Below, one piece after another: positions 1-64,000 of a stretch of DNA of 64,000 nucleotides. The stretch covers positions 1 to 64,000 of the forward strand of contig JAUXVI010000054.1 in assembly GCA_030680575.1 (NCBI GenBank), in the 5' to 3' direction. The first letter of the stretch is position 1; the number at the start of each line of letters is the position of its first letter. The DNA comes from Hylemonella sp. GTDB taxonomy: Bacteria; Pseudomonadota; Gammaproteobacteria; Burkholderiales; Burkholderiaceae_C. The notes beneath the pieces were generated by a model, which worked only from the letters and a program-made list of their open reading frames with translations, made no database searches and had not been told where the DNA came from. The position numbers were made by a program, and so were the translations under genes.

Positions 1-74
1 TCGGCCACCGTGGTGCGGTCCGCTTCGCGCAGCACCGTGACCATCTGCTCTTCCGTGAATCGACTTTTTCTCAT
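1..74 (-). CDS. IS3-family transposase OrfA, N-terminal fragment
   Basis: Translation on the minus strand from the ATG at 74-72 gives MRKSRFTEEQMVTVLREADR and continues off the edge. This is the classic start of the small HTH protein (OrfA, transposase_8 type) of IS3-family elements. A GAGGAG ribosome-binding site sits just upstream (about 81-86). Only about 24 codons are visible, so intactness of the transposase cannot be judged. OrfA binds the element ends and is normally fused to the DDE protein OrfB by frameshifting. Confidence 0.85.
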   Translation of the reverse strand, partial: MRKSRFTEEQMVTVLREADRTTVA

Positions 75-139
75 AGGCTCCTCGTGGGTTGGGAGCCATC
101 TTCCTAGAAATCATTGGTCCGGAAAAACCGGGCAGGTCA
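1..139 (-). mobile_element. End of an IS3-family (IS407-like) insertion sequence
   Basis: The minus strand reads a terminal sequence starting TGACCTGCCCGG at position 139, the form of inverted-repeat end seen in the IS407 branch of the IS3 family. It is followed by a leader, a GGAG ribosome-binding site and a transposase OrfA start. The element runs off the left edge of the window. The host secretin gene resumes at 140 in the middle of a conserved region, so this is the exact right junction. IS407-type elements usually make 4-bp target duplications, so CCAT at 140-143 is the candidate; the other junction is outside the window. Confidence 0.85.
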
Positions 140-1158
140 CCATGCCCGACGAGCTGCGCCAGGTGGAAAAATTCCTCAAGGCGACCCAGGGGGCCGTGGA
201 GCGGCAGGTGATGCTGGAGGCCAAGATCGTCGAGGTGGAGCTGCGCGATGGCTACCAGAGTGGCGTGAACTGGGCTGCTTTTTCTTCTGATGCGAACTCG
301 ACCCAGATGGTGGGCGTGCTCGGCAGCACGGTGGCGGCATCCAGCATCACCAATCCGCTGCTGCAAGGCGGGACCGCCGTGTCCGGTGTTGTCCCACCGC
401 CGTCAATGGCGGCGGGCGGTGGCCTGTTCGGCCTGGCGCTGGCGACCAGCCAGTTTGCCGCCGTGCTGGGTTTTCTGGAAACCCAGGGTGATGTGCAGAC
501 CCTTTCCAGCCCGCGCGTAGCCACCCTCAACAACCAGAAGGCCGTGCTCAAGGTCGGCTCTGACGACTATTTCATCACCAATGTCACCGGCGGCTCGATT
601 GCGACCACAACGGTGGTGGGCTCGACCGGTTCGACCACCATGCCGACGGTCACGCTGACCCCGTTTTTCTCCGGCATCGCACTGGACGTGACGCCCCAGA
701 TTGACGACGGACAGAACATCATGCTGCATATCCATCCTTCGGTGACCTCGGTGACCGAGAAGACCAAGCTGGTGGATCTGGGCAGCGTTGGCAGTTACCG
801 CCTGCCGCTGGCCTCGAGCAGCGTCAATGAGACCGACACCATGGTGCGCATCCAGGATGGTCGGATTGTGGCCATCGGTGGCCTGATGCAGATGGAGTCC
901 AGCCGCAATGCCTCCGGCGTACCCGGCACCACCGGGATGGGGGGCTTCTCCGCCTTGTTTGGCAACCGGGTCAGCACGGGGCGTAAAAAGGAACTGGTGG
1001 TGCTGATCAAACCCTCCATCATCCGTACGGAGCAGGACTGGGAGCAGCAGAACCGGCGAGTGCGCGCAGCGTTGGACGACATGGATTCCTCGCGCAATCG
1101 GGTCATCCGTCTGGATGGGGGCGTGCCGGAAGCCCCGCGCAAGAATCTGGTGCAATGA
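140..1158 (+). pseudogene. mshL: MSHA-type pilus secretin MshL, 3' part cut by IS insertion
   Basis: Outer-membrane secretin of a type IV / MSHA pilus system. The visible part starts at MPDELRQVEKFL, a conserved stretch just before the secretin core, and includes the motifs LETQGDVQTLSSPRVATLNNQ, a VTPQID segment and the C-terminal IVAIGGLM and KKELVVLIKP motifs. The N-terminal half (signal peptide and N domains) is missing because the IS end abuts it at 139/140. The open frame extends back to position 10 only because the IS happens to be open in that frame, so residues read from 10-141 are not secretin. An in-frame ATG at 142 could start a truncated protein. Function is probably lost unless the 5' part lies beyond the IS and excision occurs. 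mshM and mshN follow, consistent with the assignment. Confidence 0.85.
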
Positions 1159-1180
1159 GCCGAGGAAACAGGCAACGACG

Positions 1181-2152
1181 ATGTACCTGAGGCATTTTTC
1201 CCTGCGTGAGGCACCGTTCTCGATCACGCCCGATCCTGCCTTTTTTTTCCCGCATGACGGCGCGCAGGCCGCGCTCAACACCTTGCTGGTGGCCTTGCGC
1301 AGCGGCGAGGGTTTTCTCAAGATCGTGGGCGAGGTTGGTTGCGGCAAGACCGTGCTGTGCCGTCAGTTGCTCAAGACGCTGCAATCCGAGTGTGTCACGG
1401 CCTACATTCCCAACCCGGACATGGGGCCGGACGATCTGCTGCTGGCACTGGCGCTGGAACTCAACGTCGAATTGACGGCACCGCACAGCCGTTACCAGAT
1501 GCTGGGCGCCTTGCGGGACTGCCTGCTGCTGCACGCCGAGGCGGGGCGCAGGGTGGTGGTCTGCATTGATGAGGCCCAGGCCATTCCCTTGCGCACGGTG
1601 GAGAGTTTGCGCTTGTTGTCCAATCTGGAAACCGAAAAGCAGAAGCTGCTGCAGCTGGTGATGCTGGGCCAGCCGGAGCTGGATGAGCGCCTGGCGCGCC
1701 CTGAAATCCGGCAGTTGCTGCAGCGTATCACCTTCAGCGAATACCTGGGGCCGATGGCGGCGCGTTCGGTGCCGGCTTATCTGCAGCACCGCCTGGCTAC
1801 GGCGGCGCTGGACGAACTCACGGATGTGAAGTTGTTTGATGCCGCGGCTGCGCGCGCGCTGAGCCGCTACAGCGGCGGCGTTCCCCGGCTGGTGAATGTG
1901 CTGGCGCACAAAAGCCTGATGCTGGTCTATGGCGAAAATGGACGACGGGTCAAGGTGCGCCACGTTCGCATGGCCGCCGCCGACACGCCCGGCGTGCAGG
2001 TCCCGCCCTCCTGGTGGCAACGTTTGCGGGCGCGTTGGGCACGCCAGGATGCTGACAAGGCACTGGCGCGCGACACTTCGCGCGACACCGCATGGCAGGA
2101 CACCCAGCCCTTGCACGACTTTGAAGCCGGGCAACCAGGGGGCCGGCTGTGA
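1181..2152 (+). CDS. mshM: MSHA biogenesis ATPase MshM (ExeA/GspA family)
   Basis: An ExeA-type AAA ATPase of 323 aa that helps place or assemble the secretin and pilus machinery at the inner membrane. Walker A GEVGCGKT lies at residues 50-57 and Walker B ends in CIDEAQ near residues 128-133. The N-terminal MYLRHFSLREAPFSITPDP is the usual start of this family, which is why the ATG at 1181 is preferred over an upstream ATG at 1115 inside mshL. The gene lies 22 bases after mshL and its stop overlaps the GTG start of mshN, so the three form one transcription unit. Loss of mshL upstream by IS insertion may also reduce its expression. Confidence 0.88.
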   Translation: MYLRHFSLREAPFSITPDPAFFFPHDGAQAALNTLLVALRSGEGFLKIVGEVGCGKTVLCRQLLKTLQSECVTAYIPNPDMGPDDLLLALALELNVELTAPHSRYQMLGALRDCLLLHAEAGRRVVVCIDEAQAIPLRTVESLRLLSNLETEKQKLLQLVMLGQPELDERLARPEIRQLLQRITFSEYLGPMAARSVPAYLQHRLATAALDELTDVKLFDAAAARALSRYSGGVPRLVNVLAHKSLMLVYGENGRRVKVRHVRMAAADTPGVQVPPSWWQRLRARWARQDADKALARDTSRDTAWQDTQPLHDFEAGQPGGRL

Positions 2153-3564
2153 GTGTCATCAACAAGATGTTGCGCGACCTGGACGCCCGTCGCGCCTCCT
2201 CTGCCGTGCCGGGGCGCGACGCGCCAGCGGGGCTGACGCGTGACACCGCCAGTGTGAAGGGCGACTCGACCAGGACCGGCGCCGGTGTGCGGTCAGGACG
2301 CTGGGTGCTTGTGGCGCTGTTGTTGGTGCTGGGGGGCGCTGCCGCCTGGTGGTATGGCCAAGCACCGGAGCTGCTGCCTGTGCCGGCCAGGTTGCCGCAA
2401 GCCACAGGCCCTGCGCTCAGTCCTTCCCCCCTTTCTGCCACCGCACCCCTTGCTGGGGCCAGCAGTCCTGTGGTGCCACCGGTGGCACAGACCGCTGCAC
2501 CACTGGGCCCGCAGCAATTGAATCAAATGCTGGATCAGGCCGCAAAAAGTCCGCAGGCCGCGGTCCCTTCGGCGCCGCCGTTGGCATCGGTTTCCGCTCC
2601 GGGGGTGTCGCCTGAGCAAGCGCAGCAGCTGGTGCAGCAGACGCTGCGCAACACGCCTGGTGGCCAGCTCGGGCTACCGACGCAGTCGCCAGGCCTGGCT
2701 TATGAGTTGCAGCAGCAATTGGCCAAGCCGGCGCCAAGACTGGCGGCCGCTCCAGCGCCGGCCGTGCCGCCGAGCAGCCCACCATCGACCTTGGCGCCAG
2801 CGACGCGGGCAGCAACGCCCGTTCCTGTGCGTCCGTCGGCCGCAGGCAGCGATACGGCAGCATTGGCGGTACGGCCTGAGGCGCAGCGCAAAGGTCGTCC
2901 CATCAGCGAAGTGGCAACTGCAACCGTGGCGGCAGAGTCAGCCACTGCGCCCCTGACGCAGGACGCCCCGGTCCCCAAAGCGCCCCCTGCGGCCAGCAAA
3001 GCCAGCACCTCGACCCGGCAGGCCAAGCCAAGCGACGTAGCGCCTGCCGTCAACCCGCGGCTGGCCGCAGCACAGGAGGCTGTGACGCAGGCCCGCAATC
3101 TGTGGAATGCCGGCTCGCGTGAAGCCGCACTCGATGCGATGCGCCAGGCCGTGGCGGTGGCCGAGCGTGCGCAAGCGTCGGCGCCCGATCCGGTGGGCTT
3201 GCCGGCATTCCAGACGCTGGTGCGCGAGTTGGCACGCATGGAATTGGCACAGGGGCAGGTCAGCCAGCTGTTGGAACAACTGGTACGGCTTGAGCCCCTG
3301 CTGGCCGATCAGGCGGATTTGTGGGCGGTGCGTGGCAATGCTGCTCAACGGCTGGGGCGGCATCAGGAGTCGATTTATGCCTATGGCATGGCGTTGAAGC
3401 TGCGTCCCGGCGAGCCACGCTGGATGCTGGCTTCGGCTGTGTCGTTGGCCTTGCAGGGGCAACTGGCGGCAGCGGCCGAGCAGGCGGAGAAGGCTCGCGC
3501 GGCCGGCGCAGTGAGCCCGGAAGTCCTGGCCTACCTGCGGCAGTTGGGTGTTTCACTGCGCTGA
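2149..3564 (+). CDS. mshN: MSHA biogenesis protein MshN-like, TPR protein
   Basis: A 471-aa bitopic inner-membrane protein. It begins with the MshN-like MSVINKMLRDLDARR, has one membrane segment at residues 51-70 (RWVLVALLLVLGGAAAWW), a long Pro/Ala-rich low-complexity linker (about 75-300) and a C-terminal tetratricopeptide region (about 305-470). The GTG start at 2149 overlaps the TGA of mshM, suggesting translational coupling. It probably scaffolds pilus assembly. The low-complexity linker evolves fast, so family membership rests on the N-terminus, the architecture and the mshL-mshM context. Confidence 0.8.
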   Translation: MSVINKMLRDLDARRASSAVPGRDAPAGLTRDTASVKGDSTRTGAGVRSGRWVLVALLLVLGGAAAWWYGQAPELLPVPARLPQATGPALSPSPLSATAPLAGASSPVVPPVAQTAAPLGPQQLNQMLDQAAKSPQAAVPSAPPLASVSAPGVSPEQAQQLVQQTLRNTPGGQLGLPTQSPGLAYELQQQLAKPAPRLAAAPAPAVPPSSPPSTLAPATRAATPVPVRPSAAGSDTAALAVRPEAQRKGRPISEVATATVAAESATAPLTQDAPVPKAPPAASKASTSTRQAKPSDVAPAVNPRLAAAQEAVTQARNLWNAGSREAALDAMRQAVAVAERAQASAPDPVGLPAFQTLVRELARMELAQGQVSQLLEQLVRLEPLLADQADLWAVRGNAAQRLGRHQESIYAYGMALKLRPGEPRWMLASAVSLALQGQLAAAAEQAEKARAAGAVSPEVLAYLRQLGVSLR

Positions 3565-3581
3565 GGGGCCTTCTGTCGATC

Positions 3582-4820
3582 ATGCTCAAACGGATCCGCG
3601 TTGAACAAGTCGTCCTGGGCATGCATATCCAGGAGTTCTGCGGCTCCTGGATGGAGCACCCGTTCTGGCGTGCCAACTTCGTCATCACCGACCCCAATGA
3701 CATCCAGCGCATCCTGAGCAGCAGCGTCAAGGAAGTCTGGATCGATGCCAGCAAAGGACGAGACGTGCCTGCCGAAGCAGCTGCGGTGTCGGAAGTCGAG
3801 TCGGAGGTCCAGGTGGAGGCCGCGCTCAAGCAGGCATCGCTGGGTGCTCGCCAGACCATGTCAGTGCCGCTGAATGTCGAAATCGAACACGCCGCCCGGA
3901 TCTGTATCCAGTCCAAGCAAGCGGTTTTTTCCATGTTTCAGGAAGCGCGCATGGGCAAGACGGTCGATGCCGAAGGGGCACAGCGGCTGGTGGATGAGAT
4001 ATCGGAATCGTTGGCGCGCAACGCCAGTGCGCTCATCAGCCTGGCGCGCCTGAAGACCGCCGATGATTACACCTACATGCACTCCGTGGCGGTATGCGCC
4101 ATGATGATCGCGCTGGCCCGGCAGTTGGGGCTGGACGAAGCGCAGACCCGCTCACTCGGCCTGGCCGGTCTGCTGCACGACTTGGGCAAGGCGACCATGC
4201 CGATGGAGGTCCTCAACAAGCCGGGCAAGCTGACCGACGCTGAATTCAGCATCATCAAGAGCCACCCGAAAGAAGGCCACCGTTTGCTGCAACAAGTCGG
4301 CAAGCTGGACCCGGTGGTCCTGGATGTCTGCCTGCACCACCATGAGAAGACGGATGGATCGGGCTATCCAAAGGGACTGAAGGATGACGAGATCAGTCTG
4401 TTTGCCAAGATGGGGGCAGTCTGTGATGTGTATGACGCCATCACCTCGAACCGGCCCTACAAGTCAGGCTGGGATCCGGCCGAGTCTTTGCGCAAGATGG
4501 CTGAATGGGTCAACGGCCATTTCGACCCGACCGTGTTTCGGGCCTTTGTCAAAAGCGTGGGCATTTATCCGATTGGTTCCCTGGTGCGCCTGGCATCCGG
4601 GCGCATCGGGGTCGTGGTGGAGCAGACGTCGAAGTCGCTCACCACGCCATGTGTCAAGGTGTTCTTCTCCACCAAGTCGAATCTGCGCATTCCACCCGAG
4701 ATCATTGATTTGTCACGTCCAGGCTGTCCGGACAAGATCGTCAATCGGGAGGACCCGGAGCAATGGCGCTTTTCTGACCTCAACGTGTTGTGGTCAGGGT
4801 TGCCAAGTTTGGGCGGGTAA
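3582..4820 (+). CDS. HD-GYP domain cyclic-di-GMP phosphodiesterase
   Basis: A predicted c-di-GMP phosphodiesterase of 412 aa. An N-terminal DUF3391-type region (about 1-130) precedes an HD-GYP domain with HSVAVC (167-172), the HD pair in LLHDLGK (197-203), HHHEKTDGSGYPKGL (252-266) and a C-terminal helical tail. All metal-binding and GYP residues are present. The start at 3582 is chosen because MLKRIRVEQVVLGMHI is the usual family start; the upstream extension lies inside mshN. The gene is only 17 bases after mshN, so it is likely co-transcribed with the pilus genes and could link c-di-GMP level to surface attachment (inference). Confidence 0.92.
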   Translation: MLKRIRVEQVVLGMHIQEFCGSWMEHPFWRANFVITDPNDIQRILSSSVKEVWIDASKGRDVPAEAAAVSEVESEVQVEAALKQASLGARQTMSVPLNVEIEHAARICIQSKQAVFSMFQEARMGKTVDAEGAQRLVDEISESLARNASALISLARLKTADDYTYMHSVAVCAMMIALARQLGLDEAQTRSLGLAGLLHDLGKATMPMEVLNKPGKLTDAEFSIIKSHPKEGHRLLQQVGKLDPVVLDVCLHHHEKTDGSGYPKGLKDDEISLFAKMGAVCDVYDAITSNRPYKSGWDPAESLRKMAEWVNGHFDPTVFRAFVKSVGIYPIGSLVRLASGRIGVVVEQTSKSLTTPCVKVFFSTKSNLRIPPEIIDLSRPGCPDKIVNREDPEQWRFSDLNVLWSGLPSLGG

Positions 4821-4835
4821 GCTGTTTTTTGTTTG

Positions 4836-5528
4836 TCAACGCGTGCGGTACTGCGTGGTGCCGAACATGTTTTCTCGCGCCTTGTCATCGATCAATGGCT
4901 TGCGCAAATCGGCCAGCACTTGCACGCCGCGTTGCACCGCGGGGCGCTTTGCTATGGCGTCGAACCATGGTTTCAGGTGGGGGTAGTCGGCCCAATCGAT
5001 ACCCTGATTCTGCCAACTGCGCAGCCAGGGGAAGATGGCGATGTCGGCAATCGAATACGCGTCTCCCGCGATGTAGCGGTGCGTGGCCAACTGCTTGTCC
5101 ATCACGCCATAGAGGCGTTTGGCCTCATTGGTGTAGCGCTTGATCGCGTAATCGATCTTCTCCGGCGCATAAATGCGGAAGTGATGCGCCTGGCCCAGCA
5201 TCGGCCCGACGCCGCCCATCTGGAACATCAGCCACTGCAGCATCTCGAATTTCTGCCGGTCGGTCTTGGGCAGGAACTTGCCGGTCTTGGAGGCGAGGTA
5301 GAGCAGGATGGCGCCGGACTCGAACAACGAGATCGGCTGGCCGTCCGGACCGTCCGAGTCGACGATGGCCGGGATCTTGTTGTTCGGGCTGATCTTGAGA
5401 AATTCGGGGGTGAACTGGTCGCCGGCGCCGATGTCGATCGGGTGCACACGGTAGGGCAGGCCGCACTCCTCCAGCATGATGTGGACCTTGTGGCCGTTGG
5501 GCGTGGCCCAGGAGTAGACGTCGATCAT
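4836..5528 (-). CDS. Glutathione S-transferase, YghU/YfcG (disulfide reductase) type
   Basis: A 230-aa protein with an N-terminal thioredoxin-fold GST domain (MIDVYSWATPNGHKVHIMLEE) and an all-alpha C-terminal domain. The features LPYRVHPIDIGAGDQF, NNKIPAIVD and FESGAILLYLA are typical of nu-class bacterial GSTs that bind two glutathiones and reduce disulfides. The ATG at 5528 has GGAG eight bases upstream; a longer frame reaching 5765 overlaps the acyl-CoA dehydrogenase and is rejected. It is last in the minus-strand acyl-CoA cluster but separated from it by a hairpin, so it may be only partly co-transcribed. Confidence 0.88.
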   Translation of the reverse strand: MIDVYSWATPNGHKVHIMLEECGLPYRVHPIDIGAGDQFTPEFLKISPNNKIPAIVDSDGPDGQPISLFESGAILLYLASKTGKFLPKTDRQKFEMLQWLMFQMGGVGPMLGQAHHFRIYAPEKIDYAIKRYTNEAKRLYGVMDKQLATHRYIAGDAYSIADIAIFPWLRSWQNQGIDWADYPHLKPWFDAIAKRPAVQRGVQVLADLRKPLIDDKARENMFGTTQYRTR

Positions 5529-5545
5529 CTGAATCTCCAAATGGT

Positions 5546-5571
5546 AAAGGGGCAGAAAATTCTGCCCCTTT
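5546..5571 (-). terminator. Hairpin between acyl-CoA dehydrogenase and GST genes
   Basis: A perfect 11-bp inverted repeat (AAAGGGGCAGA / TCTGCCCCTTT) with a 4-base loop lies between the stop of the acyl-CoA dehydrogenase and the start of the GST gene. The U tract is weak, so it may act as a partial terminator or mRNA-stabilising hairpin within the minus-strand operon. Confidence 0.6.
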
Positions 5572-5586
5572 GATTGTGCTTGGCTT

Positions 5587-6861
5587 TCAGCAACCTCGCG
5601 TGATGGGCATCTCGACAGGTTTCGGGCTGGCCGAGTACTTGCCCAGCTCCAGCTTGGCGATCGCATTGCGGTGCACCTCGTCCGGCCCGTCGGCAAAACG
5701 CAGGGTGCGGGCATTGGCATAGGAGTAGGCCAACGGGAAGTCCTGGCACATGCCGCCGCCGCCATGCACCTGCATGGCCCAGTCGATCACCTGGCAGGCC
5801 ATGCTGGGGGCTACCACCTTGATCATGGCGATCTCGTTCTTGGCAAACTTGTTGCCCGCCACGTCCATCATCCAGGCGGCCTTGAGCGTGAGCAGGCGTG
5901 CCATGTCGATTTTGCAGCGTGCCTCGGCAATGCGTTCCTGTGTCACGGTCTGTGCCGCCACCGGCTTGCCGAAGGCGACGCGCGAGGAGGCGCGTTTGCA
6001 CATGTACTCCAGCGCGCGCTCGGCCTGGCCGATCAGGCGCATGCAGTGGTGAATGCGGCCGGGCCCGAGGCGACCTTGGGCGATCTCGAAGCCGCGGCCT
6101 TCGCCGAGCAGGATGTTGGAGGCCGGCACGCGCACGTTCTCGAACAGCACTTCCATGTGGCCGTGCGGTGCATCGTCATAACCCATCACGCTCAAAGGCC
6201 GCACCACCGTCACGCCCGGCGTGTTGGCCGGCACCAGGATCATGCTCTGTTGCGAATGGCGCGGTGCCTCCGGGTCGGTCTTGCCCATGAGGATGTAGAT
6301 GGCGCAGCGTGGGTCGCCGGCACCGGAAGTCCACCACTTGCGGCCGTTGATGACGTAGTCGTCACCCTGGCGTTCGATACGGGTTTCGATGTTGGTGGCG
6401 TCGCTGGAGGCCACCTCGGGTTCGGTCATGGCAAAGGCCGAGCGGATCTTGCCGGCCAGCAGCGGCTGCAGCCACTGCTGTCGGTGCTCGGCCGAACCGT
6501 AGCGGGCGATGGTTTCCATGTTGCCGGTGTCGGGTGCCGAGCAGTTGAAGACTTCGGGGGCCCAGTGCACGCGGCCCATGATTTCGGCCAGCGGCGCGTA
6601 TTCCTGGTTGGTCAGGCCAGCGGCCTTGACGCCGGCGATCTCGGCGCTGTCCTGCGGCAGGAACAGGTTCCACAGGTTTTGTTCCTGCGCCTTGACCTTC
6701 AGCTTCTCGATCAGCTGCAGCGGCGTCCAGCGTTTGCCGGCTTTGGTGTTGGCTTCGATTTCGTCATGGAAGGCCTGCTCGTTCGGGTAGATGTGGTCAT
6801 CCATGAACTTGAGCAGGCGTGCCTGCAGTTCCTTGGTCTTGGGTGAGTAGTCGAAATCCAT
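5587..6861 (-). CDS. Acyl-CoA dehydrogenase, ACAD10/11-like
   Basis: A 424-aa FAD-dependent acyl-CoA dehydrogenase with the three usual domains: an N-terminal helical domain, a middle beta domain ([36 protein letters not shown]) and a C-terminal helical domain. The near-C-terminal [14 protein letters not shown] motif surrounds the FAD/CoA-binding helix. The start [28 protein letters not shown] matches the family joined to APH kinase domains in ACAD10/11. The neighbouring upstream gene is exactly such an APH-type kinase. It introduces a double bond alpha-beta in an acyl-CoA; the true substrate is unknown, possibly a 4-hydroxyacyl- or branched acyl-CoA. Confidence 0.92.
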
Positions 6862-6894
6862 GGGAATCTCCTGGGGTTGAATGCGTTGCTCGGG

Positions 6895-7998
6895 TCAGGC
6901 TTTTTGCGCGAACTGCCAGGCCATCTGGGCCAGCGGCCGCGCGCCGGCGGCGGATTTCTGCGCCTGGGCGCTGGAAGCGGTGCCGTTTTCCACCCGCTTG
7001 GCGATGCCCTGCAGGATGGCGGCGATGCGGAACATGTTGTAGGCCATGTAGAAGTTCCAGTCGGCCTTCAGGGCCTCGGGGGTGGCAAGGCCGGTGCGTT
7101 CGCAGTAGAGGCGGATGTACGCGTCCTCGCTCGGGATGCCCAGACTCTTGAAGTCGAGCCCGCCAATGCCACGGAAGGCGCCGGGCGGGATGTGCCAGGC
7201 CATGCAGTGGTAGCTGAAGTCGGCCAGCGGGTGGCCCAGGGTGGATAGCTCCCAGTCCAGCACCGCCAGAACGCGCGGCTCGGTGGGGTGGAACATCAGG
7301 TTGTCGAGCCGGTAGTCGCCGTGCACGATGCTGACCATGGCTTCGTCGCGTGCGCCGGCCGGGATGTGGGCCGGCAGCCACTGGATCAACTGCTCCATTT
7401 CGGGAATCGGCTGCGACATCGGGCCAGCCCCATCGGCCGAGGCCTGGTACTGCTTGCTCCAGCGGCCGATCTGGCGCTCAAAGTAGTTGCCGGGTTTGCC
7501 GTAGCTGGCGAGGCCACGCTCAGTGAACTTGACGCGGTGCAGGGCGGCGATGACGCGGTTCATCTCGTTGTAGATGGCGCCGCGCTCGGCAGGTGTCATG
7601 CCGGGGAGCGACTGGTCCCACAGCACGCGGCCCTCCATGAACTCCATGATGTAGAAGGCGCGGCCGATGACGGACTCGTCCTCGCAGAGGCAGTACATGC
7701 GTGGCACCGGCACCTCGGTGCCATGCAGGCCGCTCATCACGGCGTATTCCCGCTCGATGGCATGCGCCGACGGCAACAGCTTGGCCACCGGCCCCGGCTT
7801 GGCGCGCATGACGTAGCTGCGGCTGGGGGTGATGAGCTTGTAGGTCGGGTTGGACTGGCCGCCCTTGAAGGCTTCCACGCTCAGCGGGCCGGCAAAATCT
7901 TCGAGGTGGGTGGTCAGCCAGGATTGCAGCGCCGCCACGTCAAAGGCGTGGGAGGCGGGAACAGGGCGGGTGCCGACGAAATGGTCAAAGTCGCTCAT
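6895..7998 (-). CDS. APH-family phosphotransferase associated with acyl-CoA dehydrogenase
   Basis: A 367-aa aminoglycoside-phosphotransferase-fold kinase. It has a glycine-rich FKGGQSNPTYKL loop, the catalytic HGDYRLDNLMFHP (Brenner-type) motif and the metal-binding VLDWELSTLGHPLADF. This subgroup is the stand-alone counterpart of the N-terminal kinase domain of eukaryotic ACAD10/11 and of LvaA, which phosphorylates the 4-hydroxyl of acyl-CoAs. It sits 33 bases upstream of the matching dehydrogenase. The ATG at 7998 is preferred over an in-frame TTG at 8004; neither has a strong ribosome-binding site. Antibiotic resistance is very unlikely. Confidence 0.88.
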   Translation of the reverse strand: MSDFDHFVGTRPVPASHAFDVAALQSWLTTHLEDFAGPLSVEAFKGGQSNPTYKLITPSRSYVMRAKPGPVAKLLPSAHAIEREYAVMSGLHGTEVPVPRMYCLCEDESVIGRAFYIMEFMEGRVLWDQSLPGMTPAERGAIYNEMNRVIAALHRVKFTERGLASYGKPGNYFERQIGRWSKQYQASADGAGPMSQPIPEMEQLIQWLPAHIPAGARDEAMVSIVHGDYRLDNLMFHPTEPRVLAVLDWELSTLGHPLADFSYHCMAWHIPPGAFRGIGGLDFKSLGIPSEDAYIRLYCERTGLATPEALKADWNFYMAYNMFRIAAILQGIAKRVENGTASSAQAQKSAAGARPLAQMAWQFAQKA

Positions 7999-8019
7999 GG
8001 TCAAGGATGCGGGGGGCTT

Positions 8020-8739
8020 TTAATGGTCGGATTCAATGATGCGCATCAGCACATCGCGGTCGCGAATGACCAAGCCACCCGGCTCGATACGGATCGCTTC
8101 CTCGCGTTCCATCGCCTTGAGTTCCTGGTTGACGCGCTGGCGCGAAGCGCCCAGCAACTGGGCCAGCTCTTCCTGCGCCAGTTGCAGGCCGATGCGCGTT
8201 TCGCTGCCATCGCTGAGCGAAGGAACACCATAACTGCGCAACAGGTGAACGAGTTGCTTGGCCAGCCGCGCGCGCAAGGGCAGGGTGTTGAGGTCCTCCA
8301 CCAGGCCGTAGAGCTGGCGGATGCGGCGGGCGTGCAGACGCAGCAGCGCTTCGTAGAGCTCGACATGGTTGGCGAGAATTTTCTTGAAGTCGGCCTTGGC
8401 CACACACAGCGTGGTGGTGTCGCCGTGCGCGTAGGCATCGTGCGTGCGCCGGTCGCCGTCGAAGATCGACACATCGCCAAACCAGACCCCCGGCTCGACG
8501 TAGGTCAACGTGACCTGCTTGCCCGAGATCGAGGTCGAGCTCACGCGTACCGCGCCCCGGGCGCAGGCCACCCATTCCTCGGGGGGCTCGCCGCGGGCAC
8601 AGATCAGGTCGCCGTCTTTGTAGCGTTTGACGTAGGCGCATCGGAGGATGTCGTGTCGCAATGAAGGTGACAGGGTTGAAAACCAGCGACCAGCATTGAT
8701 CGCTGATCGTTCCTCGATGGTAAGAATCGGGTCGTCCAT
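8020..8739 (-). CDS. Crp/Fnr-family transcriptional regulator
   Basis: A 239-aa regulator with an N-terminal cyclic-nucleotide-binding-type beta barrel (about 25-140, with GVWFGDVSIFDG) and a C-terminal winged helix (about 165-225; LAQEELAQLLGASRQRVNQELKAME). No cysteine cluster for an Fnr-type [4Fe-4S] centre is visible at the N-terminus. It is embedded in the acyl-CoA catabolism cluster on the same strand, 21 bases upstream of the kinase gene, and most simply regulates that cluster. The effector is unknown. Confidence 0.9.
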   Translation of the reverse strand: MDDPILTIEERSAINAGRWFSTLSPSLRHDILRCAYVKRYKDGDLICARGEPPEEWVACARGAVRVSSTSISGKQVTLTYVEPGVWFGDVSIFDGDRRTHDAYAHGDTTTLCVAKADFKKILANHVELYEALLRLHARRIRQLYGLVEDLNTLPLRARLAKQLVHLLRSYGVPSLSDGSETRIGLQLAQEELAQLLGASRQRVNQELKAMEREEAIRIEPGGLVIRDRDVLMRIIESDH

Positions 8740-8852
8740 GGACTGTCTTGTGGGTGACTGAAAACAGGTCCATTGTCGCGCGCGGGACGGCCCGGCCGAC
8801 TAGGGGTTGTCACCTGTGCGTCTGCGACGGCGACACAGGTGAATGCAGCGGC

Positions 8853-9632
8853 TCAGTCGTAGCGCGGTGTCTGCTTGGCCAGGAAGGCGGTGATGCCGAC
8901 GCCGGCGTTGGCATGGTGCAGGTTGCGCACGAAATGATCGCGCTCCAGCGCCAGCTGGCGCGTCAGCGAATTGCCGGCGGCTTCGTTGACCAGTTCCTTG
9001 ATGCTGGCCATGGCATTGGGCGCGCGGGCATTGAGTTTTTCTGCTAGTGCCAGGGCGTCGTCCAGCGCCTGGCCGGGCAGGGCGACACGGTTGACCAGGC
9101 CCAGCGTGTGCAGACGCTCGGCACTGATGCGTTCGCCGCACAGCAGCAACTCGTTCACCAGCTGGCGTGGCAGCGCATGTGCCAGGCTCCAGCTGGCACC
9201 GCCATCGGGCGAAAGCGCCACATTGCTGTAGGCCATGACGAACACCGCGTCGCTGGCGGCGACGATGAAGTCGCAGGCCAGTGCCAGCGAGAAGCCGGCA
9301 CCAGCCGCCGCACCTTCGACGGCGGCGACCACCGGTTTGGGGAAGGTGCGAATGGCCTCGATCCAGTTGTGCAAGCCCTCGATGCTCTCGGCCTGCACGG
9401 CGGGCGCCTGCTGACGGTTGTTCTGCAGGCGCTGCAGATTACCGCCCGCTGAAAACAGCGCGCCTTCACCGGTGATGACGACGCTGCGGATCTCGGGGTT
9501 GGTCTCGGCCACGTTCAGTGCCTCGACGCCGGCGGCATACATGGCCGGGCCGAGTGCGTTGCGCTGGCCCGGGTTGGAGAGGGTCAGCACCATGGTGCGG
9601 CCCTGGCTGGTGCTGTGCAGTTGTGCGCTCAT
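8853..9632 (-). CDS. Enoyl-CoA hydratase/isomerase family protein
   Basis: A 259-aa crotonase-fold protein. The oxyanion-hole segments AGGNLQRL and VEGAAAGAGFSLALACDFIVAA and the second conserved block FVMAYSNVALSPDGGASWSL are present. The second catalytic Glu of true hydratases is replaced around PDGGAS, as in many PaaG/MenB-like isomerases and thioesterases, so hydration of enoyl-CoA is likely but not certain. It lies between the 3-hydroxyacyl-CoA dehydrogenase and the Crp-type regulator on the same strand, giving consecutive beta-oxidation steps. Confidence 0.88.
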   Translation of the reverse strand: MSAQLHSTSQGRTMVLTLSNPGQRNALGPAMYAAGVEALNVAETNPEIRSVVITGEGALFSAGGNLQRLQNNRQQAPAVQAESIEGLHNWIEAIRTFPKPVVAAVEGAAAGAGFSLALACDFIVAASDAVFVMAYSNVALSPDGGASWSLAHALPRQLVNELLLCGERISAERLHTLGLVNRVALPGQALDDALALAEKLNARAPNAMASIKELVNEAAGNSLTRQLALERDHFVRNLHHANAGVGITAFLAKQTPRYD

Positions 9633-9719
9633 GAATAGGTAACCTCCGCGCAGCGCGCTATGGTATTCGCCTTGGGAACGGCCCGGCGGCTCATCGAGTG
9701 TCGCATGCCTTGGGTCGGT

Positions 9720-11240
9720 TTACTCTTCCTCGTGCAGCAGCGACAGGCCGATGGCGCCGCGCCGGCGCAGCCAGGGGCTGGGGCGGTAGCGCGTATCGCC
9801 GTAAACCGTCTGCATGTTGAACAGCACTTCCAGCACATTGGTCGGGCCATAGAGGTTGCCCATGGCCAGCGGCCCCAGCGGGTAGCCCAGGCCGAGCGTG
9901 ACCGCGGTTTCCAGATCGGCCGGTGTGCAGATGCGCTGCTGGCAGATGTCGGTCGCGATGTTGACGATGGTCGCCACCACGCGCTGGGTGACGAAGCCGC
10001 CGCTGTCGCGGATCACGCTCACCGCCTTGCCGTCGCGTGCGAACAGGGCGTGGGCGGCATCACGCATGTCGGCGCGGGTGGCCGGGTTGGTGGCCAGCAC
10101 GCGCCGCTTGGTGGCAGCGTCGTCGATCAGCATGTCAATACCGACCGTGCGCGCCGGGTCGAGCCGCTCCACCACCGCCACGGTGGTGATGTCGAAGCCC
10201 AGTGGTGCGACCAGCGTCAGTGCGTGCATCGAAGGCGACTGGCCGGTCTCGATCTTGGCGCCCAGGTCCTTCAACAATTGAAGCAGTTCAGCGCGGCGCG
10301 CGGCGCGCGGCGAGACCCAGACCGGCGGCATGTCCTGCACCTGCGGCACCGGCGGCTCGGGGGGCACTTGGGCCACATTGTTGTCGTAGCGGTAGAAACC
10401 CTCACCGACCTTGCGGCCGACCATGCCGCCGGCCAGGCGCTGCGCCGTGATGACGCTGGGGCGGTAGCGTGGCTCTTCGTAATACTGGTGGTAGATCGAC
10501 TCCATCACCGGGTGCGAGACGTCGAGTGCGGTCAGGTCCATCAGCTCGAACGGGCCGAGCTTGAAGCCGGCCTGGTCCTTCAGGATACGGTCGATGGTGG
10601 CGAAGTCGGCCACGCCTTCGCTGACGATGCGCAGCGCCTCGGTGCCGTAGCCGCGGCCGGCATGGTTGACGATGAAACCGGGCGTGTCCTGCGCCGTCAC
10701 CGGCGTGTGGCCCATCTGGCGCGCGTACTCGCTCAAGCCCGTGCAGACGGTCGACTCGGTCTTGAGGCCGGCGATGACTTCCACCACCTTCATCAGCGGT
10801 ACCGGGTTGAAGAAGTGGTAGCCGGCCACCCGCTGCGGGTGCTTGAGTTTGGCGGCAATCGCGGTAATGGACAGCGAGGAGGTGTTGCTGGCCAGCACGG
10901 CATCCGGGCGCACGATTTCTTCGAGCTGGGCGAACAGCGCGGCCTTGACCTCCAGCCGTTCGACGATGGCTTCCACCACCAGGTCGCAGCTGGCAAGGTC
11001 GGCCAGCGTGCTGGCGCACTGTAGGCGCGCCTTGCAGGCCGCAACGGTCGCGGCATCCATGCGACCTTTTTCCAGCAGTTTGTCCCACTGACTGGTGATG
11101 GCTTGCTGGGCGGCGGCCATGGCCGCGGGCTGGGTGTCGTAGAGGGTGACGGTGCTGCCGGCCTGAGCGGCGATCTGGGCAATGCCGCGGCCCATGGCGC
11201 CGGTGCCGACAACGGCGATGTGTGCGTAGACGGGTTTCAT
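9720..11240 (-). CDS. 3-hydroxyacyl-CoA dehydrogenase, PaaH/PaaC-like
   Basis: A 506-aa NAD-dependent dehydrogenase. The N-terminal Rossmann fold VVGTGAMGRGIAQIAAQAG (about 10-28) is followed by the catalytic region YHFFNPVPLMKVVEVI and two C-terminal 3HCDH domains (about 185-290 and 405-500), the second with DLETAVTLGLGYPLGP. The duplicated C-terminal part is typical of PaaH/PaaC (phenylacetate pathway) and of some beta-oxidation enzymes. No other paa genes are near, so general or branched acyl-CoA oxidation fits better. It is the first gene of the minus-strand cluster running to about 4836. Confidence 0.9.
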   Translation of the reverse strand: MKPVYAHIAVVGTGAMGRGIAQIAAQAGSTVTLYDTQPAAMAAAQQAITSQWDKLLEKGRMDAATVAACKARLQCASTLADLASCDLVVEAIVERLEVKAALFAQLEEIVRPDAVLASNTSSLSITAIAAKLKHPQRVAGYHFFNPVPLMKVVEVIAGLKTESTVCTGLSEYARQMGHTPVTAQDTPGFIVNHAGRGYGTEALRIVSEGVADFATIDRILKDQAGFKLGPFELMDLTALDVSHPVMESIYHQYYEEPRYRPSVITAQRLAGGMVGRKVGEGFYRYDNNVAQVPPEPPVPQVQDMPPVWVSPRAARRAELLQLLKDLGAKIETGQSPSMHALTLVAPLGFDITTVAVVERLDPARTVGIDMLIDDAATKRRVLATNPATRADMRDAAHALFARDGKAVSVIRDSGGFVTQRVVATIVNIATDICQQRICTPADLETAVTLGLGYPLGPLAMGNLYGPTNVLEVLFNMQTVYGDTRYRPSPWLRRRGAIGLSLLHEEE

Positions 11241-11397
11241 GGCGGAATTATCCTCTGGCCCGCAAACCGTCCCGAGTCACCTGCCGGACTATGATGCGGC
11301 CGACCATCGGCGAGACTACGGTGGCGGAATGATTCCATTCAATTGCACCCGGGCCTGCAACAGAAAGCCGGGTGGATCAATAACTTCTGGAGACACC

Positions 11398-12063
11398 ATG
11401 ACTTTGAAATTGTGCGGATTCTCAGCCAGCAACTACTACAACAAGATCAAGCTGCAGCTGATGGAGAAAGAGGTGCCCTTCGTCGAGGAGCTGGTCTGGA
11501 CCGGCCACACCGACGGCCTGCTGGTGGACCGCTCACCCATGGGCAAGGTGCCGTTTCTGGACACGCCGCATGGCCCCATCTCCGAGTCCGGCGCCTGCGC
11601 CGAGTACATCGAGGCGGCCTATCCACAAAAGCCGCTGCTGCCGGCCGACCCGTATGCCGCGGCCAAGGTGCGCGAGATCCTGATCTACAGCGAGTTGCAC
11701 CTGGAACTGGTGGCGCGCAACCTTTATCCGGAAGCCTTCTTCGGTGGCAAGGTGTCGGACGAAGTCAAGGAGCGCACGCACAAGCTGCTGGTCAAGGGGG
11801 CACATGGGTTTGCCAAGCTGGCCAAGTTCGCGCCCTACATTGCCGGGCCGGAGTTCACGCTGGCCGACTGTGCCGCCGTGGCCCACTTGCCGCTGGTGTC
11901 CAGCGCCAGCAAGATCATCTACGGCGAGGATGTGCTGACCGCGCTGCCGGTGCGTGACTACGTCAAGAGGATGGGCGAGCGGGCGACCATGCAGACGGTC
12001 AATGCCGACCGCAAGAGCAGTACCGAGCAGATGATGGCAATGCGCGCCAAGAAAACGGCCTGA
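11398..12063 (+). CDS. Glutathione S-transferase family protein
   Basis: A 221-aa soluble GST with an N-terminal thioredoxin-like domain (MTLKLCGFSASNYYNKIKLQ; SPMGKVPFLDTPHG; ISESGACAEYIE) and a C-terminal helical domain (FTLADCAAVAHLPL). SASNYYNK occupies the usual catalytic Ser/Tyr position. The ATG at 11398 follows TCTGGAGACACC, a good ribosome-binding site; an upstream in-frame start at 11239 would overlap the divergent dehydrogenase. It is divergent from the acyl-CoA cluster and ends 11 bases before the convergent MFS gene. It appears to be a single-gene unit; substrate unknown. Confidence 0.88.
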   Translation: MTLKLCGFSASNYYNKIKLQLMEKEVPFVEELVWTGHTDGLLVDRSPMGKVPFLDTPHGPISESGACAEYIEAAYPQKPLLPADPYAAAKVREILIYSELHLELVARNLYPEAFFGGKVSDEVKERTHKLLVKGAHGFAKLAKFAPYIAGPEFTLADCAAVAHLPLVSSASKIIYGEDVLTALPVRDYVKRMGERATMQTVNADRKSSTEQMMAMRAKKTA

Positions 12064-12074
12064 GCGGACTGGGC

Positions 12075-13265
12075 TCAGTGGCCCCGACCTGCTGCCGGGG
12101 CGCGCTGGGCGGCCCGGGTGGCCAGCCAACTGGTCAGCCCGGCCAGGCTGATGCCGACCAACCCGGCCCAGTGCAGCATGGACATCTGATCATGGGCAAT
12201 CAGCCAGCCGCCACTGGCGGCGCCCGCAGCCTGACCGGCATAGATGGCTGAGGTGTTGAGGGCGATCGAGCCCGAGGCCAGTGCCGGTGAAATGCCGGAC
12301 AGCCGGGCCTGTTGTGCCGAGTTGGCCGCAAAGCAGCCCAAGGCCCAGGGCACCAGCACCAGTGCCATGAGCAGCAGGCTGTTGCCCAGTGGCCAGACGG
12401 CCAGACTCAAGGCCATGCCGCCCATGGACCACATCACGGCGCGCGCAGCACCGAAGCGGTCGATGTGGCGCGAGACCCAGAGGTTGCCGGCAAAGCCGAA
12501 GGCGCCGAACCAGGCGAACAGCAGGCTCAGCTGCAGCGGCGTGATGTCGAACAGGGCCTTCAGATACGGCGCCATATAGGCAAACAGGACGAACTGCCCG
12601 GCCGAGAACAGGGCCGTCACGGCCACGCACAGCATGAGCGGGCGTGACTGCAGCGTTTCGCGCCAGGCACCCAGGGAGAAGGCAGGCGGCTTCACGCCGT
12701 CGGGCATGACACGCCAGACCCAGAGGGCGCTGACAAAGCTGAGCAGGCCGACCCCGGCAAAGGCAGCACGCCAGCCCAGCGTGCCGCCGATCCAGGCCCC
12801 CAGCGGCATGCCGAGCACCGAGGCGACCGACCAGCCCAGGAAGACCAGGCTGATGGCCCGGCCGCGTTGCGAGGCCGGTACGAGTTGCCCGATACAGGCG
12901 GCGGCCTGTGGCGTGAAGATGGCGGGCGAAATGACGCTCAGCACGCGCACCACCATCAGTGAAGAGAAACCCGGCATGGTGGCGCTCAAGAGATGCAGCG
13001 CACCGTACCAGAGCAGGGACAGCGTCAGCAGGCGCTTGCGGTCCCACTGGGCCACGAGCGTGGCGAGCAGCGGGGCGCCCAGACACATCATCAAGGCGGC
13101 GGCAGAAATCAGCTGGCCGGCTACCGGGACCGGGACGTCCAGCGAGCTGCTGATGTCGTTGAGCGTGCCTGGGACAATCATCACGCCGGTGCCGATGATG
13201 CAGTTGCCAAACATCAGCGCCCACAGCGCGGCGGGCAGGGCGGGCGCGTGTGCCGACTGAGGCAT
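12075..13265 (-). CDS. MFS transporter, arabinose-efflux-permease/DHA1-like
   Basis: A 396-aa major facilitator with 12 hydrophobic segments in two six-helix halves. The conserved loop after helix 2 is LVAQWDRKRLL, and the second half begins near residue 205. It looks like a drug:H+ or sugar-efflux type carrier. It is 14 bases downstream of the D-2-hydroxyacid dehydrogenase on the same strand, so a two-gene operon is likely. The substrate cannot be told from sequence. Confidence 0.85.
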   Translation of the reverse strand: MPQSAHAPALPAALWALMFGNCIIGTGVMIVPGTLNDISSSLDVPVPVAGQLISAAALMMCLGAPLLATLVAQWDRKRLLTLSLLWYGALHLLSATMPGFSSLMVVRVLSVISPAIFTPQAAACIGQLVPASQRGRAISLVFLGWSVASVLGMPLGAWIGGTLGWRAAFAGVGLLSFVSALWVWRVMPDGVKPPAFSLGAWRETLQSRPLMLCVAVTALFSAGQFVLFAYMAPYLKALFDITPLQLSLLFAWFGAFGFAGNLWVSRHIDRFGAARAVMWSMGGMALSLAVWPLGNSLLLMALVLVPWALGCFAANSAQQARLSGISPALASGSIALNTSAIYAGQAAGAASGGWLIAHDQMSMLHWAGLVGISLAGLTSWLATRAAQRAPAAGRGH

Positions 13266-13279
13266 GCCTGTGTCGCGGC

Positions 13280-14287
13280 TCAGCGCCGGACCTGCAGTGC
13301 GCCGGGGTTCACGATGTTGGTCGGCGTGCCCTTGATGAAGTTGACCACGTTGTCGAAGGCCGCGCCAAAGTACATCTCGTAGTTTTCCTGCTCGACGTAG
13401 CCGATGTGCGGTGTGCAGATGCAGTTTTCCAGCCGTAGCAGGGCCTGGCCCTGCAGGATGGGCTCGTTCTCGTACACATCGACCGCGGCCATGCCGGGGC
13501 GGCCGCGGTTCAGGGCGCCGATCAGGGCGTCGGGTTCCACCAGTTCGGCACGTGAGGTGTTGACGAACAGCGCCGTGGTCTTCATGCGCGCCAGATCGTC
13601 GGCAGTAACGATGCCGCGCGTCTCGTCGGTCAGGCGCAGGTGCACGCTGATGACGTCGCTTTGCGCAAAGAAGTCCTCGCGGTTGGCCGCTGCCTCGTAG
13701 CCGTCCTGCAGCGCTTTTTCACGCGAGGGTTCGCGCCCCCAGACCAGCACCCGCATGCCGAAGGCGCGGCCATAACCAGCGACGATCTGGCCGATCTTGC
13801 CGTAGCCCCACAGTCCCAGGGTCTTGCCGCGCAACACGTTGCCCAGGCCAAAGTTGGGCGGCATGGAGCCGGCCTTGAGGCCGGACTGTTGCCAGGCGCC
13901 ATGTTTGAGGTTGCCGATGTAATGCGGCAGGCGGCGCATGGCCGCCATGATGAGGGCCCAGGTCAATTCTGCCGGCGCGACTGGTGAGCCACTGCCCTCG
14001 GCCACGGCAATGCCGCGTTCGGTGCAGGCATTGATGTCGATGTGGCCGCCGACGCGGCCGGTCTGGGCAATCAGCTTGAGTCGCGGCAGTTTTTCGACCA
14101 GGGCGCGCGTGATGTGGGTGCGTTCGCGGATCAGCACGATGATGTCGGCATCACGCAGACGGACCGACAGCTGGCCGATGCCCTTGACAGTGTTGGTATA
14201 GACCTTGGCGGGAAAGGCTTCCAGTTTGGCCGCGCATTCGAGCTTGCGAACGGCGTCCTGGTAATCGTCCAGAATCACAATATTCAT
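13280..14287 (-). CDS. D-2-hydroxyacid dehydrogenase family protein
   Basis: A 335-aa NAD(P)-dependent dehydrogenase of the SerA/2-hydroxyacid family. It has the nucleotide-binding LWGYGKIGQIVAGYGRAFG motif, the catalytic Arg in FVNTSRAELVEPD, the Glu in DVYENEP and the His in CTPHIGYVEQE. Without the C-terminal ACT domain of SerA, a 2-hydroxyacid other than phosphoglycerate is likely. It is the first gene of a probable operon with the MFS gene, which may move the acid or its product. Confidence 0.88.
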   Translation of the reverse strand: MNIVILDDYQDAVRKLECAAKLEAFPAKVYTNTVKGIGQLSVRLRDADIIVLIRERTHITRALVEKLPRLKLIAQTGRVGGHIDINACTERGIAVAEGSGSPVAPAELTWALIMAAMRRLPHYIGNLKHGAWQQSGLKAGSMPPNFGLGNVLRGKTLGLWGYGKIGQIVAGYGRAFGMRVLVWGREPSREKALQDGYEAAANREDFFAQSDVISVHLRLTDETRGIVTADDLARMKTTALFVNTSRAELVEPDALIGALNRGRPGMAAVDVYENEPILQGQALLRLENCICTPHIGYVEQENYEMYFGAAFDNVVNFIKGTPTNIVNPGALQVRR

Positions 14288-14358
14288 GACGCTATTGTGC
14301 CTTGGACAGGTTGGGCCCGATCCCTGGCACCTGGCGTGGCCGGCACGCTGGACCGGCT

Positions 14359-14697
14359 TTAATGGGTAGCTGCTTCGCAGGCCGCCAGGCGGTCGAGTTC
14401 GGCGCAGACATCGGCCAGACGGCCGGAGATCACCATGCGTCCGACCTGGGCCGGTGTCTGGCCGGCTTCCATGATGCGGACAATGCGCAAGGGACGGCGC
14501 TGCACCAGACGGGACGGCGTGACATCGCTGCGGCTCGGGCGGCGCTGGCAGGCCGGCAGGGTGTCCATGCGCGCGGCTTGTGTGGTGCGAGGCTGGGTTG
14601 CCGTTTGGCCCAGGGGGGCGACGGCCGGTGCCAGCCAGCGCAGCAAGCCCTGGAGCGGCGCCCAGGTACGCGGTTCGGCAAAGAAGGCGATGTTCAT
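14359..14697 (-). CDS. Small hypothetical protein downstream of lexA
   Basis: A 112-aa protein I cannot assign to a family. Residues 1-70 are Pro/Arg-rich and basic; the C-terminal segment IMEAGQTPAQVGRMVISGRLADVCAELDRLAA looks folded and is the most likely conserved part. It starts 24 bases after the lexA stop on the same strand, so it should share the SOS-controlled transcript. No signal peptide or membrane segment is seen. Whether it takes part in the SOS response (for example division control) is unknown. Confidence 0.6.
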   Translation of the reverse strand: MNIAFFAEPRTWAPLQGLLRWLAPAVAPLGQTATQPRTTQAARMDTLPACQRRPSRSDVTPSRLVQRRPLRIVRIMEAGQTPAQVGRMVISGRLADVCAELDRLAACEAATH

Positions 14698-14721
14698 GGA
14701 AGTGCTTTCTCTGTGAACCGC

Positions 14722-15408
14722 TTACATCAGCATGGTGTTGCGGATCAGACCGACGGCCAGACCTTCGATTTCAAACGGCTCGCCGGGCTCGACCACGATG
14801 GTCTGGTAGTCGGGGTTTTCGGGGTGCAACTCGATCAGGTGTTTGTTGCGGCGGAAACGCTTGACCGTGACCTCCTCACCCAGGCGGGCCACCACGATCT
14901 GGCCGTTCTTGGCGTCCTTGGTGGCTTGTACCGCCAGCAGGTCGCCATCCATGATGCCGGCGTCGCGCATCGACATGCCGCGTACCTTGAGCAGGTAGTC
15001 CGGTTTGCGCTGGAACAGCGAGTTTTCGACGTAGTAAGTTTGGTCGACATGTTCCTGCGCGAGAATCGGCGAACCGGCAGCCACGCGACCGATCAGGGGC
15101 AGGGCCAGCTGGGCCAGATCGGGCAGAGGCAGGGAGAACTGTTTGATACGGGATTCGTTGATGGAGCGCAGGGCGTCACCTTGCAGCCGGATGCCGCGCG
15201 AGGTGCCGCTGACCAGTTCGATCACGCCTTTGCGCGCCAGGGCCTGCAGGTGCTCTTCGGCGGCATTGGCCGACTTGAAGCCGAGTTCGGTGGCAATCTC
15301 GGCCCGCGTTGGCGGGGCACCGGTGCGTGCAATGGCGCTCTGGATCAGGTCCAGAATCTGTTGCTGGCGGGCGGTGAGTTTCACCGGAAACTGGGGCAGG
15401 TCCATCAT
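14722..15408 (-). CDS. lexA: LexA repressor
   Basis: The SOS-response repressor and self-cleaving protease, 228 aa. The N-terminal winged helix (about 10-75) includes [21 protein letters not shown]. The cleavage site Ala-Gly is at 111-112 in RVAAGSPI, the catalytic Ser146 in GMSM and Lys183 in EVTVKRF. The start [11 protein letters not shown] follows GAGGAGTCATC. Two LexA-type boxes lie 34-68 bases upstream, so the gene is autoregulated. The small ORF downstream probably shares the transcript. Confidence 0.97.
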
Positions 15409-15441
15409 GATGACTCCTCGTTGGCGGCTGGTGTAAGACTA

Positions 15442-15457
15442 CTGTCTTGATATCCAG
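15442..15457. promoter_or_regulatory. SOS (LexA) box 1
   Basis: CTGTCTTGATATCCAG fits the CTG-N10-CAG consensus. It sits between lexA and the divergent asparaginase gene, 34 bases upstream of the lexA start codon. Confidence 0.85.
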
Positions 15458-15460
15458 TAA

Positions 15461-15476
15461 CTGTATTTTTAACCAG
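15461..15476. promoter_or_regulatory. SOS (LexA) box 2
   Basis: CTGTATTTTTAACCAG fits CTG-N10-CAG and its AT-rich core is close to the enterobacterial optimum. It lies 19 bases from box 1 start to start, so the two operators face nearly two helical turns apart. It is 18 bases from the asparaginase start and may also affect that gene. Confidence 0.88.
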
Positions 15477-15493
15477 TTTTTTGGGATTTGCAA

Positions 15494-16465
15494 GTGCAAA
15501 CACGTTCGCAAGGCAAAAAAATAGTGCTTCTGGGCACCGGCGGCACCATTGCCGGGACCGCCGCCAGCCCGACCGACCGTGCCTATGTCGCGGCGCAAAA
15601 GGCCGTGGCGGAGCTGCTGGCGGGGCTGCCGCTGCCGACGTCGTTCGAGCTGGTGAGTGAGCAGGTGGCGCAGATCGACAGCAAGGACATGGACCTGGGC
15701 GTCTGGCAGGCCTTGCTGCGACGCTGCCAGCACTGGCTGGCGCAGCCCGAGGTGCAGGGGCTGGTGATCACGCACGGTACCGACACGCTGGAGGAAACCG
15801 CCTACTTGCTGCAGGCGATGCTGGCACCGGCCAAGCCCGTGGTGCTGACCTGTGCCATGCGTCCGGCGAACGCCATCGACGCTGACGGTCCGCAGAATCT
15901 GCTGGATGCCTTCGCGGTGGCGGCCGAGCCGGGCGCATGCGGCGTGGTGGCCGTGTGCGCAGGCCGGATCCACAGTGCCCTTGATGTGCAAAAAGTCCAC
16001 ACCTGGCAGCTCGATGCCTTCAGCTCGGGTGAGGCCGGTGATCTGGGGCAAGTGGTGCAGGGGTGTGTTGTTTTGTGGAGAAATTGGCCTCTAGCCCTGA
16101 AGAAATATGCGCCGGATGCTATTGAAAAGATAGCGGTTCTGGCCGCTTGGCCGCGGGTCGAAATTGTGCTGAGCCATGCCGCGGCGGCAGGCGCGACCGT
16201 CGACGCGCTGGTGGCGCCGGATGTGGCGGCGCGCTTCGGGGCACCGCCGGTACGCGGGCTGGTGGTGGCCGCCACCGGCAACGGGACCCTGCATCATGAT
16301 CTGGAAGCCGCCTTGCAGCGGGCGGCGGCGCAAGGCGTGCCGGTGGTGCGTGCCACCCGTTGTGCCCAGGGCCGTGTCTGGCCGCGGCCGGGCGACGCCT
16401 GGCCGGACTCGCAGGGTTTGTCCCCGGTGAAAGCCCGGTTGGCGTTGATGCTGACTCTCGTATGA
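15494..16465 (+). CDS. ansA: L-asparaginase (type I/II fold)
   Basis: Hydrolyses L-asparagine to aspartate and ammonia; 323 aa from the GTG at 15494. The first catalytic Thr is in GTGGTIAG near the N-terminus and the second in VITHGTDTLEETAYLL; Asp of the substrate site is in the same motif. No signal peptide is seen, so it is cytoplasmic. The GTG is chosen because GGGA lies seven bases upstream; a TTG at 15488 is the alternative. Residues 197-214 (NWPLALKKYAPDAIEKIA) are encoded by a dispersed repeat inserted in a loop without breaking the frame. It shares its upstream region with lexA. Confidence 0.88.
   Translation: MQTRSQGKKIVLLGTGGTIAGTAASPTDRAYVAAQKAVAELLAGLPLPTSFELVSEQVAQIDSKDMDLGVWQALLRRCQHWLAQPEVQGLVITHGTDTLEETAYLLQAMLAPAKPVVLTCAMRPANAIDADGPQNLLDAFAVAAEPGACGVVAVCAGRIHSALDVQKVHTWQLDAFSSGEAGDLGQVVQGCVVLWRNWPLALKKYAPDAIEKIAVLAAWPRVEIVLSHAAAAGATVDALVAPDVAARFGAPPVRGLVVAATGNGTLHHDLEAALQRAAAQGVPVVRATRCAQGRVWPRPGDAWPDSQGLSPVKARLALMLTLV
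16082..16135 (-). repeat. Dispersed intragenic repeat, copy in ansA
   Basis: 54 bases inside ansA with the family hallmarks on the minus strand: GCTAT at one end, a GGCGC core, then AGGGCTAGAGGCCAATTT at the other end. On the coding strand it is read as 18 codons in the same frame as the rpoS and rlmD copies. Confidence 0.75.
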
Positions 16466-16499
16466 TGCGTCACGGCGGAGACCGGGAGGTGTGCCGCCA

Positions 16500-17606
16500 G
16501 TGGCTGTTCACAAAACGGATGACCCAAATCACATGAGCGTTGTTATGCCCAGTCTGGTGGACCATGTCATTGCGTTGACCCAGCATCGAGACCGCGACTT
16601 GCTTGACAGTGCGCTGGTGGATGCCTTGATGGATCTGCTGGCGCCACAGCAGGTGACGCTGATCGGTGTGGTGAGCGAGGCCGGCCAACGCTACTGGCTG
16701 CCCTTGATCCAGTGCGAGCAGGGTGGCACGCTGCAGGTCTTGGCGGACCCTTTGTGGGTCCAAGTGCAGCACTTGCAACGCCTGGAGGAGGATACCTGTC
16801 GCCAGCGTTGTCTGGAGAGCTTGCAAGCGGTGGATGTGGCGCCATTGGTTGACGGCGGTGCCTGCCTGACCCTGCTGCCCCTGTTCGAGGACCTTCGGGC
16901 GCAAGGGCAGGGCGTCATCGAGATCCGCTCCTCCGAGCCCCTGAGCCCGGCGGCGCTGAACGTGCTGGGGCGCTTGTTGAGCGTCTACCGCAACATGCAA
17001 GGCATGCTGGATTACAGCGAGTGCGACGCATTGACCGGGCTGCTCAACCGCAAATCATTCGACGACGCTTTTTTCAAGGTGTTGCGTGAGGACCCCGGTG
17101 AGCCGAAGGGTGATGGCCTGCCGGCTGGACGACCCGAGCGCCGTCATACGACGTCAGCCGCCTACTGGCTGGCGATGCTGGACGTGGACCATTTCAAGCA
17201 GGTCAATGACGTGCACGGGCATTCGATCGGTGACGAGGTGCTGTTGCTGGTCGCGCGTCTGCTCAAGACGACGCTGCGCTCGCTGGACCGCGTCTTCCGC
17301 TTTGGTGGCGAGGAGTTTGTCGTCCTGCTGCGCTGTCCGGATGAGACGTCGGCCTTGAGCGCACTGGAGCGGGTTCGCGCCAACATGGAAAACTACCGTT
17401 TCCCGCAGGTCGGGCGCATCACCGTGAGCATGGGCCTGACGGCGGTGCGGCAGGGTGATTCGCCCAGCGTGGCCTGTGAGCGGGCCGACCAGGCGGTGTA
17501 TTTCGCCAAGGGGCATGGCCGCAATCAGGTGCGCTCTTATGAGCAACTGATTGAGCAGGGGCAACTGCAGACCGATGACAAGGTCGGCATGATCGAGCTG
17601 TTCTGA
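16500..17606 (+). CDS. GGDEF domain diguanylate cyclase
   Basis: Makes cyclic-di-GMP from two GTP. The protein has 368 aa: an N-terminal GAF-like or unknown sensory region (about 15-165) and a C-terminal GGDEF domain with the active-site GGEEF at 269-273. The product-inhibition I-site RSLD is at 260-263, exactly five residues before it, so feedback control is expected. The GTG at 16500 is preferred because GGGAGGT ends nine bases upstream; GTG at 16491 lies directly on that site. No membrane segment is visible. A bidirectional terminator follows. Confidence 0.9.
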   Translation: MAVHKTDDPNHMSVVMPSLVDHVIALTQHRDRDLLDSALVDALMDLLAPQQVTLIGVVSEAGQRYWLPLIQCEQGGTLQVLADPLWVQVQHLQRLEEDTCRQRCLESLQAVDVAPLVDGGACLTLLPLFEDLRAQGQGVIEIRSSEPLSPAALNVLGRLLSVYRNMQGMLDYSECDALTGLLNRKSFDDAFFKVLREDPGEPKGDGLPAGRPERRHTTSAAYWLAMLDVDHFKQVNDVHGHSIGDEVLLLVARLLKTTLRSLDRVFRFGGEEFVVLLRCPDETSALSALERVRANMENYRFPQVGRITVSMGLTAVRQGDSPSVACERADQAVYFAKGHGRNQVRSYEQLIEQGQLQTDDKVGMIELF

Positions 17607-17632
17607 ACGTGAACACGCGGGCATCTGACCAT

Positions 17633-17660
17633 GAAAAAGGCCGCTGACGCGGCCTTTTTT
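17633..17660. terminator. Bidirectional rho-independent terminator
   Basis: AAAAAGGCCGC-TGAC-GCGGCCTTTTTT forms a strong hairpin flanked by A and T tracts, between the convergent diguanylate cyclase and adk genes. Confidence 0.92.
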
Positions 17661-17690
17661 CTGTTCCAGCGCTGCAGTGCAGCCTGGGCT

Positions 17691-18476
<786 letters not shown>

Positions 18477-18495
18477 TTAACAGTCCGCCAACAGG

Positions 18496-19263
18496 TCAGC
18501 GGCTCAACTGGCGGCGCACGCGCTCCAGGTCTTCGGGGGTGTCGACGCCGGCACCCGGGGCATCCGGTGTCACGTGCACGGCGATGCGGTGACCGTGCCA
18601 CATGGCACGCAACTGCTCCAGCGCTTCGGTGACCTCCAGCGGTGCTTGCGCCAGCTTGGGGAACTGGCGCAGAAAGCCGACGCGGTAGCCGTAGAGGCCG
18701 ATATGGCGCAACGGAGCCGGTGAGGGCAGGACGGTGACGCCCGCAGACGACTTGGGCTGATCGCGCCAGAGCGGGATGGGCGCGCGGCTGAAGTACAGCG
18801 CCAGGTTGCGTGCATCGAGCACCACCTTGACCACGTTCGGGTTGAAGAAATCGGCCACCTCATGGATGGGGTGTGCCGCCGTGCTCATGCTGGCTTCGGG
18901 GTGCTGTGTCAGCAGTTCGGCCACGGCAGACACCAGGGCCGGGTCGATCAACGGCTCGTCGCCCTGCACATTGACCACCAGGCTGTTGTCGGGCAGATGC
19001 AGCAGGTCGCAGGCCTCGGCCAGGCGGTCGCTGCCGCTGGGGTGGTCCTGGCGCGTCAGCACGGCTTCCACGCCGTGCTGCTGGCAGGCTTGCAGGATTT
19101 CGGGGCTGTCGCCCGCCACCACCACCCGGGTGCCGGCCGGCATGCCGGCGCTGACGCGCTGCGCCACGCGCACCACCATGGGCAGGCCGGCGATATCGGC
19201 CAGTGGCTTGTTGGGCAGGCGGGTCGAGGCCAGCCGGGCTGGGATCAGGACCGTGAAGCTCAA
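18496..19263 (-). CDS. kdsB: 3-deoxy-manno-octulosonate cytidylyltransferase
   Basis: Activates Kdo as CMP-Kdo for lipopolysaccharide inner core; 255 aa. The N-terminal nucleotide-binding motif is [20 protein letters not shown], followed by QGDEPLIDP and RHIGLYGYR. The start is a TTG at 19263 ([13 protein letters not shown]) that overlaps the TGA of ycaR by two bases, with GAGGA about nine bases upstream; this implies translational coupling and low initiation rate. It belongs to the LPS-precursor block with lpxK. Confidence 0.95.
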
Positions 19264-19442
19264 AGTCCGAGTTCCTCGTCGCTCAAGGTGCGGGCTTCGT
19301 TCTCCAGCAGCACCGGAATGCCGTCACGGATCGGGTAGGCCAGACGCGCGCTGCGCGAGATCAGTTCCTGCTTGTCGCGGTTGTATTCCAACGGCCCCTT
19401 GGTGACAGGGCAGACCAGCAGTTCAAGAAGTCGTGTGTCCAT
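19260..19442 (-). CDS. ycaR: Trm112-family small protein YcaR
   Basis: A 60-aa protein: [20 protein letters not shown], then [11 protein letters not shown], matches the Trm112/UPF0434 family. Only one Cys (residue 11, in VCPVTKG) of the zinc-ribbon set remains, as in enterobacterial YcaR. It lies between lpxK (overlap 20 bases at its start) and kdsB (overlap at its stop), the same order as in many proteobacteria. Function is unproven; the eukaryotic homologue activates methyltransferases. Confidence 0.92.
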
Positions 19443-20463
19443 GGGGCGATGATAGCCGCGCGTGCATCGCGTCTTCGAGCAGGCGGTCGAATGCGGCGAA
19501 AAAGCCCGGTTCGGGCGTGAACGCCAGCGGCACCGCCAGGGCATCGGGGTGCTGGCGCCACAGTTTGATGGCATCTTTTTCGGTGCAAATCAGGGTGTAG
19601 GCCTTGTCGGATGGGCGCAGCCAGCTGTCGAAATCATAGTGATCCGGCAGTGCGAGGGTCTGGTCCAGCGCCAGCCCCTGGGCCTGCAGCATGGCAAAAA
19701 AGGCCTGCGGTTGCGCAATGGCCGCCAGCGCCAGCAGCGGCTGGCCGTTGTGTGCCAGTGTGGCGAGTTCAACGCGGCTGCCATCGGCGCGCACCGCATG
19801 GCGGGCCAGCGCACGCTGCGAGCGGTAGCCGGTGAAGGCCGGCCGGGCGCCGCTGTGCAGCACCAGATCGACCGGGCGCGGCCAGGGCTCGCGCAAGGGG
19901 CCTGCCGGCAGCAGAAAGCCGTTGCCGGTGCCACGGTCGTCGAACACGCAGATCTCGATGTCGCGTGCCAGGCGCAGGTGCTGCAGCCCGTCGTCGCTGA
20001 CCAAGACGTGGGTGTCGGGGTGGCGTGCCAGCAGGGCGCGGGCCGCGTCGATCCGGCGCGCAGCCACGAACACGGGCACACCGGTGCGGCGCTGGATCAG
20101 GGCCGGCTCATCACCCACGTCCTGCGCCGTGCTGTCGGCCAGCACCTCGCGGCAGTCCTGGGTCTGGCGGCCATAGCCGCGCGAGATCACGCCGGGCCTC
20201 AGGCCGCGGGCTTGCAGATGCTGGACCAGCGCCATCACCACCGGTGTCTTGCCGGCGCCGCCGGCCACCACATTGCCCACCACGATGACGGGCACCGGCA
20301 GCGACTCGCGGCGGAGAAAACCGCTGAGGTACAAGCCCTGCCGGAACAGCACCAGCGCCCCCAGCAGCAGCGAGAACGGCCACAGCAACCAAGCCAGCGG
20401 GCCGCGCCGCTGCCAGCTTTGCAGCAAGGTGCGCTGCCAGGCCGGCTGCGACGGGCTGGGCAT
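19423..20463 (-). CDS. lpxK: Tetraacyldisaccharide 4'-kinase
   Basis: Phosphorylates the 4' position of the lipid A precursor at the inner membrane; 346 aa. An N-terminal membrane-associated helix (about 24-45; [18 protein letters not shown]) precedes the P-loop [19 protein letters not shown] (about 59-77). The motifs [16 protein letters not shown] and [16 protein letters not shown] are all present. It is four bases after exbD and overlaps ycaR, forming an operon for envelope functions. Confidence 0.95.
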
Positions 20464-20467
20464 GGGT

Positions 20468-20896
20468 TTAGTTGGCTCCGGCGCGGGCCGAAGACTGGGT
20501 GGCGAAGGTGATTTGCGACAGGCCGGCGCGGCGTGCCGCTTCCATCACGGTGACCACCGACTGGTGGCGCGCGCTGGCGTCGGCACTGATGATGACCACG
20601 GTGTCTTTGCCGGCCTTGGCGCCCTCGCTCAGGGCGCTGACCAGCGCTTCGATGCTGCGGCCGGCCACCGGTGCGCGGTTGACCATGTAGGCGCCGTCGC
20701 TGCTGACGGCCACGATCACTTCGCGCGGGTAGTCGCGCTGGGTTTCGGTGTCGGCCACCGGCAGGCGCAGCTGCATTTCGGTGAACTTGCTGTAGGTGGT
20801 GGTCAGCATCAGGAAGATCAGCACCACCAGCAGCACGTCGATGAAGGGGATCAGGTTGATCTCCGGTTCATCCTTCGCACGGGGGCGGAAGTTCAT
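20468..20896 (-). CDS. exbD: Biopolymer transport protein ExbD/TolR
   Basis: A 142-aa single-pass inner-membrane protein. [33 protein letters not shown] has the conserved Asp in the membrane segment (IDVLLV) that carries protons; the periplasmic domain follows. It pairs with the ExbB-like protein two bases upstream to power TonB or Tol-type work. No tonB is adjacent, so TolR-like use cannot be excluded. Confidence 0.93.
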
Positions 20897-20898
20897 GC

Positions 20899-21534
20899 TC
20901 AGCTGCCTTTGCGCAGGTTGTTGAGGTGGCGCGCCAGACGATCGGCCGCCAGTTCCAGCGTCAGCAGGTAGGCGTCGACGCGGGCGCGGAAGTAGCGCCA
21001 GAAGATCAGCGAGGGGATGGCCACGATCAGGCCGAAGGCGGTGTTGTACAGGGCGACCGAGATGCCGTGCGCCAGCTGTGCCGGGTTGCCGCCGGGCGCG
21101 CCGCCGGTGGGCGTTTGCGAGCCGAAGATCTCGATCATGCCGATCACGGTGCCCAGCAGGCCCAGCAGCGGTGCGGCCGAGGCGATGGTGGCCAGGGCGC
21201 TTAGGTAGCGCTCCAGCCGGTGAGCGACGGCGCGACCGCTGGCTTCCATGCTGGCGCGCAGGTCCTCCTCGCTGCAGCGCGGGTTGGCGTGCACGGCGCG
21301 AAAGCCGCTGGCCAGCACTTCACCCAGGGCCGAGTTCTGTTCCAGTTGGGCGACGATGTCGAGCGCCGGCACCGTCTGGCGCGAAATCAGCAGGGTTTCA
21401 TCCAGCAGTTTCGGGGGGGCAATTTTTTCGGTCTTGAGGCTGAGAAAGCGCTCGATGACGAGTGCCAACGCCAGGATGGAGCAGGCGATGAGAGGCCAGA
21501 TCGGCCAGCCTGCGGCTTGTATGATCGAAAACAA
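20899..21534 (-). CDS. exbB: MotA/TolQ/ExbB proton channel family protein
   Basis: A 211-aa inner-membrane protein with three membrane segments (about 10-28, 110-132, 155-178), including the conserved APLLGLLGTVIGMIEIF. It forms the proton channel with ExbD. The start is TTG at 21534 (MFSIIQAAGWPIWP), supported by GGAGG eight bases upstream. It is the first gene of the block running down to kdsB/adk. Confidence 0.93.
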   Translation of the reverse strand: MFSIIQAAGWPIWPLIACSILALALVIERFLSLKTEKIAPPKLLDETLLISRQTVPALDIVAQLEQNSALGEVLASGFRAVHANPRCSEEDLRASMEASGRAVAHRLERYLSALATIASAAPLLGLLGTVIGMIEIFGSQTPTGGAPGGNPAQLAHGISVALYNTAFGLIVAIPSLIFWRYFRARVDAYLLTLELAADRLARHLNNLRKGS

Positions 21535-21878
21535 AGAGAGCCCTCCGCGCAGATTGAAGCTGTGCGATTATGGCCCACGTCCTGCCGGCTTTTCGGCCAT
21601 GTCAGGCGAGGCTTCAGAAGCCGGATGTTTCGAGTTGTGTCATCCCACAAAAAATGTGGATAACTTTGTGAAGAAGTACCTTGATATGTGCCGGCAGGCC
21701 GCATCCATGCGGTCTCGCAACAGAACGATCACAAATGAGGCAGTGAAAAACTTAACAGAATCAATGACTTGCAACGCAGTGCCGTGCATCGCCGGCATTT
21801 CCGCCATGCTGTCGGAACCGAGCCGCCGCTTGTGGAGTAATGCACCGCAACATGTCCTGCCAAGCCGCATTTTGACTG
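21535..21878. other. Intergenic region between exbB and xseA
   Basis: 344 bases with no convincing gene. It must hold the divergent promoters of the exbB operon and xseA. A consensus DnaA-type 9-mer TGTGGATAA occurs at 21655-21663; a single copy is not evidence of an origin. The AT content rises at 21640-21780. Small minus-strand frames here lack ribosome-binding sites and homology that I recognise. Confidence 0.6.
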
Positions 21879-23204
21879 ATGTCAGCTCCTGAATTTCCCG
21901 TTTCTTCGGCCCGCATCTGGCAAGTTGGCGCGCTGTGCCGCGCCATTGCTGATGCGCTGGATGCCCGCTTCAATCCCGTCGCGGTTCGCGGCGAGATTTC
22001 GGGCTTCTCGCGCGCATCCAGCGGGCACTGTTACTTCAGCCTGAAAGACGAATCCGGCCAGATCCGCTGCGCCATGTTCCGCCGCGCCGCCAGCCTGCTC
22101 GATTTCAGTCCGCGCGACGGCGAACTGGTCGAGGTGCGCGGCCGCCTGGGGGTGTACGAGCCCCGGGGCGACCTGCAACTGATCGTCGAATCCATGGGGC
22201 GGGCGGGGCAGGGCGCGCTGTTCGAGCAGTTCCTCCAGCTCAAGGCCAGGCTGGAAGGCGAGGGGCTGTTTGATGCCGCACGCAAGCGGGCGCTGCCGAC
22301 CATGCCACGCGCCATCGGCCTGGTGACCTCGCTCGGTGCGGCTGCCCTGCACGACGTCGTGACCGCGCTGCAGCGGCGCGTGCCGCACATCCCGGTGGTG
22401 CTGGCGCCGGCTTCGGTACAAGGCGCCAATGCGCCGGCGGAACTGGTGTCGGCGCTATCAAATTTATATCACCTGGCGCAGCAGGGACAAGGGTTGGAGC
22501 CTGATTTGGCTTCAAAACCTGTGGTTGATGTGATCCTGCTGGTGCGCGGCGGCGGCTCGATGGAGGATCTGTGGGCCTTCAACGACGAGCGCCTGGTGCG
22601 CACGATGGCGCAAAGCCCGGTACCCATCGTCTGCGGCGTCGGCCACGAGACCGACTTCACCATCGCCGACTTCGTGGCTGATCTGCGCGCGCCCACGCCG
22701 ACGGCGGCGGCCGAACTGGTGGCCGAGCCGCGCGACCTCTGGCTGGGCGCGCTGGGTCTGCTGCAGGAGCGGCTGGACGATGCGGTGACACGCGTACTCG
22801 ACAGCCAGAGCCAGCGGCTCGACCTGGCAGCCAGCCGGCTCGGGCGCCCTTCGGCGCTGGCGGCGCGCCAGCGACTGCTGCTTGCCGGTCAGGCCCAGCG
22901 CCTGCGTTTTGCCGCTGAGCACGCCACGCGCCAGTGCCGGCGCGACCTGCAACAACTGGAGCTGGCCTTGCCGCAGCAGCTGCAGCGCGGGCTGGCCGGC
23001 ATGCAGCAGCGGCTGGAGCGCGCCAGCCTGCGCCTGGGCCTGCTTGATCCGACGCTGGTGCTGCAGCGCGGATATGCCTGGCTGAGCGACGAAGAAGGGC
23101 GCACCATCACGCAGGTTGGCCAGACCTTTGCCGGCCAGGCGTTGCAGGCCACCCTTGCCGATGGCAAGGTTGATTTGACGGTGTCACCACAGGGAAAAAA
23201 TTAA
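21879..23204 (+). CDS. xseA: Exodeoxyribonuclease VII large subunit
   Basis: The large subunit of ExoVII, which degrades single-stranded DNA in both directions; 441 aa. The N-terminal OB fold ([38 protein letters not shown]) is followed by the catalytic domain ([39 protein letters not shown]) and a coiled-coil C-terminus. Residues 192-211 ([20 protein letters not shown]), just before [12 protein letters not shown], are an insert relative to the family and coincide with a dispersed repeat. It precedes sodB by 44 bases. Confidence 0.95.
22454..22508 (+). repeat. Dispersed intragenic repeat, copy in xseA
   Basis: Plus-strand copy starting GCTATCAAATTTATA, with core GGCGCAGCAGGGACAAGGG and end GGAGCCTGATTT. 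It lies in a loop of XseA and keeps the frame. Orientation relative to the gene is opposite to the ansA, rpoS and rlmD copies. Confidence 0.75.
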
Positions 23205-23248
23205 TTCCTACAATCGGCGCTTTCGAACAACAAACCCACGAGGACACC

Positions 23249-23830
23249 ATGGAACATACCCTGCCCCCCCTGCCTTTTGCCATCGACGCCCTGGCACCGC
23301 ACTACTCCAAGGAAACCCTGGAGTACCACCATGGCAAGCACCATAACGCTTATGTGGTGAACCTGAACAACCTGCAAAAGGGCACCGAGTTCGAGAACAT
23401 GGACCTGGAGTCCATCATCAAGAAGTCCAGCGGCGGCATCTACAACAACGCGGCCCAGATCTGGAACCACACCTTCTTCTGGAACGGCATGAAGCCCAAT
23501 GGCGGTGGTGAGCCCACCGGCGCGCTGGCTACGGCCATCAACGCCAAGTGGGGCAGCTACGCAGCCTTCAAGGAAGCTTTTGTCAAGTCGGCCGTCGGCA
23601 ACTTCGGTTCCGGCTGGACTTGGCTGGTGAAGAAGGCTGACGGTTCGGTCGACATCGTCAACACCGGTGCCGCCGGCACGCCGCTGACCACGGCCGACAA
23701 GGCTTTGCTGACGGTGGACGTGTGGGAACACGCCTACTACATCGACTACCGCAACCTGCGCCAGAAGTTCGTCGAGACCTTCTTCGACAAGCTGGTGAAC
23801 TGGGACTTTGCTGCGAAGAACTTCGCGTAA
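23249..23830 (+). CDS. sodB: Superoxide dismutase (Fe type)
   Basis: Converts superoxide to peroxide and oxygen; 193 aa, cytoplasmic (no signal peptide). Metal ligands are visible: His27 in [11 protein letters not shown] context, His in [13 protein letters not shown], and Asp/His in [18 protein letters not shown] and the length favour the iron form. ATG 23249 follows CACGAGGACACC. A strong terminator lies immediately downstream. Confidence 0.97.
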
Positions 23831-23848
23831 GTCCAGGTCGTTGGCGAC

Positions 23849-23887
23849 AAGGGCTCGAAGGCCAAGCCTTCGGGCCCTTTTGTTTTT
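23849..23887 (+). terminator. Terminator after sodB
   Basis: AAGGGCTCGAAGGC-CAA-GCCTTCGGGCCCTT (one G-U pair) followed by a T-rich run. Confidence 0.9.
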
Positions 23888-24157
23888 TGGGGACTGAGTT
23901 GCGCAGGAGGTCTGCCGCCACGGTGGTCAGCCGGCCCGTACGCTGTTGCGCGACCAGTCATGTGTCTTTTATAAGACTTATTGAAGAAATTTCTCGTTTT
24001 TATTGATGCAAATTTCGCATTGCGAGATATCAATTCAAAAAATCGGGTTTGGGTCAGACCACTGAAAGCAAAATCTCACACCATCAATTGATAACGGTCT
24101 GATGCTGAAGCAGACTGGCGGCACGGTCCCCTGTTTTTTTTCTGGAGATAAGACAAG
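23888..24157. other. Intergenic region upstream of the monomeric isocitrate dehydrogenase gene
   Basis: 270 bases after the sodB terminator. The part 23950-24080 is markedly AT-rich compared with the surroundings and presumably holds the promoter of the 24158 gene. No RNA structure or operator that I can name with confidence is seen. The last bases (TCTGGAGATAAGACAAG) carry the ribosome-binding site of that gene. Confidence 0.5.
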
Positions 24158-26395
24158 ATGAGCACCCAGCAACCTACCATCATCTACACGCTGACAGACG
24201 AAGCCCCGCTGCTGGCGACCAGCTCCTTTCTGCCCATCATCCGCACCTTCGCGGCACCCGCCGGCGTCAACGTGACCACCAGCGATATCTCGGTGGCAGC
24301 CCGTGTGCTGGCCGCATTTCCTGAGTGCCTGACCGAGGCGCAGCGTGTGCCGGACACCCTGGGTGAACTGGGTCGCCTGACCCTGCTGCCCGACACCAAC
24401 ATCATCAAGCTGCCCAACATCAGTGCTTCGCAGGGTCAGTTGATTGCCTGTATCCGCGAACTGCAGTCCAAGGGTTACAAGATCCCCGACTATCCGGAAG
24501 ATCCGAAGACCGAAGAAGACAAGGCGATCCGGGCGCGTTATGCCAAGTGCATCGGCAGTGCCGTCAACCCGGTGCTGCGCGAAGGCAACTCCGACCGCCG
24601 CGCCCCGGCCGCCGTGAAGAACTACGCGCGCAAGAACCCGCATTCGATGGCCGATTGGAGCCAAGCCTCGCGCACCCACGTGTCGCACATGCACCACGGC
24701 GACTTCTATCACGGTGAGAAGTCGATCACGCTGGACAAGGCGCGCGACGTGAAGATGGAGCTGCTCACCAAGAGCGGCAAGACCATTGTGCTCAAGCCCA
24801 AGGTGTCGTTGCTCGACCGTGAAGTGATCGACAGCATGTTCATGAGCAAGAAGGCGCTGCTCGAGTTCTACGAAAAGGAGATCGAGGACGCCCGCAAGAC
24901 CGGTGTGATGTTCTCGCTGCACGTCAAGGCGACCATGATGAAGGTCTCGCATCCCATCGTGTTCGGCCACTGCGTCAAGATCTTCTACAAGGAAGCCTTC
25001 GAGAAGCACGGCAAGCTGTTCGACGAACTGGGTGTGAACGTCAACAACGGCATGGCCAATCTGTACGAGAAGATCGCCACCCTGCCGCAGTCCAAGCAGG
25101 AAGAGATCAAGCGTGACCTGCACGCCTGCCATGAGCACCGCCCGGAGCTGGCCATGGTCGATTCCGCCAAGGGCATCACCAACTTCCATTCGCCCAACGA
25201 CGTCATCGTGGACGCCTCGATGCCGGCCATGATCCGCAACGGCGGCAAGATGTGGGGTGCTGACGGCCGCCTGAAAGACGTCAAGGCCGTGATGCCCGAG
25301 TCGACTTTCGCCCGCATCTACCAGGAGATGATCAACTTCTGCAAGTGGCATGGCGCCTTTGATCCCAAGACCATGGGTACCGTGCCCAACGTCGGCCTGA
25401 TGGCCCAGCAGGCCGAGGAATACGGCTCGCACGACAAGACCTTCGAAATTTCGGAAGACGGCGTTGCCAATATCACCGATCTGGACACCGGCGAGGTGCT
25501 GCTGAGCCAGAACGTGGAAGCGGGTGACATCTGGCGCATGTGCCAGGTCAAGGATGCCGCCATCCGCGACTGGGTCAAGCTGGCCGTGACGCGTGCCCGG
25601 AATTCCGGCATGCCGGTGGTGTTCTGGCTCGATGCTTACCGTCCGCACGAAGCCCAGCTGATCACCAAGGTCAAGATGTACCTGCATGAGCATGACACCA
25701 CGGGTCTGGACATCCAGATCATGAGCCAGGTGCGTGCCATGCGCTACACCCTGGAGCGCGTGATCCGCGGTCTCGACACCATCAGTGCGACCGGCAACAT
25801 CCTGCGCGACTACCTGACCGACCTGTTCCCGATCATGGAGCTGGGCACCAGCGCCAAGATGCTGTCGGTCGTTCCGCTGATGGCTGGCGGCGGCATGTAC
25901 GAAACCGGTGCCGGTGGTTCCGCGCCCAAGCATGTCCAGCAGCTGGTGGAAGAAAACCACCTGCGCTGGGATTCGCTGGGTGAGTTCCTGGCGCTGGCGG
26001 TGTCAATGGAGGACCTGGGCATCAAGACTGGCAACGCGCAGGCCAAGATCCTGGCCAAGACGCTTGATGCCGCGACCGGCAAGCTGCTGGAGAACAACAA
26101 GAACCCGTCGCCCAAGACCGGTCAGTTGGACAACCGTGGCAGCCAGTTCTACCTGGCCATGTACTGGGCCCAGGAACTGGCAGCGCAGAAGGATGATGCG
26201 GCCCTGGCGGCCAAGTTCGCCCCCTTGGCCAAGCAGTTGGCCGACAACGAGAAGGTCATCGTGGCTGAGCTGGCGGCGGTGCAAGGCAAGCCGGCGGACA
26301 TCGGCGGTTACTACAAGCCTGACTTCGACAAGCTGGATGCCGTGATGCGACCGAGCAAGACCTTGAACGCGGCACTGGCGTCGGTCAAGGCATAA
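24158..26395 (+). CDS. icd: Isocitrate dehydrogenase (NADP), monomeric type
   Basis: Oxidative decarboxylation of isocitrate to 2-oxoglutarate, giving NADPH; 745 aa, the size of the ~80-kDa monomeric (IDH-II) family. Family segments include [36 protein letters not shown] and [13 protein letters not shown]. It is unrelated in length and sequence pattern to the dimeric enzyme encoded at 27163. Two hairpins follow the stop. Confidence 0.96.
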
Positions 26396-26400
26396 GCCCA

Positions 26401-26474
26401 CTGCCGGTCAATGCGACCGGCAGGGACGAAACCAAGAGGCGATCCGGACGAGAGTCCGGATCGCCGCTGCTTTT
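26401..26474 (+). terminator. Tandem hairpins after the monomeric icd gene
   Basis: First hairpin CTGCCGGTC-AATGC-GACCGGCAG (26401-26423); second, a perfect 12-bp stem GGCGATCCGGAC-GAGA-GTCCGGATCGCC (26438-26465) followed by a TTTT run at 26471. The second fits a rho-independent terminator. Confidence 0.8.
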
Positions 26475-26522
26475 GGGCTTGTCAGGGTTGCGACGTCGGG
26501 TGTCGCTGGGTCATGCGTCAGC

Positions 26523-26978
26523 TTACTTGCGACCTTCAAACGGCTGGCCGACCAGCTTGGCCCCAGCTTTGATGCCACGCTTGGCGAACCAGCCCTGATT
26601 CATTTCCAGCACATAACGCACCGGCTTGGTCGAGCAGTGCGAGTCGGTGGTTTGCGGTTTCATGTCCGCCAGGTTGACGATGGTGCCGTCGTCAGCCACA
26701 AAGGCCGCCGTCAACGGCAGCAAGGTGTTTTTCATCCAGAAGCATTGGCCGGCCGGCTGTTCGAACGCAAACAGCATGCCTTCATGCTGCGGCATCTCGC
26801 GGCGGAACATCAGCCCGGTGGCACGCTGTTCGGGGGTGTGCGCCACTTGGGCGTCGATCTGGTGCATGCCGGCGGTCAGTTTGACGCGTGGCAGGTTCAG
26901 CTGGGGGGCTTCCTGTGCCAGCGCATGGTTGGACAAGGTCAGGAGCAGAGCGGCAAGGCTGTAGACAAGAAACTTCAT
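26523..26978 (-). CDS. DUF192 family secreted protein
   Basis: A 151-aa protein with a signal peptide (about 1-21, cut after SNHALA) and a DUF192 domain: EQRATGLMFRREMPQHEGMLFAF, FWMKNTLLPLTAAFVADDGTIV and YVLEMNQGWFAKRGIKAG. It should be periplasmic; the fold is known but the function is not. The start at 26978 gives the signal peptide; a longer frame to 27095 is rejected. It is convergent with the monomeric icd gene and divergent from the dimeric icd gene. Confidence 0.9.
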   Translation of the reverse strand: MKFLVYSLAALLLTLSNHALAQEAPQLNLPRVKLTAGMHQIDAQVAHTPEQRATGLMFRREMPQHEGMLFAFEQPAGQCFWMKNTLLPLTAAFVADDGTIVNLADMKPQTTDSHCSTKPVRYVLEMNQGWFAKRGIKAGAKLVGQPFEGRK

Positions 26979-27162
26979 GGATGGATGGCGTGGTGTCAGG
27001 GGCGCGTTTGAGAGCCTGGGCATTGTCCTGCATTCTGGCCGGGAGGGGCTTGGCTTGCATTTGGGACTAAACTTCGCGGATTGCATCCAGGGCACCGATA
27101 CGGATGGACCTGGGTAAACCTACAAAAAGATGCGTTTGCATCACAAATGGAGAAGTGATTCC

Positions 27163-28416
27163 ATGTACCAGCACATCAAGGTGCCCTCTGCGGGCCAGAA
27201 AATCACGGTCAATGCCGACATGTCGCTCAATGTGCCGGACCAACCCATCATTCCGTACATTGAAGGTGACGGCACCGGTCTGGACATCACCCCGGTGATG
27301 CTCAAGGTGGTGGACGCTGCTGTGGCCAAGGCCTACGGTGGCAAACGCCAGATCCACTGGATGGAGGTCTATGCCGGCGAGAAATCGACCAAGATCTACG
27401 GCCCCGACGTCTGGCTGCCGCAGGAAACCCTGGACGTGGTGCGCGAGTACGTGGTCTCCATCAAGGGCCCGCTGACCACCCCCGTGGGTGGTGGTATCCG
27501 CTCGCTCAACGTGGCGCTGCGCCAAGAGCTGGATTTGTATGTCTGCCTGCGCCCGGTGCAGTACTTCAAGGGTGTACCGTCGCCGGTCAAGGAGCCGGAA
27601 AAGACCAATATGGTGATCTTCCGCGAGAACTCGGAAGACATTTACGCCGGCATCGAGTACGAGGCGCAAAGTGATCAGGCCAGGAAGCTCATCAAGTTCC
27701 TGATCGACGAGATGGGTGTGAAGAAAATCCGCTTCCCAGAGACCTCCGGCATCGGCATCAAGCCGGTGTCGATCGAGGGTACCGAGCGCCTGATGCGCAA
27801 GGCGATTCAGTACGCGATCGACAACGACAAGCCCAATGTGACCATCGTGCACAAGGGCAACATCATGAAGTTCACAGAAGGCGGCTTCCGTGACTGGGCT
27901 TATGCCCTGGCGCAGAAGGAGTTCGGCGCTGAACTGATTGATGGCGGCCCGTGGTGCAAGTTCAAGAACCCGAAATCCGGCCGCGACATCGTCATCAAGG
28001 ACGTCATCGCCGATGCTTTCCTGCAGCAGATCCTGCTGCGCCCGGCCGAGTACAGCGTGGTGGCCACGCTCAACCTGAATGGCGACTACATCTCTGATGC
28101 CTTGGCGGCCCAGGTCGGCGGCATCGGCATCGCCCCCGGTGCCAACCTGAGCGACACGGTCGCCATGTTCGAGGCGACCCATGGCACGGCGCCGAAATAT
28201 GCCGGCAAGGACTATGTGAACCCGGGCTCCGAGATCCTGTCGGCCGAGATGATGCTGCGCCACATGGGCTGGAAGGAAGCGGCCGACCTGATCATCCGTT
28301 CGCTGGAGAAGTCCATCCTGAGCAAGAAGGTGACCTACGATTTCGCTCGCCTGATGGAGGGTGCGACCCAGGTGAGCTGCTCCGGTTTCGGCCAGGTGAT
28401 GATCGAGAACATGTAA
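27163..28416 (+). CDS. icd: Isocitrate dehydrogenase (NADP), dimeric type
   Basis: 417-aa NADP-dependent enzyme of the E. coli Icd type. The phosphorylation/substrate loop is visible as [26 protein letters not shown] (Ser in IRSLN), followed by [22 protein letters not shown] and the C-terminal region. The Ser in the loop suggests it could be regulated by AceK if that kinase is present elsewhere. The ATG at 27163 follows GGAGAAGTGATTCC. It lies 768 bases from the non-homologous monomeric isozyme. A strong terminator follows. Confidence 0.96.
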
Positions 28417-28470
28417 GGCCGCCGGCTGGCGTGCCAGCGTCGCTGGCGGCCAACCGATCCAGGTGATCAA

Positions 28471-28503
28471 CCGCCCCCGGTATCGACCGGGGGCGGTTTT
28501 TTT
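28471..28503 (+). terminator. Terminator after dimeric icd
   Basis: CCGCCCCCGGT-ATCG-ACCGGGGGCGG followed by seven T residues. Confidence 0.95.
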
Positions 28504-28596
28504 ATGGCGCCCGGATTTTGTGGCTTGAATGCAGAAAAAACGCCACCAACTCACTTACAGGCAGCAAGCCGCAGGCGCGCTCGATAGAATGAATCC

Positions 28597-28956
28597 ATGG
28601 CTACGAAATCACCCGTAACACCTCCTGCACCGCCTGTACAGCAGCCGGCCCGGGATGACGGCGGCTCGGTCGTGCTGGAGCGGCGCACGCAAAAAACAAA
28701 ACCGCCACAGATGTACCAGGTCGTCATGCTGAATGACGACTACACCCCGATGGAGTTCGTGGTGGTCGTGATCCAGGAGTATTTCAGCAAAGATCTGGAA
28801 ACGGCGACGCAGATCATGCTCAAGATTCATCTGGACGGCAAAGGCGTCTGCGGCATCTACACCAAGGATGTGGCGGCCACCAAGGTGGATCAGGTGCTGG
28901 AGGCAGCACTCAAAGCCGGGCATCCGCTGAAATGCATCAGTGAACCGGTGGAGTAG
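28597..28956 (+). CDS. clpS: ATP-dependent Clp protease adaptor ClpS
   Basis: A 119-aa adaptor that brings N-end-rule substrates to ClpA. A flexible N-terminal tail (about 1-38) precedes the core [25 protein letters not shown]; the pocket-forming residues in [10 protein letters not shown] and the end [11 protein letters not shown] are typical. It is 95 bases upstream of clpA on the same strand. Confidence 0.97.
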
Positions 28957-29051
28957 CTACCGAAAAGTCATTCTTCTTTCGCGTCCGGAACTGTTGGACG
29001 GTTGGGCGAATCGGATTAAAGTAAGTTTGTAAGCAAGGCAAAGGAAATCAC

Positions 29052-31379
29052 ATGATTGCCCAAGAATTGGAAGTCAGTTTGCACATGGCGTTTGTCGAAG
29101 CACGCCAGCAACGCCATGAGTTCATCACGGTGGAGCATTTGCTTCTGGCCTTGCTCGACAACCCCAGCGCGGCTGAGGTGTTGCGCGCCTGCGCGGCCAA
29201 TATTGACGACCTGCGCAAATCGCTGTCGAATTTCATCAAGGACAACACACCGCAGGTGGCGGGCACTGACGATGTGGACACCCAGCCGACGCTGGGGTTC
29301 CAGCGCGTGATCCAGCGTGCCATCATGCACGTGCAGTCCACCGGCAGCGGCAAGAAGGAAGTGACCGGCGCCAATGTGCTGGTGGCGATCTTCGGCGAGA
29401 AGGATTCGCATGCCGTCTACTACCTGCACCAGCAGGGCGTGACGCGTCTGGACGTGGTCAATTTCATTGCCCACGGCATCAAGAAGAGCGATCAACCCGA
29501 ACCCGGCAAGGCCGCAGGTGAAGGGCCGGTCGAAAGCGAAGAGGGCGCTGGCAGCGAAAAGAGCGAGAAGGCTTCGCCCTTGGAGCAGTACACCCAGAAC
29601 CTGAACCAAGCCGCCAAAGACGGCAAGATCGATCCGCTGATCGGCCGCGAGTACGAGGTTGAGCGTGTGATCCAGATCCTGTGCCGTCGCCGCAAGAACA
29701 ACCCTTTGCTGGTGGGCGAGGCCGGCGTCGGCAAGACCGCCATTGCCGAAGGCTTGGCTTGGCGCATCACGCAAAAGGATGTGCCCGAAATCCTGGCCGA
29801 AGCCAACGTCTACTCGCTTGACATGGGCGCCTTGCTGGCGGGTACCAAGTACCGCGGTGATTTCGAGCAGCGCCTCAAAGGCGTGCTCAAGTCGCTGAAA
29901 GACAAGCCGCATGCCATCCTGTTCATCGACGAGATCCACACCTTGATCGGTGCCGGCGCGGCCTCGGGCGGCACGCTGGACGCCTCCAACCTGCTCAAGC
30001 CGGCGCTGTCCAGCGGGCAGCTCAAGTGCATCGGCGCGACCACCTTCACCGAATATCGCGGCATCTTCGAGAAAGACGCTGCGCTGTCACGCCGTTTCCA
30101 GAAGGTGGACGTGGTCGAGCCCACTGTGCCCGAGACCATCGAGATCCTGAAGGGTCTCAAGTCGCGTTTCGAGGAGCACCACAACGTCAAGTACGCCAAC
30201 GCAGCGCTGCAGGCCGCTGCCGAGTTGTCAGCCAAGTACATCAACGACCGCCATCTGCCGGACAAGGCGATCGACGTGATCGATGAGGCCGGTGCGGCCC
30301 AGCGCATTCTGGTGCCTTCCAAGCGCAAGAAGACCATCGGCAAGAACGAGATCGAGGACATCGTGGCCAAGATCGCGCGCATTCCGCCGGCCAATGTGTC
30401 CAACGACGACCGCAGCAAGCTGCAGACGCTGGAACGCGACCTCAAGAGCGTGGTCTTCGGCCAGGACAAGGCCCTGGAAGTATTGGCCTCGGCCGTCAAG
30501 ATGGCGCGCTCGGGCCTGGGCAAGCCGGACAAGCCGATCGGTTCCTTCTTGTTCAGCGGCCCCACCGGCGTCGGCAAGACCGAAGCCGCCAAGCAGCTGG
30601 CCTACATCATGGGCGTGGACCTGATCCGTTTCGACATGTCGGAGTACATGGAGCGCCATGCCGTGAGTCGACTGATCGGTGCGCCTCCGGGTTATGTCGG
30701 TTTTGACCAGGGCGGCCTGCTGACCGAGGCCATCACCAAGAAGCCGCACGCGGTGCTGCTGCTCGACGAGATCGAGAAGGCGCATCCGGATATCTTCAAT
30801 GTGCTGTTGCAGGTCATGGACCACGGTACGTTGACCGACAACAACGGGCGCAAGGCCGACTTCCGCAACGTCATCATCATCATGACGACCAATGCGGGGG
30901 CCGAAACCATGAACAAGGCGACCATCGGGTTCACCAACCCGCGTCAGGCCGGCGACGAGATGGGCGACATCAAACGCCTGTTCACCCCCGAGTTCCGCAA
31001 CCGCCTGGATGCGATCGTGAACTTCAAGGCGCTGGACGAACAGGTCATCCTGCGCGTGGTCGACAAGTTCCTGCTGCAGCTGGAAACCCAGCTGGCCGAG
31101 AAGAAGGTGGATGTCACCTTCACCGACAAGCTGCGCAAGCACTTGGCGAAGAAGGGCTTCGATCCGCTCATGGGTGCCCGACCAATGCAGCGCCTGATCC
31201 AGGACACGATCCGGCGCGCCTTGGCGGATGAGCTGCTGTTCGGTCGCTTGACCGAGGGTGGCCGCCTGACGGTGGAGCTGGACGACCGCGACGAGAGCAA
31301 GACCGAGGTTCTGCTCGACATCCAGCCCTTGCCGAAGAAAGAAGGCAAGGCCAAACCGGAAGAGGCCACCGCCGATTGA
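29052..31379 (+). CDS. clpA: ATP-dependent Clp protease ATP-binding subunit ClpA
   Basis: The unfoldase of ClpAP; 775 aa. The N-domain (about 1-142) binds ClpS; the D1 Walker A GEAGVGKT is at 222-229 and the D2 Walker A GPTGVGKT near 502-509. The ClpP-docking loop appears as IGF in [12 protein letters not shown]. The acidic linker [17 protein letters not shown] (about 157-173) between N-domain and D1 is as usual. It is 95 bases after clpS. Confidence 0.97.
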
Positions 31380-31399
31380 TTCCGGGCGGTTGCGTCAAC

Positions 31400-31428
31400 A
31401 AAAAAGCCTGCACATGTGCAGGCTTTTT
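31400..31428. terminator. Bidirectional terminator between clpA and the iron-binding protein gene
   Basis: A near-perfect palindrome, AAAAAGCCTGCA-CA-TGTGCAGGCTTTTT, with A and T tracts on both sides, separating convergent genes. Confidence 0.93.
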
Positions 31429-31444
31429 CATGGTTGCGGGTCGC

Positions 31445-32488
31445 TTAACGGAAGCCGACGCGATCCAGCATCTGCTGCACCTTGACGGAGTTCATGCCGA
31501 CCACGCTGATCGGGATGGTCTCGCTCTTGAACGAGCCGCCGCCCATGGCCTGCAATGCCGGGTTGCTGAGCTTGACGCCCTTGGCCGCTGGCCATTCGTT
31601 GTTGCCGTTGGCGAAGTGTTCCTGTGCCTGGGGGCTTGCCAGGTACTCCAGGAATTTGACGGCATTGGCCTGGTTTTTGGCATGGCGGGCGACGGCGCCA
31701 CCGGCGATGTTGACATGGGTGCCCCAGGTGCCCTGGTTGGGGAAGACGACGCCCACACGCTCGACCACGGCCTGGTCTTCTGCCTTGGGTGAGCGCATCA
31801 GGCGTGCCAGGTAGTAGCTGTTGGTCACGGCAATGCCGCATTCGCCTGAGGCCACCGCCTTGATCTGATCGGTGTCACCACCCTTGGGGGTACGGGCCAT
31901 GTTGTCAACCATGCCCTTGAGCCAAGCTTCAGTCTTTGGCTCGCCGAGATGCTCCAGCACGGCACCGAACAGTGAGAGGTTGTAGGGATGCGAGCCCGAG
32001 CGGATGCAGAGCTTGCCCTTGTTCTTCGGATCGCCCAGCTCCTCGTAGGTATCGACGTCCTCTTTTTTGACTTTGATCTTGTCGTACACGACGATGCGTG
32101 CCCGCGTGGAAAAGCCGTACCAGGCGGAGGTACCGTCGGCAGCTGGCTTGCCGCGCAATTGGGCCGGGATCGCATCGTCGAGTACTTTGGACTTGACGGG
32201 TTGGAACAGGCCTTCTGCTTCACCGCGCCACAGGCGGGCTGCATCGACCAGCAAGATCACGTCAGCAGGTGAAGCAGCGCCTTCGGCCTTGAGGCGGGAA
32301 ACGATGCCAGCATCATCGGCGTCGACACGGTTGATCTTGATGCCGGTCGCTTTGGTGAAACCGCTGTACAGCGCCTCGTCGCTCGGGTAGTGGCGGGCAG
32401 AATAGATGTTGAGAACCTGTTCCTGGGCGCAGGCAATGTTACCTGCCAGCACAATCGCGGTTGCCAAAGAGAAATGATGCATGCGCAT
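31445..32488 (-). CDS. Iron(III) ABC transporter substrate-binding protein (FbpA/FutA type)
   Basis: A 347-aa periplasmic binding protein. A signal peptide (MRMHHFSLATAIVLAGNIACA, about 1-21) is followed by NIYSARHYPSDEALYSGF, and by TNSYYLARL, where the tandem Tyr residues bind Fe(III) in this family. The ATG at 32488 has AAAGGG ten bases upstream; a TTG at 32506 is less likely. No permease or ATPase gene is adjacent, so the rest of the transporter must be elsewhere. A Fur-like sequence lies upstream. Confidence 0.92.
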   Translation of the reverse strand: MRMHHFSLATAIVLAGNIACAQEQVLNIYSARHYPSDEALYSGFTKATGIKINRVDADDAGIVSRLKAEGAASPADVILLVDAARLWRGEAEGLFQPVKSKVLDDAIPAQLRGKPAADGTSAWYGFSTRARIVVYDKIKVKKEDVDTYEELGDPKNKGKLCIRSGSHPYNLSLFGAVLEHLGEPKTEAWLKGMVDNMARTPKGGDTDQIKAVASGECGIAVTNSYYLARLMRSPKAEDQAVVERVGVVFPNQGTWGTHVNIAGGAVARHAKNQANAVKFLEYLASPQAQEHFANGNNEWPAAKGVKLSNPALQAMGGGSFKSETIPISVVGMNSVKVQQMLDRVGFR

Positions 32489-32518
32489 GACAATAGACCC
32501 TTTCAAACTGATTCATAG

Positions 32519-33463
32519 ATGATAAAACAAACGCGAATCATTCTTAATAATTTCCTTGCAAATCCCTGCGCCAAGTCAAGTTATGGCGTGATCCTGCTGC
32601 TGGTGTTTGTCTTGGCCGGTTGTGCCGGCGCGCCGATCAGCACGCCCGAGCCCATTGTTGCGGTACCTGAGCCAGTCAAACGACTGCCCCGTATTGGTTT
32701 GGCGCTTGGTGGCGGTGCAGCCCGTGGTTTTGCCCATGTCGGCGTGATTCAGGTGTTGGAGGAGTCCGGCATTCGACCGGTCCTGGTCACGGGAACCTCG
32801 GCGGGCAGTCTGGTGGCTGCTTTGTATGCCAGTGGCAAGACGGGTGGGCAATTGCAGCAGATTGCCGAAACCATGGAAGAGGCGACTTTTGCGGATTGGA
32901 CGCTGCCTATATTCAGCCGTGGGCTGTTGCGTGGCGATGCCTTGGGGCGCTATGTTCATGCCCAGGTCGGGGGGCGCTTGATCGAAGACATGCCGCTGCC
33001 ACTGGGCATCGTGGCGACCGATCTCAACAGCGGCAATGGCGTTTTGTTCCAGCGGGGGGATACGGCCACTGCGGTGCGCGCGTCCAGCGCAGTGCCGGCC
33101 GTGTTCAAGCCGGTTCGCATTGCCGGACGGGAATATGTGGATGGTGGTCTGGTATCGCCGGTGCCGGTGCGTTATGCGCGACAAATGGGGGCAGAACTGG
33201 TGATTGCGGTCGATATTTCCAATGCGCCGGAAATCAATCCGGCGGGCGATACGTTGCAGATCCTGCTGCAGACTTTCACCATCATGGGCCGTAGCATCAA
33301 CAACTGGGAGTTGCGCGATGCCGATGTGGTGGTCCGGCCGGCCCTGAATGGTGTGGCCAGTGCCGATTTCAATGCCCGGCGCCGTTCCATTCAGGCGGGG
33401 CGACAGGCCATGCAGCAGTTGTTGCCGCAGGTCAAGGCGGCGATAGAGGCTCGGAGCAGATAA
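32519..33463 (+). CDS. Patatin-like phospholipase, lipoprotein (RssA-like)
   Basis: A 314-aa lipoprotein with the membrane/lipobox segment VILLLVFVLAGCAG (Cys35). The patatin fold has the oxyanion loop GGGAARGFAHVG, the nucleophile Ser in GTSAGS and the catalytic Asp in DGGLVSPVP. It should hydrolyse acyl esters at the outer or inner membrane face. The start at 32519 leaves an unusually long 22-residue basic n-region and lies only 30 bases from the divergent iron-binding protein start, so a downstream start cannot be excluded. The stretch near the start is AT-rich. Confidence 0.88.
   Translation: MIKQTRIILNNFLANPCAKSSYGVILLLVFVLAGCAGAPISTPEPIVAVPEPVKRLPRIGLALGGGAARGFAHVGVIQVLEESGIRPVLVTGTSAGSLVAALYASGKTGGQLQQIAETMEEATFADWTLPIFSRGLLRGDALGRYVHAQVGGRLIEDMPLPLGIVATDLNSGNGVLFQRGDTATAVRASSAVPAVFKPVRIAGREYVDGGLVSPVPVRYARQMGAELVIAVDISNAPEINPAGDTLQILLQTFTIMGRSINNWELRDADVVVRPALNGVASADFNARRRSIQAGRQAMQQLLPQVKAAIEARSR
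32533..32551. promoter_or_regulatory. Possible Fur box upstream of the iron-binding protein gene
   Basis: GCGAATCATTCTTAATAAT resembles Fur sites of the GCGAATNATTCTTATT kind. It is 45 bases upstream of the iron-binding protein start and overlaps the first codons of the patatin gene. The match is imperfect. Confidence 0.45.
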
Positions 33464-33465
33464 AA

Positions 33466-33494
33466 AAAGGCCCCGTCATACGACGAGGCCTTGA
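33466..33494 (-). terminator. Hairpin between patatin and phasin genes
   Basis: AAGGCCCCGTC-ATA-CGACGAGGCCTT. The A7 run on its left side becomes a T7 run for minus-strand transcripts, so it best terminates the phasin transcript; for the patatin gene the T run is missing. Confidence 0.75.
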
Positions 33495-33637
33495 AGGGAT
33501 CCCTGAACCCGAAGGTGTCGAAAGGACCCGAGGAGACAACCGGTTGGAAACTGTTTAGTTTCCGATGAAATGAATTATGTCAGGGTTTTCCCTTGTCGTA
33601 AAGTCATTTCAGCTAAAAATCCAGGGTTTACCCTTTG

Positions 33638-34180
33638 TTACCGTTTGCGGGCGGCCGGCTTGCCGGCGCTCACGGCATTGGTCGCCACGGCATTGAAATT
33701 CGATTCCGCCAGTTCGGTGGCTTGTTTGACCGACTTCTGGATCGATTCCAGGGCATTGTTGGCGGCAGCCACAGCGCTTTTCATCACCGCCACAGCGGTT
33801 TCAGAACCGGCCGGCGCGTTCTTGGCGGCATTGTCGACCAAGCCCACGAACTTTTTCTGTGCGTCTGCCGCCTGGTCTTCAAAGGCCTTGCCGAACTCTG
33901 CGTTGGTCGCCGAAGCGATGTCATACAGATGACGGCTGTAAGAAACGGTCTTTTCCGCCAGGGGCTGGAACAGGGCTGATTGCAGCGCCAGCAGCTCTTG
34001 GGCGTCTTTGACGCTCAGAATGGATTGGGCTTGGCTGGAGGCCTCGGCCAGTGCCGCACGGGAGGCGGTCATGTTCAATTCAACCAGCTTCTCAACGCCT
34101 TCAAAGGCTTTGCTGGTCAGACCAAACAGGGTCTCGATGTTGGCTTTGTTGGCGGCCATGACTTGTTCGACGGTCAGCAT
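33638..34180 (-). CDS. phaP: Phasin family protein (PHA granule protein)
   Basis: A 180-aa, mostly alpha-helical, Ala-rich protein of the phasin_2 family: [21 protein letters not shown], then [22 protein letters not shown], ending in a Lys/Arg tail (GKPAARKR). Phasins coat polyhydroxyalkanoate granules and are often the most abundant granule protein. No PHA synthase is near. Palindromic TGC/GCA sites upstream suggest control by PhaR. Confidence 0.93.
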
Positions 34181-34212
34181 AAAAATCTCCTTGAAAGATG
34201 AGCTGTGGGTTT

Positions 34213-34229
34213 ATGTTGCACTGCAACAT
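34213..34229. promoter_or_regulatory. Palindrome upstream of phasin gene (candidate PhaR operator 1)
   Basis: ATGTTGC-ACT-GCAACAT is a perfect 7+7 palindrome, 33 bases upstream of the phasin start. PhaR repressors bind TGC/GCA-rich dyads in phasin promoters. Confidence 0.6.
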
Positions 34230-34271
34230 GGATCGAATTATAGGGAGGTAAACCAGGAGTGCAAGCCTTTT

Positions 34272-34288
34272 TTGCTGCAGCGCAACAT
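34272..34288. promoter_or_regulatory. Second TTGC/GCAA site (candidate PhaR operator 2)
   Basis: TTGCTGCAGCGCAACAT repeats the half-sites of the site at 34213 and shares its GCAACAT arm; the two lie about 59 bases apart in the phasin promoter region. Confidence 0.5.
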
Positions 34289-34344
34289 ATTAGGGTTGAA
34301 GCCCTAAATCAGCACCTGAAGACGCTGACGTCAGAATCGGCTGC

Positions 34345-35274
34345 ATGAAGGCGTATTACTCCGACCATTTCGTTTTGCCGTTGCCCGCAGGGCACCGGTT
34401 CCCCATGGCCAAGTACGGCCTGCTACGCGAACGCTTGGCGCGCGAGTTGCCGCAGGTGGCCTTGCAGGAAGCGCCGCGTGCCAGTGATGGCGCATTGGCA
34501 CTGGTTCACGCACCCGCCTATATCGCATCGCTTGAGCAGGGCACGATCAGTCCGGCGGCGATGCGCGAGATCGGATTCCCCTGGAGCACCGCCATGGTGG
34601 AGCGCTCACGGCGCTCGGCTGGCGCGACCGTGGCGGCGACCCGAATGGCCTTGCACGAGGGCGTGGCGGCCAATCTGGCAGGCGGCACGCATCACGCGTA
34701 TGGCGACAAGGGCGGTGGTTTTTGTGTTTTCAACGATGCTGCTGTGGCGGCACGCCTGATGCAGGCTGAGTCGGGGCGGCAGCAGCGTCATGCCTTGCAC
34801 GTGGCCATCATCGATCTCGATGTGCACCAGGGAAACGGTACGGCGCACATCTTTCAGCAGGACGACAGTGTGTTCACCCTGTCCTTGCACGGCGAGAGGA
34901 ATTTTCCGTTCCGCAAGGAAAACAGTGATCTGGATGTGGCGCTGCCCGATGGTTGCGGTGACGAACCCTATCTGCAGGCGCTGGAGTCCGCACTCGAAGA
35001 GTTGCAGCATCGTTTCGAGCCTGGCCTGGTGATCTACCTGGCCGGTGCCGACCCGTTCGAGGGCGACCGTCTGGGGCGCCTCAAGCTCAGTTATGACGGG
35101 CTGGAGGCGCGCGACCGCCGTGTGTTCGACTGGTGCTGGCAGCGGCGCATTCCACTTGCTTTTGCTATGGCCGGTGGTTATGGCGTGAAGATTGATGAGA
35201 CGGTGCAGGTGCAGCTCAATACCTACCGGGTGGCATTGGACTACTGGCAACGCTGGCAAACCCTCAGGACCTGA
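34345..35274 (+). CDS. Histone deacetylase family protein (acetylpolyamine/acuC-like)
   Basis: A 309-aa Zn-dependent amidohydrolase of the arginase/deacetylase fold. The catalytic region GGTHHAYGDKGGGFCVFNDAAV holds the His-His pair, and zinc ligands lie in IIDLDVHQGNGTAHIF (Asp, His) and YLAGADPFEGDRLG (Asp). Bacterial members deacetylate acetylated lysines, polyamines or other amides. It starts a plus-strand run ending at 38862. Confidence 0.92.
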   Translation: MKAYYSDHFVLPLPAGHRFPMAKYGLLRERLARELPQVALQEAPRASDGALALVHAPAYIASLEQGTISPAAMREIGFPWSTAMVERSRRSAGATVAATRMALHEGVAANLAGGTHHAYGDKGGGFCVFNDAAVAARLMQAESGRQQRHALHVAIIDLDVHQGNGTAHIFQQDDSVFTLSLHGERNFPFRKENSDLDVALPDGCGDEPYLQALESALEELQHRFEPGLVIYLAGADPFEGDRLGRLKLSYDGLEARDRRVFDWCWQRRIPLAFAMAGGYGVKIDETVQVQLNTYRVALDYWQRWQTLRT

Positions 35275-35304
35275 GTCCTGCAGGCTGGCAAAATCACGGG
35301 TGCG

Positions 35305-35748
35305 ATGAATACCCAAACAGAAAAACCGAGACCCGAGAGACGCAGCGCCTACAAGGCCTTTCGCTTGATCAGCACACGCTGGATGGACAACGATGTCTAT
35401 GGCCATGTCAACAATGTCGTCTACTACAGCTGGTTCGACACGGCTGTCAATGCCCATCTGATCGAACAGGGCGCGCTGGACATCCATCAGGGCGAGACCA
35501 TTGGCCTGGTGATCGAGACCCAGTGCAACTACTTTGCCTCGTTGGCGTTTCCCCAGAACATCGAGGCCGGCATCCGCGTGGCCCGACTGGGCAACTCCAG
35601 TGTGCGCTACGAGGTCGGGCTGTTTGCCGAGGGTGAAGAACTGGCCGCGGCACAGGGTCACTTTGTCCACGTTTACGTCGACCGGCAAACGCGCCGGCCG
35701 GTGACCTTGCCGGAAAAACTCAGAACCGTGCTGGAGACGCTTGCATGA
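35305..35748 (+). CDS. Acyl-CoA thioesterase (hot-dog fold, YbgC/FadM type)
   Basis: A 147-aa hot-dog thioesterase. [30 protein letters not shown] carries the catalytic Asp (in [10 protein letters not shown]) of the 4-hydroxybenzoyl-CoA thioesterase type. The stop overlaps the ATG of the nitroreductase (ATGA), so both are co-translated. Acyl-CoA substrate unknown. Confidence 0.9.
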
Positions 35749-36440
35749 CATCCCTGTCCGTGACTGACGCGATCAATTCGCGCATGTCGATCCGTGCCTT
35801 CACGCCGCAAGCCGTGGCGCGTGAACTCATCACCGAGGTGTTGCAGCAGGCCAGCCGGGCACCGTCGGGCACCAACACCCAGCCGTGGAAGGTGTACGTG
35901 CTGCAGGGCCAGAGCCGGGATACGCTGGTGGACAAGGTCTGCGCTGCCCATGACGCCTTGCGTGCCAATCCGGCGCTGGCCAGTGAATACCGCGAGGAAT
36001 ACGACTACTACCCGGAGCAATGGGTCAGCCCCTACATTGACCGCCGGCGTGAGAACGGCTGGGGTCTGTATGGCCTGCTGGGCATCGGCAAGGGCGACAA
36101 GGACAAGATGCATGCCCAGCACCAGCGCAACTACAAGTTCTTTGATGCGCCGGTCGGGCTGATGTTCACGATCGATCGCGTCATGGGCCGTGGGTCGCTG
36201 GTCGATTACGGCATGTTCCTGGAGAACCTCATGCTCGCTGCGCGTGCCCGTGGCCTGCACACCTGTCCGCAAGCCGCCTGGAACGGTTTTGCAAAAATCA
36301 TCCTGCCGCACATCGGGGCTGGGCCGGACGAGATGCTGGTGTGCGGCATGGCGCTGGGGTACGCCGATGACACGGACATCGTGAACACCTTTCATACACC
36401 GCGGGTGCCGGTGGCAGCGTTCACGCACTGGCTGGATTGA
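35745..36440 (+). CDS. Nitroreductase family protein
   Basis: A 231-aa FMN-dependent oxidoreductase of the NfnB/BluB-like nitroreductase superfamily: [15 protein letters not shown], then [18 protein letters not shown] (FMN contacts), with [21 protein letters not shown] and CGMALGYAD in the C-terminal part. It overlaps the thioesterase by four bases. The physiological substrate is not evident. Confidence 0.92.
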
Positions 36441-36455
36441 TTCAAGGAGACGCAG

Positions 36456-37868
36456 ATGAGAGTGATTCGTTGGGGCTTGGCCCTGGGGCTGTTGGCCGTC
36501 TGGCCAGGCCTTGCTGGCGCTGCCGAACTCGATGGTGCTCAATTGAGTGTGCTGTGGAGCGTGCCGTTTGCCGGCATCCTGCTGTCGATTGCCGTGATGC
36601 CCTTGCTGGCACCCATGTTCTGGCATCACCATTTCGGCAAGGTGGCCGCGGCCTGGGGGCTGGCGTTTCTGCTGCCGTTTGCAGTGACTTTTGGTGTCGG
36701 GGCCGCAGCGGTCAATCTGGTGCATGCCCTGCTGGCCGAGTACGTGCCCTTCATCATCCTGCTGACAGCGCTGTTCACGGTGGCGGGCGGCATCTACATT
36801 CGGGGCAATCTGCACGGCAGCCCGGGGCTCAACACCGCCATTCTGGCCATCGGTGCCGTGCTGGCCAGCTTCATGGGGACCACCGGGGCATCCATGCTGA
36901 TGATCCGGCCGCTGATCCGCGCCAACGACAACCGCCAGCACAAGGCGCATGTGGTGGTGTTCTTCATCTTCATCGTGTCCAACGCCGGCGGCTCGCTGAC
37001 GCCGCTGGGGGATCCGCCGCTGTTTCTCGGCTTCCTCAAAGGCGTGGATTTCTTCTGGACCTTGAGCCACATCTTCCCGGAGACCCTTTTCCTGGTGGGC
37101 TGCCTGCTCGCGCTGTTCTACGTGATGGACAGCTGGTACTACCACCGGCGTGAAGAAGTCCTGCCGGTGGACCCGACGCCTGACAGCCGCAACATCGGCT
37201 TCAACGGCGTTGCCAATTTCTGGCTGCTGGGGGCCATCGTCGGGCTGGTACTGATCAGCGGGTTCTGGAAGTCCAGCGTGGTGTTCAACATCTTCGGGAC
37301 CGAAGTCGGCCTGCCGGGGCTGCTGCGTGATGCCGGCCTGATCGTCGTGACGCTGGTGTCGCTGAAGATCACGCCGGCGGCGGTGCACGTTGACAACCAG
37401 TTCTCCTGGGCGCCGATGCAGGAGGTGGCCAAGCTGTTTGCTGGCATCTTCCTGACCATCATCCCGGTGATCGCCATGCTCAAAGCCGGCGTCAACGGTC
37501 CGTTTGGTGCCGTGGTGGCTGCGGTGACGCAGCCGGACGGTTCACCCGATCCGGCCATGTACTTCTGGGCCGCCGGGGCCCTGAGCTCATTCCTGGACAA
37601 TGCGCCGACCTACCTGGTGTTCTTCAACACGGCGGGCGGCGACCCGGCCGTGCTGATGACCACGCTGGCCCCGACCCTGGCGGCCATCTCGGCCGGTGCC
37701 GTGTTCATGGGCGCCAACACCTACATCGGCAATGCCCCCAACCTGATGGTCAAGGCCATTGCCGAAGACCGGGGCGTGAAGATGCCGAGCTTCTTTGGTT
37801 ACATGGTCTGGTCGATGGCCATCCTGATTCCCCTGTTTATCGTCATGACCTTCATCTGGTTCCGTTGA
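36456..37868 (+). CDS. Sodium:proton antiporter, NhaD-like (ion transporter superfamily)
   Basis: A 470-aa inner-membrane protein with a possible N-terminal signal-like segment (about 1-23, ending LAGAAEL) and some 12 membrane segments. Conserved pieces are FMGTTGASMLMIRPLIRAN, SNAGGSLTPLGDPPLFLGFL and SSFLDNAPTYLVFFN; the TPLGDPPL motif is typical of NhaD and related Na+/H+ antiporters. The ATG has AAGGAGACGCAG upstream. It is 15 bases after the nitroreductase. Confidence 0.85.
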   Translation: MRVIRWGLALGLLAVWPGLAGAAELDGAQLSVLWSVPFAGILLSIAVMPLLAPMFWHHHFGKVAAAWGLAFLLPFAVTFGVGAAAVNLVHALLAEYVPFIILLTALFTVAGGIYIRGNLHGSPGLNTAILAIGAVLASFMGTTGASMLMIRPLIRANDNRQHKAHVVVFFIFIVSNAGGSLTPLGDPPLFLGFLKGVDFFWTLSHIFPETLFLVGCLLALFYVMDSWYYHRREEVLPVDPTPDSRNIGFNGVANFWLLGAIVGLVLISGFWKSSVVFNIFGTEVGLPGLLRDAGLIVVTLVSLKITPAAVHVDNQFSWAPMQEVAKLFAGIFLTIIPVIAMLKAGVNGPFGAVVAAVTQPDGSPDPAMYFWAAGALSSFLDNAPTYLVFFNTAGGDPAVLMTTLAPTLAAISAGAVFMGANTYIGNAPNLMVKAIAEDRGVKMPSFFGYMVWSMAILIPLFIVMTFIWFR

Positions 37869-37878
37869 GAAAGTACCC

Positions 37879-38862
37879 ATGAGCAAACCCCGTATTCTGA
37901 TCGCCCGCGCCGTCTTCCCCGAGGTCATCGAGCGCCTGTCACACCATTTCGAGGTCGAATCCAACCAGGCGGACACCGTCTGGAGCAAGGTGGAGTTGAT
38001 GGAGAAGCTGCGTGACAAGGCCGGCGCCTTCACCACCGGCAGCGACCGCATCGATGGCGAGGTGCTGGCGGCCTGCCCGCAGCTGAAGATCTGCGCCAAC
38101 ATGGCCGTGGGCTACAACAACTTCGATCTCGATGCCATGACGGCGCGCGGCGTGCTGGGCACCAACACGCCCGACGTGCTGACCGAAACCACGGCCGACT
38201 TCGGCTTTGCCTTGCTGATGGCCACGGCACGCCGCATCACCGAGAGCGAGCATTACCTGCGCGCCGGGCAATGGACCAAGTGGAGTTTCGACATGTTTGC
38301 CGGCTCCGACATCCACGGCGCCACGCTCGGCATTCTGGGCATGGGCCGCATCGGCCAGGGCATTGCCAAGCGCGGTTCGCACGGCTTTGGCATGAACGTG
38401 ATCTACCACAACCGCTCGCGCCTGGATGCCGCTACCGAGGCCGAATGCAAGGCGCGTTACGTCAGCAAGGAAGAGTTGCTGAAGACGGCGGACCACCTGG
38501 TGCTGGTGCTGCCGTATTCGGCGGCCTCGCACCACGCTATTGGCGCTGCCGAGCTGGCGCAGATGAAACGGACGGCCACGCTGGTCAACATCGCGCGCGG
38601 TGGCATCGTCGACGATGCGGCACTGGCCCAGGCCTTGCGTGACAAACGGATTGCCGCGGCCGGTCTTGATGTGTTCGAGGGCGAGCCCGCAGTGCACCCG
38701 GACCTGCTGACCGTGCCCAATGTGGTGCTGACACCCCACATCGCCAGTTCCAGCGTGCCGACACGCCTGGCCATGGCCAATCTGGCGGCTGAAAACCTGA
38801 TCGAGTTCTTCACCCAGAACAAGGCGCTGACGCCACTCAATCCACAGGTGCTCAAGGGTTAG
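37879..38862 (+). CDS. ghrB: D-glycerate dehydrogenase / hydroxypyruvate-glyoxylate reductase
   Basis: A 327-aa D-2-hydroxyacid dehydrogenase. The N-terminal substrate domain carries [17 protein letters not shown]; the NAD(P) motif is [17 protein letters not shown]; the catalytic Arg is in [14 protein letters not shown], Glu in FEGEPAVHP and His in [13 protein letters not shown]. The pattern fits GhrB/hydroxypyruvate reductases, which reduce glyoxylate and hydroxypyruvate. The gene ends 11 bases inside the convergent ybdK gene. Confidence 0.88.
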
Positions 38863-39988
38863 TCATTGCGCTGGGCTGGCGGAACTGCTGGCCGGCTTGG
38901 CGGGTGACTTCGGCCAGCAGGTGTTCGTGCGCGTGGCGCTCACGCAGCCAGCGCGCATCGTTCTGGCCCTGTTCGGTGCTGTGACGCAGCAGTTCGAGGG
39001 CGGCTGTGGCACCCGGGGCCGTCGCATGGCGTTCTAACCGGGTCAGCGTCTGCAGGATGTGTTCCTTCAGCGGCAGGTGCTCACCACTGGCCGGATCCAC
39101 GTAAATGGCATCGAGGCCGAAGCGGCAGGCCTGGAAGCGGTTGTAGGTGTAGACCAGATAGTCGTCCTCAGCCGGCATGAAGGGCTGTTCCTGCAGGAGC
39201 CAGGCGGCCAGCGCTTGTACATAGCCAGCCAGCGCGGCGGCGCGCTCAATGCTCAATGGCGTGTCGAACACCCGGATCTCGATCGTGCCGTATTCGGGCT
39301 TGGGCCGGATGTCCCAGTAGAAGTCCTTCATGCTCTTGACGACACCGGTACGTGTCATCTTGTCGAAATAGGCGGTGAAGTCTTCCCAACTCAACACAAA
39401 TGGTGCCCGGCCCGACAGCGGGAAGGCGAATACCGAGTTCAGTCGTGCCGAGTCGAAGGCGGTGTCTTGCCCTTGTACAAAGGGGGAGGAGGCCGACAGC
39501 GCAATGAAGTGCGGGATGTAGCGCGACATGCGGTGCAGCATCAGCAGCGCACTGTTGGCATCGGGGCAGCCCACATGCACGTGCTGGCCGAAGATGGTGA
39601 ACTGTTTTGACAGGTACCCATACAGCTCTGACAGCTGGCGAAAGCGCGGTTTGTCGTAGATGCGACGCTCGTGCCATTGCTGGAAGGGGTGGGTACCACC
39701 GCCTGCGACTGCAATGTTGAGCTTGTCTGCGCATTGCACCAACGCATCGCGAATCTGCCCCAGTTCCTGCAGCACTTGCGCCGGTGAGCGGCAGACGCCA
39801 GTCGAGATCTCGATCATGCTGGAGGTCATCTCGGGCACCACGCTGCCCGGCAATTGGCGTTTGGCCATCAGTCGCAGCATGTCATCGGCGTAAGGCGCGA
39901 GGTCATAGTCATGGGTGTTGACCAGTTGCAACTCCAGCTCGACACCGAGCGACAGCGCCTCGGAGTGTTGGAAGGCTTCAAGGGGCAT
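38852..39988 (-). CDS. ybdK: YbdK-type carboxylate-amine ligase (glutamate-cysteine ligase family 2)
   Basis: A 378-aa member of the GCS2 family. N-terminal [18 protein letters not shown] holds the Glu residues that bind Mg-[14 protein letters not shown] and [13 protein letters not shown] are typical. E. coli YbdK has weak gamma-glutamylcysteine synthetase activity. It overlaps the upstream antiporter gene by 11 bases on the same strand and the convergent ghrB gene by 11 bases. Confidence 0.9.
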
Positions 39989-41231
39989 GGGGTTTCTCCT
40001 CGGCTGGACGTTGCAGGGCCAGCGGGCGAGAGGCCTCGCCGGTGCGCTGCAGGGCCACGGTGCTCATCAGGGCGCCCAGCACTTCCATGAAGAGGATCAG
40101 TGGCAGGGCGAGCGCTGCGATCTGCGCGCCGAGTGCCGGCGCGAACAACACAAACTGCGACACCAGCAGCAGGGCCACGGCCGACATCGGCCACATGGCG
40201 CAAGCTGTCCAGAAGGCCTGGTACAGGCTGGCACCGCTGCCAATGCCTGCCACGCCGATGGCAGCGGTCTTGGCCAGTGTGCGGGCCAGCACGATGGCGG
40301 CGATGAGGCTGAAAGCCGGCAGGTTCCAGTCGGCCTGGGCCGCGGCCATCGAGACCAGCACGAACATCAGGATGGTGAGGATGGACGAAGCGGTACCGAA
40401 CTGGCGTGGCCACGACCAGGGCCGAGGGTGCAGGGTCTTGAGCAAGATTCCGGCCAGCAGTGCCGCCAACGGCGCCGAGCCGCCGAAGTTGGCTGCCAGG
40501 GTGGTGCAGGCCACCACCAGGGCCAGCAAGGTCACCGAGGTGTTCTCGCTGGTCGGACTCATGAAACGCAGGGTTCCCCGCAGCGCCAGGGCGAGAACAG
40601 CACCCAGCAAGACCGAGATGCAGAGCAACAGCACAATCGGGACGAAGGCCTCCGTGAGTGAGGAGGCCGGACGCCCCAGAAAGCGGGCCATGACGCCGCC
40701 CAGAGCCAGTACGTACAAGGTGTTGAGCGCGGCCAGTGTGATGGCGCGGTCGGTCACAGGGCCGCTGGCGCGGATGTCGGCCGCCACGCGCATGAGCACA
40801 GCCGGAGAGGTGGTGACCGCCAGCAGGGAGAGCGGTGCGAGCAACTCGGGGTTCACCTCAAACCATTGCAGTACCCAGTACACCGCCGCAAAGGTGAGGG
40901 CGGATTCGGCCAGACTTTGCACCAGCAGCATGGGGTTGTGACGGAACCAGCGCAGTGTGAGGCGGCCACCGGCCTCGAACAGCAGCACGGACAGGCCGAG
41001 CTCGACCATGAAGAGGCCGATGCCGTCCAACGGCCAGTGGGTGGTGGTGAAGCCGGTGAAACCGGCCAGGGCGCCGACGATCGAATAGCCCAGCACCTTG
41101 GGCAGGCCAAGGCGGCGCTGCAGCATGTGCCCGGCCGCTGCCGCCAGGGCCAGCAGCACAGCCCACTGGACGGTGGGCAGGCCTGCAGAGGGCTGGATCC
41201 ATGCGGGCCAGAACTGCGTCAAGTCGTTCAT
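39978..41231 (-). CDS. Cation:proton antiporter (CPA2, Kef-type membrane domain)
   Basis: A 417-aa protein with 11-13 hydrophobic segments of the Na+/H+ exchanger fold ([42 protein letters not shown]). The C-terminal TrkA-N domain present in KefB/KefC is absent. The ATG at 41231 (MNDLTQF) has AAGGA six bases upstream; an ATG at 41237 lies directly on that site. It is between marR and ybdK, overlapping the latter. Kef channels are glutathione-gated, so pairing with a gamma-glutamyl ligase is suggestive. Confidence 0.85.
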
Positions 41232-41290
41232 GGTCATTCCTTGCTTGCAACAGCCGGAGAGACACGGAAGAACGTGTCGCTCCGAGCCGC

Positions 41291-41845
41291 TTAAAGTTGT
41301 TCAGCCAGCGGCGTCAGGGCCGCCGTGTCGTCGATGTGCATGGCGGCGATCAGCTCATCCAGGTCGCCGTTGAGGCGTTGCAGCGTGCGCGGCGGCAAGG
41401 TGCTCAGTGCCTTGGGCAGGACACCGATGTAGGGACCGCGCATGCGTTGCAGGATTTTGATGCCGGCTGTCTGCAGATGCAGATGTCGCACCCGTCGATC
41501 ACTGCCATTCTGAGTGGTCGAAATCAATTCGCGTTCCAGCAGTGTCTTGACCAGGTTGCTGGCCGTCGATTGATGCACGTCCATGGCTTGTGCCAGTTCG
41601 CTCAGACGGATGCCGGGCCGCTCACGCAAGATGCTGAGTGCACGCAATTGCGCGGCACCGGTGCCGGTGAGTTTCTCGACCTGCTGGAAATGGCTGCGCA
41701 CGGCATTGAAGATCACCCGAAAGCGCCGCAAGGCCTGGATGTCAGGCCCGATTGCGTCGGCGGCAAGTGGTTGACAGCGGGCGTTCGACACGGGCGGGCG
41801 ACGGGCAAGCCGTGCCGACCTGGGCGTACTGCTTGATGAAGTCAT
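41291..41845 (-). CDS. MarR family transcriptional regulator
   Basis: A 184-aa regulator. A basic N-terminal extension (about 1-35) precedes the MarR winged-helix domain: TGAAQLRALSILRERPGIRLSELAQAMDVHQSTASNLVKTLLERELIS, then the wing with GSDRRVRHLHL. The frame extends upstream to 42049, but that part overlaps rmuC and has no ribosome-binding site. It is the first gene of an operon with the antiporter and ybdK. A 12-bp palindrome just upstream is the likely operator. Confidence 0.9.
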   Translation of the reverse strand: MTSSSSTPRSARLARRPPVSNARCQPLAADAIGPDIQALRRFRVIFNAVRSHFQQVEKLTGTGAAQLRALSILRERPGIRLSELAQAMDVHQSTASNLVKTLLERELISTTQNGSDRRVRHLHLQTAGIKILQRMRGPYIGVLPKALSTLPPRTLQRLNGDLDELIAAMHIDDTAALTPLAEQL

Positions 41846-41856
41846 GTGGTGATTAT

Positions 41857-41868
41857 ATTTGTACAAAT
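41857..41868. promoter_or_regulatory. Palindrome ATTTGTACAAAT, candidate MarR operator
   Basis: A perfect 12-bp dyad lying 12 bases upstream of marR and 85 bases upstream of the divergent rmuC start. MarR proteins typically bind such dyads near their own promoter. Confidence 0.6.
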
Positions 41869-41952
41869 GTTCTTGATGGGAAATCACCCCGTCACCGACA
41901 GATCGTCCAGGACCGCGTTTTGAACAACAATACGATGTTGGAGGAAACTGGT

Positions 41953-43302
41953 TTGAACGACATCGTGCTTTGGTCCGTGCTGGCGCTCGCCGCCCTGAAT
42001 CTGTTGCTGCTGCTCTGGCTGGCGCTGCGGCGTGGTGATGCCGCCGCAACCCAGGCTGAATGGTTGGCGGCCCTGCAAGGCAGCAGTGAGCGTCTGGAGC
42101 GCGAGTTGCGCCAGGAAATCACCGAGTCGGCGCGCAGCGGTCGGCTGGAGCTGACGCAAAACCTGGCCACCTTCCAGCAGAGCCTGGTGCAGCAGGGCGC
42201 CGAGGCCACACGCACACAGAACACGCAGATCGATGCTTTCGGCCAGCAGCTGGCGTTGCTGCAGAAGACGCTCTCCGATACCTTGGCGCTCCAGCTGTCC
42301 AATTTGAGCGAATCCAACGCCCGCCGCATGTCCGAGGTGCGCGCCACGCTGGAGGCGCAACTGGCGCAACTGCAGCAGACCAATATCGCCAAACTGGACG
42401 AGATGCGCGCCACGGTGGACGAGAAACTGCAGACCACGTTGCATGCGCGCCTGGGGGAGAGCTTCAAGCAGGTGGCTGATCGGCTGGAACAGGTGCACAA
42501 GGGCTTGGGTGAGATGCAGACGCTGGCCGCCGGTGTGGGCGACCTCAAACATCTGCTGACCAACGTCAAGACGCGTGGCATGTTCGGTGAGGCGCAACTG
42601 GCCGCACTGCTGGAGCAGGTGTTCGTGCCGGACCAGTACGCTGCCCAGATCGCCACCCGCCCCGGCAGCAAGAACATGGTGGACTTCGCCATCAAGCTGC
42701 CTGGCAAATCGGACAACGGCGAGCCCTTGTGGCTGCCGATCGACTCCAAATTCCCGAACGAGGATTACGAGCGCCTGCTCGACGCGCAGCAACGCGCTGA
42801 CGCTGTCGCTGCGGAGGCCGCGGCCAAAGCACTGGAGGTCCGTATCCGTCTGGAAGCCAAGTCGATTGCCGAGAAATACATCGAGCCGCCGTACACCACC
42901 GATTTCGCCATTCTGTTCCTGCCAACCGAAGGCCTGTACGCCGAGGTGCTGCGCCGTCCCGGGCTGATGGAGGCACTGCAGCGCGAATACCGCATCACGC
43001 TGGCCGGCCCGACCACGCTGCTGGCCATGCTGAGTTCCTTACAAATGGGTTTTCGCACGCTGGCGTTGGAAAAACGGTCGAGTGAGGTGTGGCAAGTGCT
43101 GGGTGCCGTCAAGACCGAATTCGGCAAGTTCGGTGATGTGCTGGCCAAGGTCAAATCGCAGACCGAGACGGTCCTCAACACGCTGAGCAGCGCAGAGGTG
43201 CGCAGCCGCGCCATGGGGCGCGTGCTGCGCCAGGTCGAGGCTTTGCCGGACGCGCAGGCACAAGCGCTGCTGCCGGTGGACAAAGAGGCAGACGAGGGGT
43301 GA
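41953..43302 (+). CDS. rmuC: DNA recombination protein RmuC
   Basis: A 449-aa protein: an N-terminal membrane segment (VLWSVLALAALNLLLLLWLAL, about 5-25), a long coiled coil (about 40-190) and the RmuC nuclease-like domain (GMFGEAQLAALLEQVFVPDQY; LPIDSKFPNEDYERLLDAQ). RmuC limits recombination between short inverted repeats. The TTG at 41953 is chosen because GGAGG ends eight bases upstream and it gives the usual membrane start; ATG 41935 is in frame but lacks a site. It overlaps the downstream MFS gene by four bases. Confidence 0.92.
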   Translation: MNDIVLWSVLALAALNLLLLLWLALRRGDAAATQAEWLAALQGSSERLERELRQEITESARSGRLELTQNLATFQQSLVQQGAEATRTQNTQIDAFGQQLALLQKTLSDTLALQLSNLSESNARRMSEVRATLEAQLAQLQQTNIAKLDEMRATVDEKLQTTLHARLGESFKQVADRLEQVHKGLGEMQTLAAGVGDLKHLLTNVKTRGMFGEAQLAALLEQVFVPDQYAAQIATRPGSKNMVDFAIKLPGKSDNGEPLWLPIDSKFPNEDYERLLDAQQRADAVAAEAAAKALEVRIRLEAKSIAEKYIEPPYTTDFAILFLPTEGLYAEVLRRPGLMEALQREYRITLAGPTTLLAMLSSLQMGFRTLALEKRSSEVWQVLGAVKTEFGKFGDVLAKVKSQTETVLNTLSSAEVRSRAMGRVLRQVEALPDAQAQALLPVDKEADEG

Positions 43303-44537
43303 CATCTTCTGTGCCGCAGAAGGGTGCCCCGCGCTTTGCCCTGGCCCGACTGATTGGCGGCCACATCTGTCTGCATGCCTGCATGGCCGGCTTGCGCATG
43401 GCCGCCCCCTTGCTGGCACTCAAGCTGGGCTATAGCGCGTTGGCGGTAGGTGTGCTGATGGCGCTGTTTGCCTTGACCCAGGTGTTTCTCGCCTTGCCGG
43501 CCGGCCGTTATGCCGACCGGCGTGGCTTGAAGGCGCCGGTGGGTTGGAGCGTGCTCGCCGCGACGCTGGGTGCCGGGCTGGCGGTGGCATTTCCCGTTTT
43601 TCCCGTGCTGTGCCTGGCTGCCTTGCTGACCGGCGGTGCCACCGGGGCAACCGCGATTGCCTTGCAACGCCATGTGGGGCGGGCTGCACGCGATGCGACC
43701 GAGCTCAAGCAGATGTTCAGCTGGCTGTCGATCGGGCCGGCAACGTCGAACTTTCTTGGGCCCCTGGCTGCCGGTTTGCTGATCGACCATGCGGGCGAGT
43801 ATTTCGGCGGCCAGGCCGGCGATCTGTCGGGCTACCGCATGGCCTTCCTGCTGATGGCGCTGTTGCCGCTGCTGACCTGGTGGTGGGTGCGGCAGACAAC
43901 CGAGCTGCCCGTGGCAACAAGCCCGGCCGCGCAAGGCAAACGACGCGCCTGGGAGCTGCTGCGTGACCCCATGATGCGTCGCCTCCTGCTGGTGAACTGG
44001 TTTCTGTCGTCCTGCTGGGATGTGCACACCTTCGTGCTGCCGGTGCTGGGGCATGAACGCGGCTACAGCGCTTCGGTCATCGGCATGCTGCTGGGCGGTT
44101 TTGCCATGGCGGCCACGCTGGTGCGCCTGGCCATGCCCTGGGTGGCCGCGCACCTGCGCGAGTGGGTGGTCATCAGCGGTGCCATGCTGCTGACGGCCTT
44201 GCTGTTTGGTCTCTATCCCTTCATGCCCAATGCCGTGAGCATGGGCGTGTGCTCGGTGCTGCTGGGGCTGGTGTTGGGCTCGGTGCAACCGATGATCATG
44301 AGCACCTTGCACCAGATCACGCCGGCCGACCGCCATGGCGAGGCGCTGGGCCTGCGCCTGATGTCGCTGAATGGCTCCAGCGTGCTCATGCCCATGCTGT
44401 TCGGCAGCATCGGCGCCGTGGTCGGTGTGTCGGTGGTGTTCTGGACGGTGGGGGTCGTGGTCGGGCTCGGTAGCCGCACGGCCTGGGGTCTCAAGCCGGG
44501 GCTGCCCCATGCTCCAGCCGATGGAACGACTGGATAG
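43299..44537 (+). CDS. MFS transporter
   Basis: A 412-aa major facilitator with 12 hydrophobic segments; the loop after helix 2 is GRYADRRGLKAPVG (the MFS signature). The GTG start at 43299 overlaps the TGA of rmuC; another GTG at 43311 is better spaced from the GAGGGG at 43294-43299. It ends near the PRPP-synthetase paralogue on the opposite strand. Substrate unknown; several DHA1-like features. Confidence 0.85.
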   Translation: MTSSVPQKGAPRFALARLIGGHICLHACMAGLRMAAPLLALKLGYSALAVGVLMALFALTQVFLALPAGRYADRRGLKAPVGWSVLAATLGAGLAVAFPVFPVLCLAALLTGGATGATAIALQRHVGRAARDATELKQMFSWLSIGPATSNFLGPLAAGLLIDHAGEYFGGQAGDLSGYRMAFLLMALLPLLTWWWVRQTTELPVATSPAAQGKRRAWELLRDPMMRRLLLVNWFLSSCWDVHTFVLPVLGHERGYSASVIGMLLGGFAMAATLVRLAMPWVAAHLREWVVISGAMLLTALLFGLYPFMPNAVSMGVCSVLLGLVLGSVQPMIMSTLHQITPADRHGEALGLRLMSLNGSSVLMPMLFGSIGAVVGVSVVFWTVGVVVGLGSRTAWGLKPGLPHAPADGTTG

Positions 44538-44597
44538 CGTCCCAGGCATCGGCCAGGGTACGCTCAGTGAGGTCGTGCGGGGTCTTCATGCCGGGAC

Positions 44598-45488
44598 TCA
44601 AGGGTTCAGGTCGGCCAGTGCGGCAGCGATGGCCGGGGCCATGCTGACGGCATTGCTGACGTGGGCAATGCAGTCGGTGCTCCAGACTTGGCCGATGCCA
44701 GCCTCCGCCAGCAGTTGCAGCGCATCGCCGGCAAACAGGGCGTGCGTCACCGCGACGTCAACCGAGGCCGCGCCAGCTGCCAGCAGCAGGCGCGCTGCCT
44801 GCGCCAGCGTGTGGCCGCTGCTGGCGACGTCGTCGAGCAGCACCACGGCACGCCCACTGAAAGGGGTGGGAGGCAGTTCAATGGCCACCGAGCGATCCCC
44901 ATGACGCACCTTGCGGCAGACGGCATGGTGGAAGCCATGGCGGGCCGCAGCCTGGGCAACCCACTGGGCCGACTCTTCATCGGGCCCCACCAGCAGGGCG
45001 TTCGGACGTTGTTGCGCCACGAGGTCAGCCAGCAGTGGCGCGCCGCTGAGCACCACAGCCTGTGGCACCGGCACGGCTTCCTGCAACGTGGCAACGCGGT
45101 GCAGGTGCGGATCGACCGTGATGACCGCATCAAACAGACCGGCCAGGAATTGGCCGACGATGCGTTGGCTGATGGCTTCACCGGGGGTGAAGGCGATGTC
45201 CTGCCGCATGTAGGCCAGGTACGGGGTCACCAGGGTCAAATGGCGAGCGCCAAGTTCGCGTGCGGTGCGCGCGATCAGCAGCAGCTCAACCAGTTTTTCG
45301 TTCGGGTGGTCCAGCGTGCGCAGCACCACCACGCGTTCCGGCAAGGTCGCAGGCAGACGCAGTTTGAGTTCACCGTCGGGGAAACGGTGGCGTGCAACCG
45401 GGCTCAGCGCCATGCCAGTTTGTGCGGCAATACGCTGGGCGCTGGCCAGTTCGTCGTCGAAGTGCAACAGGAGGGCAGGGCTGTTCAT
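44598..45488 (-). CDS. Ribose-phosphate pyrophosphokinase paralogue
   Basis: A 296-aa member of the PRPP-synthetase family, about 20 residues shorter than the usual 315. It has the N-terminal HFDDELASAQRIA and FPDGELKLRLP, the Mg/ribose-binding DPHLHR and the PRPP loop VVLLDDVASSGHTL. Its ATG overlaps the TGA of the phosphorylase gene, so both are translated together. The coupling to an AMP-phosphorylase-like enzyme suggests that it works on ribose phosphates arising from nucleotides rather than being the housekeeping Prs. Confidence 0.9.
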   Translation of the reverse strand: MNSPALLLHFDDELASAQRIAAQTGMALSPVARHRFPDGELKLRLPATLPERVVVLRTLDHPNEKLVELLLIARTARELGARHLTLVTPYLAYMRQDIAFTPGEAISQRIVGQFLAGLFDAVITVDPHLHRVATLQEAVPVPQAVVLSGAPLLADLVAQQRPNALLVGPDEESAQWVAQAAARHGFHHAVCRKVRHGDRSVAIELPPTPFSGRAVVLLDDVASSGHTLAQAARLLLAAGAASVDVAVTHALFAGDALQLLAEAGIGQVWSTDCIAHVSNAVSMAPAIAAALADLNP

Positions 45489-47092
45489 CAGAACTCCACG
45501 AAGACACGCGGCACGTCTTCGGCCCGGCCAATGCTGTAGCCAATGGATTTTTGGCAGGCCTGACGGGCGAATTCGAGGTCGGACGGAAAACTGGCATGCA
45601 CACGGTAGAGCGCGTCACCGGCCTGGACTTCATCGCCCAGTTTGCTCAACAGATCGACGCCGGCGTTCTTCACTTTGGGGGCGCCGGCGAAACGGGCAAT
45701 GCGCGCCAGTTGCAGGTTGTCGATGCCGCAGACCACGCCGGCTTGCGGGGCGCGGATCTCGAAAGTCAGTGCGCCCAGATCAGGGTGGTTGTGGTCAAAG
45801 AATTTGCTGCCCTGGGCCTGGATGATGTCGTTCATCTTGGCAACAGCGCGGCCCGAGTCGAGGATGTCGCGCGCAATGGAGAAACCGTCGCCGCCGCGCA
45901 CATCGGGGCTGGACTCGATCATCCGGCCAGCCAGGCGCAACGCCTTTTGCCGCAGATCGTTGGGCGCGCGCGGGTCGTTTTCCAGCACGCGCATGACATC
46001 GCGCGCTTCCAGCATGGGGCCGATGCCGAAGCCCACCGGCTGGCGGCCGTCGGTAATCACCACATCCAGCGAGAGCTTCATGCGCTTGGCCACATATTCG
46101 AACAGACGGCGCAGGCGCTGCGCCTCCGGCATGGAGCGCACCTTGGCCGTGGGACCGATCGGGATGTCGAGCACCAGATGGGTCGAGCCGGCGGCGATCT
46201 TCTTCGACAGGATGGAGGCCACCATCTGGGCGGGCGAGTCGAGCGAGAGCGGCCGCTCCACCGAGATCAGCACGTCGTCGGCCGGCGACAGGTTGGCCGT
46301 GCCGCCCCAGGCCAGACAGCCGCGGTGCGTGCGCACGATGTCCTGCAATTGCTCGAACGGCAATTCGACATGGGCCAGCACTTCCATGGTGTCGGCGGTG
46401 CCGGCCGGCGAGGTGATGGCGCGCGAGGAGGTCTTGGGGCACAGCATGCCGTGTGCGGCGACGATGGGCACGATCAGCATGGAGGTACGGTTGCCCGGGA
46501 TGCCGCCGATGCAGTGCTTGTCGGCCACCGGCTTCTCATGCCAGTCCAGTTGTCTGCCGGCCTCGATCATGGCCTGGGTCAGGTAATAGACCTCTTCGCG
46601 GTCGAGCTCATCGCGGTTGGTGGCGACGACGAAGGCCGTGAGTTCGATCTTGGAGTAGTGGTGCTCGGTGACGTCGGTGATGATGGCGCGAAAGTCGTCA
46701 AGACCCAGGCGCTCACCGGCAAGCTTGCGGTGCAGGGCACCGATGGATTCGGGTGGCTCGGCCTGCGCCACGGTGGCTTGGTGGCCATTCTCCACGCCCA
46801 TCTGTTCGAAAGCGGACTTGGACAGACCGAGTTCGCCACAGGCGACGATGGTTTCGTCATCGACCACATTGAGGGTGGCCAGGACGCTGTGGCCGTTGGC
46901 CTTGATCTCGACCTTGGACAGTGCCTTGAAACCTTCGGCACGGTAGACCTCGCAGTCGCGGTGCAGGTAGGCCACGTTCTCGTGATAGGTGTCGATCCGG
47001 ACGCGGCGCAGTGCCAATTGGGCGGGGCCACTGTCCTTGCCTGTTTCCGGACAGGTGGCGTGCGCTGTAGGGGGTGTTTCTTGCGTGGACAT
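45488..47092 (-). CDS. Thymidine phosphorylase family protein, AMP-phosphorylase type
   Basis: A 534-aa glycosyltransferase-fold phosphorylase. An extra N-terminal domain (about 1-105) precedes the thymidine-phosphorylase-like body: [42 protein letters not shown], then the C-terminal PYNP-type domain ([17 protein letters not shown]). The extra domain and the [13 protein letters not shown] block match archaeal AMP phosphorylases rather than DeoA. Predicted to cleave nucleoside monophosphates or nucleosides with phosphate. It is the first gene of a pair with the PRPP-synthetase paralogue. Confidence 0.85.
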
Positions 47093-47123
47093 GGAGATAG
47101 CCTACACCGAATACCGGTGCCAG

Positions 47124-47152
47124 AAAAGGAAAAGGCCCCCGAAGGAGCCTTT
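47124..47152 (-). terminator. Terminator after efp
   Basis: On the minus strand AAAGGCTCC-TTC-GGGGGCCTTT (with G-U pairs) is followed by CCTTTT. It lies between efp (47175) and the downstream phosphorylase gene. Confidence 0.75.
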
Positions 47153-47174
47153 GACATGCGGCAAGCGCAATGGC

Positions 47175-47729
47175 TTAGACGCGCTTGCGGTACTCGCCGG
47201 TGCGGGTGTCGATTTCGACCTTGTCGCCCTGGCTCACGAACAGTGGCACGGGCACTTCAAAACCGGTGGCGATCTTGGCCGGCTTGAGCACCTTGCCCGA
47301 GGTGTCGCCCTTGACGGCGGGTTCGGTCCAGGTGATTTCGCGCACCACGCTGGTGGGCAGTTCCACCGAGATGGCCTTGCCGTCGTAGAACACCACTTCG
47401 ACCGCCATGCCGTCTTCCAGGTAGTTCAGGGCGTCGCCCATGTTCTCCGCTTCGACTTCGTACTGGTTGTAGTCGGCATCCATGCAGACGTACATCGGGT
47501 CGGCGAAGTAGGAGTAGGTGCACTCCTTCTTGTCCAGAATGACTTGGTCCATCTTGTCGTCGGCCTTGAACACGACTTCGGTGCCGAAGTTGGCGATCAG
47601 GCTCTTGAGCTTCATGCGCACGGTGGCCGAGTTGCGGCCGCCACGGCTGTATTCGGTCCTGAGCACGACCATCGGGTCCTTGCCGTGCATGATCACGTTA
47701 CCGGCGCGAATTTCCTGAGCGATTTTCAT
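47175..47729 (-). CDS. efp: Elongation factor P
   Basis: Rescues ribosomes stalled on polyproline stretches; 184 aa with the KOW-like N domain and two OB domains. The tip loop reads [10 protein letters not shown] with Arg32 in place of the usual Lys34; this arginine is the rhamnosylation site in the EarP branch. The [13 protein letters not shown] start at 47729 is the family start; the extension to 47822 is rejected. earP lies immediately upstream on the same strand, 137 bases away. Confidence 0.97.
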
Positions 47730-47866
47730 AGTATTTCCAATGGGTTGGCCGCTCAATGCCCCGAGATGACCGGTGTTCGTGCGGCAGGTGATGGGAGCGC
47801 AGCCGGTAGAACCAGGCGGCATTCCGCAAAGCCTTGAATTTTAACGTCTTTTCAAGGCGCTAGGCG

Positions 47867-48967
47867 CTATCTAGAGATGCGATCCACAAATTCAAGCAGC
47901 TGGCTCACCAGATCGGGTTGGGTCAGCAGGTGCTGGCGTGCCCGGCGGGCGGTGTCGCCCCAGGCTGCCAGGTCCGGCGTCGGCAGCGGCTGCGCGTCGA
48001 CGCCGTTCCAGCTCCGGTGGAAGCGCCGCAACGAATCCGGGGCCTCGATCTGCGCCAGAAAAGCTTCCAGTTTGTCGTGGTGGACGTTGTCGTGCTGGGG
48101 GTAGATCTGCCAGATGAAGGGCCGGCCGGCCCACAGGGCGCGTACCAGTGAGTCCTCACCGCGCACGAAATTCAGGTCGCAAGCCCACAGCAGGTGGTCA
48201 AAGTCGTCCTGCGTCAGGTAGGGGAGGTATGAAATTGATAGCGCTTGGCGTTGATTCCATAAGGGATCACGCTGTATTTTGCTTGCAACTGTGGCCTGGG
48301 TTGCGACGCTGGCGCGGCCGGCTGCGACCAGTAGGTGCACCGGTTGCGCCTGCGCGGCGAACTGATCCAGCAGTTCCGTCAGGGCCTGGGGTTCGTAGCA
48401 GAACAGCGAGACCCAGCGCGTCTGTGGCTGCGGCGTGATGCCCAGCCGCTGCAGCCAGGCAGCGCGGTCGAAGCTGGCTTGGCGTTGCAACAGGTCGGGT
48501 TCGCGCAGCAGGCCGCCGGCGCGCAGTGTGAAGCCGGGGTAGAAGAAATACTTGCTCAGACCGGCGCCGGGGCCATGCATGACCGGTGACATCAGACCGT
48601 GGTTGCGTTCCACATATGGCTCGGCCGACAGGTATTCCAGGTTGATCCAGGCATATTTTTGGCCTCTAGCCCTTGTCCATGCTGCGCAAGCAGCTATGAA
48701 TTCAGGAGCAACCTCGCAACCGAAGGCTTCCACCAGCACGTCGCCGGGTGTCAGTCCGCGCAGGTCCAGCGGCTGTGTCCAGGGCCGGACTTCGACGCCG
48801 GGGCAGCCGGTGGGGGCCATCCAGTCCAAGGCGCTGGCGTCATCCACCCACAGGCGCACGCGCTGGCCGCGCCTGGCCAGCTGGCGGGCCAGGCGCCAGC
48901 AGACGCCGAGATCGCCATGGTTGTCGATGACCTTGCAGAAAATATCCCAAAGCAGGGGAGAAGACAT
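47867..48967 (-). CDS. earP: EF-P arginine 32 rhamnosyltransferase EarP
   Basis: Transfers rhamnose from dTDP-rhamnose to Arg32 of EF-P; 366 aa, GT-B fold. The start [26 protein letters not shown] holds the conserved acidic and Asn residues; the motif near the C-terminus [29 protein letters not shown] is the family hallmark with the Glu used for sugar transfer. A GTG start at 48982 is possible. Residues of the kind [17 protein letters not shown] and [18 protein letters not shown] are repeat-encoded inserts. It is divergent from uvrC by 26 bases. Confidence 0.93.
48231..48290 (+). repeat. Dispersed intragenic repeat, degenerate copy in earP
   Basis: GAAATTGATAGCGCTTGGCG, a core, then AAGGG and an end GCTGTATTTT, the most divergent copy of the family. 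It keeps the earP frame and is read in a different frame from the ansA, rpoS and rlmD copies. Confidence 0.5.
48656..48704 (-). repeat. Dispersed intragenic repeat, second copy in earP
   Basis: The minus strand, which is also the coding strand here, reads AATTCATAGCTGCTTGCGCA, then GGACAAGGGCTAGAGGCC and AAAA. This is the canonical orientation, kept in frame in earP (residues of [13 protein letters not shown]). Confidence 0.75.
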
Positions 48968-48993
48968 GCCGGGATTGTCCACAATACGGACCC

Positions 48994-50997
48994 ATGGCCA
49001 CTGAAACCGATTCCAGCGTATCGAATCCCCGCAGCGCTGTGCACTCCGACGAACTGCTGGCGCAGGTTGCCGCCTTGCCTGCCTTGCCTGGCGTCTACCG
49101 TTACTTCGACGCCGAGGGCGCGGTGCTCTACGTCGGCAAGGCGCGCAACCTGAAGAAGCGCGTTTCCAGCTATTTCCAGAAAGACCATGGCGGCACGCGC
49201 ATCGGCCACATGGTGGGCAAGATCACCCGTATGGACACCACGGTGGTGCGCTCGGAAGCCGAGGCGCTGCTGCTGGAAAACAACCTGATCAAGACGCTCA
49301 ACCCGCGCTACAACATCCTGTTTCGCGACGACAAGAGCTACCCCTACCTGAAGATCACGGCTGCTTTATCTGCCGTAGGCCATGCGGCTGCGAAAAGCGC
49401 GGCAGCCTGGCCGCGCGTGGCCTACTACCGCGGCGCGGTCGACAAGAAACACCACTACTTCGGGCCCTACCCGAGCGCCTGGGCGGTGAAGGAAGCCATC
49501 CTGCTGCTGCAGAAAGTGTTTCGCCTGCGCACCTGCGAGGACACGGTGTTTGCCAACCGCACCCGGCCCTGCCTGCTGTACCAGATCAAGCGTTGTTCCG
49601 GGCCCTGCGTCGGCCTGGTGTCGGACGAAGACTACGCGCTGGACGTGGCGCATGCCGAAGCCTTTTTGCGCGGCGAAACTCAGCAGGTGCTGGAGTTGCT
49701 GGAGTCGCGCATGCTGCAGCACTCCGAGCGTCTGGAGTTCGAACAGGCGGCCGAGCTGCGCGACCAGATCGCGGCGCTGTCCAATGTGCTGCACCAGCAG
49801 GCGGTGGACAACGTCGACGACCGCGATGTCGACATCCTCGCGGTCAAGGTGCACGGTGGGCGTGCCTGCGTCAACCTGGCCATGGTGCGCGGTGGTCGGC
49901 ATCTGGGCGACCGTGCCTATTTTCCGGTGCATGTGGAAGATGCCACCGCCATCTATGACGACGAGGAGTCCTCGACGTCTGAATCCGCCGAGGCCGCCCC
50001 GCCGCCGGTGGAAGTGCAGGTGCTGGAAGCCTTCATTGCTCAGCACTACATGGAGGTGCCGGCGGTGCCGACGCTGGTGACCAGCGAGCCGGTGAGCAAG
50101 CGCCTGACCGAGGCGCTGTCGCAACAGACCGGCATCCGGATCCGCGCCATCCACCAGCCGCGCGAACAGCGCCGCATCTGGCTGGAGATGGCGCAGACCA
50201 ATGCCGCGCTGCAACTGGCCCGCCTGCTGGCGGAAGAGGGCTCGCAGCAGGCGCGCACCCGCGCGCTGGCCGAGGCGTTGGCGCTGCCGCAAGACCGGCT
50301 TGACGAACTGCGCATCGAGTGTTTCGACATCTCGCACACCGCCGGCGAGGCCACGCAGGCCTCCTGCGTGGTGTTCCATCACCACAAGATGCAGAACAGC
50401 GAGTACCGCCGCTACAAGATCGACGGCATCACGCCAGGGGACGACTACGCCGCCATGCGCCAGGTGCTGACGCGCCGTTACGGCAAGCTCGCGCAGGCCT
50501 TGCGCGAAGAAGGTGCCGAAGGCGAACTGGGTGCCGAGCTCACCGACCGCTTGCCTGACTTGGTGCTGGTCGATGGCGGCAAGGGGCAGGTGGCGATGGC
50601 ACGCGAGGTGTTCGAGTTGCTCGGGCTGGACCTAGCGTTAATCGTCGGTGTGGAGAAGGGCGAAGGCCGCAAGGTCGGGCTGGAAGAGCTGGTGTTTGCC
50701 GATGGGCGCGACAAGGTGTACCTGGGCAAGGACTCGGCGGCGCTGATGCTGGTGGCGCAGATCCGAGACGAGGCGCACCGCTTCGCCATCACCGGCATGC
50801 GTGCGCAGCGCGCCAAGGTGCGTGTGGGCGGCAGCCGGATCGAGGAGATCCCGGGCGTCGGCCCCAAGCGCCGCGCCAAATTGCTGCAGCGCTTCGGCGG
50901 CGTGCGCGGTGTGGCCTCGGCCAGTGTGGACGATTTGACCTCGGTGGACGGCATTTCGCGCGAGCTGGCCGAAGCGATCTACCGCGCCCTGCGCTGA
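48994..50997 (+). CDS. uvrC: UvrABC excinuclease subunit C
   Basis: Makes both incisions in nucleotide excision repair; 667 aa, longer than the ~610 of E. coli. The N-terminal GIY-YIG nuclease ([30 protein letters not shown], about 32-61) is followed by the cysteine-rich region with RTCEDTVF...[18 protein letters not shown] motif, RNase H-like endonuclease and C-terminal helix-hairpin-helix (about 615-667). The extra length comes partly from an Ala-rich insert at 123-139 ([17 protein letters not shown]) and a Ser/Glu/Pro-rich linker (about 325-343). Confidence 0.97.
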
Positions 50998-51027
50998 AAA
51001 CCGTTTTGGCCATGCCACAATGACGCC

Positions 51028-51594
51028 ATGTTCTTCACCATCCCCACCCTCATGACCTGGACGCGCATCGTCGCGATTCCCCTGATCGTGGGTGTGTTCT
51101 ACCTGCCGCTGGACCCGGCCACGCGCAACCTGATTGCCACTGTGATGTTCGTGGTGTTCGCGCTGACCGACTGGCTCGACGGCTTTCTGGCACGCAAGCT
51201 CAACCAGACCTCGGCCTTTGGCGCCTTCCTCGACCCGGTGGCTGACAAATTCCTGGTCTGCGCCAGCCTGCTTGTGCTGGTGCATCTGGGCCGCGCCGAC
51301 GTGTTCGTCGCGCTCATCATCATCGGCCGCGAGATCGCCATCTCGGCCCTGCGCGAATGGATGGCGCAGATTGGCGCTTCGCGCAGCGTGGCGGTGCACA
51401 TGCTGGGCAAGGTCAAGACCACGGTGCAGATGGTGGCCATTCCCTTCCTGCTGTTCGATGGGCTGCTGTTCGACGTCATTGACACAAGCCAGTGGGGTTA
51501 TGTCCTGATCTGGCTGGCGGCGGTTCTCACCGTCTGGTCCATGGTCTATTACCTGCAAAAAGCCCTGCCCGAGATCCGGGCGCGGGTGAAGTGA
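51028..51594 (+). CDS. pgsA: CDP-diacylglycerol-glycerol-3-phosphate 3-phosphatidyltransferase
   Basis: Makes phosphatidylglycerol phosphate in the inner membrane; 188 aa with 4-6 membrane segments. The CDP-alcohol phosphotransferase motif is visible as DWLDGFLARKLNQTSAFGAFLDPVADK, with its conserved Asp residues. The start MFFTIPTLMTWTRI is typical. It follows uvrC by 30 bases, a common pairing in proteobacteria. Confidence 0.96.
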   Translation: MFFTIPTLMTWTRIVAIPLIVGVFYLPLDPATRNLIATVMFVVFALTDWLDGFLARKLNQTSAFGAFLDPVADKFLVCASLLVLVHLGRADVFVALIIIGREIAISALREWMAQIGASRSVAVHMLGKVKTTVQMVAIPFLLFDGLLFDVIDTSQWGYVLIWLAAVLTVWSMVYYLQKALPEIRARVK

Positions 51595-51604
51595 ACCCGT
51601 ATCG

Positions 51605-52507
51605 ATGAGCGACCGCAGCGACGGTGATGCCCTGTTGCGGGCCATGCCGCTGGTGTTCGTTCTGATCTGGAGCACCGGCTTCATCGTGGCGCGCTACGGC
51701 ATGCCGCATGCGCCGCCACTGACGTTCCTGGCCTGGCGCTACGTCCTCTCCATTCTCTGCTTCCTGCCCTGGATCCTGCTGGCACGCGTGGCCTGGCCGC
51801 AATCGCGGGCGCAGTGGGGGCATCTGGCCGTCACCGGGGTGCTGATGCACGCCGGCTACCTGGGCGGCGTCTGGGCCGCCGTCAAGGCCGGCATGGGCTC
51901 CGGTCTGGTGGCGTTGATCGTCGGCCTGCAGCCGGTGCTGACGGCGTTCTGGCTGTCGGCGCGCGGCGCTTCCGTCACGGGGCGGCAATGGGCCGGGCTT
52001 TCGCTCGGTTTTGCCGGCTTGCTGCTGGTGGTGTCGCGCAAATTTGGCCAAGGCGGCGAGGCCGGCATCATCAATATGTCGCTGGCCGTGTTGGCCTTGC
52101 TGAGCATCACCATCGGCACCCTGTACCAGAAGCGTTTTGTCGCGCCGTGTGATGTGCGCAGTGCCAATGCCGTGCAACTGCTTGCCGCCTTGCTGGTGAC
52201 CTTGCCGCTAACGCTGCTGGAAACCGAGGCCATGGGTTGGCAGGCCGGCGCAGCCGGCGTGAACTGGGAGTTGGTGATTGCCATGGCCTGGTCGGTGCTG
52301 GGACTGACACTGGGTGGCAGTTCCTTGCTCTACCTGCTGATCCAGCGCGGTGCCGCCACCAGTGTGACCAGCCTGCTGTACCTGGTGCCACCGACCACCG
52401 CGCTGATGGCCTGGCTGCTGTTTGCCGAACCGATTACGGTGACGACCCTTGTCGGGACTGCCTTGACGGCGGTGGGTGTGAGTCTGGTGGTGCGCGCGGC
52501 ACGCTGA
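51605..52507 (+). CDS. DMT superfamily transporter (EamA family)
   Basis: A 300-aa protein with ten membrane segments in two EamA repeats (about 10-140 and 155-295): MPLVFVLIWSTGFIVARYGMPHA opens the first and LGGSSLLYLLIQRGAATSVTSLLYLVPP lies in the second. Predicted efflux carrier for amino acids or other metabolites. It starts 10 bases after pgsA. Confidence 0.9.
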   Translation: MSDRSDGDALLRAMPLVFVLIWSTGFIVARYGMPHAPPLTFLAWRYVLSILCFLPWILLARVAWPQSRAQWGHLAVTGVLMHAGYLGGVWAAVKAGMGSGLVALIVGLQPVLTAFWLSARGASVTGRQWAGLSLGFAGLLLVVSRKFGQGGEAGIINMSLAVLALLSITIGTLYQKRFVAPCDVRSANAVQLLAALLVTLPLTLLETEAMGWQAGAAGVNWELVIAMAWSVLGLTLGGSSLLYLLIQRGAATSVTSLLYLVPPTTALMAWLLFAEPITVTTLVGTALTAVGVSLVVRAAR

Positions 52508-52705
52508 TGTCAATCACGTCAAGAAGGGAAGACAAGCGCACGCAGCATCTTGGTCAGCAGATCCTTAACCCATTTCAGATCACGCGGCCAGCCCTGGTTT
52601 CCCCGGAGTTTTGAAAATATTTGTATCTGTCACTTTGATCGGGAAGAGGGCCGAAGAAAACCGTCTAGAATTCGCCCCCGTGCTGTTGTAAAGCCGCATG
52701 CCGTG

Positions 52706-52734
52706 TTGACACGGAAAACATAGGTGGCTTTAAT
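52706..52734 (+). promoter_or_regulatory. Sigma-70 promoter of hupB
   Basis: TTGACA at 52706-52711 and TTTAAT at 52729-52734 with 17 bases between, which is the optimal spacing. Confidence 0.75.
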
Positions 52735-52761
52735 CATATGCAGCAGTACTCTCTGCATATG
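52735..52761. repeat. Inverted repeat CATATGCAG...CTGCATATG at the hupB transcription start
   Basis: Perfect 9-bp arms (52735-52743 and 52753-52761) separated by nine bases, starting directly at the -10 box edge. It could be an operator or a 5' mRNA hairpin. Confidence 0.7.
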
Positions 52762-52855
52762 GCCGGCTCCTTTTGCACCACGCTGTTATCTGGCTGGAGC
52801 AAGGAGTTACAAACGAGACAATTTGATTAACGCAGTTTCCAAGAAGGGGTTCTTT

Positions 52856-53128
52856 GTGAATAAAACCGAACTGATTGAGCACATTGCAAAGCATGCTGAC
52901 ATCTCCAAGGCAGCTGCTACCCGTGCACTCGAGTCCACCATCGGCGCCGTCAAGACCACGCTGAAAAAGGGTGGTACTGTTTCCCTGGTGGGTTTCGGTA
53001 CCTTTGCCGTTGGCAAACGTGCTGCTCGCACTGGCCGCAACCCCCGTACCGGCGCTGCGATTAAAATCAAGGCCGCCAAGGTGCCGAAGTTCCGTCCGGG
53101 CAAAGCCTTGAAAGACGCCCTGAACTGA
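52856..53128 (+). CDS. hupB: DNA-binding protein HU-beta
   Basis: A 90-aa nucleoid protein: [41 protein letters not shown] and the DNA-binding arm [25 protein letters not shown], then [10 protein letters not shown]. The start is GTG at 52856 preceded by AAGAAGGGG; the frame before it has no family similarity. A tRNA-Val gene follows 15 bases after the stop. Confidence 0.95.
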
Positions 53129-53143
53129 TTTTGGTTTAAGGTG

Positions 53144-53219
53144 GGGTGCTTAGCTCAGTCGGTAGAGCGGCGCCCTTACAAGGCGTAGGTCGGCGGTTCG
53201 ACCCCGTCAGCACCCACCA
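53144..53219 (+). tRNA. tRNA-Val (anticodon UAC)
   Basis: Acceptor arm GGGTGCT pairs with AGCACCC; D loop AGTCGGTA, anticodon TAC at 53177-53179, T loop GGTTCGACCCC region, discriminator A and an encoded CCA (53217-53219). It lies between hupB and ppiD, a conserved place in Burkholderiales. Confidence 0.97.
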
Positions 53220-53227
53220 CCCAAGCA

Positions 53228-53262
53228 AAGGCGAACTCACTGTTCGCCTTTTTTGTTTTTTT
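53228..53262 (+). terminator. Terminator after tRNA-Val
   Basis: AAGGCGAAC-TCACT-GTTCGCCTT followed by a long T-rich run (TTTTGTTTTTTT). Confidence 0.92.
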
Positions 53263-53278
53263 GATGGAGAGTCCTCGC

Positions 53279-55216
53279 ATGTTTGATTACGTCCGTAAGC
53301 ACACGAAGATCATGATGGGACTGTTGTTCCTGCTGATCATTCCCTCGTTCGTGCTGTTCGGCATTGACGGCTACAACCGTTTCCGTGAGCAAGGTGCAAC
53401 CGTAGCCCGCGTTGGCGGACACGACATCAACCAGGGCGAGTGGGATGCTGCGCACAAGTCGGAAGTGGAGCGTCTGCGTGCGGCCATGCCAACGCTGGAT
53501 GCCAAGCTGCTGGATTCTCCCCAGGCACGCTACGCGACGCTGGAGCGCCTGGTGCGCGAGCGTGTGCTGGCGCAGGCGGCCGAGTCTGCTCACCTGGTAA
53601 CCAGCGATGGACGTCTGGCCCGCGCCTTGCAGGAATCCCCGGCGATTGCTGCGTTGCGTCGCGCCGATGGTTCGCTGGACATGGAGCGCTATCGCCAACT
53701 GGTGGGTAGCCAGGGCATGACACCCGAAATGTTCGAGGCTCGCTTGCGCAACGATCTGTCCGTGCGCCAAGTGGAGACGGGCCTGCTGCAGACCGGCTTT
53801 GCCGCGCCGGCGGTGGCTGATCTGGCCCTCAATGCCTTTTACGAGCGGCGCGAAGTTCAACTGGCGCGCTTCAACACGGCAGACTTTGCGGCCAAGGTCA
53901 ACCCGAGCGATGCCGACCTGGAGGCCTTCTACCAAGCCAACCCGTCGCTGTTCCAGGCGCCCGAGCAGGCCAACATCGAGTACATCGTGCTGGACCTGGA
54001 GGCGGTGAAGAAAACCATCAGCCTCAACGAACAGGACCTCAAGACCTATTACGAGCAGAACGTGGCACGCCTGAGCGGCACCGAAGAGCGCCGTGCCAGC
54101 CACATCCTGATTGCCGCCGCCAAGGGCGGCTCTGACGCCGAGCGCCAGAAAGCCAAGGCGCGTGCCGAGGAGTTGCTGGCCCAGGTGCGTAAGGCACCGG
54201 ACAGTTTTTCCGAGGTGGCGCGCAAGAACTCGCAGGATACGGGCTCGGCACCGCAGGGCGGTGACCTGGACTTCTTCGCCCGCGGCGCCATGGTCAAGCC
54301 CTTCGAAGATGCCGCCTTTGCCCTGAAGAAAGGCGAGATCAGCGAGGTCGTGGAATCCGATTTCGGCTATCACATCATCAAGCTGACCGACGTCAAGGCC
54401 CCGAAGCAGAAAAGCTTTGCCGAGCTGCGCAACAGCCTGGAAGCCGACCTTAAGAACCAGCAGGCACGAACCAAGTACGCGGAAGCGGCCGAGGTCTTTG
54501 CCAATGGCGTGTACGAGCAGTCCGACAGCCTCAAGTCGGTGGCCGACAAGCTCAAGCTCGAAGTTCAGCGTGCCAACCGGGTTTTGCGTCAGCCGGAGCC
54601 GGGCGTCAAGGGCGTGCTGGCCAATGCCAAATTCCTGGAGGCCGTCTTCAGCACGGATACGGTGGCGAACAAGCGCAACAGCGAAGCCGTGGAAGTCGGC
54701 CCCAGCCAGCTGGCGGCGGCGCGTATCACCCAGTACACACCGGCCCGCACGCTGCCGCTGGCCGAGGTGCGCGCTGCCGTGCGCGAGCGCGTGGTGACTG
54801 CCCGTGCGGCCGAACTGGCCCGCCAGGAAGGCGAGAAACAACTGGCCGCCTGGAAAGCCAGCCCGGCGCAGGCCCAGTTGCAAGGCGCGCTGGTGGTGTC
54901 GCGTGATCAGCCGCAGAATCTGCCGGCTGCTTTGCTCGATGCCGTGCTGCGTGCCGATACGACCAGCCTGCCGGTTTTTGTCGGGGTCGATCTCGGTGCC
55001 CGAGGTTATGCCATCGCCAAGATCAACAAGCGGGCCGAACGGCCGACGGCTGCGCCGCAGGTGCAGCAGCAGGACCGCGCGCAGTACACCCAGTGGTGGA
55101 CGCAGGCTGAGAACCAGGCGTATTACAAGCTGCTGCAGGAACGCTTCAAGGCCGAGATCAAGGTGGCACGTCCTGCCGCTTTTGAAACACAAATGGCGGC
55201 AGGTGCGCTGCAGTGA
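53279..55216 (+). CDS. ppiD: Peptidyl-prolyl cis-trans isomerase PpiD (SurA_N-parvulin)
   Basis: A 645-aa inner-membrane-anchored periplasmic foldase. MFDYVRKHTKIMMGLLFLLIIPSFVLFGIDGYNRF gives a single membrane anchor (about 11-29); the SurA-like N-region follows, then the parvulin domain (about 265-365) with RRASHILIAAAKGGSD, GGDLDFFARGAMVKPFEDAAF and DFGYHIIKLTD. The ATG at 53279 has GGAG nine bases upstream; a TTG at 53261 is in frame but lies within the terminator's T run. It aids folding of exported outer-membrane proteins. Confidence 0.95.
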   Translation: MFDYVRKHTKIMMGLLFLLIIPSFVLFGIDGYNRFREQGATVARVGGHDINQGEWDAAHKSEVERLRAAMPTLDAKLLDSPQARYATLERLVRERVLAQAAESAHLVTSDGRLARALQESPAIAALRRADGSLDMERYRQLVGSQGMTPEMFEARLRNDLSVRQVETGLLQTGFAAPAVADLALNAFYERREVQLARFNTADFAAKVNPSDADLEAFYQANPSLFQAPEQANIEYIVLDLEAVKKTISLNEQDLKTYYEQNVARLSGTEERRASHILIAAAKGGSDAERQKAKARAEELLAQVRKAPDSFSEVARKNSQDTGSAPQGGDLDFFARGAMVKPFEDAAFALKKGEISEVVESDFGYHIIKLTDVKAPKQKSFAELRNSLEADLKNQQARTKYAEAAEVFANGVYEQSDSLKSVADKLKLEVQRANRVLRQPEPGVKGVLANAKFLEAVFSTDTVANKRNSEAVEVGPSQLAAARITQYTPARTLPLAEVRAAVRERVVTARAAELARQEGEKQLAAWKASPAQAQLQGALVVSRDQPQNLPAALLDAVLRADTTSLPVFVGVDLGARGYAIAKINKRAERPTAAPQVQQQDRAQYTQWWTQAENQAYYKLLQERFKAEIKVARPAAFETQMAAGALQ

Positions 55217-55245
55217 CCGCCGAACCGGTTATAATTTGAGGCTAC

Positions 55246-55322
55246 GGTGGCTGTAGCTCAGTTGGTAGAGTCCAGGATTGTGATTCCTGTCGTCGTGGGT
55301 TCGAGTCCCATCAGCCACCCCA
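55246..55322 (+). tRNA. tRNA-His (anticodon GUG)
   Basis: Acceptor arm GTGGCTG/CAGCCAC with the extra G at -1 (55246) facing discriminator C, the His identity pair; anticodon GTG at 55280-55282; encoded CCA (55320-55322). TATAAT at 55230-55235 is a candidate -10 box. Confidence 0.97.
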
Positions 55323-55327
55323 GATAA

Positions 55328-55352
55328 AAATGCCCGCTTCATGCGGGCATTT
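55328..55352. terminator. Hairpin between tRNA-His and the quinone oxidoreductase gene
   Basis: AAATGCCCGC-TTCAT-GCGGGCATTT, a symmetric 10-bp stem separating convergent transcripts; a modest T tract follows on either strand. Confidence 0.8.
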
Positions 55353-55393
55353 CCATTTCTGCGTGGCCATGGCAGGCCGCACCTCACGCAGAC

Positions 55394-56368
55394 TCAGTTC
55401 ACCAGCACCAGCTTGCCTTTGACGCTGCGCGAGCCCATGTGGGCGTAGGCGGCCTTGAGTTCGGCCATGGGCATCGTGCGGTCAATCACCGGTTTGATCT
55501 TGCCTTGCGCATACCATTGCGCCAGCGCCATCATCATGGCGCTATTGGCCTTTGGTTCGCGTTTGGCGAAGTCGCCCCAGAACACGCCCACGAGCGAGGC
55601 ACCCTTGAGCAGCGGCAGGTTCAGCGGCAGCGAGGGAATCGGTCCGGCGGCAAAACCGACCACCAGGTAGCGGCCGCGCCAGGCGATCGAGCGGAAGGCC
55701 GGTTCGGCCAGGTCGCCGCCCACCGGGTCGTAGATCACGTCAGGGCCCTTGCTGTTGGTGAGCGCCTTGAGGGCTTCGCGCAGATTTTCCTTGCTGTAGT
55801 TGATGGTGGCATCGGCACCGATCGACTGGCACAGTGCGCACTTCTCATCGGTTGAGGCGGCGGCAATCACGCGCGCACCGGCAGCCTTGGCGATCTGGAT
55901 GGCCGCCGTGCCCACGCCGCCGGCCGCACCCAGCACCAGCACGGTTTCACCGGCCTTGAGCTGGCCACGGTCCAGCAAAGCATGGTGCGAGGTGGCGTAG
56001 GTCATGATGAAAGCGGCCGCATCGACAAAAGGGAAGTCGGCAGGCAGCGGCATGCACAGTGCGGCGGGTGCCAGGGTGTGGGTGCCGAAGCCGCCCGTGC
56101 CCGACAGACAGGCCACGGGCTGGCCGACCTGAAGGTGCGTGACGCCGGCGCCCACCGCCTGCACCACGCCGGCGTATTCCGAGCCCGGTACAAAGGGCAG
56201 GGGCGGCTTGATCTGGTACTTGTTCTGCACAATCAGCAGGTCGGGGAAATTCAGGCTGGCGGCCTTGATCTCCACCAGCACCTGGCCGGTCCCGGGTTGC
56301 GGTGTCGGCAGCGCCTTCCAGTTCAGTGCATCTACCCCGGTGGGGTCTTCGCAAAGCCATGCGTGCAT
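55394..56368 (-). CDS. NADPH:quinone oxidoreductase family protein (zinc-free MDR)
   Basis: A 324-aa medium-chain dehydrogenase/reductase of the zeta-crystallin/QOR branch: [32 protein letters not shown] and the NADPH motif [23 protein letters not shown]; no structural-zinc cysteine cluster. The ATG at 56368 (MHAWLCEDP) has AGGAGA eight bases upstream; the extension to 56431 is rejected. It is convergent with tRNA-His and divergent from surE. Confidence 0.9.
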
Positions 56369-56507
56369 CGATCGTCTCCTGCGGTGTTGTTGGTTCAAGT
56401 CAGTCGCGCATGATAAGGCGCGCTGTCGCACCTGTTATGTCCCTCGTGTGACGTCCCCCAACGCGAGGGCGCCAGCCACCTACAATCGGCAGCACTACGC
56501 TGCAAAC

Positions 56508-57287
56508 ATGAAGATCCTGATTTCCAACGACGACGGCTACCAGGCCCCCGGCATCGTCGCCTTGTACGAGGCGCTGAAAGACGTGGCCGAGGTCGAGGTG
56601 GTCGCGCCTGAACACAACAACAGTGCCAAGTCCAACGCCCTGACGCTGCACTCGCCGCTGTATGTGCAGCGTGCCACCAACGGCTTTCGTTACGTCAACG
56701 GCACCCCGGCCGACTGTGTGCACATTGCGCTGACCGGACTACTGGGCTACCGGCCCGACCTGGTGGTCTCCGGCATCAACAACGGCGCCAACATGGGCGA
56801 TGACACCATCTACTCCGGCACCGTGGGGGCCGCGATGGAGGGGTACCTGTTCGGCATCCCGGCGATTGCCTTCTCGCAGACCGAGAAGGGCTGGCGGCAT
56901 CTGGATGCCGCTGCCGCCAAGGCGCGCGAGCTGGTGCTGCAGATGTCGCAGCATCAACTGGTGGGCGCCCAGCCCTGGCTGCTCAATGTCAACATTCCCT
57001 GCCTGCCGCAGGAAAGCCTCAAGCCCATGAAGGTGTGCCGTCTTGGACGCCGCCACTCGGCCGAGAAGGTCATCACCCAGACCAGCCCGCGCGGTGACAC
57101 CATGTACTGGATCGGCGGTGCCGGTCCGGCCAAGGACGAGGGCGAGGGCACGGACTTCCATGCCACCAGCCACGGTCATGTGTCGGTGACGCCGCTCAAG
57201 GTGGACCTGAGCGACCACGCCAACCTGGGCTACTGGGCCCAGTCCATGAGCCACCTGGCCGCGCACGCGGGCAAGGAGGGCGCATGA
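56508..57287 (+). CDS. surE: 5'/3'-nucleotidase SurE
   Basis: A 259-aa survival protein and nucleotidase. The Mg-binding Asp-Asp is in [11 protein letters not shown] (residues 7-9), with [26 protein letters not shown] and FSQTEKGW. The start [11 protein letters not shown] is unambiguous. Its stop overlaps the ATG of pcm. Confidence 0.97.
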
Positions 57288-58084
57288 CGTCCAAACCGCG
57301 TCCGTCTTTTCCGGCTCGGCTCGATCGGGCGCCTGGTCCGGCACCGGCGCGGGGCGCAGCCATGCAGCCGATGTCGGCCGCCAAACCCGCCCTGGCGGCG
57401 GCCAAGCCGGTGGCGCGTCAACAACCGCATGGACTGGGGCTGGACTCGCATGCCGTGCGCCAGGCCATGGTCAACAAGCTGGCGGGGCAGGGTATCAGCG
57501 ATGTGCGCGTGCTGTCGGCCATGGGCACCATCGAACGCCATCGTTTCGTCGACAGCGCGCTGGTCAACCAGGCCTATGAAGACACCAGCCTGCCGATCGG
57601 GCTGGGGCAAACCATTTCCAAGCCGGGCGTGGTGTCGCGCATGGCCGAGCTGTTGCTGAACGGACGGCCCGGCAAGCTGGGGCGGGTGCTGGAGATCGGT
57701 ACCGGTTGTGGTTACCAGGCGGCGGTGTTGAGTCTGCTGGCCAACGAGGTCTACAGCATCGAGCGCCTGCGTGGCCTGCATGACAAGGCACGCGAGAACC
57801 TGCGTCCCATGCGTCTGCCCAATGTGCACCTGCTGTTTGGCGACGGCATGGCGGGTTTTGCCAAAGGGGCGCCCTATGCCGCCATCATCGCTGCGGCCGG
57901 CGGCGAGGCCGTGCCGCAGGCCTGGATTGACCAGTTGGCCATGGATGGCCGTCTGGTGGCGCCAGTGGCCTCCAGCACGGGCGGGCAGCAGGCCTTGATG
58001 GTGATCGACCGCACGCCGCAGGGCCTGCGGCAGACGGTGCTTGAGGCGGTTCACTTTGTCCCCCTAAAATCAGGTATCGCATGA
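57284..58084 (+). CDS. pcm: Protein-L-isoaspartate O-methyltransferase
   Basis: Methylates L-isoaspartyl residues using SAM to start their repair; 266 aa, with a basic N-terminal extension of about 50 residues over the ~210 of E. coli. Motif I is [31 protein letters not shown] and PQAWIDQL also match. It overlaps surE by four bases. The end overlaps the first possible start of nlpD by four bases. Confidence 0.94.
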
Positions 58085-58095
58085 AGGGAACAGCT

Positions 58096-58986
58096 ATGTC
58101 GGGTTTGCGGGAGCGCTTTGTTGTTTGGGGCCTGATCGTCGGGGCCAGTCTGTGGCTGGTCGGGTGCAGTTCGACCAGCCTTAACCGGGCACCGGTGGAA
58201 GACCGCCGTAGCGCCTCCCAGAAGGCTGCGATGGACCCGAACACCCAGGCCGTCAAGCAGCCGCCCGGCTTCGAGAATGCCGGCAAGCCGGGCTACTACA
58301 CGGTCAAGCCCGGCGATACGCTGATTCGCGTCGGCCTGGAAACCGGCCAGAACTGGAAGGACATCCGGCGCTGGAACAACCTCGACAACCCGAACCAGAT
58401 TGAGGTGGGGCAGGTGTTGCGGGTGGTGCCGCCCGGTGCCAATGGATCAGCCGCAACGCAGACGGCCGCCGTCACGCGCCCCATCACCAGTTCGACCGCC
58501 AACGCCAGCAGCGTGCCGCCGCCGGGGCAGGCGGCCAGTGCAGCCAAACAACCCGCGTCGGCACCCCAGCCGGCGTCCGCTGCGCAGCCGGAAGCCGCCG
58601 CCGCCAATGGCGAGGACCAGGTCGCCTGGAACTGGCCGGTCAATGGCGGTTCGGTGCTGGCCGGCTTCGATGAAGTCAAGAACAAGGGGCTGGACATCAG
58701 TGGTGCCGCCGGTGACCCGGTGTTCGCTGCCGCCGATGGCCGTGTGGTCTATGCCGGCGCCGGTCTGCGCGGCTACGGCAATCTGATCATCCTCAAGCAC
58801 AACAACACCTACCTCACGGCCTATGCGCACAACCAGACGCTGCTGGTGAAGGAAGACCAGTCGGTGCGCAAGGGGCAGAAGATCGCCGAGATGGGCAACA
58901 GCGATGCCGACCGCGTGAAGCTGCACTTCGAAGTACGGCGCCAGGGCAAACCGGTCGATCCGGCCAAATACCTGCCAGCCAGGTAG
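58096..58986 (+). CDS. nlpD: NlpD-like lipoprotein, LysM-M23 murein hydrolase activator
   Basis: A 296-aa lipoprotein: lipobox LWLVGC (about residues 18-23), a LysM domain (about 75-120; YYTVKPGDTLIRVG) and a C-terminal M23/LytM domain (about 195-293; NKGLDISGAAGDPVFAAADGRVVYAG). The zinc-ligand His residues are largely missing: NKGLDI replaces HxGLDI and KLHFEV has one His, so the domain should be inactive and act as an amidase activator. The ATG at 58096 follows AAGGGA; ATG 58081 overlaps pcm. Confidence 0.9.
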   Translation: MSGLRERFVVWGLIVGASLWLVGCSSTSLNRAPVEDRRSASQKAAMDPNTQAVKQPPGFENAGKPGYYTVKPGDTLIRVGLETGQNWKDIRRWNNLDNPNQIEVGQVLRVVPPGANGSAATQTAAVTRPITSSTANASSVPPPGQAASAAKQPASAPQPASAAQPEAAAANGEDQVAWNWPVNGGSVLAGFDEVKNKGLDISGAAGDPVFAAADGRVVYAGAGLRGYGNLIILKHNNTYLTAYAHNQTLLVKEDQSVRKGQKIAEMGNSDADRVKLHFEVRRQGKPVDPAKYLPAR

Positions 58987-59017
58987 GCCGACGCCAACCG
59001 CGCCTTGAGGAACAGCC

Positions 59018-60034
59018 ATGACAAAACGCTCCCTTCAAGGCCCAGGCAAGGTAACGCGTCCAGTGGCAGCGGAGGATGAGGCAAATCAGGCCCCCGACCT
59101 TGAAAATACTGCGCCATTAGCTCCTGATTTAATAGCAATTGGCCAGGTGCCGACTGCCCTGACCGGTGTTGAATTCGCCGGCGAGGCAGGGGATGCGCTC
59201 TCGGCCTATTTGCGCCATGTGCGCCGCACCGAGCTGTTCACGCCCGAGCAGGAGTACGAGACGGCGACGCGTGCCCGTGCCGGCGACTTTGCCGCGCGGC
59301 AGAGCATGATCGAGCACAACCTGCGCCTGGTGGTGAGCATCGCCAAGTTCTACCTTGGGCGCGGTGTGCCGCTGTCGGATCTGATCGAAGAGGGCAACCT
59401 CGGCCTGATGCACGCCATCGACAAGTTCGAGCCTGAGCGCGGCTTTCGTTTCTCCACCTACGCCACCTGGTGGATCCGCCAGTCGGTTGAACGCGCGCTG
59501 ATGCTGCAGGGGCGGGTGATCCGCCTGCCGGTCAATGTGGTGCGCGAGCTGCAGCAGGTGCTGCGGGCACGCCGCGCCTTGGAAAACGATCCGGCGTTCC
59601 ATGAGGCCCGGCCTGACGGGGTGCGCGTGGAAGACGTGGCCAATTTCCTGGGGCGCGATGTCAACGAGGTCGCTGAATTGCTGGCGCTGGCGGAAACGCC
59701 GAAGTCACTTGACGCCACGATGGACCGCTCGGAAAGCGAGCAGACGCTGGGCGAGTCCGTGGTGGACGAGCTGGCGCTGGACCCCAGCGGCGTGACGCAG
59801 GCGCATGAAGTGGAGCGCTTGCTGGAAGAGTGGTTGCACAGCCTGTCGGTGCGCGAGCAGGAGATTCTCGAAGGCCGCTTTGGCCTGCACGACCGCGAGC
59901 CGGAAACGCTGGATGTGCTCAGCCACCGCCTGGGCCTGACGCGCGAGCGGGTGCGCCAAGTGCAGAACGAAGCATTGCTCAAACTTAAACGTTACTTGGC
60001 GCGCCGCGGTATCACGCGCGAGGCGCTGCTCTGA
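59018..60034 (+). CDS. rpoS: RNA polymerase sigma factor RpoS
   Basis: The stationary-phase/general stress sigma factor, 338 aa. Region 1.2-2.4 is conserved ([73 protein letters not shown]), then regions 3 and 4 ending in [14 protein letters not shown]. Residues 23-40 ([18 protein letters not shown]) come from a dispersed repeat in region 1.1, before the conserved core. Position in surE-pcm-nlpD-rpoS is standard; a promoter inside nlpD is usual in this order but I cannot define it here. Confidence 0.96.
59084..59137 (-). repeat. Dispersed intragenic repeat, copy in rpoS
   Basis: 54 bases in codons 23-40. The minus strand reads GCTATTAAATCAGGAGCTAA, a GGCGC core and an end GGGGCCTGATTT. Read on the coding strand as 18 codons in the same frame as the ansA and rlmD copies. 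Confidence 0.75.
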
Positions 60035-60111
60035 CCCATTGCCGCTAGATCGTCGGGCTGTCACCCTCCCCGCCGGGGGAGGGCAGGGAGGGGGCTCCTG
60101 ATGCGGCCGCA

Positions 60112-60158
60112 AGGCCAACTCATGTTCAGACTGCTACAGTCTGAACATGAGTTGGCCT
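60112..60158. repeat. Perfect 22-bp inverted repeat over the start codon of the exonuclease gene
   Basis: Arms at 60112-60133 and 60137-60158 are exact complements with a 3-base loop CTA. The ATG at 60147 is inside the right arm, and an inverted copy of the same start region (including CAT and GGCCAACT) forms the left arm. In mRNA the start codon would be locked in a very stable hairpin. No T run follows, so it is not a simple terminator. Confidence 0.9.
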
Positions 60159-60932
60159 GTACTTGTCTTCGACATCGAAACCATTCCCGACATCGCCGGT
60201 TTGCGCACCTTGCGGGGCGCGACACCCGAGACCACGGACGAGCAGGTCCATGCGGCCTGGCTGGCGGAACGCAAAGAGCATGGCCAGAGCGACTTCATGC
60301 CGCTGCACCTGCAGCGCGTGCTGGTGATCAGTTGCGTCTTTCGCAATGCCGAAGGGCTGCGCATCCACTCGTTTGTCGACCGTGATGGCCAGAGCGAGGG
60401 CAAGATCATCCAGACCTTTTTCAACACCGTGGAGAAGCACGTGCCGCAGCTGGTGAGCTGGAACGGTGGCGGCTTCGATCTGCCGGTGCTGCATTACCGC
60501 GGGCTGCAGCATGGCGTGGTGGCCGACAAGTACTGGGACCTGGGCGACGATGACCGCGACTTCAAGTGGAACAACTACATCGGCCGTTACCACATGCGGC
60601 ATCTGGACCTGATGGACCTGTTGGCCATGTACCAGCCCAAGAACAACGCCCCGCTCGATGCCATGGCCAAGCTGTGTGGCTTTCCCGGCAAGCTCGGCAT
60701 GGACGGCTCGGCGGTCTACCCGGCTTACCTGGAGGGCCAGCTGGAAGACATCCGGCGCTACTGCGAGACCGATGTCATGAACACCTACCTGCTGTACAGC
60801 CGCTTCCAGAAGATGCGAGGGGGGCTGCTGGAGAAGGAGTACGAGCAGGAGATCGCCCTGATCAAGGACACGCTGGGCAACCTGGCCCCCACGGAGCCGC
60901 ACTGGGACGAGTACCTCAGAGCCTGGGCCTAG
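60147..60932 (+). CDS. 3'-5' exonuclease, DnaQ/PolB-like (predicted)
   Basis: A 261-aa DEDD-type exonuclease domain protein: VLVFDIETIPDIAGL supplies the first Asp-Glu pair, SWNGGGFDLPVLHYR the second acidic block and YCETDVMNTYLLY the last Asp (DEDD-Y/h pattern with the E...D...D). It resembles stand-alone PolB-like exonucleases common in proteobacteria. The family start MSWPVLVFDIET fixes the ATG at 60147, even though it lacks a ribosome-binding site and sits in an inverted repeat. It is 28 bases upstream of rlmD. Confidence 0.88.
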   Translation: MSWPVLVFDIETIPDIAGLRTLRGATPETTDEQVHAAWLAERKEHGQSDFMPLHLQRVLVISCVFRNAEGLRIHSFVDRDGQSEGKIIQTFFNTVEKHVPQLVSWNGGGFDLPVLHYRGLQHGVVADKYWDLGDDDRDFKWNNYIGRYHMRHLDLMDLLAMYQPKNNAPLDAMAKLCGFPGKLGMDGSAVYPAYLEGQLEDIRRYCETDVMNTYLLYSRFQKMRGGLLEKEYEQEIALIKDTLGNLAPTEPHWDEYLRAWA

Positions 60933-60960
60933 TCTGCGCCGCCTCTGAGACAATTGGGGC

Positions 60961-62397
60961 ATGACAGATTCAGTTTCTCCCAACCCCGGTTCCCCTGCAG
61001 ATGCCCTGCTGATCGAGTCGCTCGATATCGAGGCCCAAGGCATTGCCCACCGCGCTGACGGCAAGGTGGTGTTTGTGGAAGGCGCCTTGCCCTTCGAGCT
61101 GGTGAGCGCCCAGGTCAATCGCAAGAAAAACAACTGGGAACAGGCCACCGTGACGGCCGTGCACCACCAGTCGGCCCAGCGTGTCACGCCGGGTTGTCCG
61201 CATTTCGGCCTGCATGCCGGCGCTTGTGGTGGCTGCAAGATGCAACACCTGCACGTCAGTGCCCAGGTGGCCATCAAGCAGCGCGTGCTGGAAGACAACC
61301 TCTGGCATCTGGGCAAGGTGCGGGCCGAGAGCATTCTGCGGCCGATCGAAGGGCCGGCCTGGGGCTACCGTTACCGTGCCCGCCTGTCGGTGCGCCATGT
61401 GCGCAAGAAGGGCACAGTGCTGGTGGGCTTCCACGAGCGCAAGAGCCGCTATGTGGCCGACATGGAAGTGTGTCCGGTCTTGCCGCCCCATGTCAGCGCC
61501 ATGCTGATGCCCTTGCGCGAACTGATTGGCTCGCTGGAAGCGATTGAGACCTGCCCGCAGATCGAACTGGCCTGTGGCGATGCCGTCACCGCGCTGGTGC
61601 TGCGTCATCTGGAACCCTTGAGTGAGGGTGACTTGGCCCGGCTGCGCGCCTTTGCCCAGGCACATCCTGGCGTGCAGTGGTGGCTGCAGCCCAAGGGGCC
61701 GGACACCGTGCACCTGCTGGACGAAGAGAGCGCCTTGCAACTGGCCTATGCCTTGCCGGAGTTCGGCATCACCATGCCGTTCAAGCCGACCGATTTCACC
61801 CAGGTCAACCCCCACATCAACCGCGTGCTGGTGGCACGCGCATTGCGCTTGCTGGATGCACAAAAGACGGAGCGCGTGATTGACTGGTTCTGCGGCCTGG
61901 GCAATTTCACGCTGCCGATTGCAACCCAGGCGCGCGAGGTGCTGGGGATCGAGGGCAGTGAGGCCCTGGTGGCGCGCTCCCGCGAGAATTACATGAAAAA
62001 TCGGGCTTCAGCCCTTGATGGTCGTGCGCTGGCAGCTACTGATTTTGTAGCGCGCAACCTGTTCGAGATGACGCCTGAGTGGCTGGTGCAAGACGGCGTG
62101 GCCGACAAGTGGCTGGTCGACCCACCGCGCGAAGGGGCCTTTGCCCTGGCCAAGGCGCTGGCCGATTTGCATCAGCAAAAGATCGATCCGTCAGCCAATC
62201 CACCCACGGCGGGGGCCGCCGGCTGGACGCCGCCGCGACGTATTGTCTATGTGAGCTGCAACCCGGCGACGCTGGCGCGCGACGCGGGGCTGTTGGTGCA
62301 TCAGGCGGGATATCGTTGCGTCGCGGCCGGTGTGGTCAACATGTTCCCGCACACGGCCCATGTGGAGAGCATGGCGGTGTTCGAACTGGACGCTTGA
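60961..62397 (+). CDS. rlmD: 23S rRNA (uracil-1939-C5)-methyltransferase RlmD
   Basis: Makes m5U1939 in 23S rRNA with SAM; 478 aa. An N-terminal TRAM domain (about 15-70) and a cysteine cluster for [4Fe-4S] ([21 protein letters not shown]) precede the SAM fold ([19 protein letters not shown]) and the catalytic Cys in [20 protein letters not shown] is also typical. Residues 347-364 ([18 protein letters not shown]) are encoded by a dispersed repeat placed in frame after the SAM-motif helix. Confidence 0.95.
61999..62052 (-). repeat. Dispersed intragenic repeat, copy in rlmD
   Basis: 54 bases in codons 347-364. The minus strand reads GCTACAAAATCAGTAGCTGC, CAGCGC, CATCAAGGGCTGAAGCC. Same frame and orientation as the ansA and rpoS copies. 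Confidence 0.75.
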
Positions 62398-62449
62398 GGG
62401 GAGCCGCAAACGGGTCAGTTCCGGCGTGAGCCGGCTGGCTGCGGCGGGC

Positions 62450-62842
62450 TCAGAGTTTTTCTGAACTGGCCGATGTCTTGCCGCCGTTGCGAGGTTTTGC
62501 CTCAGCGGTCTTTTCCTTGCCTTCGTCGACCGGCTTCTTGTCTTCGATGATTTCTTCTTTTTCGGCCACGGCCACGCCGACATTGGGGGCCTGGCCCTCG
62601 ATCTTGTTGTCGCGCATGTACTGGTCCATCTCCTTCCAGCCATCGAAGACGGCGGTCTTGGAGGCCTTCTCGTTCAGGCGATAGCAGTCCTCAATGCCGC
62701 GCAGGGCATGACGGCAGGCGCCGCCAATGGCCCTGGCATCCGCCTCGCGCTGGGCAATGCGCGGGTCGGGGCCCATGCCCGGAATGTCGCAAGCGGCAAG
62801 CAGCAGGGCAAGGGCAGGGATGAGCAGGAGGCGCGGCGTCAT
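62450..62842 (-). CDS. Hypothetical lipoprotein
   Basis: A 130-aa protein with a lipobox (MTPRLLLIPALALLLAAC, Cys18), a short helical region with two cysteines (GGACRHALRGIEDCYRLNEKA) and a Lys/Glu-rich tail. The pair of cysteines around ACRHALRGIEDCY may form a disulfide or bind a metal. No family is recognised beyond similar small lipoproteins in Comamonadaceae. It is convergent with rlmD. Confidence 0.75.
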   Translation of the reverse strand: MTPRLLLIPALALLLAACDIPGMGPDPRIAQREADARAIGGACRHALRGIEDCYRLNEKASKTAVFDGWKEMDQYMRDNKIEGQAPNVGVAVAEKEEIIEDKKPVDEGKEKTAEAKPRNGGKTSASSEKL

Positions 62843-62920
62843 GGGGTATGCGGGTAGGCGTTACTGACTTTATCGGCAATTGGCGGCCCGGGTTGAGGGG
62901 CTGCGGGAGGTTACGGATGA

Positions 62921-62944
62921 AAAAAGGCCCGAAAGGGCCTTTTT
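62921..62944. terminator. Terminator between the Bax-inhibitor gene and the lipoprotein gene
   Basis: AAAAAGGCCC-GAAA-GGGCCTTTTT, a symmetric hairpin with A and T runs on both sides; it ends the minus-strand Bax-inhibitor transcript. Confidence 0.92.
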
Positions 62945-62964
62945 AGAGTGGAGGCGGACGACGG

Positions 62965-63666
62965 TTAATCGCGTTCGCCACCGAAGATGCCCAGCAGGGC
63001 CAGCAGGCTCTGGAACACATTGACGATGTCCAGGTACAGGGCCAGCGTGGCGCTGATGTAGTTGGTCTCACCGCCGTCGATGATCTGCTTGATGTCGTAC
63101 AACATGTAGGCACTGAAGATGCCGATGGCCGCGACCGAGATGGCCAGCATGCCGGCGCTTGAACCCACGAAGATGTTGATGATGGAGCCCACCATCAGCA
63201 CGACGGCGCCCACCATCAGCCACTTGCCCATGCCGGAGAGGTCGCGTTTGATGACGCTGGCCAGGCTGGCCATGACGAAAAACACGCCAGCCGTGCCGCC
63301 GAAGGCCGTCATCACCAGATCGGTGCCGTTCTTGAAGCCGAGCACCATGGCGATCAGGCGCGACAGCATCAGGCCCATGAAGAAGGTGAAGCCCAGCAGC
63401 ACCGGCACGCCGGCTGCCGAGTTCTTGGTTTTCTCGATGGCGAAGATGAAACCGAAAGCGCCGGCCAGGAACACGATCAGGCCCAAACCGCCACTGAGCG
63501 ACTGGGTGATACCGGTGGCCACGCCGAGCCAAGCGCCCAGTACCGTCGGGATCAGGCTCAGGGCCAGCAGCCAGTAGGTGTTGCGCAGCACCTTGTTGCG
63601 CTGCGCCTGCGACATCGCATAGCCGAATCGGCCGGATGGCTCCATGGTGTGAACTTGGTCGTTCAT
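62965..63666 (-). CDS. Bax inhibitor-1/YccA family membrane protein
   Basis: A 233-aa inner-membrane protein with seven membrane segments from about residue 30 to 225, ending ALYLDIVNVFQSLLALLGIFGGERD as in YccA. The conserved IFSAYMLYDIKQIIDG near the C-terminus carries the Asp pair used for pH-dependent ion leak in this family. The ATG at 63666 follows AAGGAG at nine bases; ATG at 63675 overlaps that site. In E. coli YccA modulates FtsH. Confidence 0.93.
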   Translation of the reverse strand: MNDQVHTMEPSGRFGYAMSQAQRNKVLRNTYWLLALSLIPTVLGAWLGVATGITQSLSGGLGLIVFLAGAFGFIFAIEKTKNSAAGVPVLLGFTFFMGLMLSRLIAMVLGFKNGTDLVMTAFGGTAGVFFVMASLASVIKRDLSGMGKWLMVGAVVLMVGSIINIFVGSSAGMLAISVAAIGIFSAYMLYDIKQIIDGGETNYISATLALYLDIVNVFQSLLALLGIFGGERD

Positions 63667-63855
63667 ATCTGTCATCTCCTTCATAAGCTGCAAACAGCAG
63701 ATGTGGCCATTCTAGGACGATTCAAGCCGCAGCCTGCATATCACCACGCTTCTTGTGCATTTGGTCATGGCAGTTTTGCACCCAACCAGTCATGGCGGGC
63801 CGTTAACTGCCGCTATGCTTGCGGATTCTGTCAAATTTCCATTTCGAGTCCCACC

Positions 63856-64000
63856 ATGCAAAGCAAACCCGTACTCCAACTGTCCGATGTCAAATTGATG
63901 GCCGCCGCGGCTGAAGCCGAAGCGCTGAAGAACAACTGGGCGGTCAGCATTGCCATCGTTGACGATGGCGGCCATCTGCTGTGGCAGCAGCGCCTGGACG
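63856..64000 (+). CDS. GlcG/HbpS family heme-binding protein, partial
   Basis: The first 48 codons, MQSKPVLQLSDVKLMAAAAE, AEALKNNWAVSIAIVDDGGHLLWQQRLD, match the DUF336/GlcG-HbpS family; NWAVSIAIVDDGGHLL is the hallmark. It runs off the right edge. Members are linked to glycolate or haem metabolism. Confidence 0.88.
   Translation, partial: MQSKPVLQLSDVKLMAAAAEAEALKNNWAVSIAIVDDGGHLLWQQRLD

Follow-up and report, generated by a model that had tools for sequence, protein, structure and literature searches.

A long dyad-and-arm DNA motif of Comamonadaceae genomes that appears mostly to overlie native codons and is probably read by a protein

Described repeat systems and the motif family

The uptake sequences of Pasteurellaceae (USS) and Neisseriaceae (DUS) have cores of 9–12 bp, USS occurring at a density of about 1 per kb, and the RPE of Rickettsia are genome-wide repeats of 100–150 bp within open frames. 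The motif described here, which has 7 sites in the window (the whole stretch of DNA that was analyzed, 64,000 nucleotides) and consists of 54 bp that extend to 64 columns, resembles USS and DUS in that its many copies occur in both orientations and in spacers as well as genes, mostly without added length, in that genera differ in dialect and some lineages are without the motif, and in its strong consensus; as with those systems, it is over-represented genome-wide, in genes and spacers and on both strands. It differs from them in having 54–64 columns with a 17-bp dyad and 57 bits of information in place of a short core, in being rarer than USS (about 1 per 6–12 kb), and in that some of its sites gained length. 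Because its length and information are far greater, and an uptake role would be putative, we have not filed it as a USS or a DUS. With the RPE it has in common that it is a genome-wide repeat in open frames, but it is shorter, was without an insert at the sites compared and showed no hairpin by covariation. It is also unlike the extragenic hairpins of REP/REPIN with RAYT, given that 40 of 137 copies with flanks lie in frame inside genes and its half-sites are independent.

In the part of PMC1626085 considered here, USS are described as having flanking segments about a helical turn apart, and Redfield et al. took the mostly gap-free alignment of the encoded proteins as an argument against an origin of USS by insertion. 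The BRE, according to the part of PMC3110155 considered, are found in Bordetella, Polaromonas, Delftia, Acidovorax and others, some of them in coding sequences; they have 69% GC and 75–91 bp in Bordetella, are often tandem in variable number, and reach at most 29 repeats per genome in a context that is only moderately conserved. On that description, the motif is like BRE as a repeat with some copies within coding sequences, and unlike BRE in its 54–64 columns and in its copies in the window, which have 43–54% GC and are never in tandem. Two motif pairs given in Table 7 of PMC5217627, GCTTAT-N5-AAGCG in Acidovorax ebreus (114 copies) and ATAGCT-N22-CAAAAG in Polaromonas naphthalenivorans (125 copies), probably touch the motif family. 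In the portion of that paper considered, the pairs are two short words, mostly intergenic, presented as potential novel motifs; neither a full motif nor an overlay on proteins nor a function is given. Columns 25–40 of the dialect of a second genus (genome G170, see below) accommodate the A. ebreus pair, and few divergent spacers are a feature of both (4 of 107 for the A. ebreus pair, PMC5217627, same portion); in 800 kb of G170 this pair gave 26 matches, of which 11 were in register with a matrix site and 15 were not; the P. naphthalenivorans pair was absent from every sequence scanned. Among the repeats sought in PMC2755013, the part considered reports CRISPR only. No description of the full motif was found in the literature searched, namely titles and abstracts, with subscription papers mostly outside the scope.

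A first-pass annotation of the window had grouped six copies as one family, and all six were present, 0–5 nt from where it had placed them. They scored 43.7 to 63.6 bits (E 3.8e-16 to 1.6e-10) with a covariance model in the 64-kb window, bit scores that are inflated because the same six copies were in the 18-sequence training set. BLAST with the ansA copy as sole query also found the family elsewhere in the genome (best match 80% over 55 nt, E 1e-7), and with a 64-column weight matrix derived from genome copies the window sites scored 40.3 to 69.1, the next-best place being at -10.0. The seventh window site, in lpxK, lies outside the training set and was absent from the earlier list. A covariance-model search of the draft source genome yielded at least 150 copies, all with E < 1e-3, in agreement with the proposal that the family is real, and 133 of the 150 are exactly 54 nt long. 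Site density suggests roughly 320–370 copies per genome, based on 7 sites in the 64-kb window or on 33 sites (score ≥12) in 390 kb of C. delicatus. Three copies at G000:C20:253, 2278 and 4916 follow near-identical gene ends within 5 kb, as if gene and site had been duplicated.

Motif anatomy, window sites and distribution

Columns 1–17 form the dyad, GCT[AC][TC]-N-R-W-W-W-Y-N-[AG][TG]AGC around a W centre, and an arm reaches to about column 64 with the blocks CGC (24–26), AAGG (36–39), GGC (46–48), ATTT (51–54) and AA (62–63), the 57 bits being those of 54 columns. T3 and A15 were invariant in 126 copies, and A or T was present at column 9 in 125 and at column 52 in all 126 of them, in DNA of ~65% GC; both columns were A/T in 100% in G170 also. 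The W blocks near columns 9, 52.5 and 62.5 are ~43 and ~10 bp apart, near whole helical turns, a spacing that is suggestive only. Another W block near column 30 in the source genome is not kept in G170, whose dialect has TT at 27–28 and GCG at 38–40. In both genera tested, variation in one half of the dyad is independent of the other half (Fisher p 0.72 to 1), a pattern to be expected of a protein dimer site but not of a hairpin. Overlapping inverted site pairs occur in G170 at fixed offsets of 40 and 47 nt (e.g., 1288857/1288897, 2573320/2573360 and 806988/807035), and the head-to-head pairs at offset 47 have the 17-bp dyad in common.

All seven window sites lie within genes. The site in ansA (gene at 15488–16465, plus strand) spans 16071–16134 on the minus strand (54-bp copy 16081–16134; matrix 69.1, 63.6 bits) in element frame -1, with its dyad core at 16118–16134. 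The lpxK site (19577–19640, minus strand; matrix 40.3, 22.1 bits) is in element frame +2 of a gene on the minus strand (19423–20463), and that in xseA (22454–22517, plus strand; 54-bp copy 22454–22507; matrix 63.3) is in element frame +1 of a gene on the plus strand (21879–23204). Two sites in opposite orientations, ~0.4 kb apart, lie in earP (47867–48982, minus strand): site 1 at 48226–48289 on the plus strand (54-bp copy 48226–48279; matrix 49.7; element frame -2) and site 2 at 48646–48709 on the minus strand (54-bp copy 48656–48709; matrix 61.6; element frame +0). The site in the N-terminal part of rpoS (gene at 59018–60034, plus strand) is at 59073–59136 on the minus strand (54-bp copy 59083–59136; matrix 52.9; element frame -1); Rhodoferax rpoS loci also bear a site, e.g., L160 with 49.7 bits. 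The rlmD site, at 61988–62051 on the minus strand (54-bp copy 61998–62051; matrix 65.6; element frame -1) of a plus-strand gene (60961–62397), is common to Rhodoferax L160 (57.5 bits) and Polaromonas L213 (50.5 bits).

The 40 in-frame copies of the source genome were equally divided between sense and antisense (20 each) and used frames -1 (14), +0 (14), +1 (6), -2 (4) and -0 (2), in counts that leave out the 13 of 150 copies that were without a usable locus. Only frame -1 is open in the consensus, joined by +0 if the variable part is without TGA, and these two frames account for 28 of the 40; in the remaining frames the consensus has stops, TAG within ATAGC and within CTAG. The common frame that the first-pass annotation had seen in the ansA, rpoS and rlmD copies is thus genuine, and is explained by the consensus stop codons that close other frames. 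The copies not in frame were flanked by co-oriented (54), convergent (15) or divergent (3) genes, or had unclear flanks (25).

Matches were found across genera, in line with the similar short repeats that the first-pass annotation had mentioned for other Comamonadaceae. Nine of 27 named genomes had at least 145 matches (Curvibacter PD_MW3, C. delicatus, GWA2_64_110 and six Rhodoferax), another Rhodoferax had 139, Polaromonas C04 had 134 and five more had 30 to 110. The other 11 had at most 11 matches, including Hylemonella with 4 and C. gracilis and C. lanceolatus with 1 each; in the model search there was no match in PAE-UM, Variovorax, Pseudorhodoferax, two Caenimonas, Curvibacter HBC61 and two of three Ramlibacter, the third of which had 53. 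Across a sample of the family, 100 of 299 genomes and 56 of 135 genera had a match, and 33 genera have a genome with at least 10 among the best 19 matches scored. Since the covariance model used (R1) was trained on Curvibacter copies, low counts in other genera may be dialects; genome G050, for example, had 11 model matches yet a good lpxK site (42.1).

The chromosomal spread was assessed in G170, a complete chromosome of a second genus, using 40 evenly spaced 20-kb stretches (800 kb). There were 126 sites scoring above 25, and a reversed-sequence control gave none above 0. The replichore and strand counts were 25, 32, 31 and 27, with 11 more sites near the origin outside the tally, and the dispersion index was 0.68 (lower p 0.06). 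A signal of the KOPS/Chi-like or matS-like kind was rejected, there being no strand or ori/ter pattern in the 40 stretches of this one complete chromosome. Three of the 40 stretches were without any site, and all three carry mobile genes, which were read only in the zero-site stretches (17 reading frames scanned, several of them mobile-type): one has a phage integrase, a Mu-type transposase and a Gabija-like gene pair, and the other two have ParB_N with an integrase core and the conjugation genes TrbI and TrbL, respectively. The gene pair, at L430 5227–9587, encodes an AAA_15 protein with an OLD-like TOPRIM and a UvrD helicase, which by their domains we take to be a Gabija-like defence.

The motif is also not confined to chromosomes, given the strong sites on plasmids of Diaphorobacter sp. 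HDW4A and Rhodoferax antarcticus (L395 2501–2564, L396 480–543 and 2995–3058; 79.1, 53.8 and 68.4). A full site (L394 2989–3052; 56.4) was present on the Escherichia coli plasmid NZ_CP022165.1 in a DUF1010 cassette, presumably gcuF/orfF, that sits between dfrA12 and aadA2 in a class 1 integron. The motif matched 1764 plasmid records, and most among the 40 matches listed name a DUF1010 gene; the cassette may have come from a motif-bearing Comamonadaceae chromosome. A phage origin was rejected, since the phage collection had a single matching record, whose label was Salmonella enterica. Also rejected as trans factors were ComEC and a Y1 transposase, neither of which discriminated: ComEC was in 25 of 26 genomes, motif-rich and motif-poor alike, the one without a match (G042) being motif-rich, and Y1_Tnp was in 26 of 26, with and without the motif (one each in 24, two in G036 and G042).

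Length comparisons and constraint at shared sites

The first-pass annotation had read each coding copy as an 18-residue insert, and no clean 18-residue insert was found at any site examined. Its own proviso, that relatives should not have the same residues at these places, fared in two ways: relatives do in part have them, which goes against insertion, and the family itself is nonetheless real. Of 65 Comamonadaceae orthologues of RlmD, 46 had a site region of equal length, in 15 it was shorter by 1–4 residues and in 4 it was longer by 8. EarP, AnsA, XseA and RlmD were aligned with orthologues from as many as 13 genomes of the genus and 12 from other families, and none of the relatives covering the site (the AnsA row of G006 was without coverage) was 18 residues shorter. 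At one of the two EarP sites the region was equal in eight same-genus genomes and 2 to 6 residues shorter in another five; most genomes of other families were 4 residues shorter there. At the AnsA site most relatives differ by -1 to -3 residues. The source is longer at the RlmD site than 10 of 11 other-family genomes (by 7–11 residues), at the XseA site than 21 of 23 genomes (by 7–15 residues), and at the other EarP site (48226–48289) than eight same-genus genomes (by 11 residues); as this site is within -1 to +5 residues of nine other-family genomes, its difference looks like a loss in the same-genus relatives.

A motif-free relative, Curvibacter sp. PAE-UM (G015; 800 kb without a copy, highest matrix score 0.9), allowed 29 of the 137 copies to be anchored. 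Nine in-frame copies differed from it by -6, 0, 0, 0, 0, +3, +27, +39 and +42 nt, none by +54; these include ansA (+3), xseA (+27), earP site 1 (+39), earP site 2 (0), rlmD (0) and the C19:5141 copy (+42). A further copy, C41:28913 (+89 nt), is in frame by a looser rule and was set aside because the alignment puts it at the gene end. For comparison, among 356 random coding positions 224 showed no length difference, 22 were longer by at least 24 nt and none was longer by exactly 54, against which three of the nine in-frame copies had gains of +27 to +42 nt. The 19 non-coding comparisons ranged from -282 to +71, and two were exactly +54, which is what a clean insertion or deletion would give. 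No target-site duplications were noticed by eye in the comparisons with C. delicatus and PAE-UM, and the motif ends are unlike each other, with GCTAY at one and ATTT and AA at the other. At the places in PAE-UM matching the spacer copies G000:C33:93590 and C24:64285 there is a 17-bp dyad-like sequence alone, perhaps a remnant or an older core motif. Judged by these alignments, most coding copies compared appear to lie over native codons rather than to be inserted, and substitution into existing sequence would fit lpxK, both earP sites, ansA and, within the genus, rlmD. An insertion element was rejected for most coding copies compared, which have no net insertion.

The lpxK site, which overlies the segment of LpxK flanked by the conserved residues PDH and TEKDA, could be compared in 30 genomes that, unlike the rlmD positives, were not picked by model score. 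At the orthologous place the matrix scored 29.4 to 52.6 in 15 genomes, 4.5 in G044 and -35.6 to -76.1 in 14. The segment is 26 residues long in 25 of the 30 genomes, both motif-bearing and motif-free at this place and including G020, which is of another family; three genomes have 25 residues, one has 27 and G003 has 34. On an LpxK tree built without the motif segment, presence and absence required 2 label changes, and 0 of 500 shuffles were as low. G003, G009, G012, G013, G015 and G018 are without the site and are nested among positives on well-supported branches (100/99, 99/96 and 99/94), so the likeliest history would be that the ancestor of this clade had the lpxK site and that it was lost by substitution. 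The six genomes are motif-poor, not all motif-free, with 0, 0, 0, 0, 5 and 13 matches.

Between the source and C. delicatus the sites are static. When 138 copies were queried against the fetched stretches, 22 aligned across the site (one single-flank alignment is uncounted), and all 22 of these comparable sites were occupied, at matrix scores of 32.9 to 72.5 and with no net length change inside the element. Identity in 12 non-coding pairs was 337/372 at strong columns and 131/180 at weak columns, and in coding pairs it was 284/310 and 122/149, respectively. In rlmD of 20 positive relatives, third codon positions were more conserved inside the site (0.69) than outside (0.59) and amino acids less so (0.64 versus 0.79), and third-position conservation inside the site was 0.29 in 45 other relatives, a comparison that is partly circular because the positives were picked by model score.

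Candidate explanations

We consider it very likely that the motif is a DNA signal read by a protein and not an insert, and we put at only a little under an even chance the fuller reading in which this signal is also an uptake-sequence-like mark of self DNA. The sites would then be one population of a long double-stranded signal made up of dyad and arm; a putative sequence-specific protein would sit as a dimer on the dyad and make contacts along the arm, and a biased process would hold the sites at consensus, so that with the loss of the reader protein or of the process the sites would decay together. The role would be that of USS and DUS, with uptake and recombination of marked kin DNA favouring better matches in place. 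An active mobile repeat is disfavoured because it should enter islands, lengthen genes and shift places between species, which the motif mostly does not do in the samples compared. Counting against the uptake-like reading are the information content, far above that of known uptake cores, the gains in three of nine in-frame copies and the longer XseA and RlmD, the two +54 spacers, the sites on plasmids, and ComEC, whose presence does not follow the motif. That the motif represents a third independent system of uptake or self-recognition outside Neisseriaceae and Pasteurellaceae, ~60 bp long and dimer-read, with dialects across ~30 genera of one family, lost whole with its reader and driving codon and residue choice in lpxK and rlmD, is a tentative proposal, to which we give somewhat less than an even chance.

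The same DNA signal might instead be a chromosome-organizing or nucleoid-protein site, for folding, segregation or the distinction of own from foreign DNA, which is kept by selection for binding and not by uptake. Such a site, which we regard as possible but rather unlikely, would go well with a dyad of the protein type, with the chromosome-wide spread and its low dispersion index, with the empty G170 stretches that carry mobile genes, and with the loss of the lpxK site in a clade of so few matches per genome. Two points stand against it: the single chromosome examined showed no strand or ori/ter pattern, and the information content of 57 bits greatly exceeds the roughly 14 bits (an estimate) needed for ~330 places, an excess that suggests drive more than binding alone.

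Alternatively, a mobile element of the MITE or REP type, possibly moved by the Y1 transposase, could have spread long ago in an ancestor; its copies would since have become fixed and in part co-opted as protein-coding sequence. The very strong consensus and exact length, the two +54 spacers and the gains at three of nine coding copies, the longer RlmD of the source relative to other families and the Y1_Tnp gene in every genome examined are all as expected from such a history. We nevertheless find it improbable, since most coding copies compared have no net insertion, the LpxK segment is of equal length in another family, the three stretches with mobile genes have no site, all comparable sites are static between two species, the dyad is without covariation, and the Y1 gene is present equally in motif-free genomes.

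It is very doubtful that the motif acts at the level of RNA, as a terminator or stabilizing hairpin that also falls in genes. The scarcity of divergent flanks relative to convergent and co-oriented ones and some tail-to-tail site pairs in G170 speak for it, but copies in genes are evenly sense and antisense, the consensus RNA folds at -0.53 kcal/mol, the 18 copies folded together show 0 compensated pairs, and Rfam at gathering thresholds gave no match at the window copies. The RNA hairpin was rejected on this weak fold, the dyad without covariation and the absence of an Rfam family at the window copies; the dyad of the small palindromic element whose RNA fold had been of interest in the first-pass annotation does not act as a hairpin. 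Lastly, a selfish palindromic insert in proteins like the RPE, suggested there as a mobile palindrome and matched by the genome-wide copies within reading frames, is refuted for the sites compared by the lack of a clean 18-residue insert, the fixity of 22 of 22 sites between two species and the absence of hairpin behaviour, and we give it next to no credence.

If the reading as a protein-read DNA signal is correct, a large group of environmental bacteria would have a genome-wide DNA signal of which we found only two short fragments described, and this signal would have moulded the sequence of conserved proteins. Repeats found in frame within genes, it should be cautioned, need not be inserts. 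The family would also offer a natural experiment on the origin of such signals, their divergence into dialects and their disappearance, and the comparison of motif-rich with motif-poor sister species would be a route to the reader protein.
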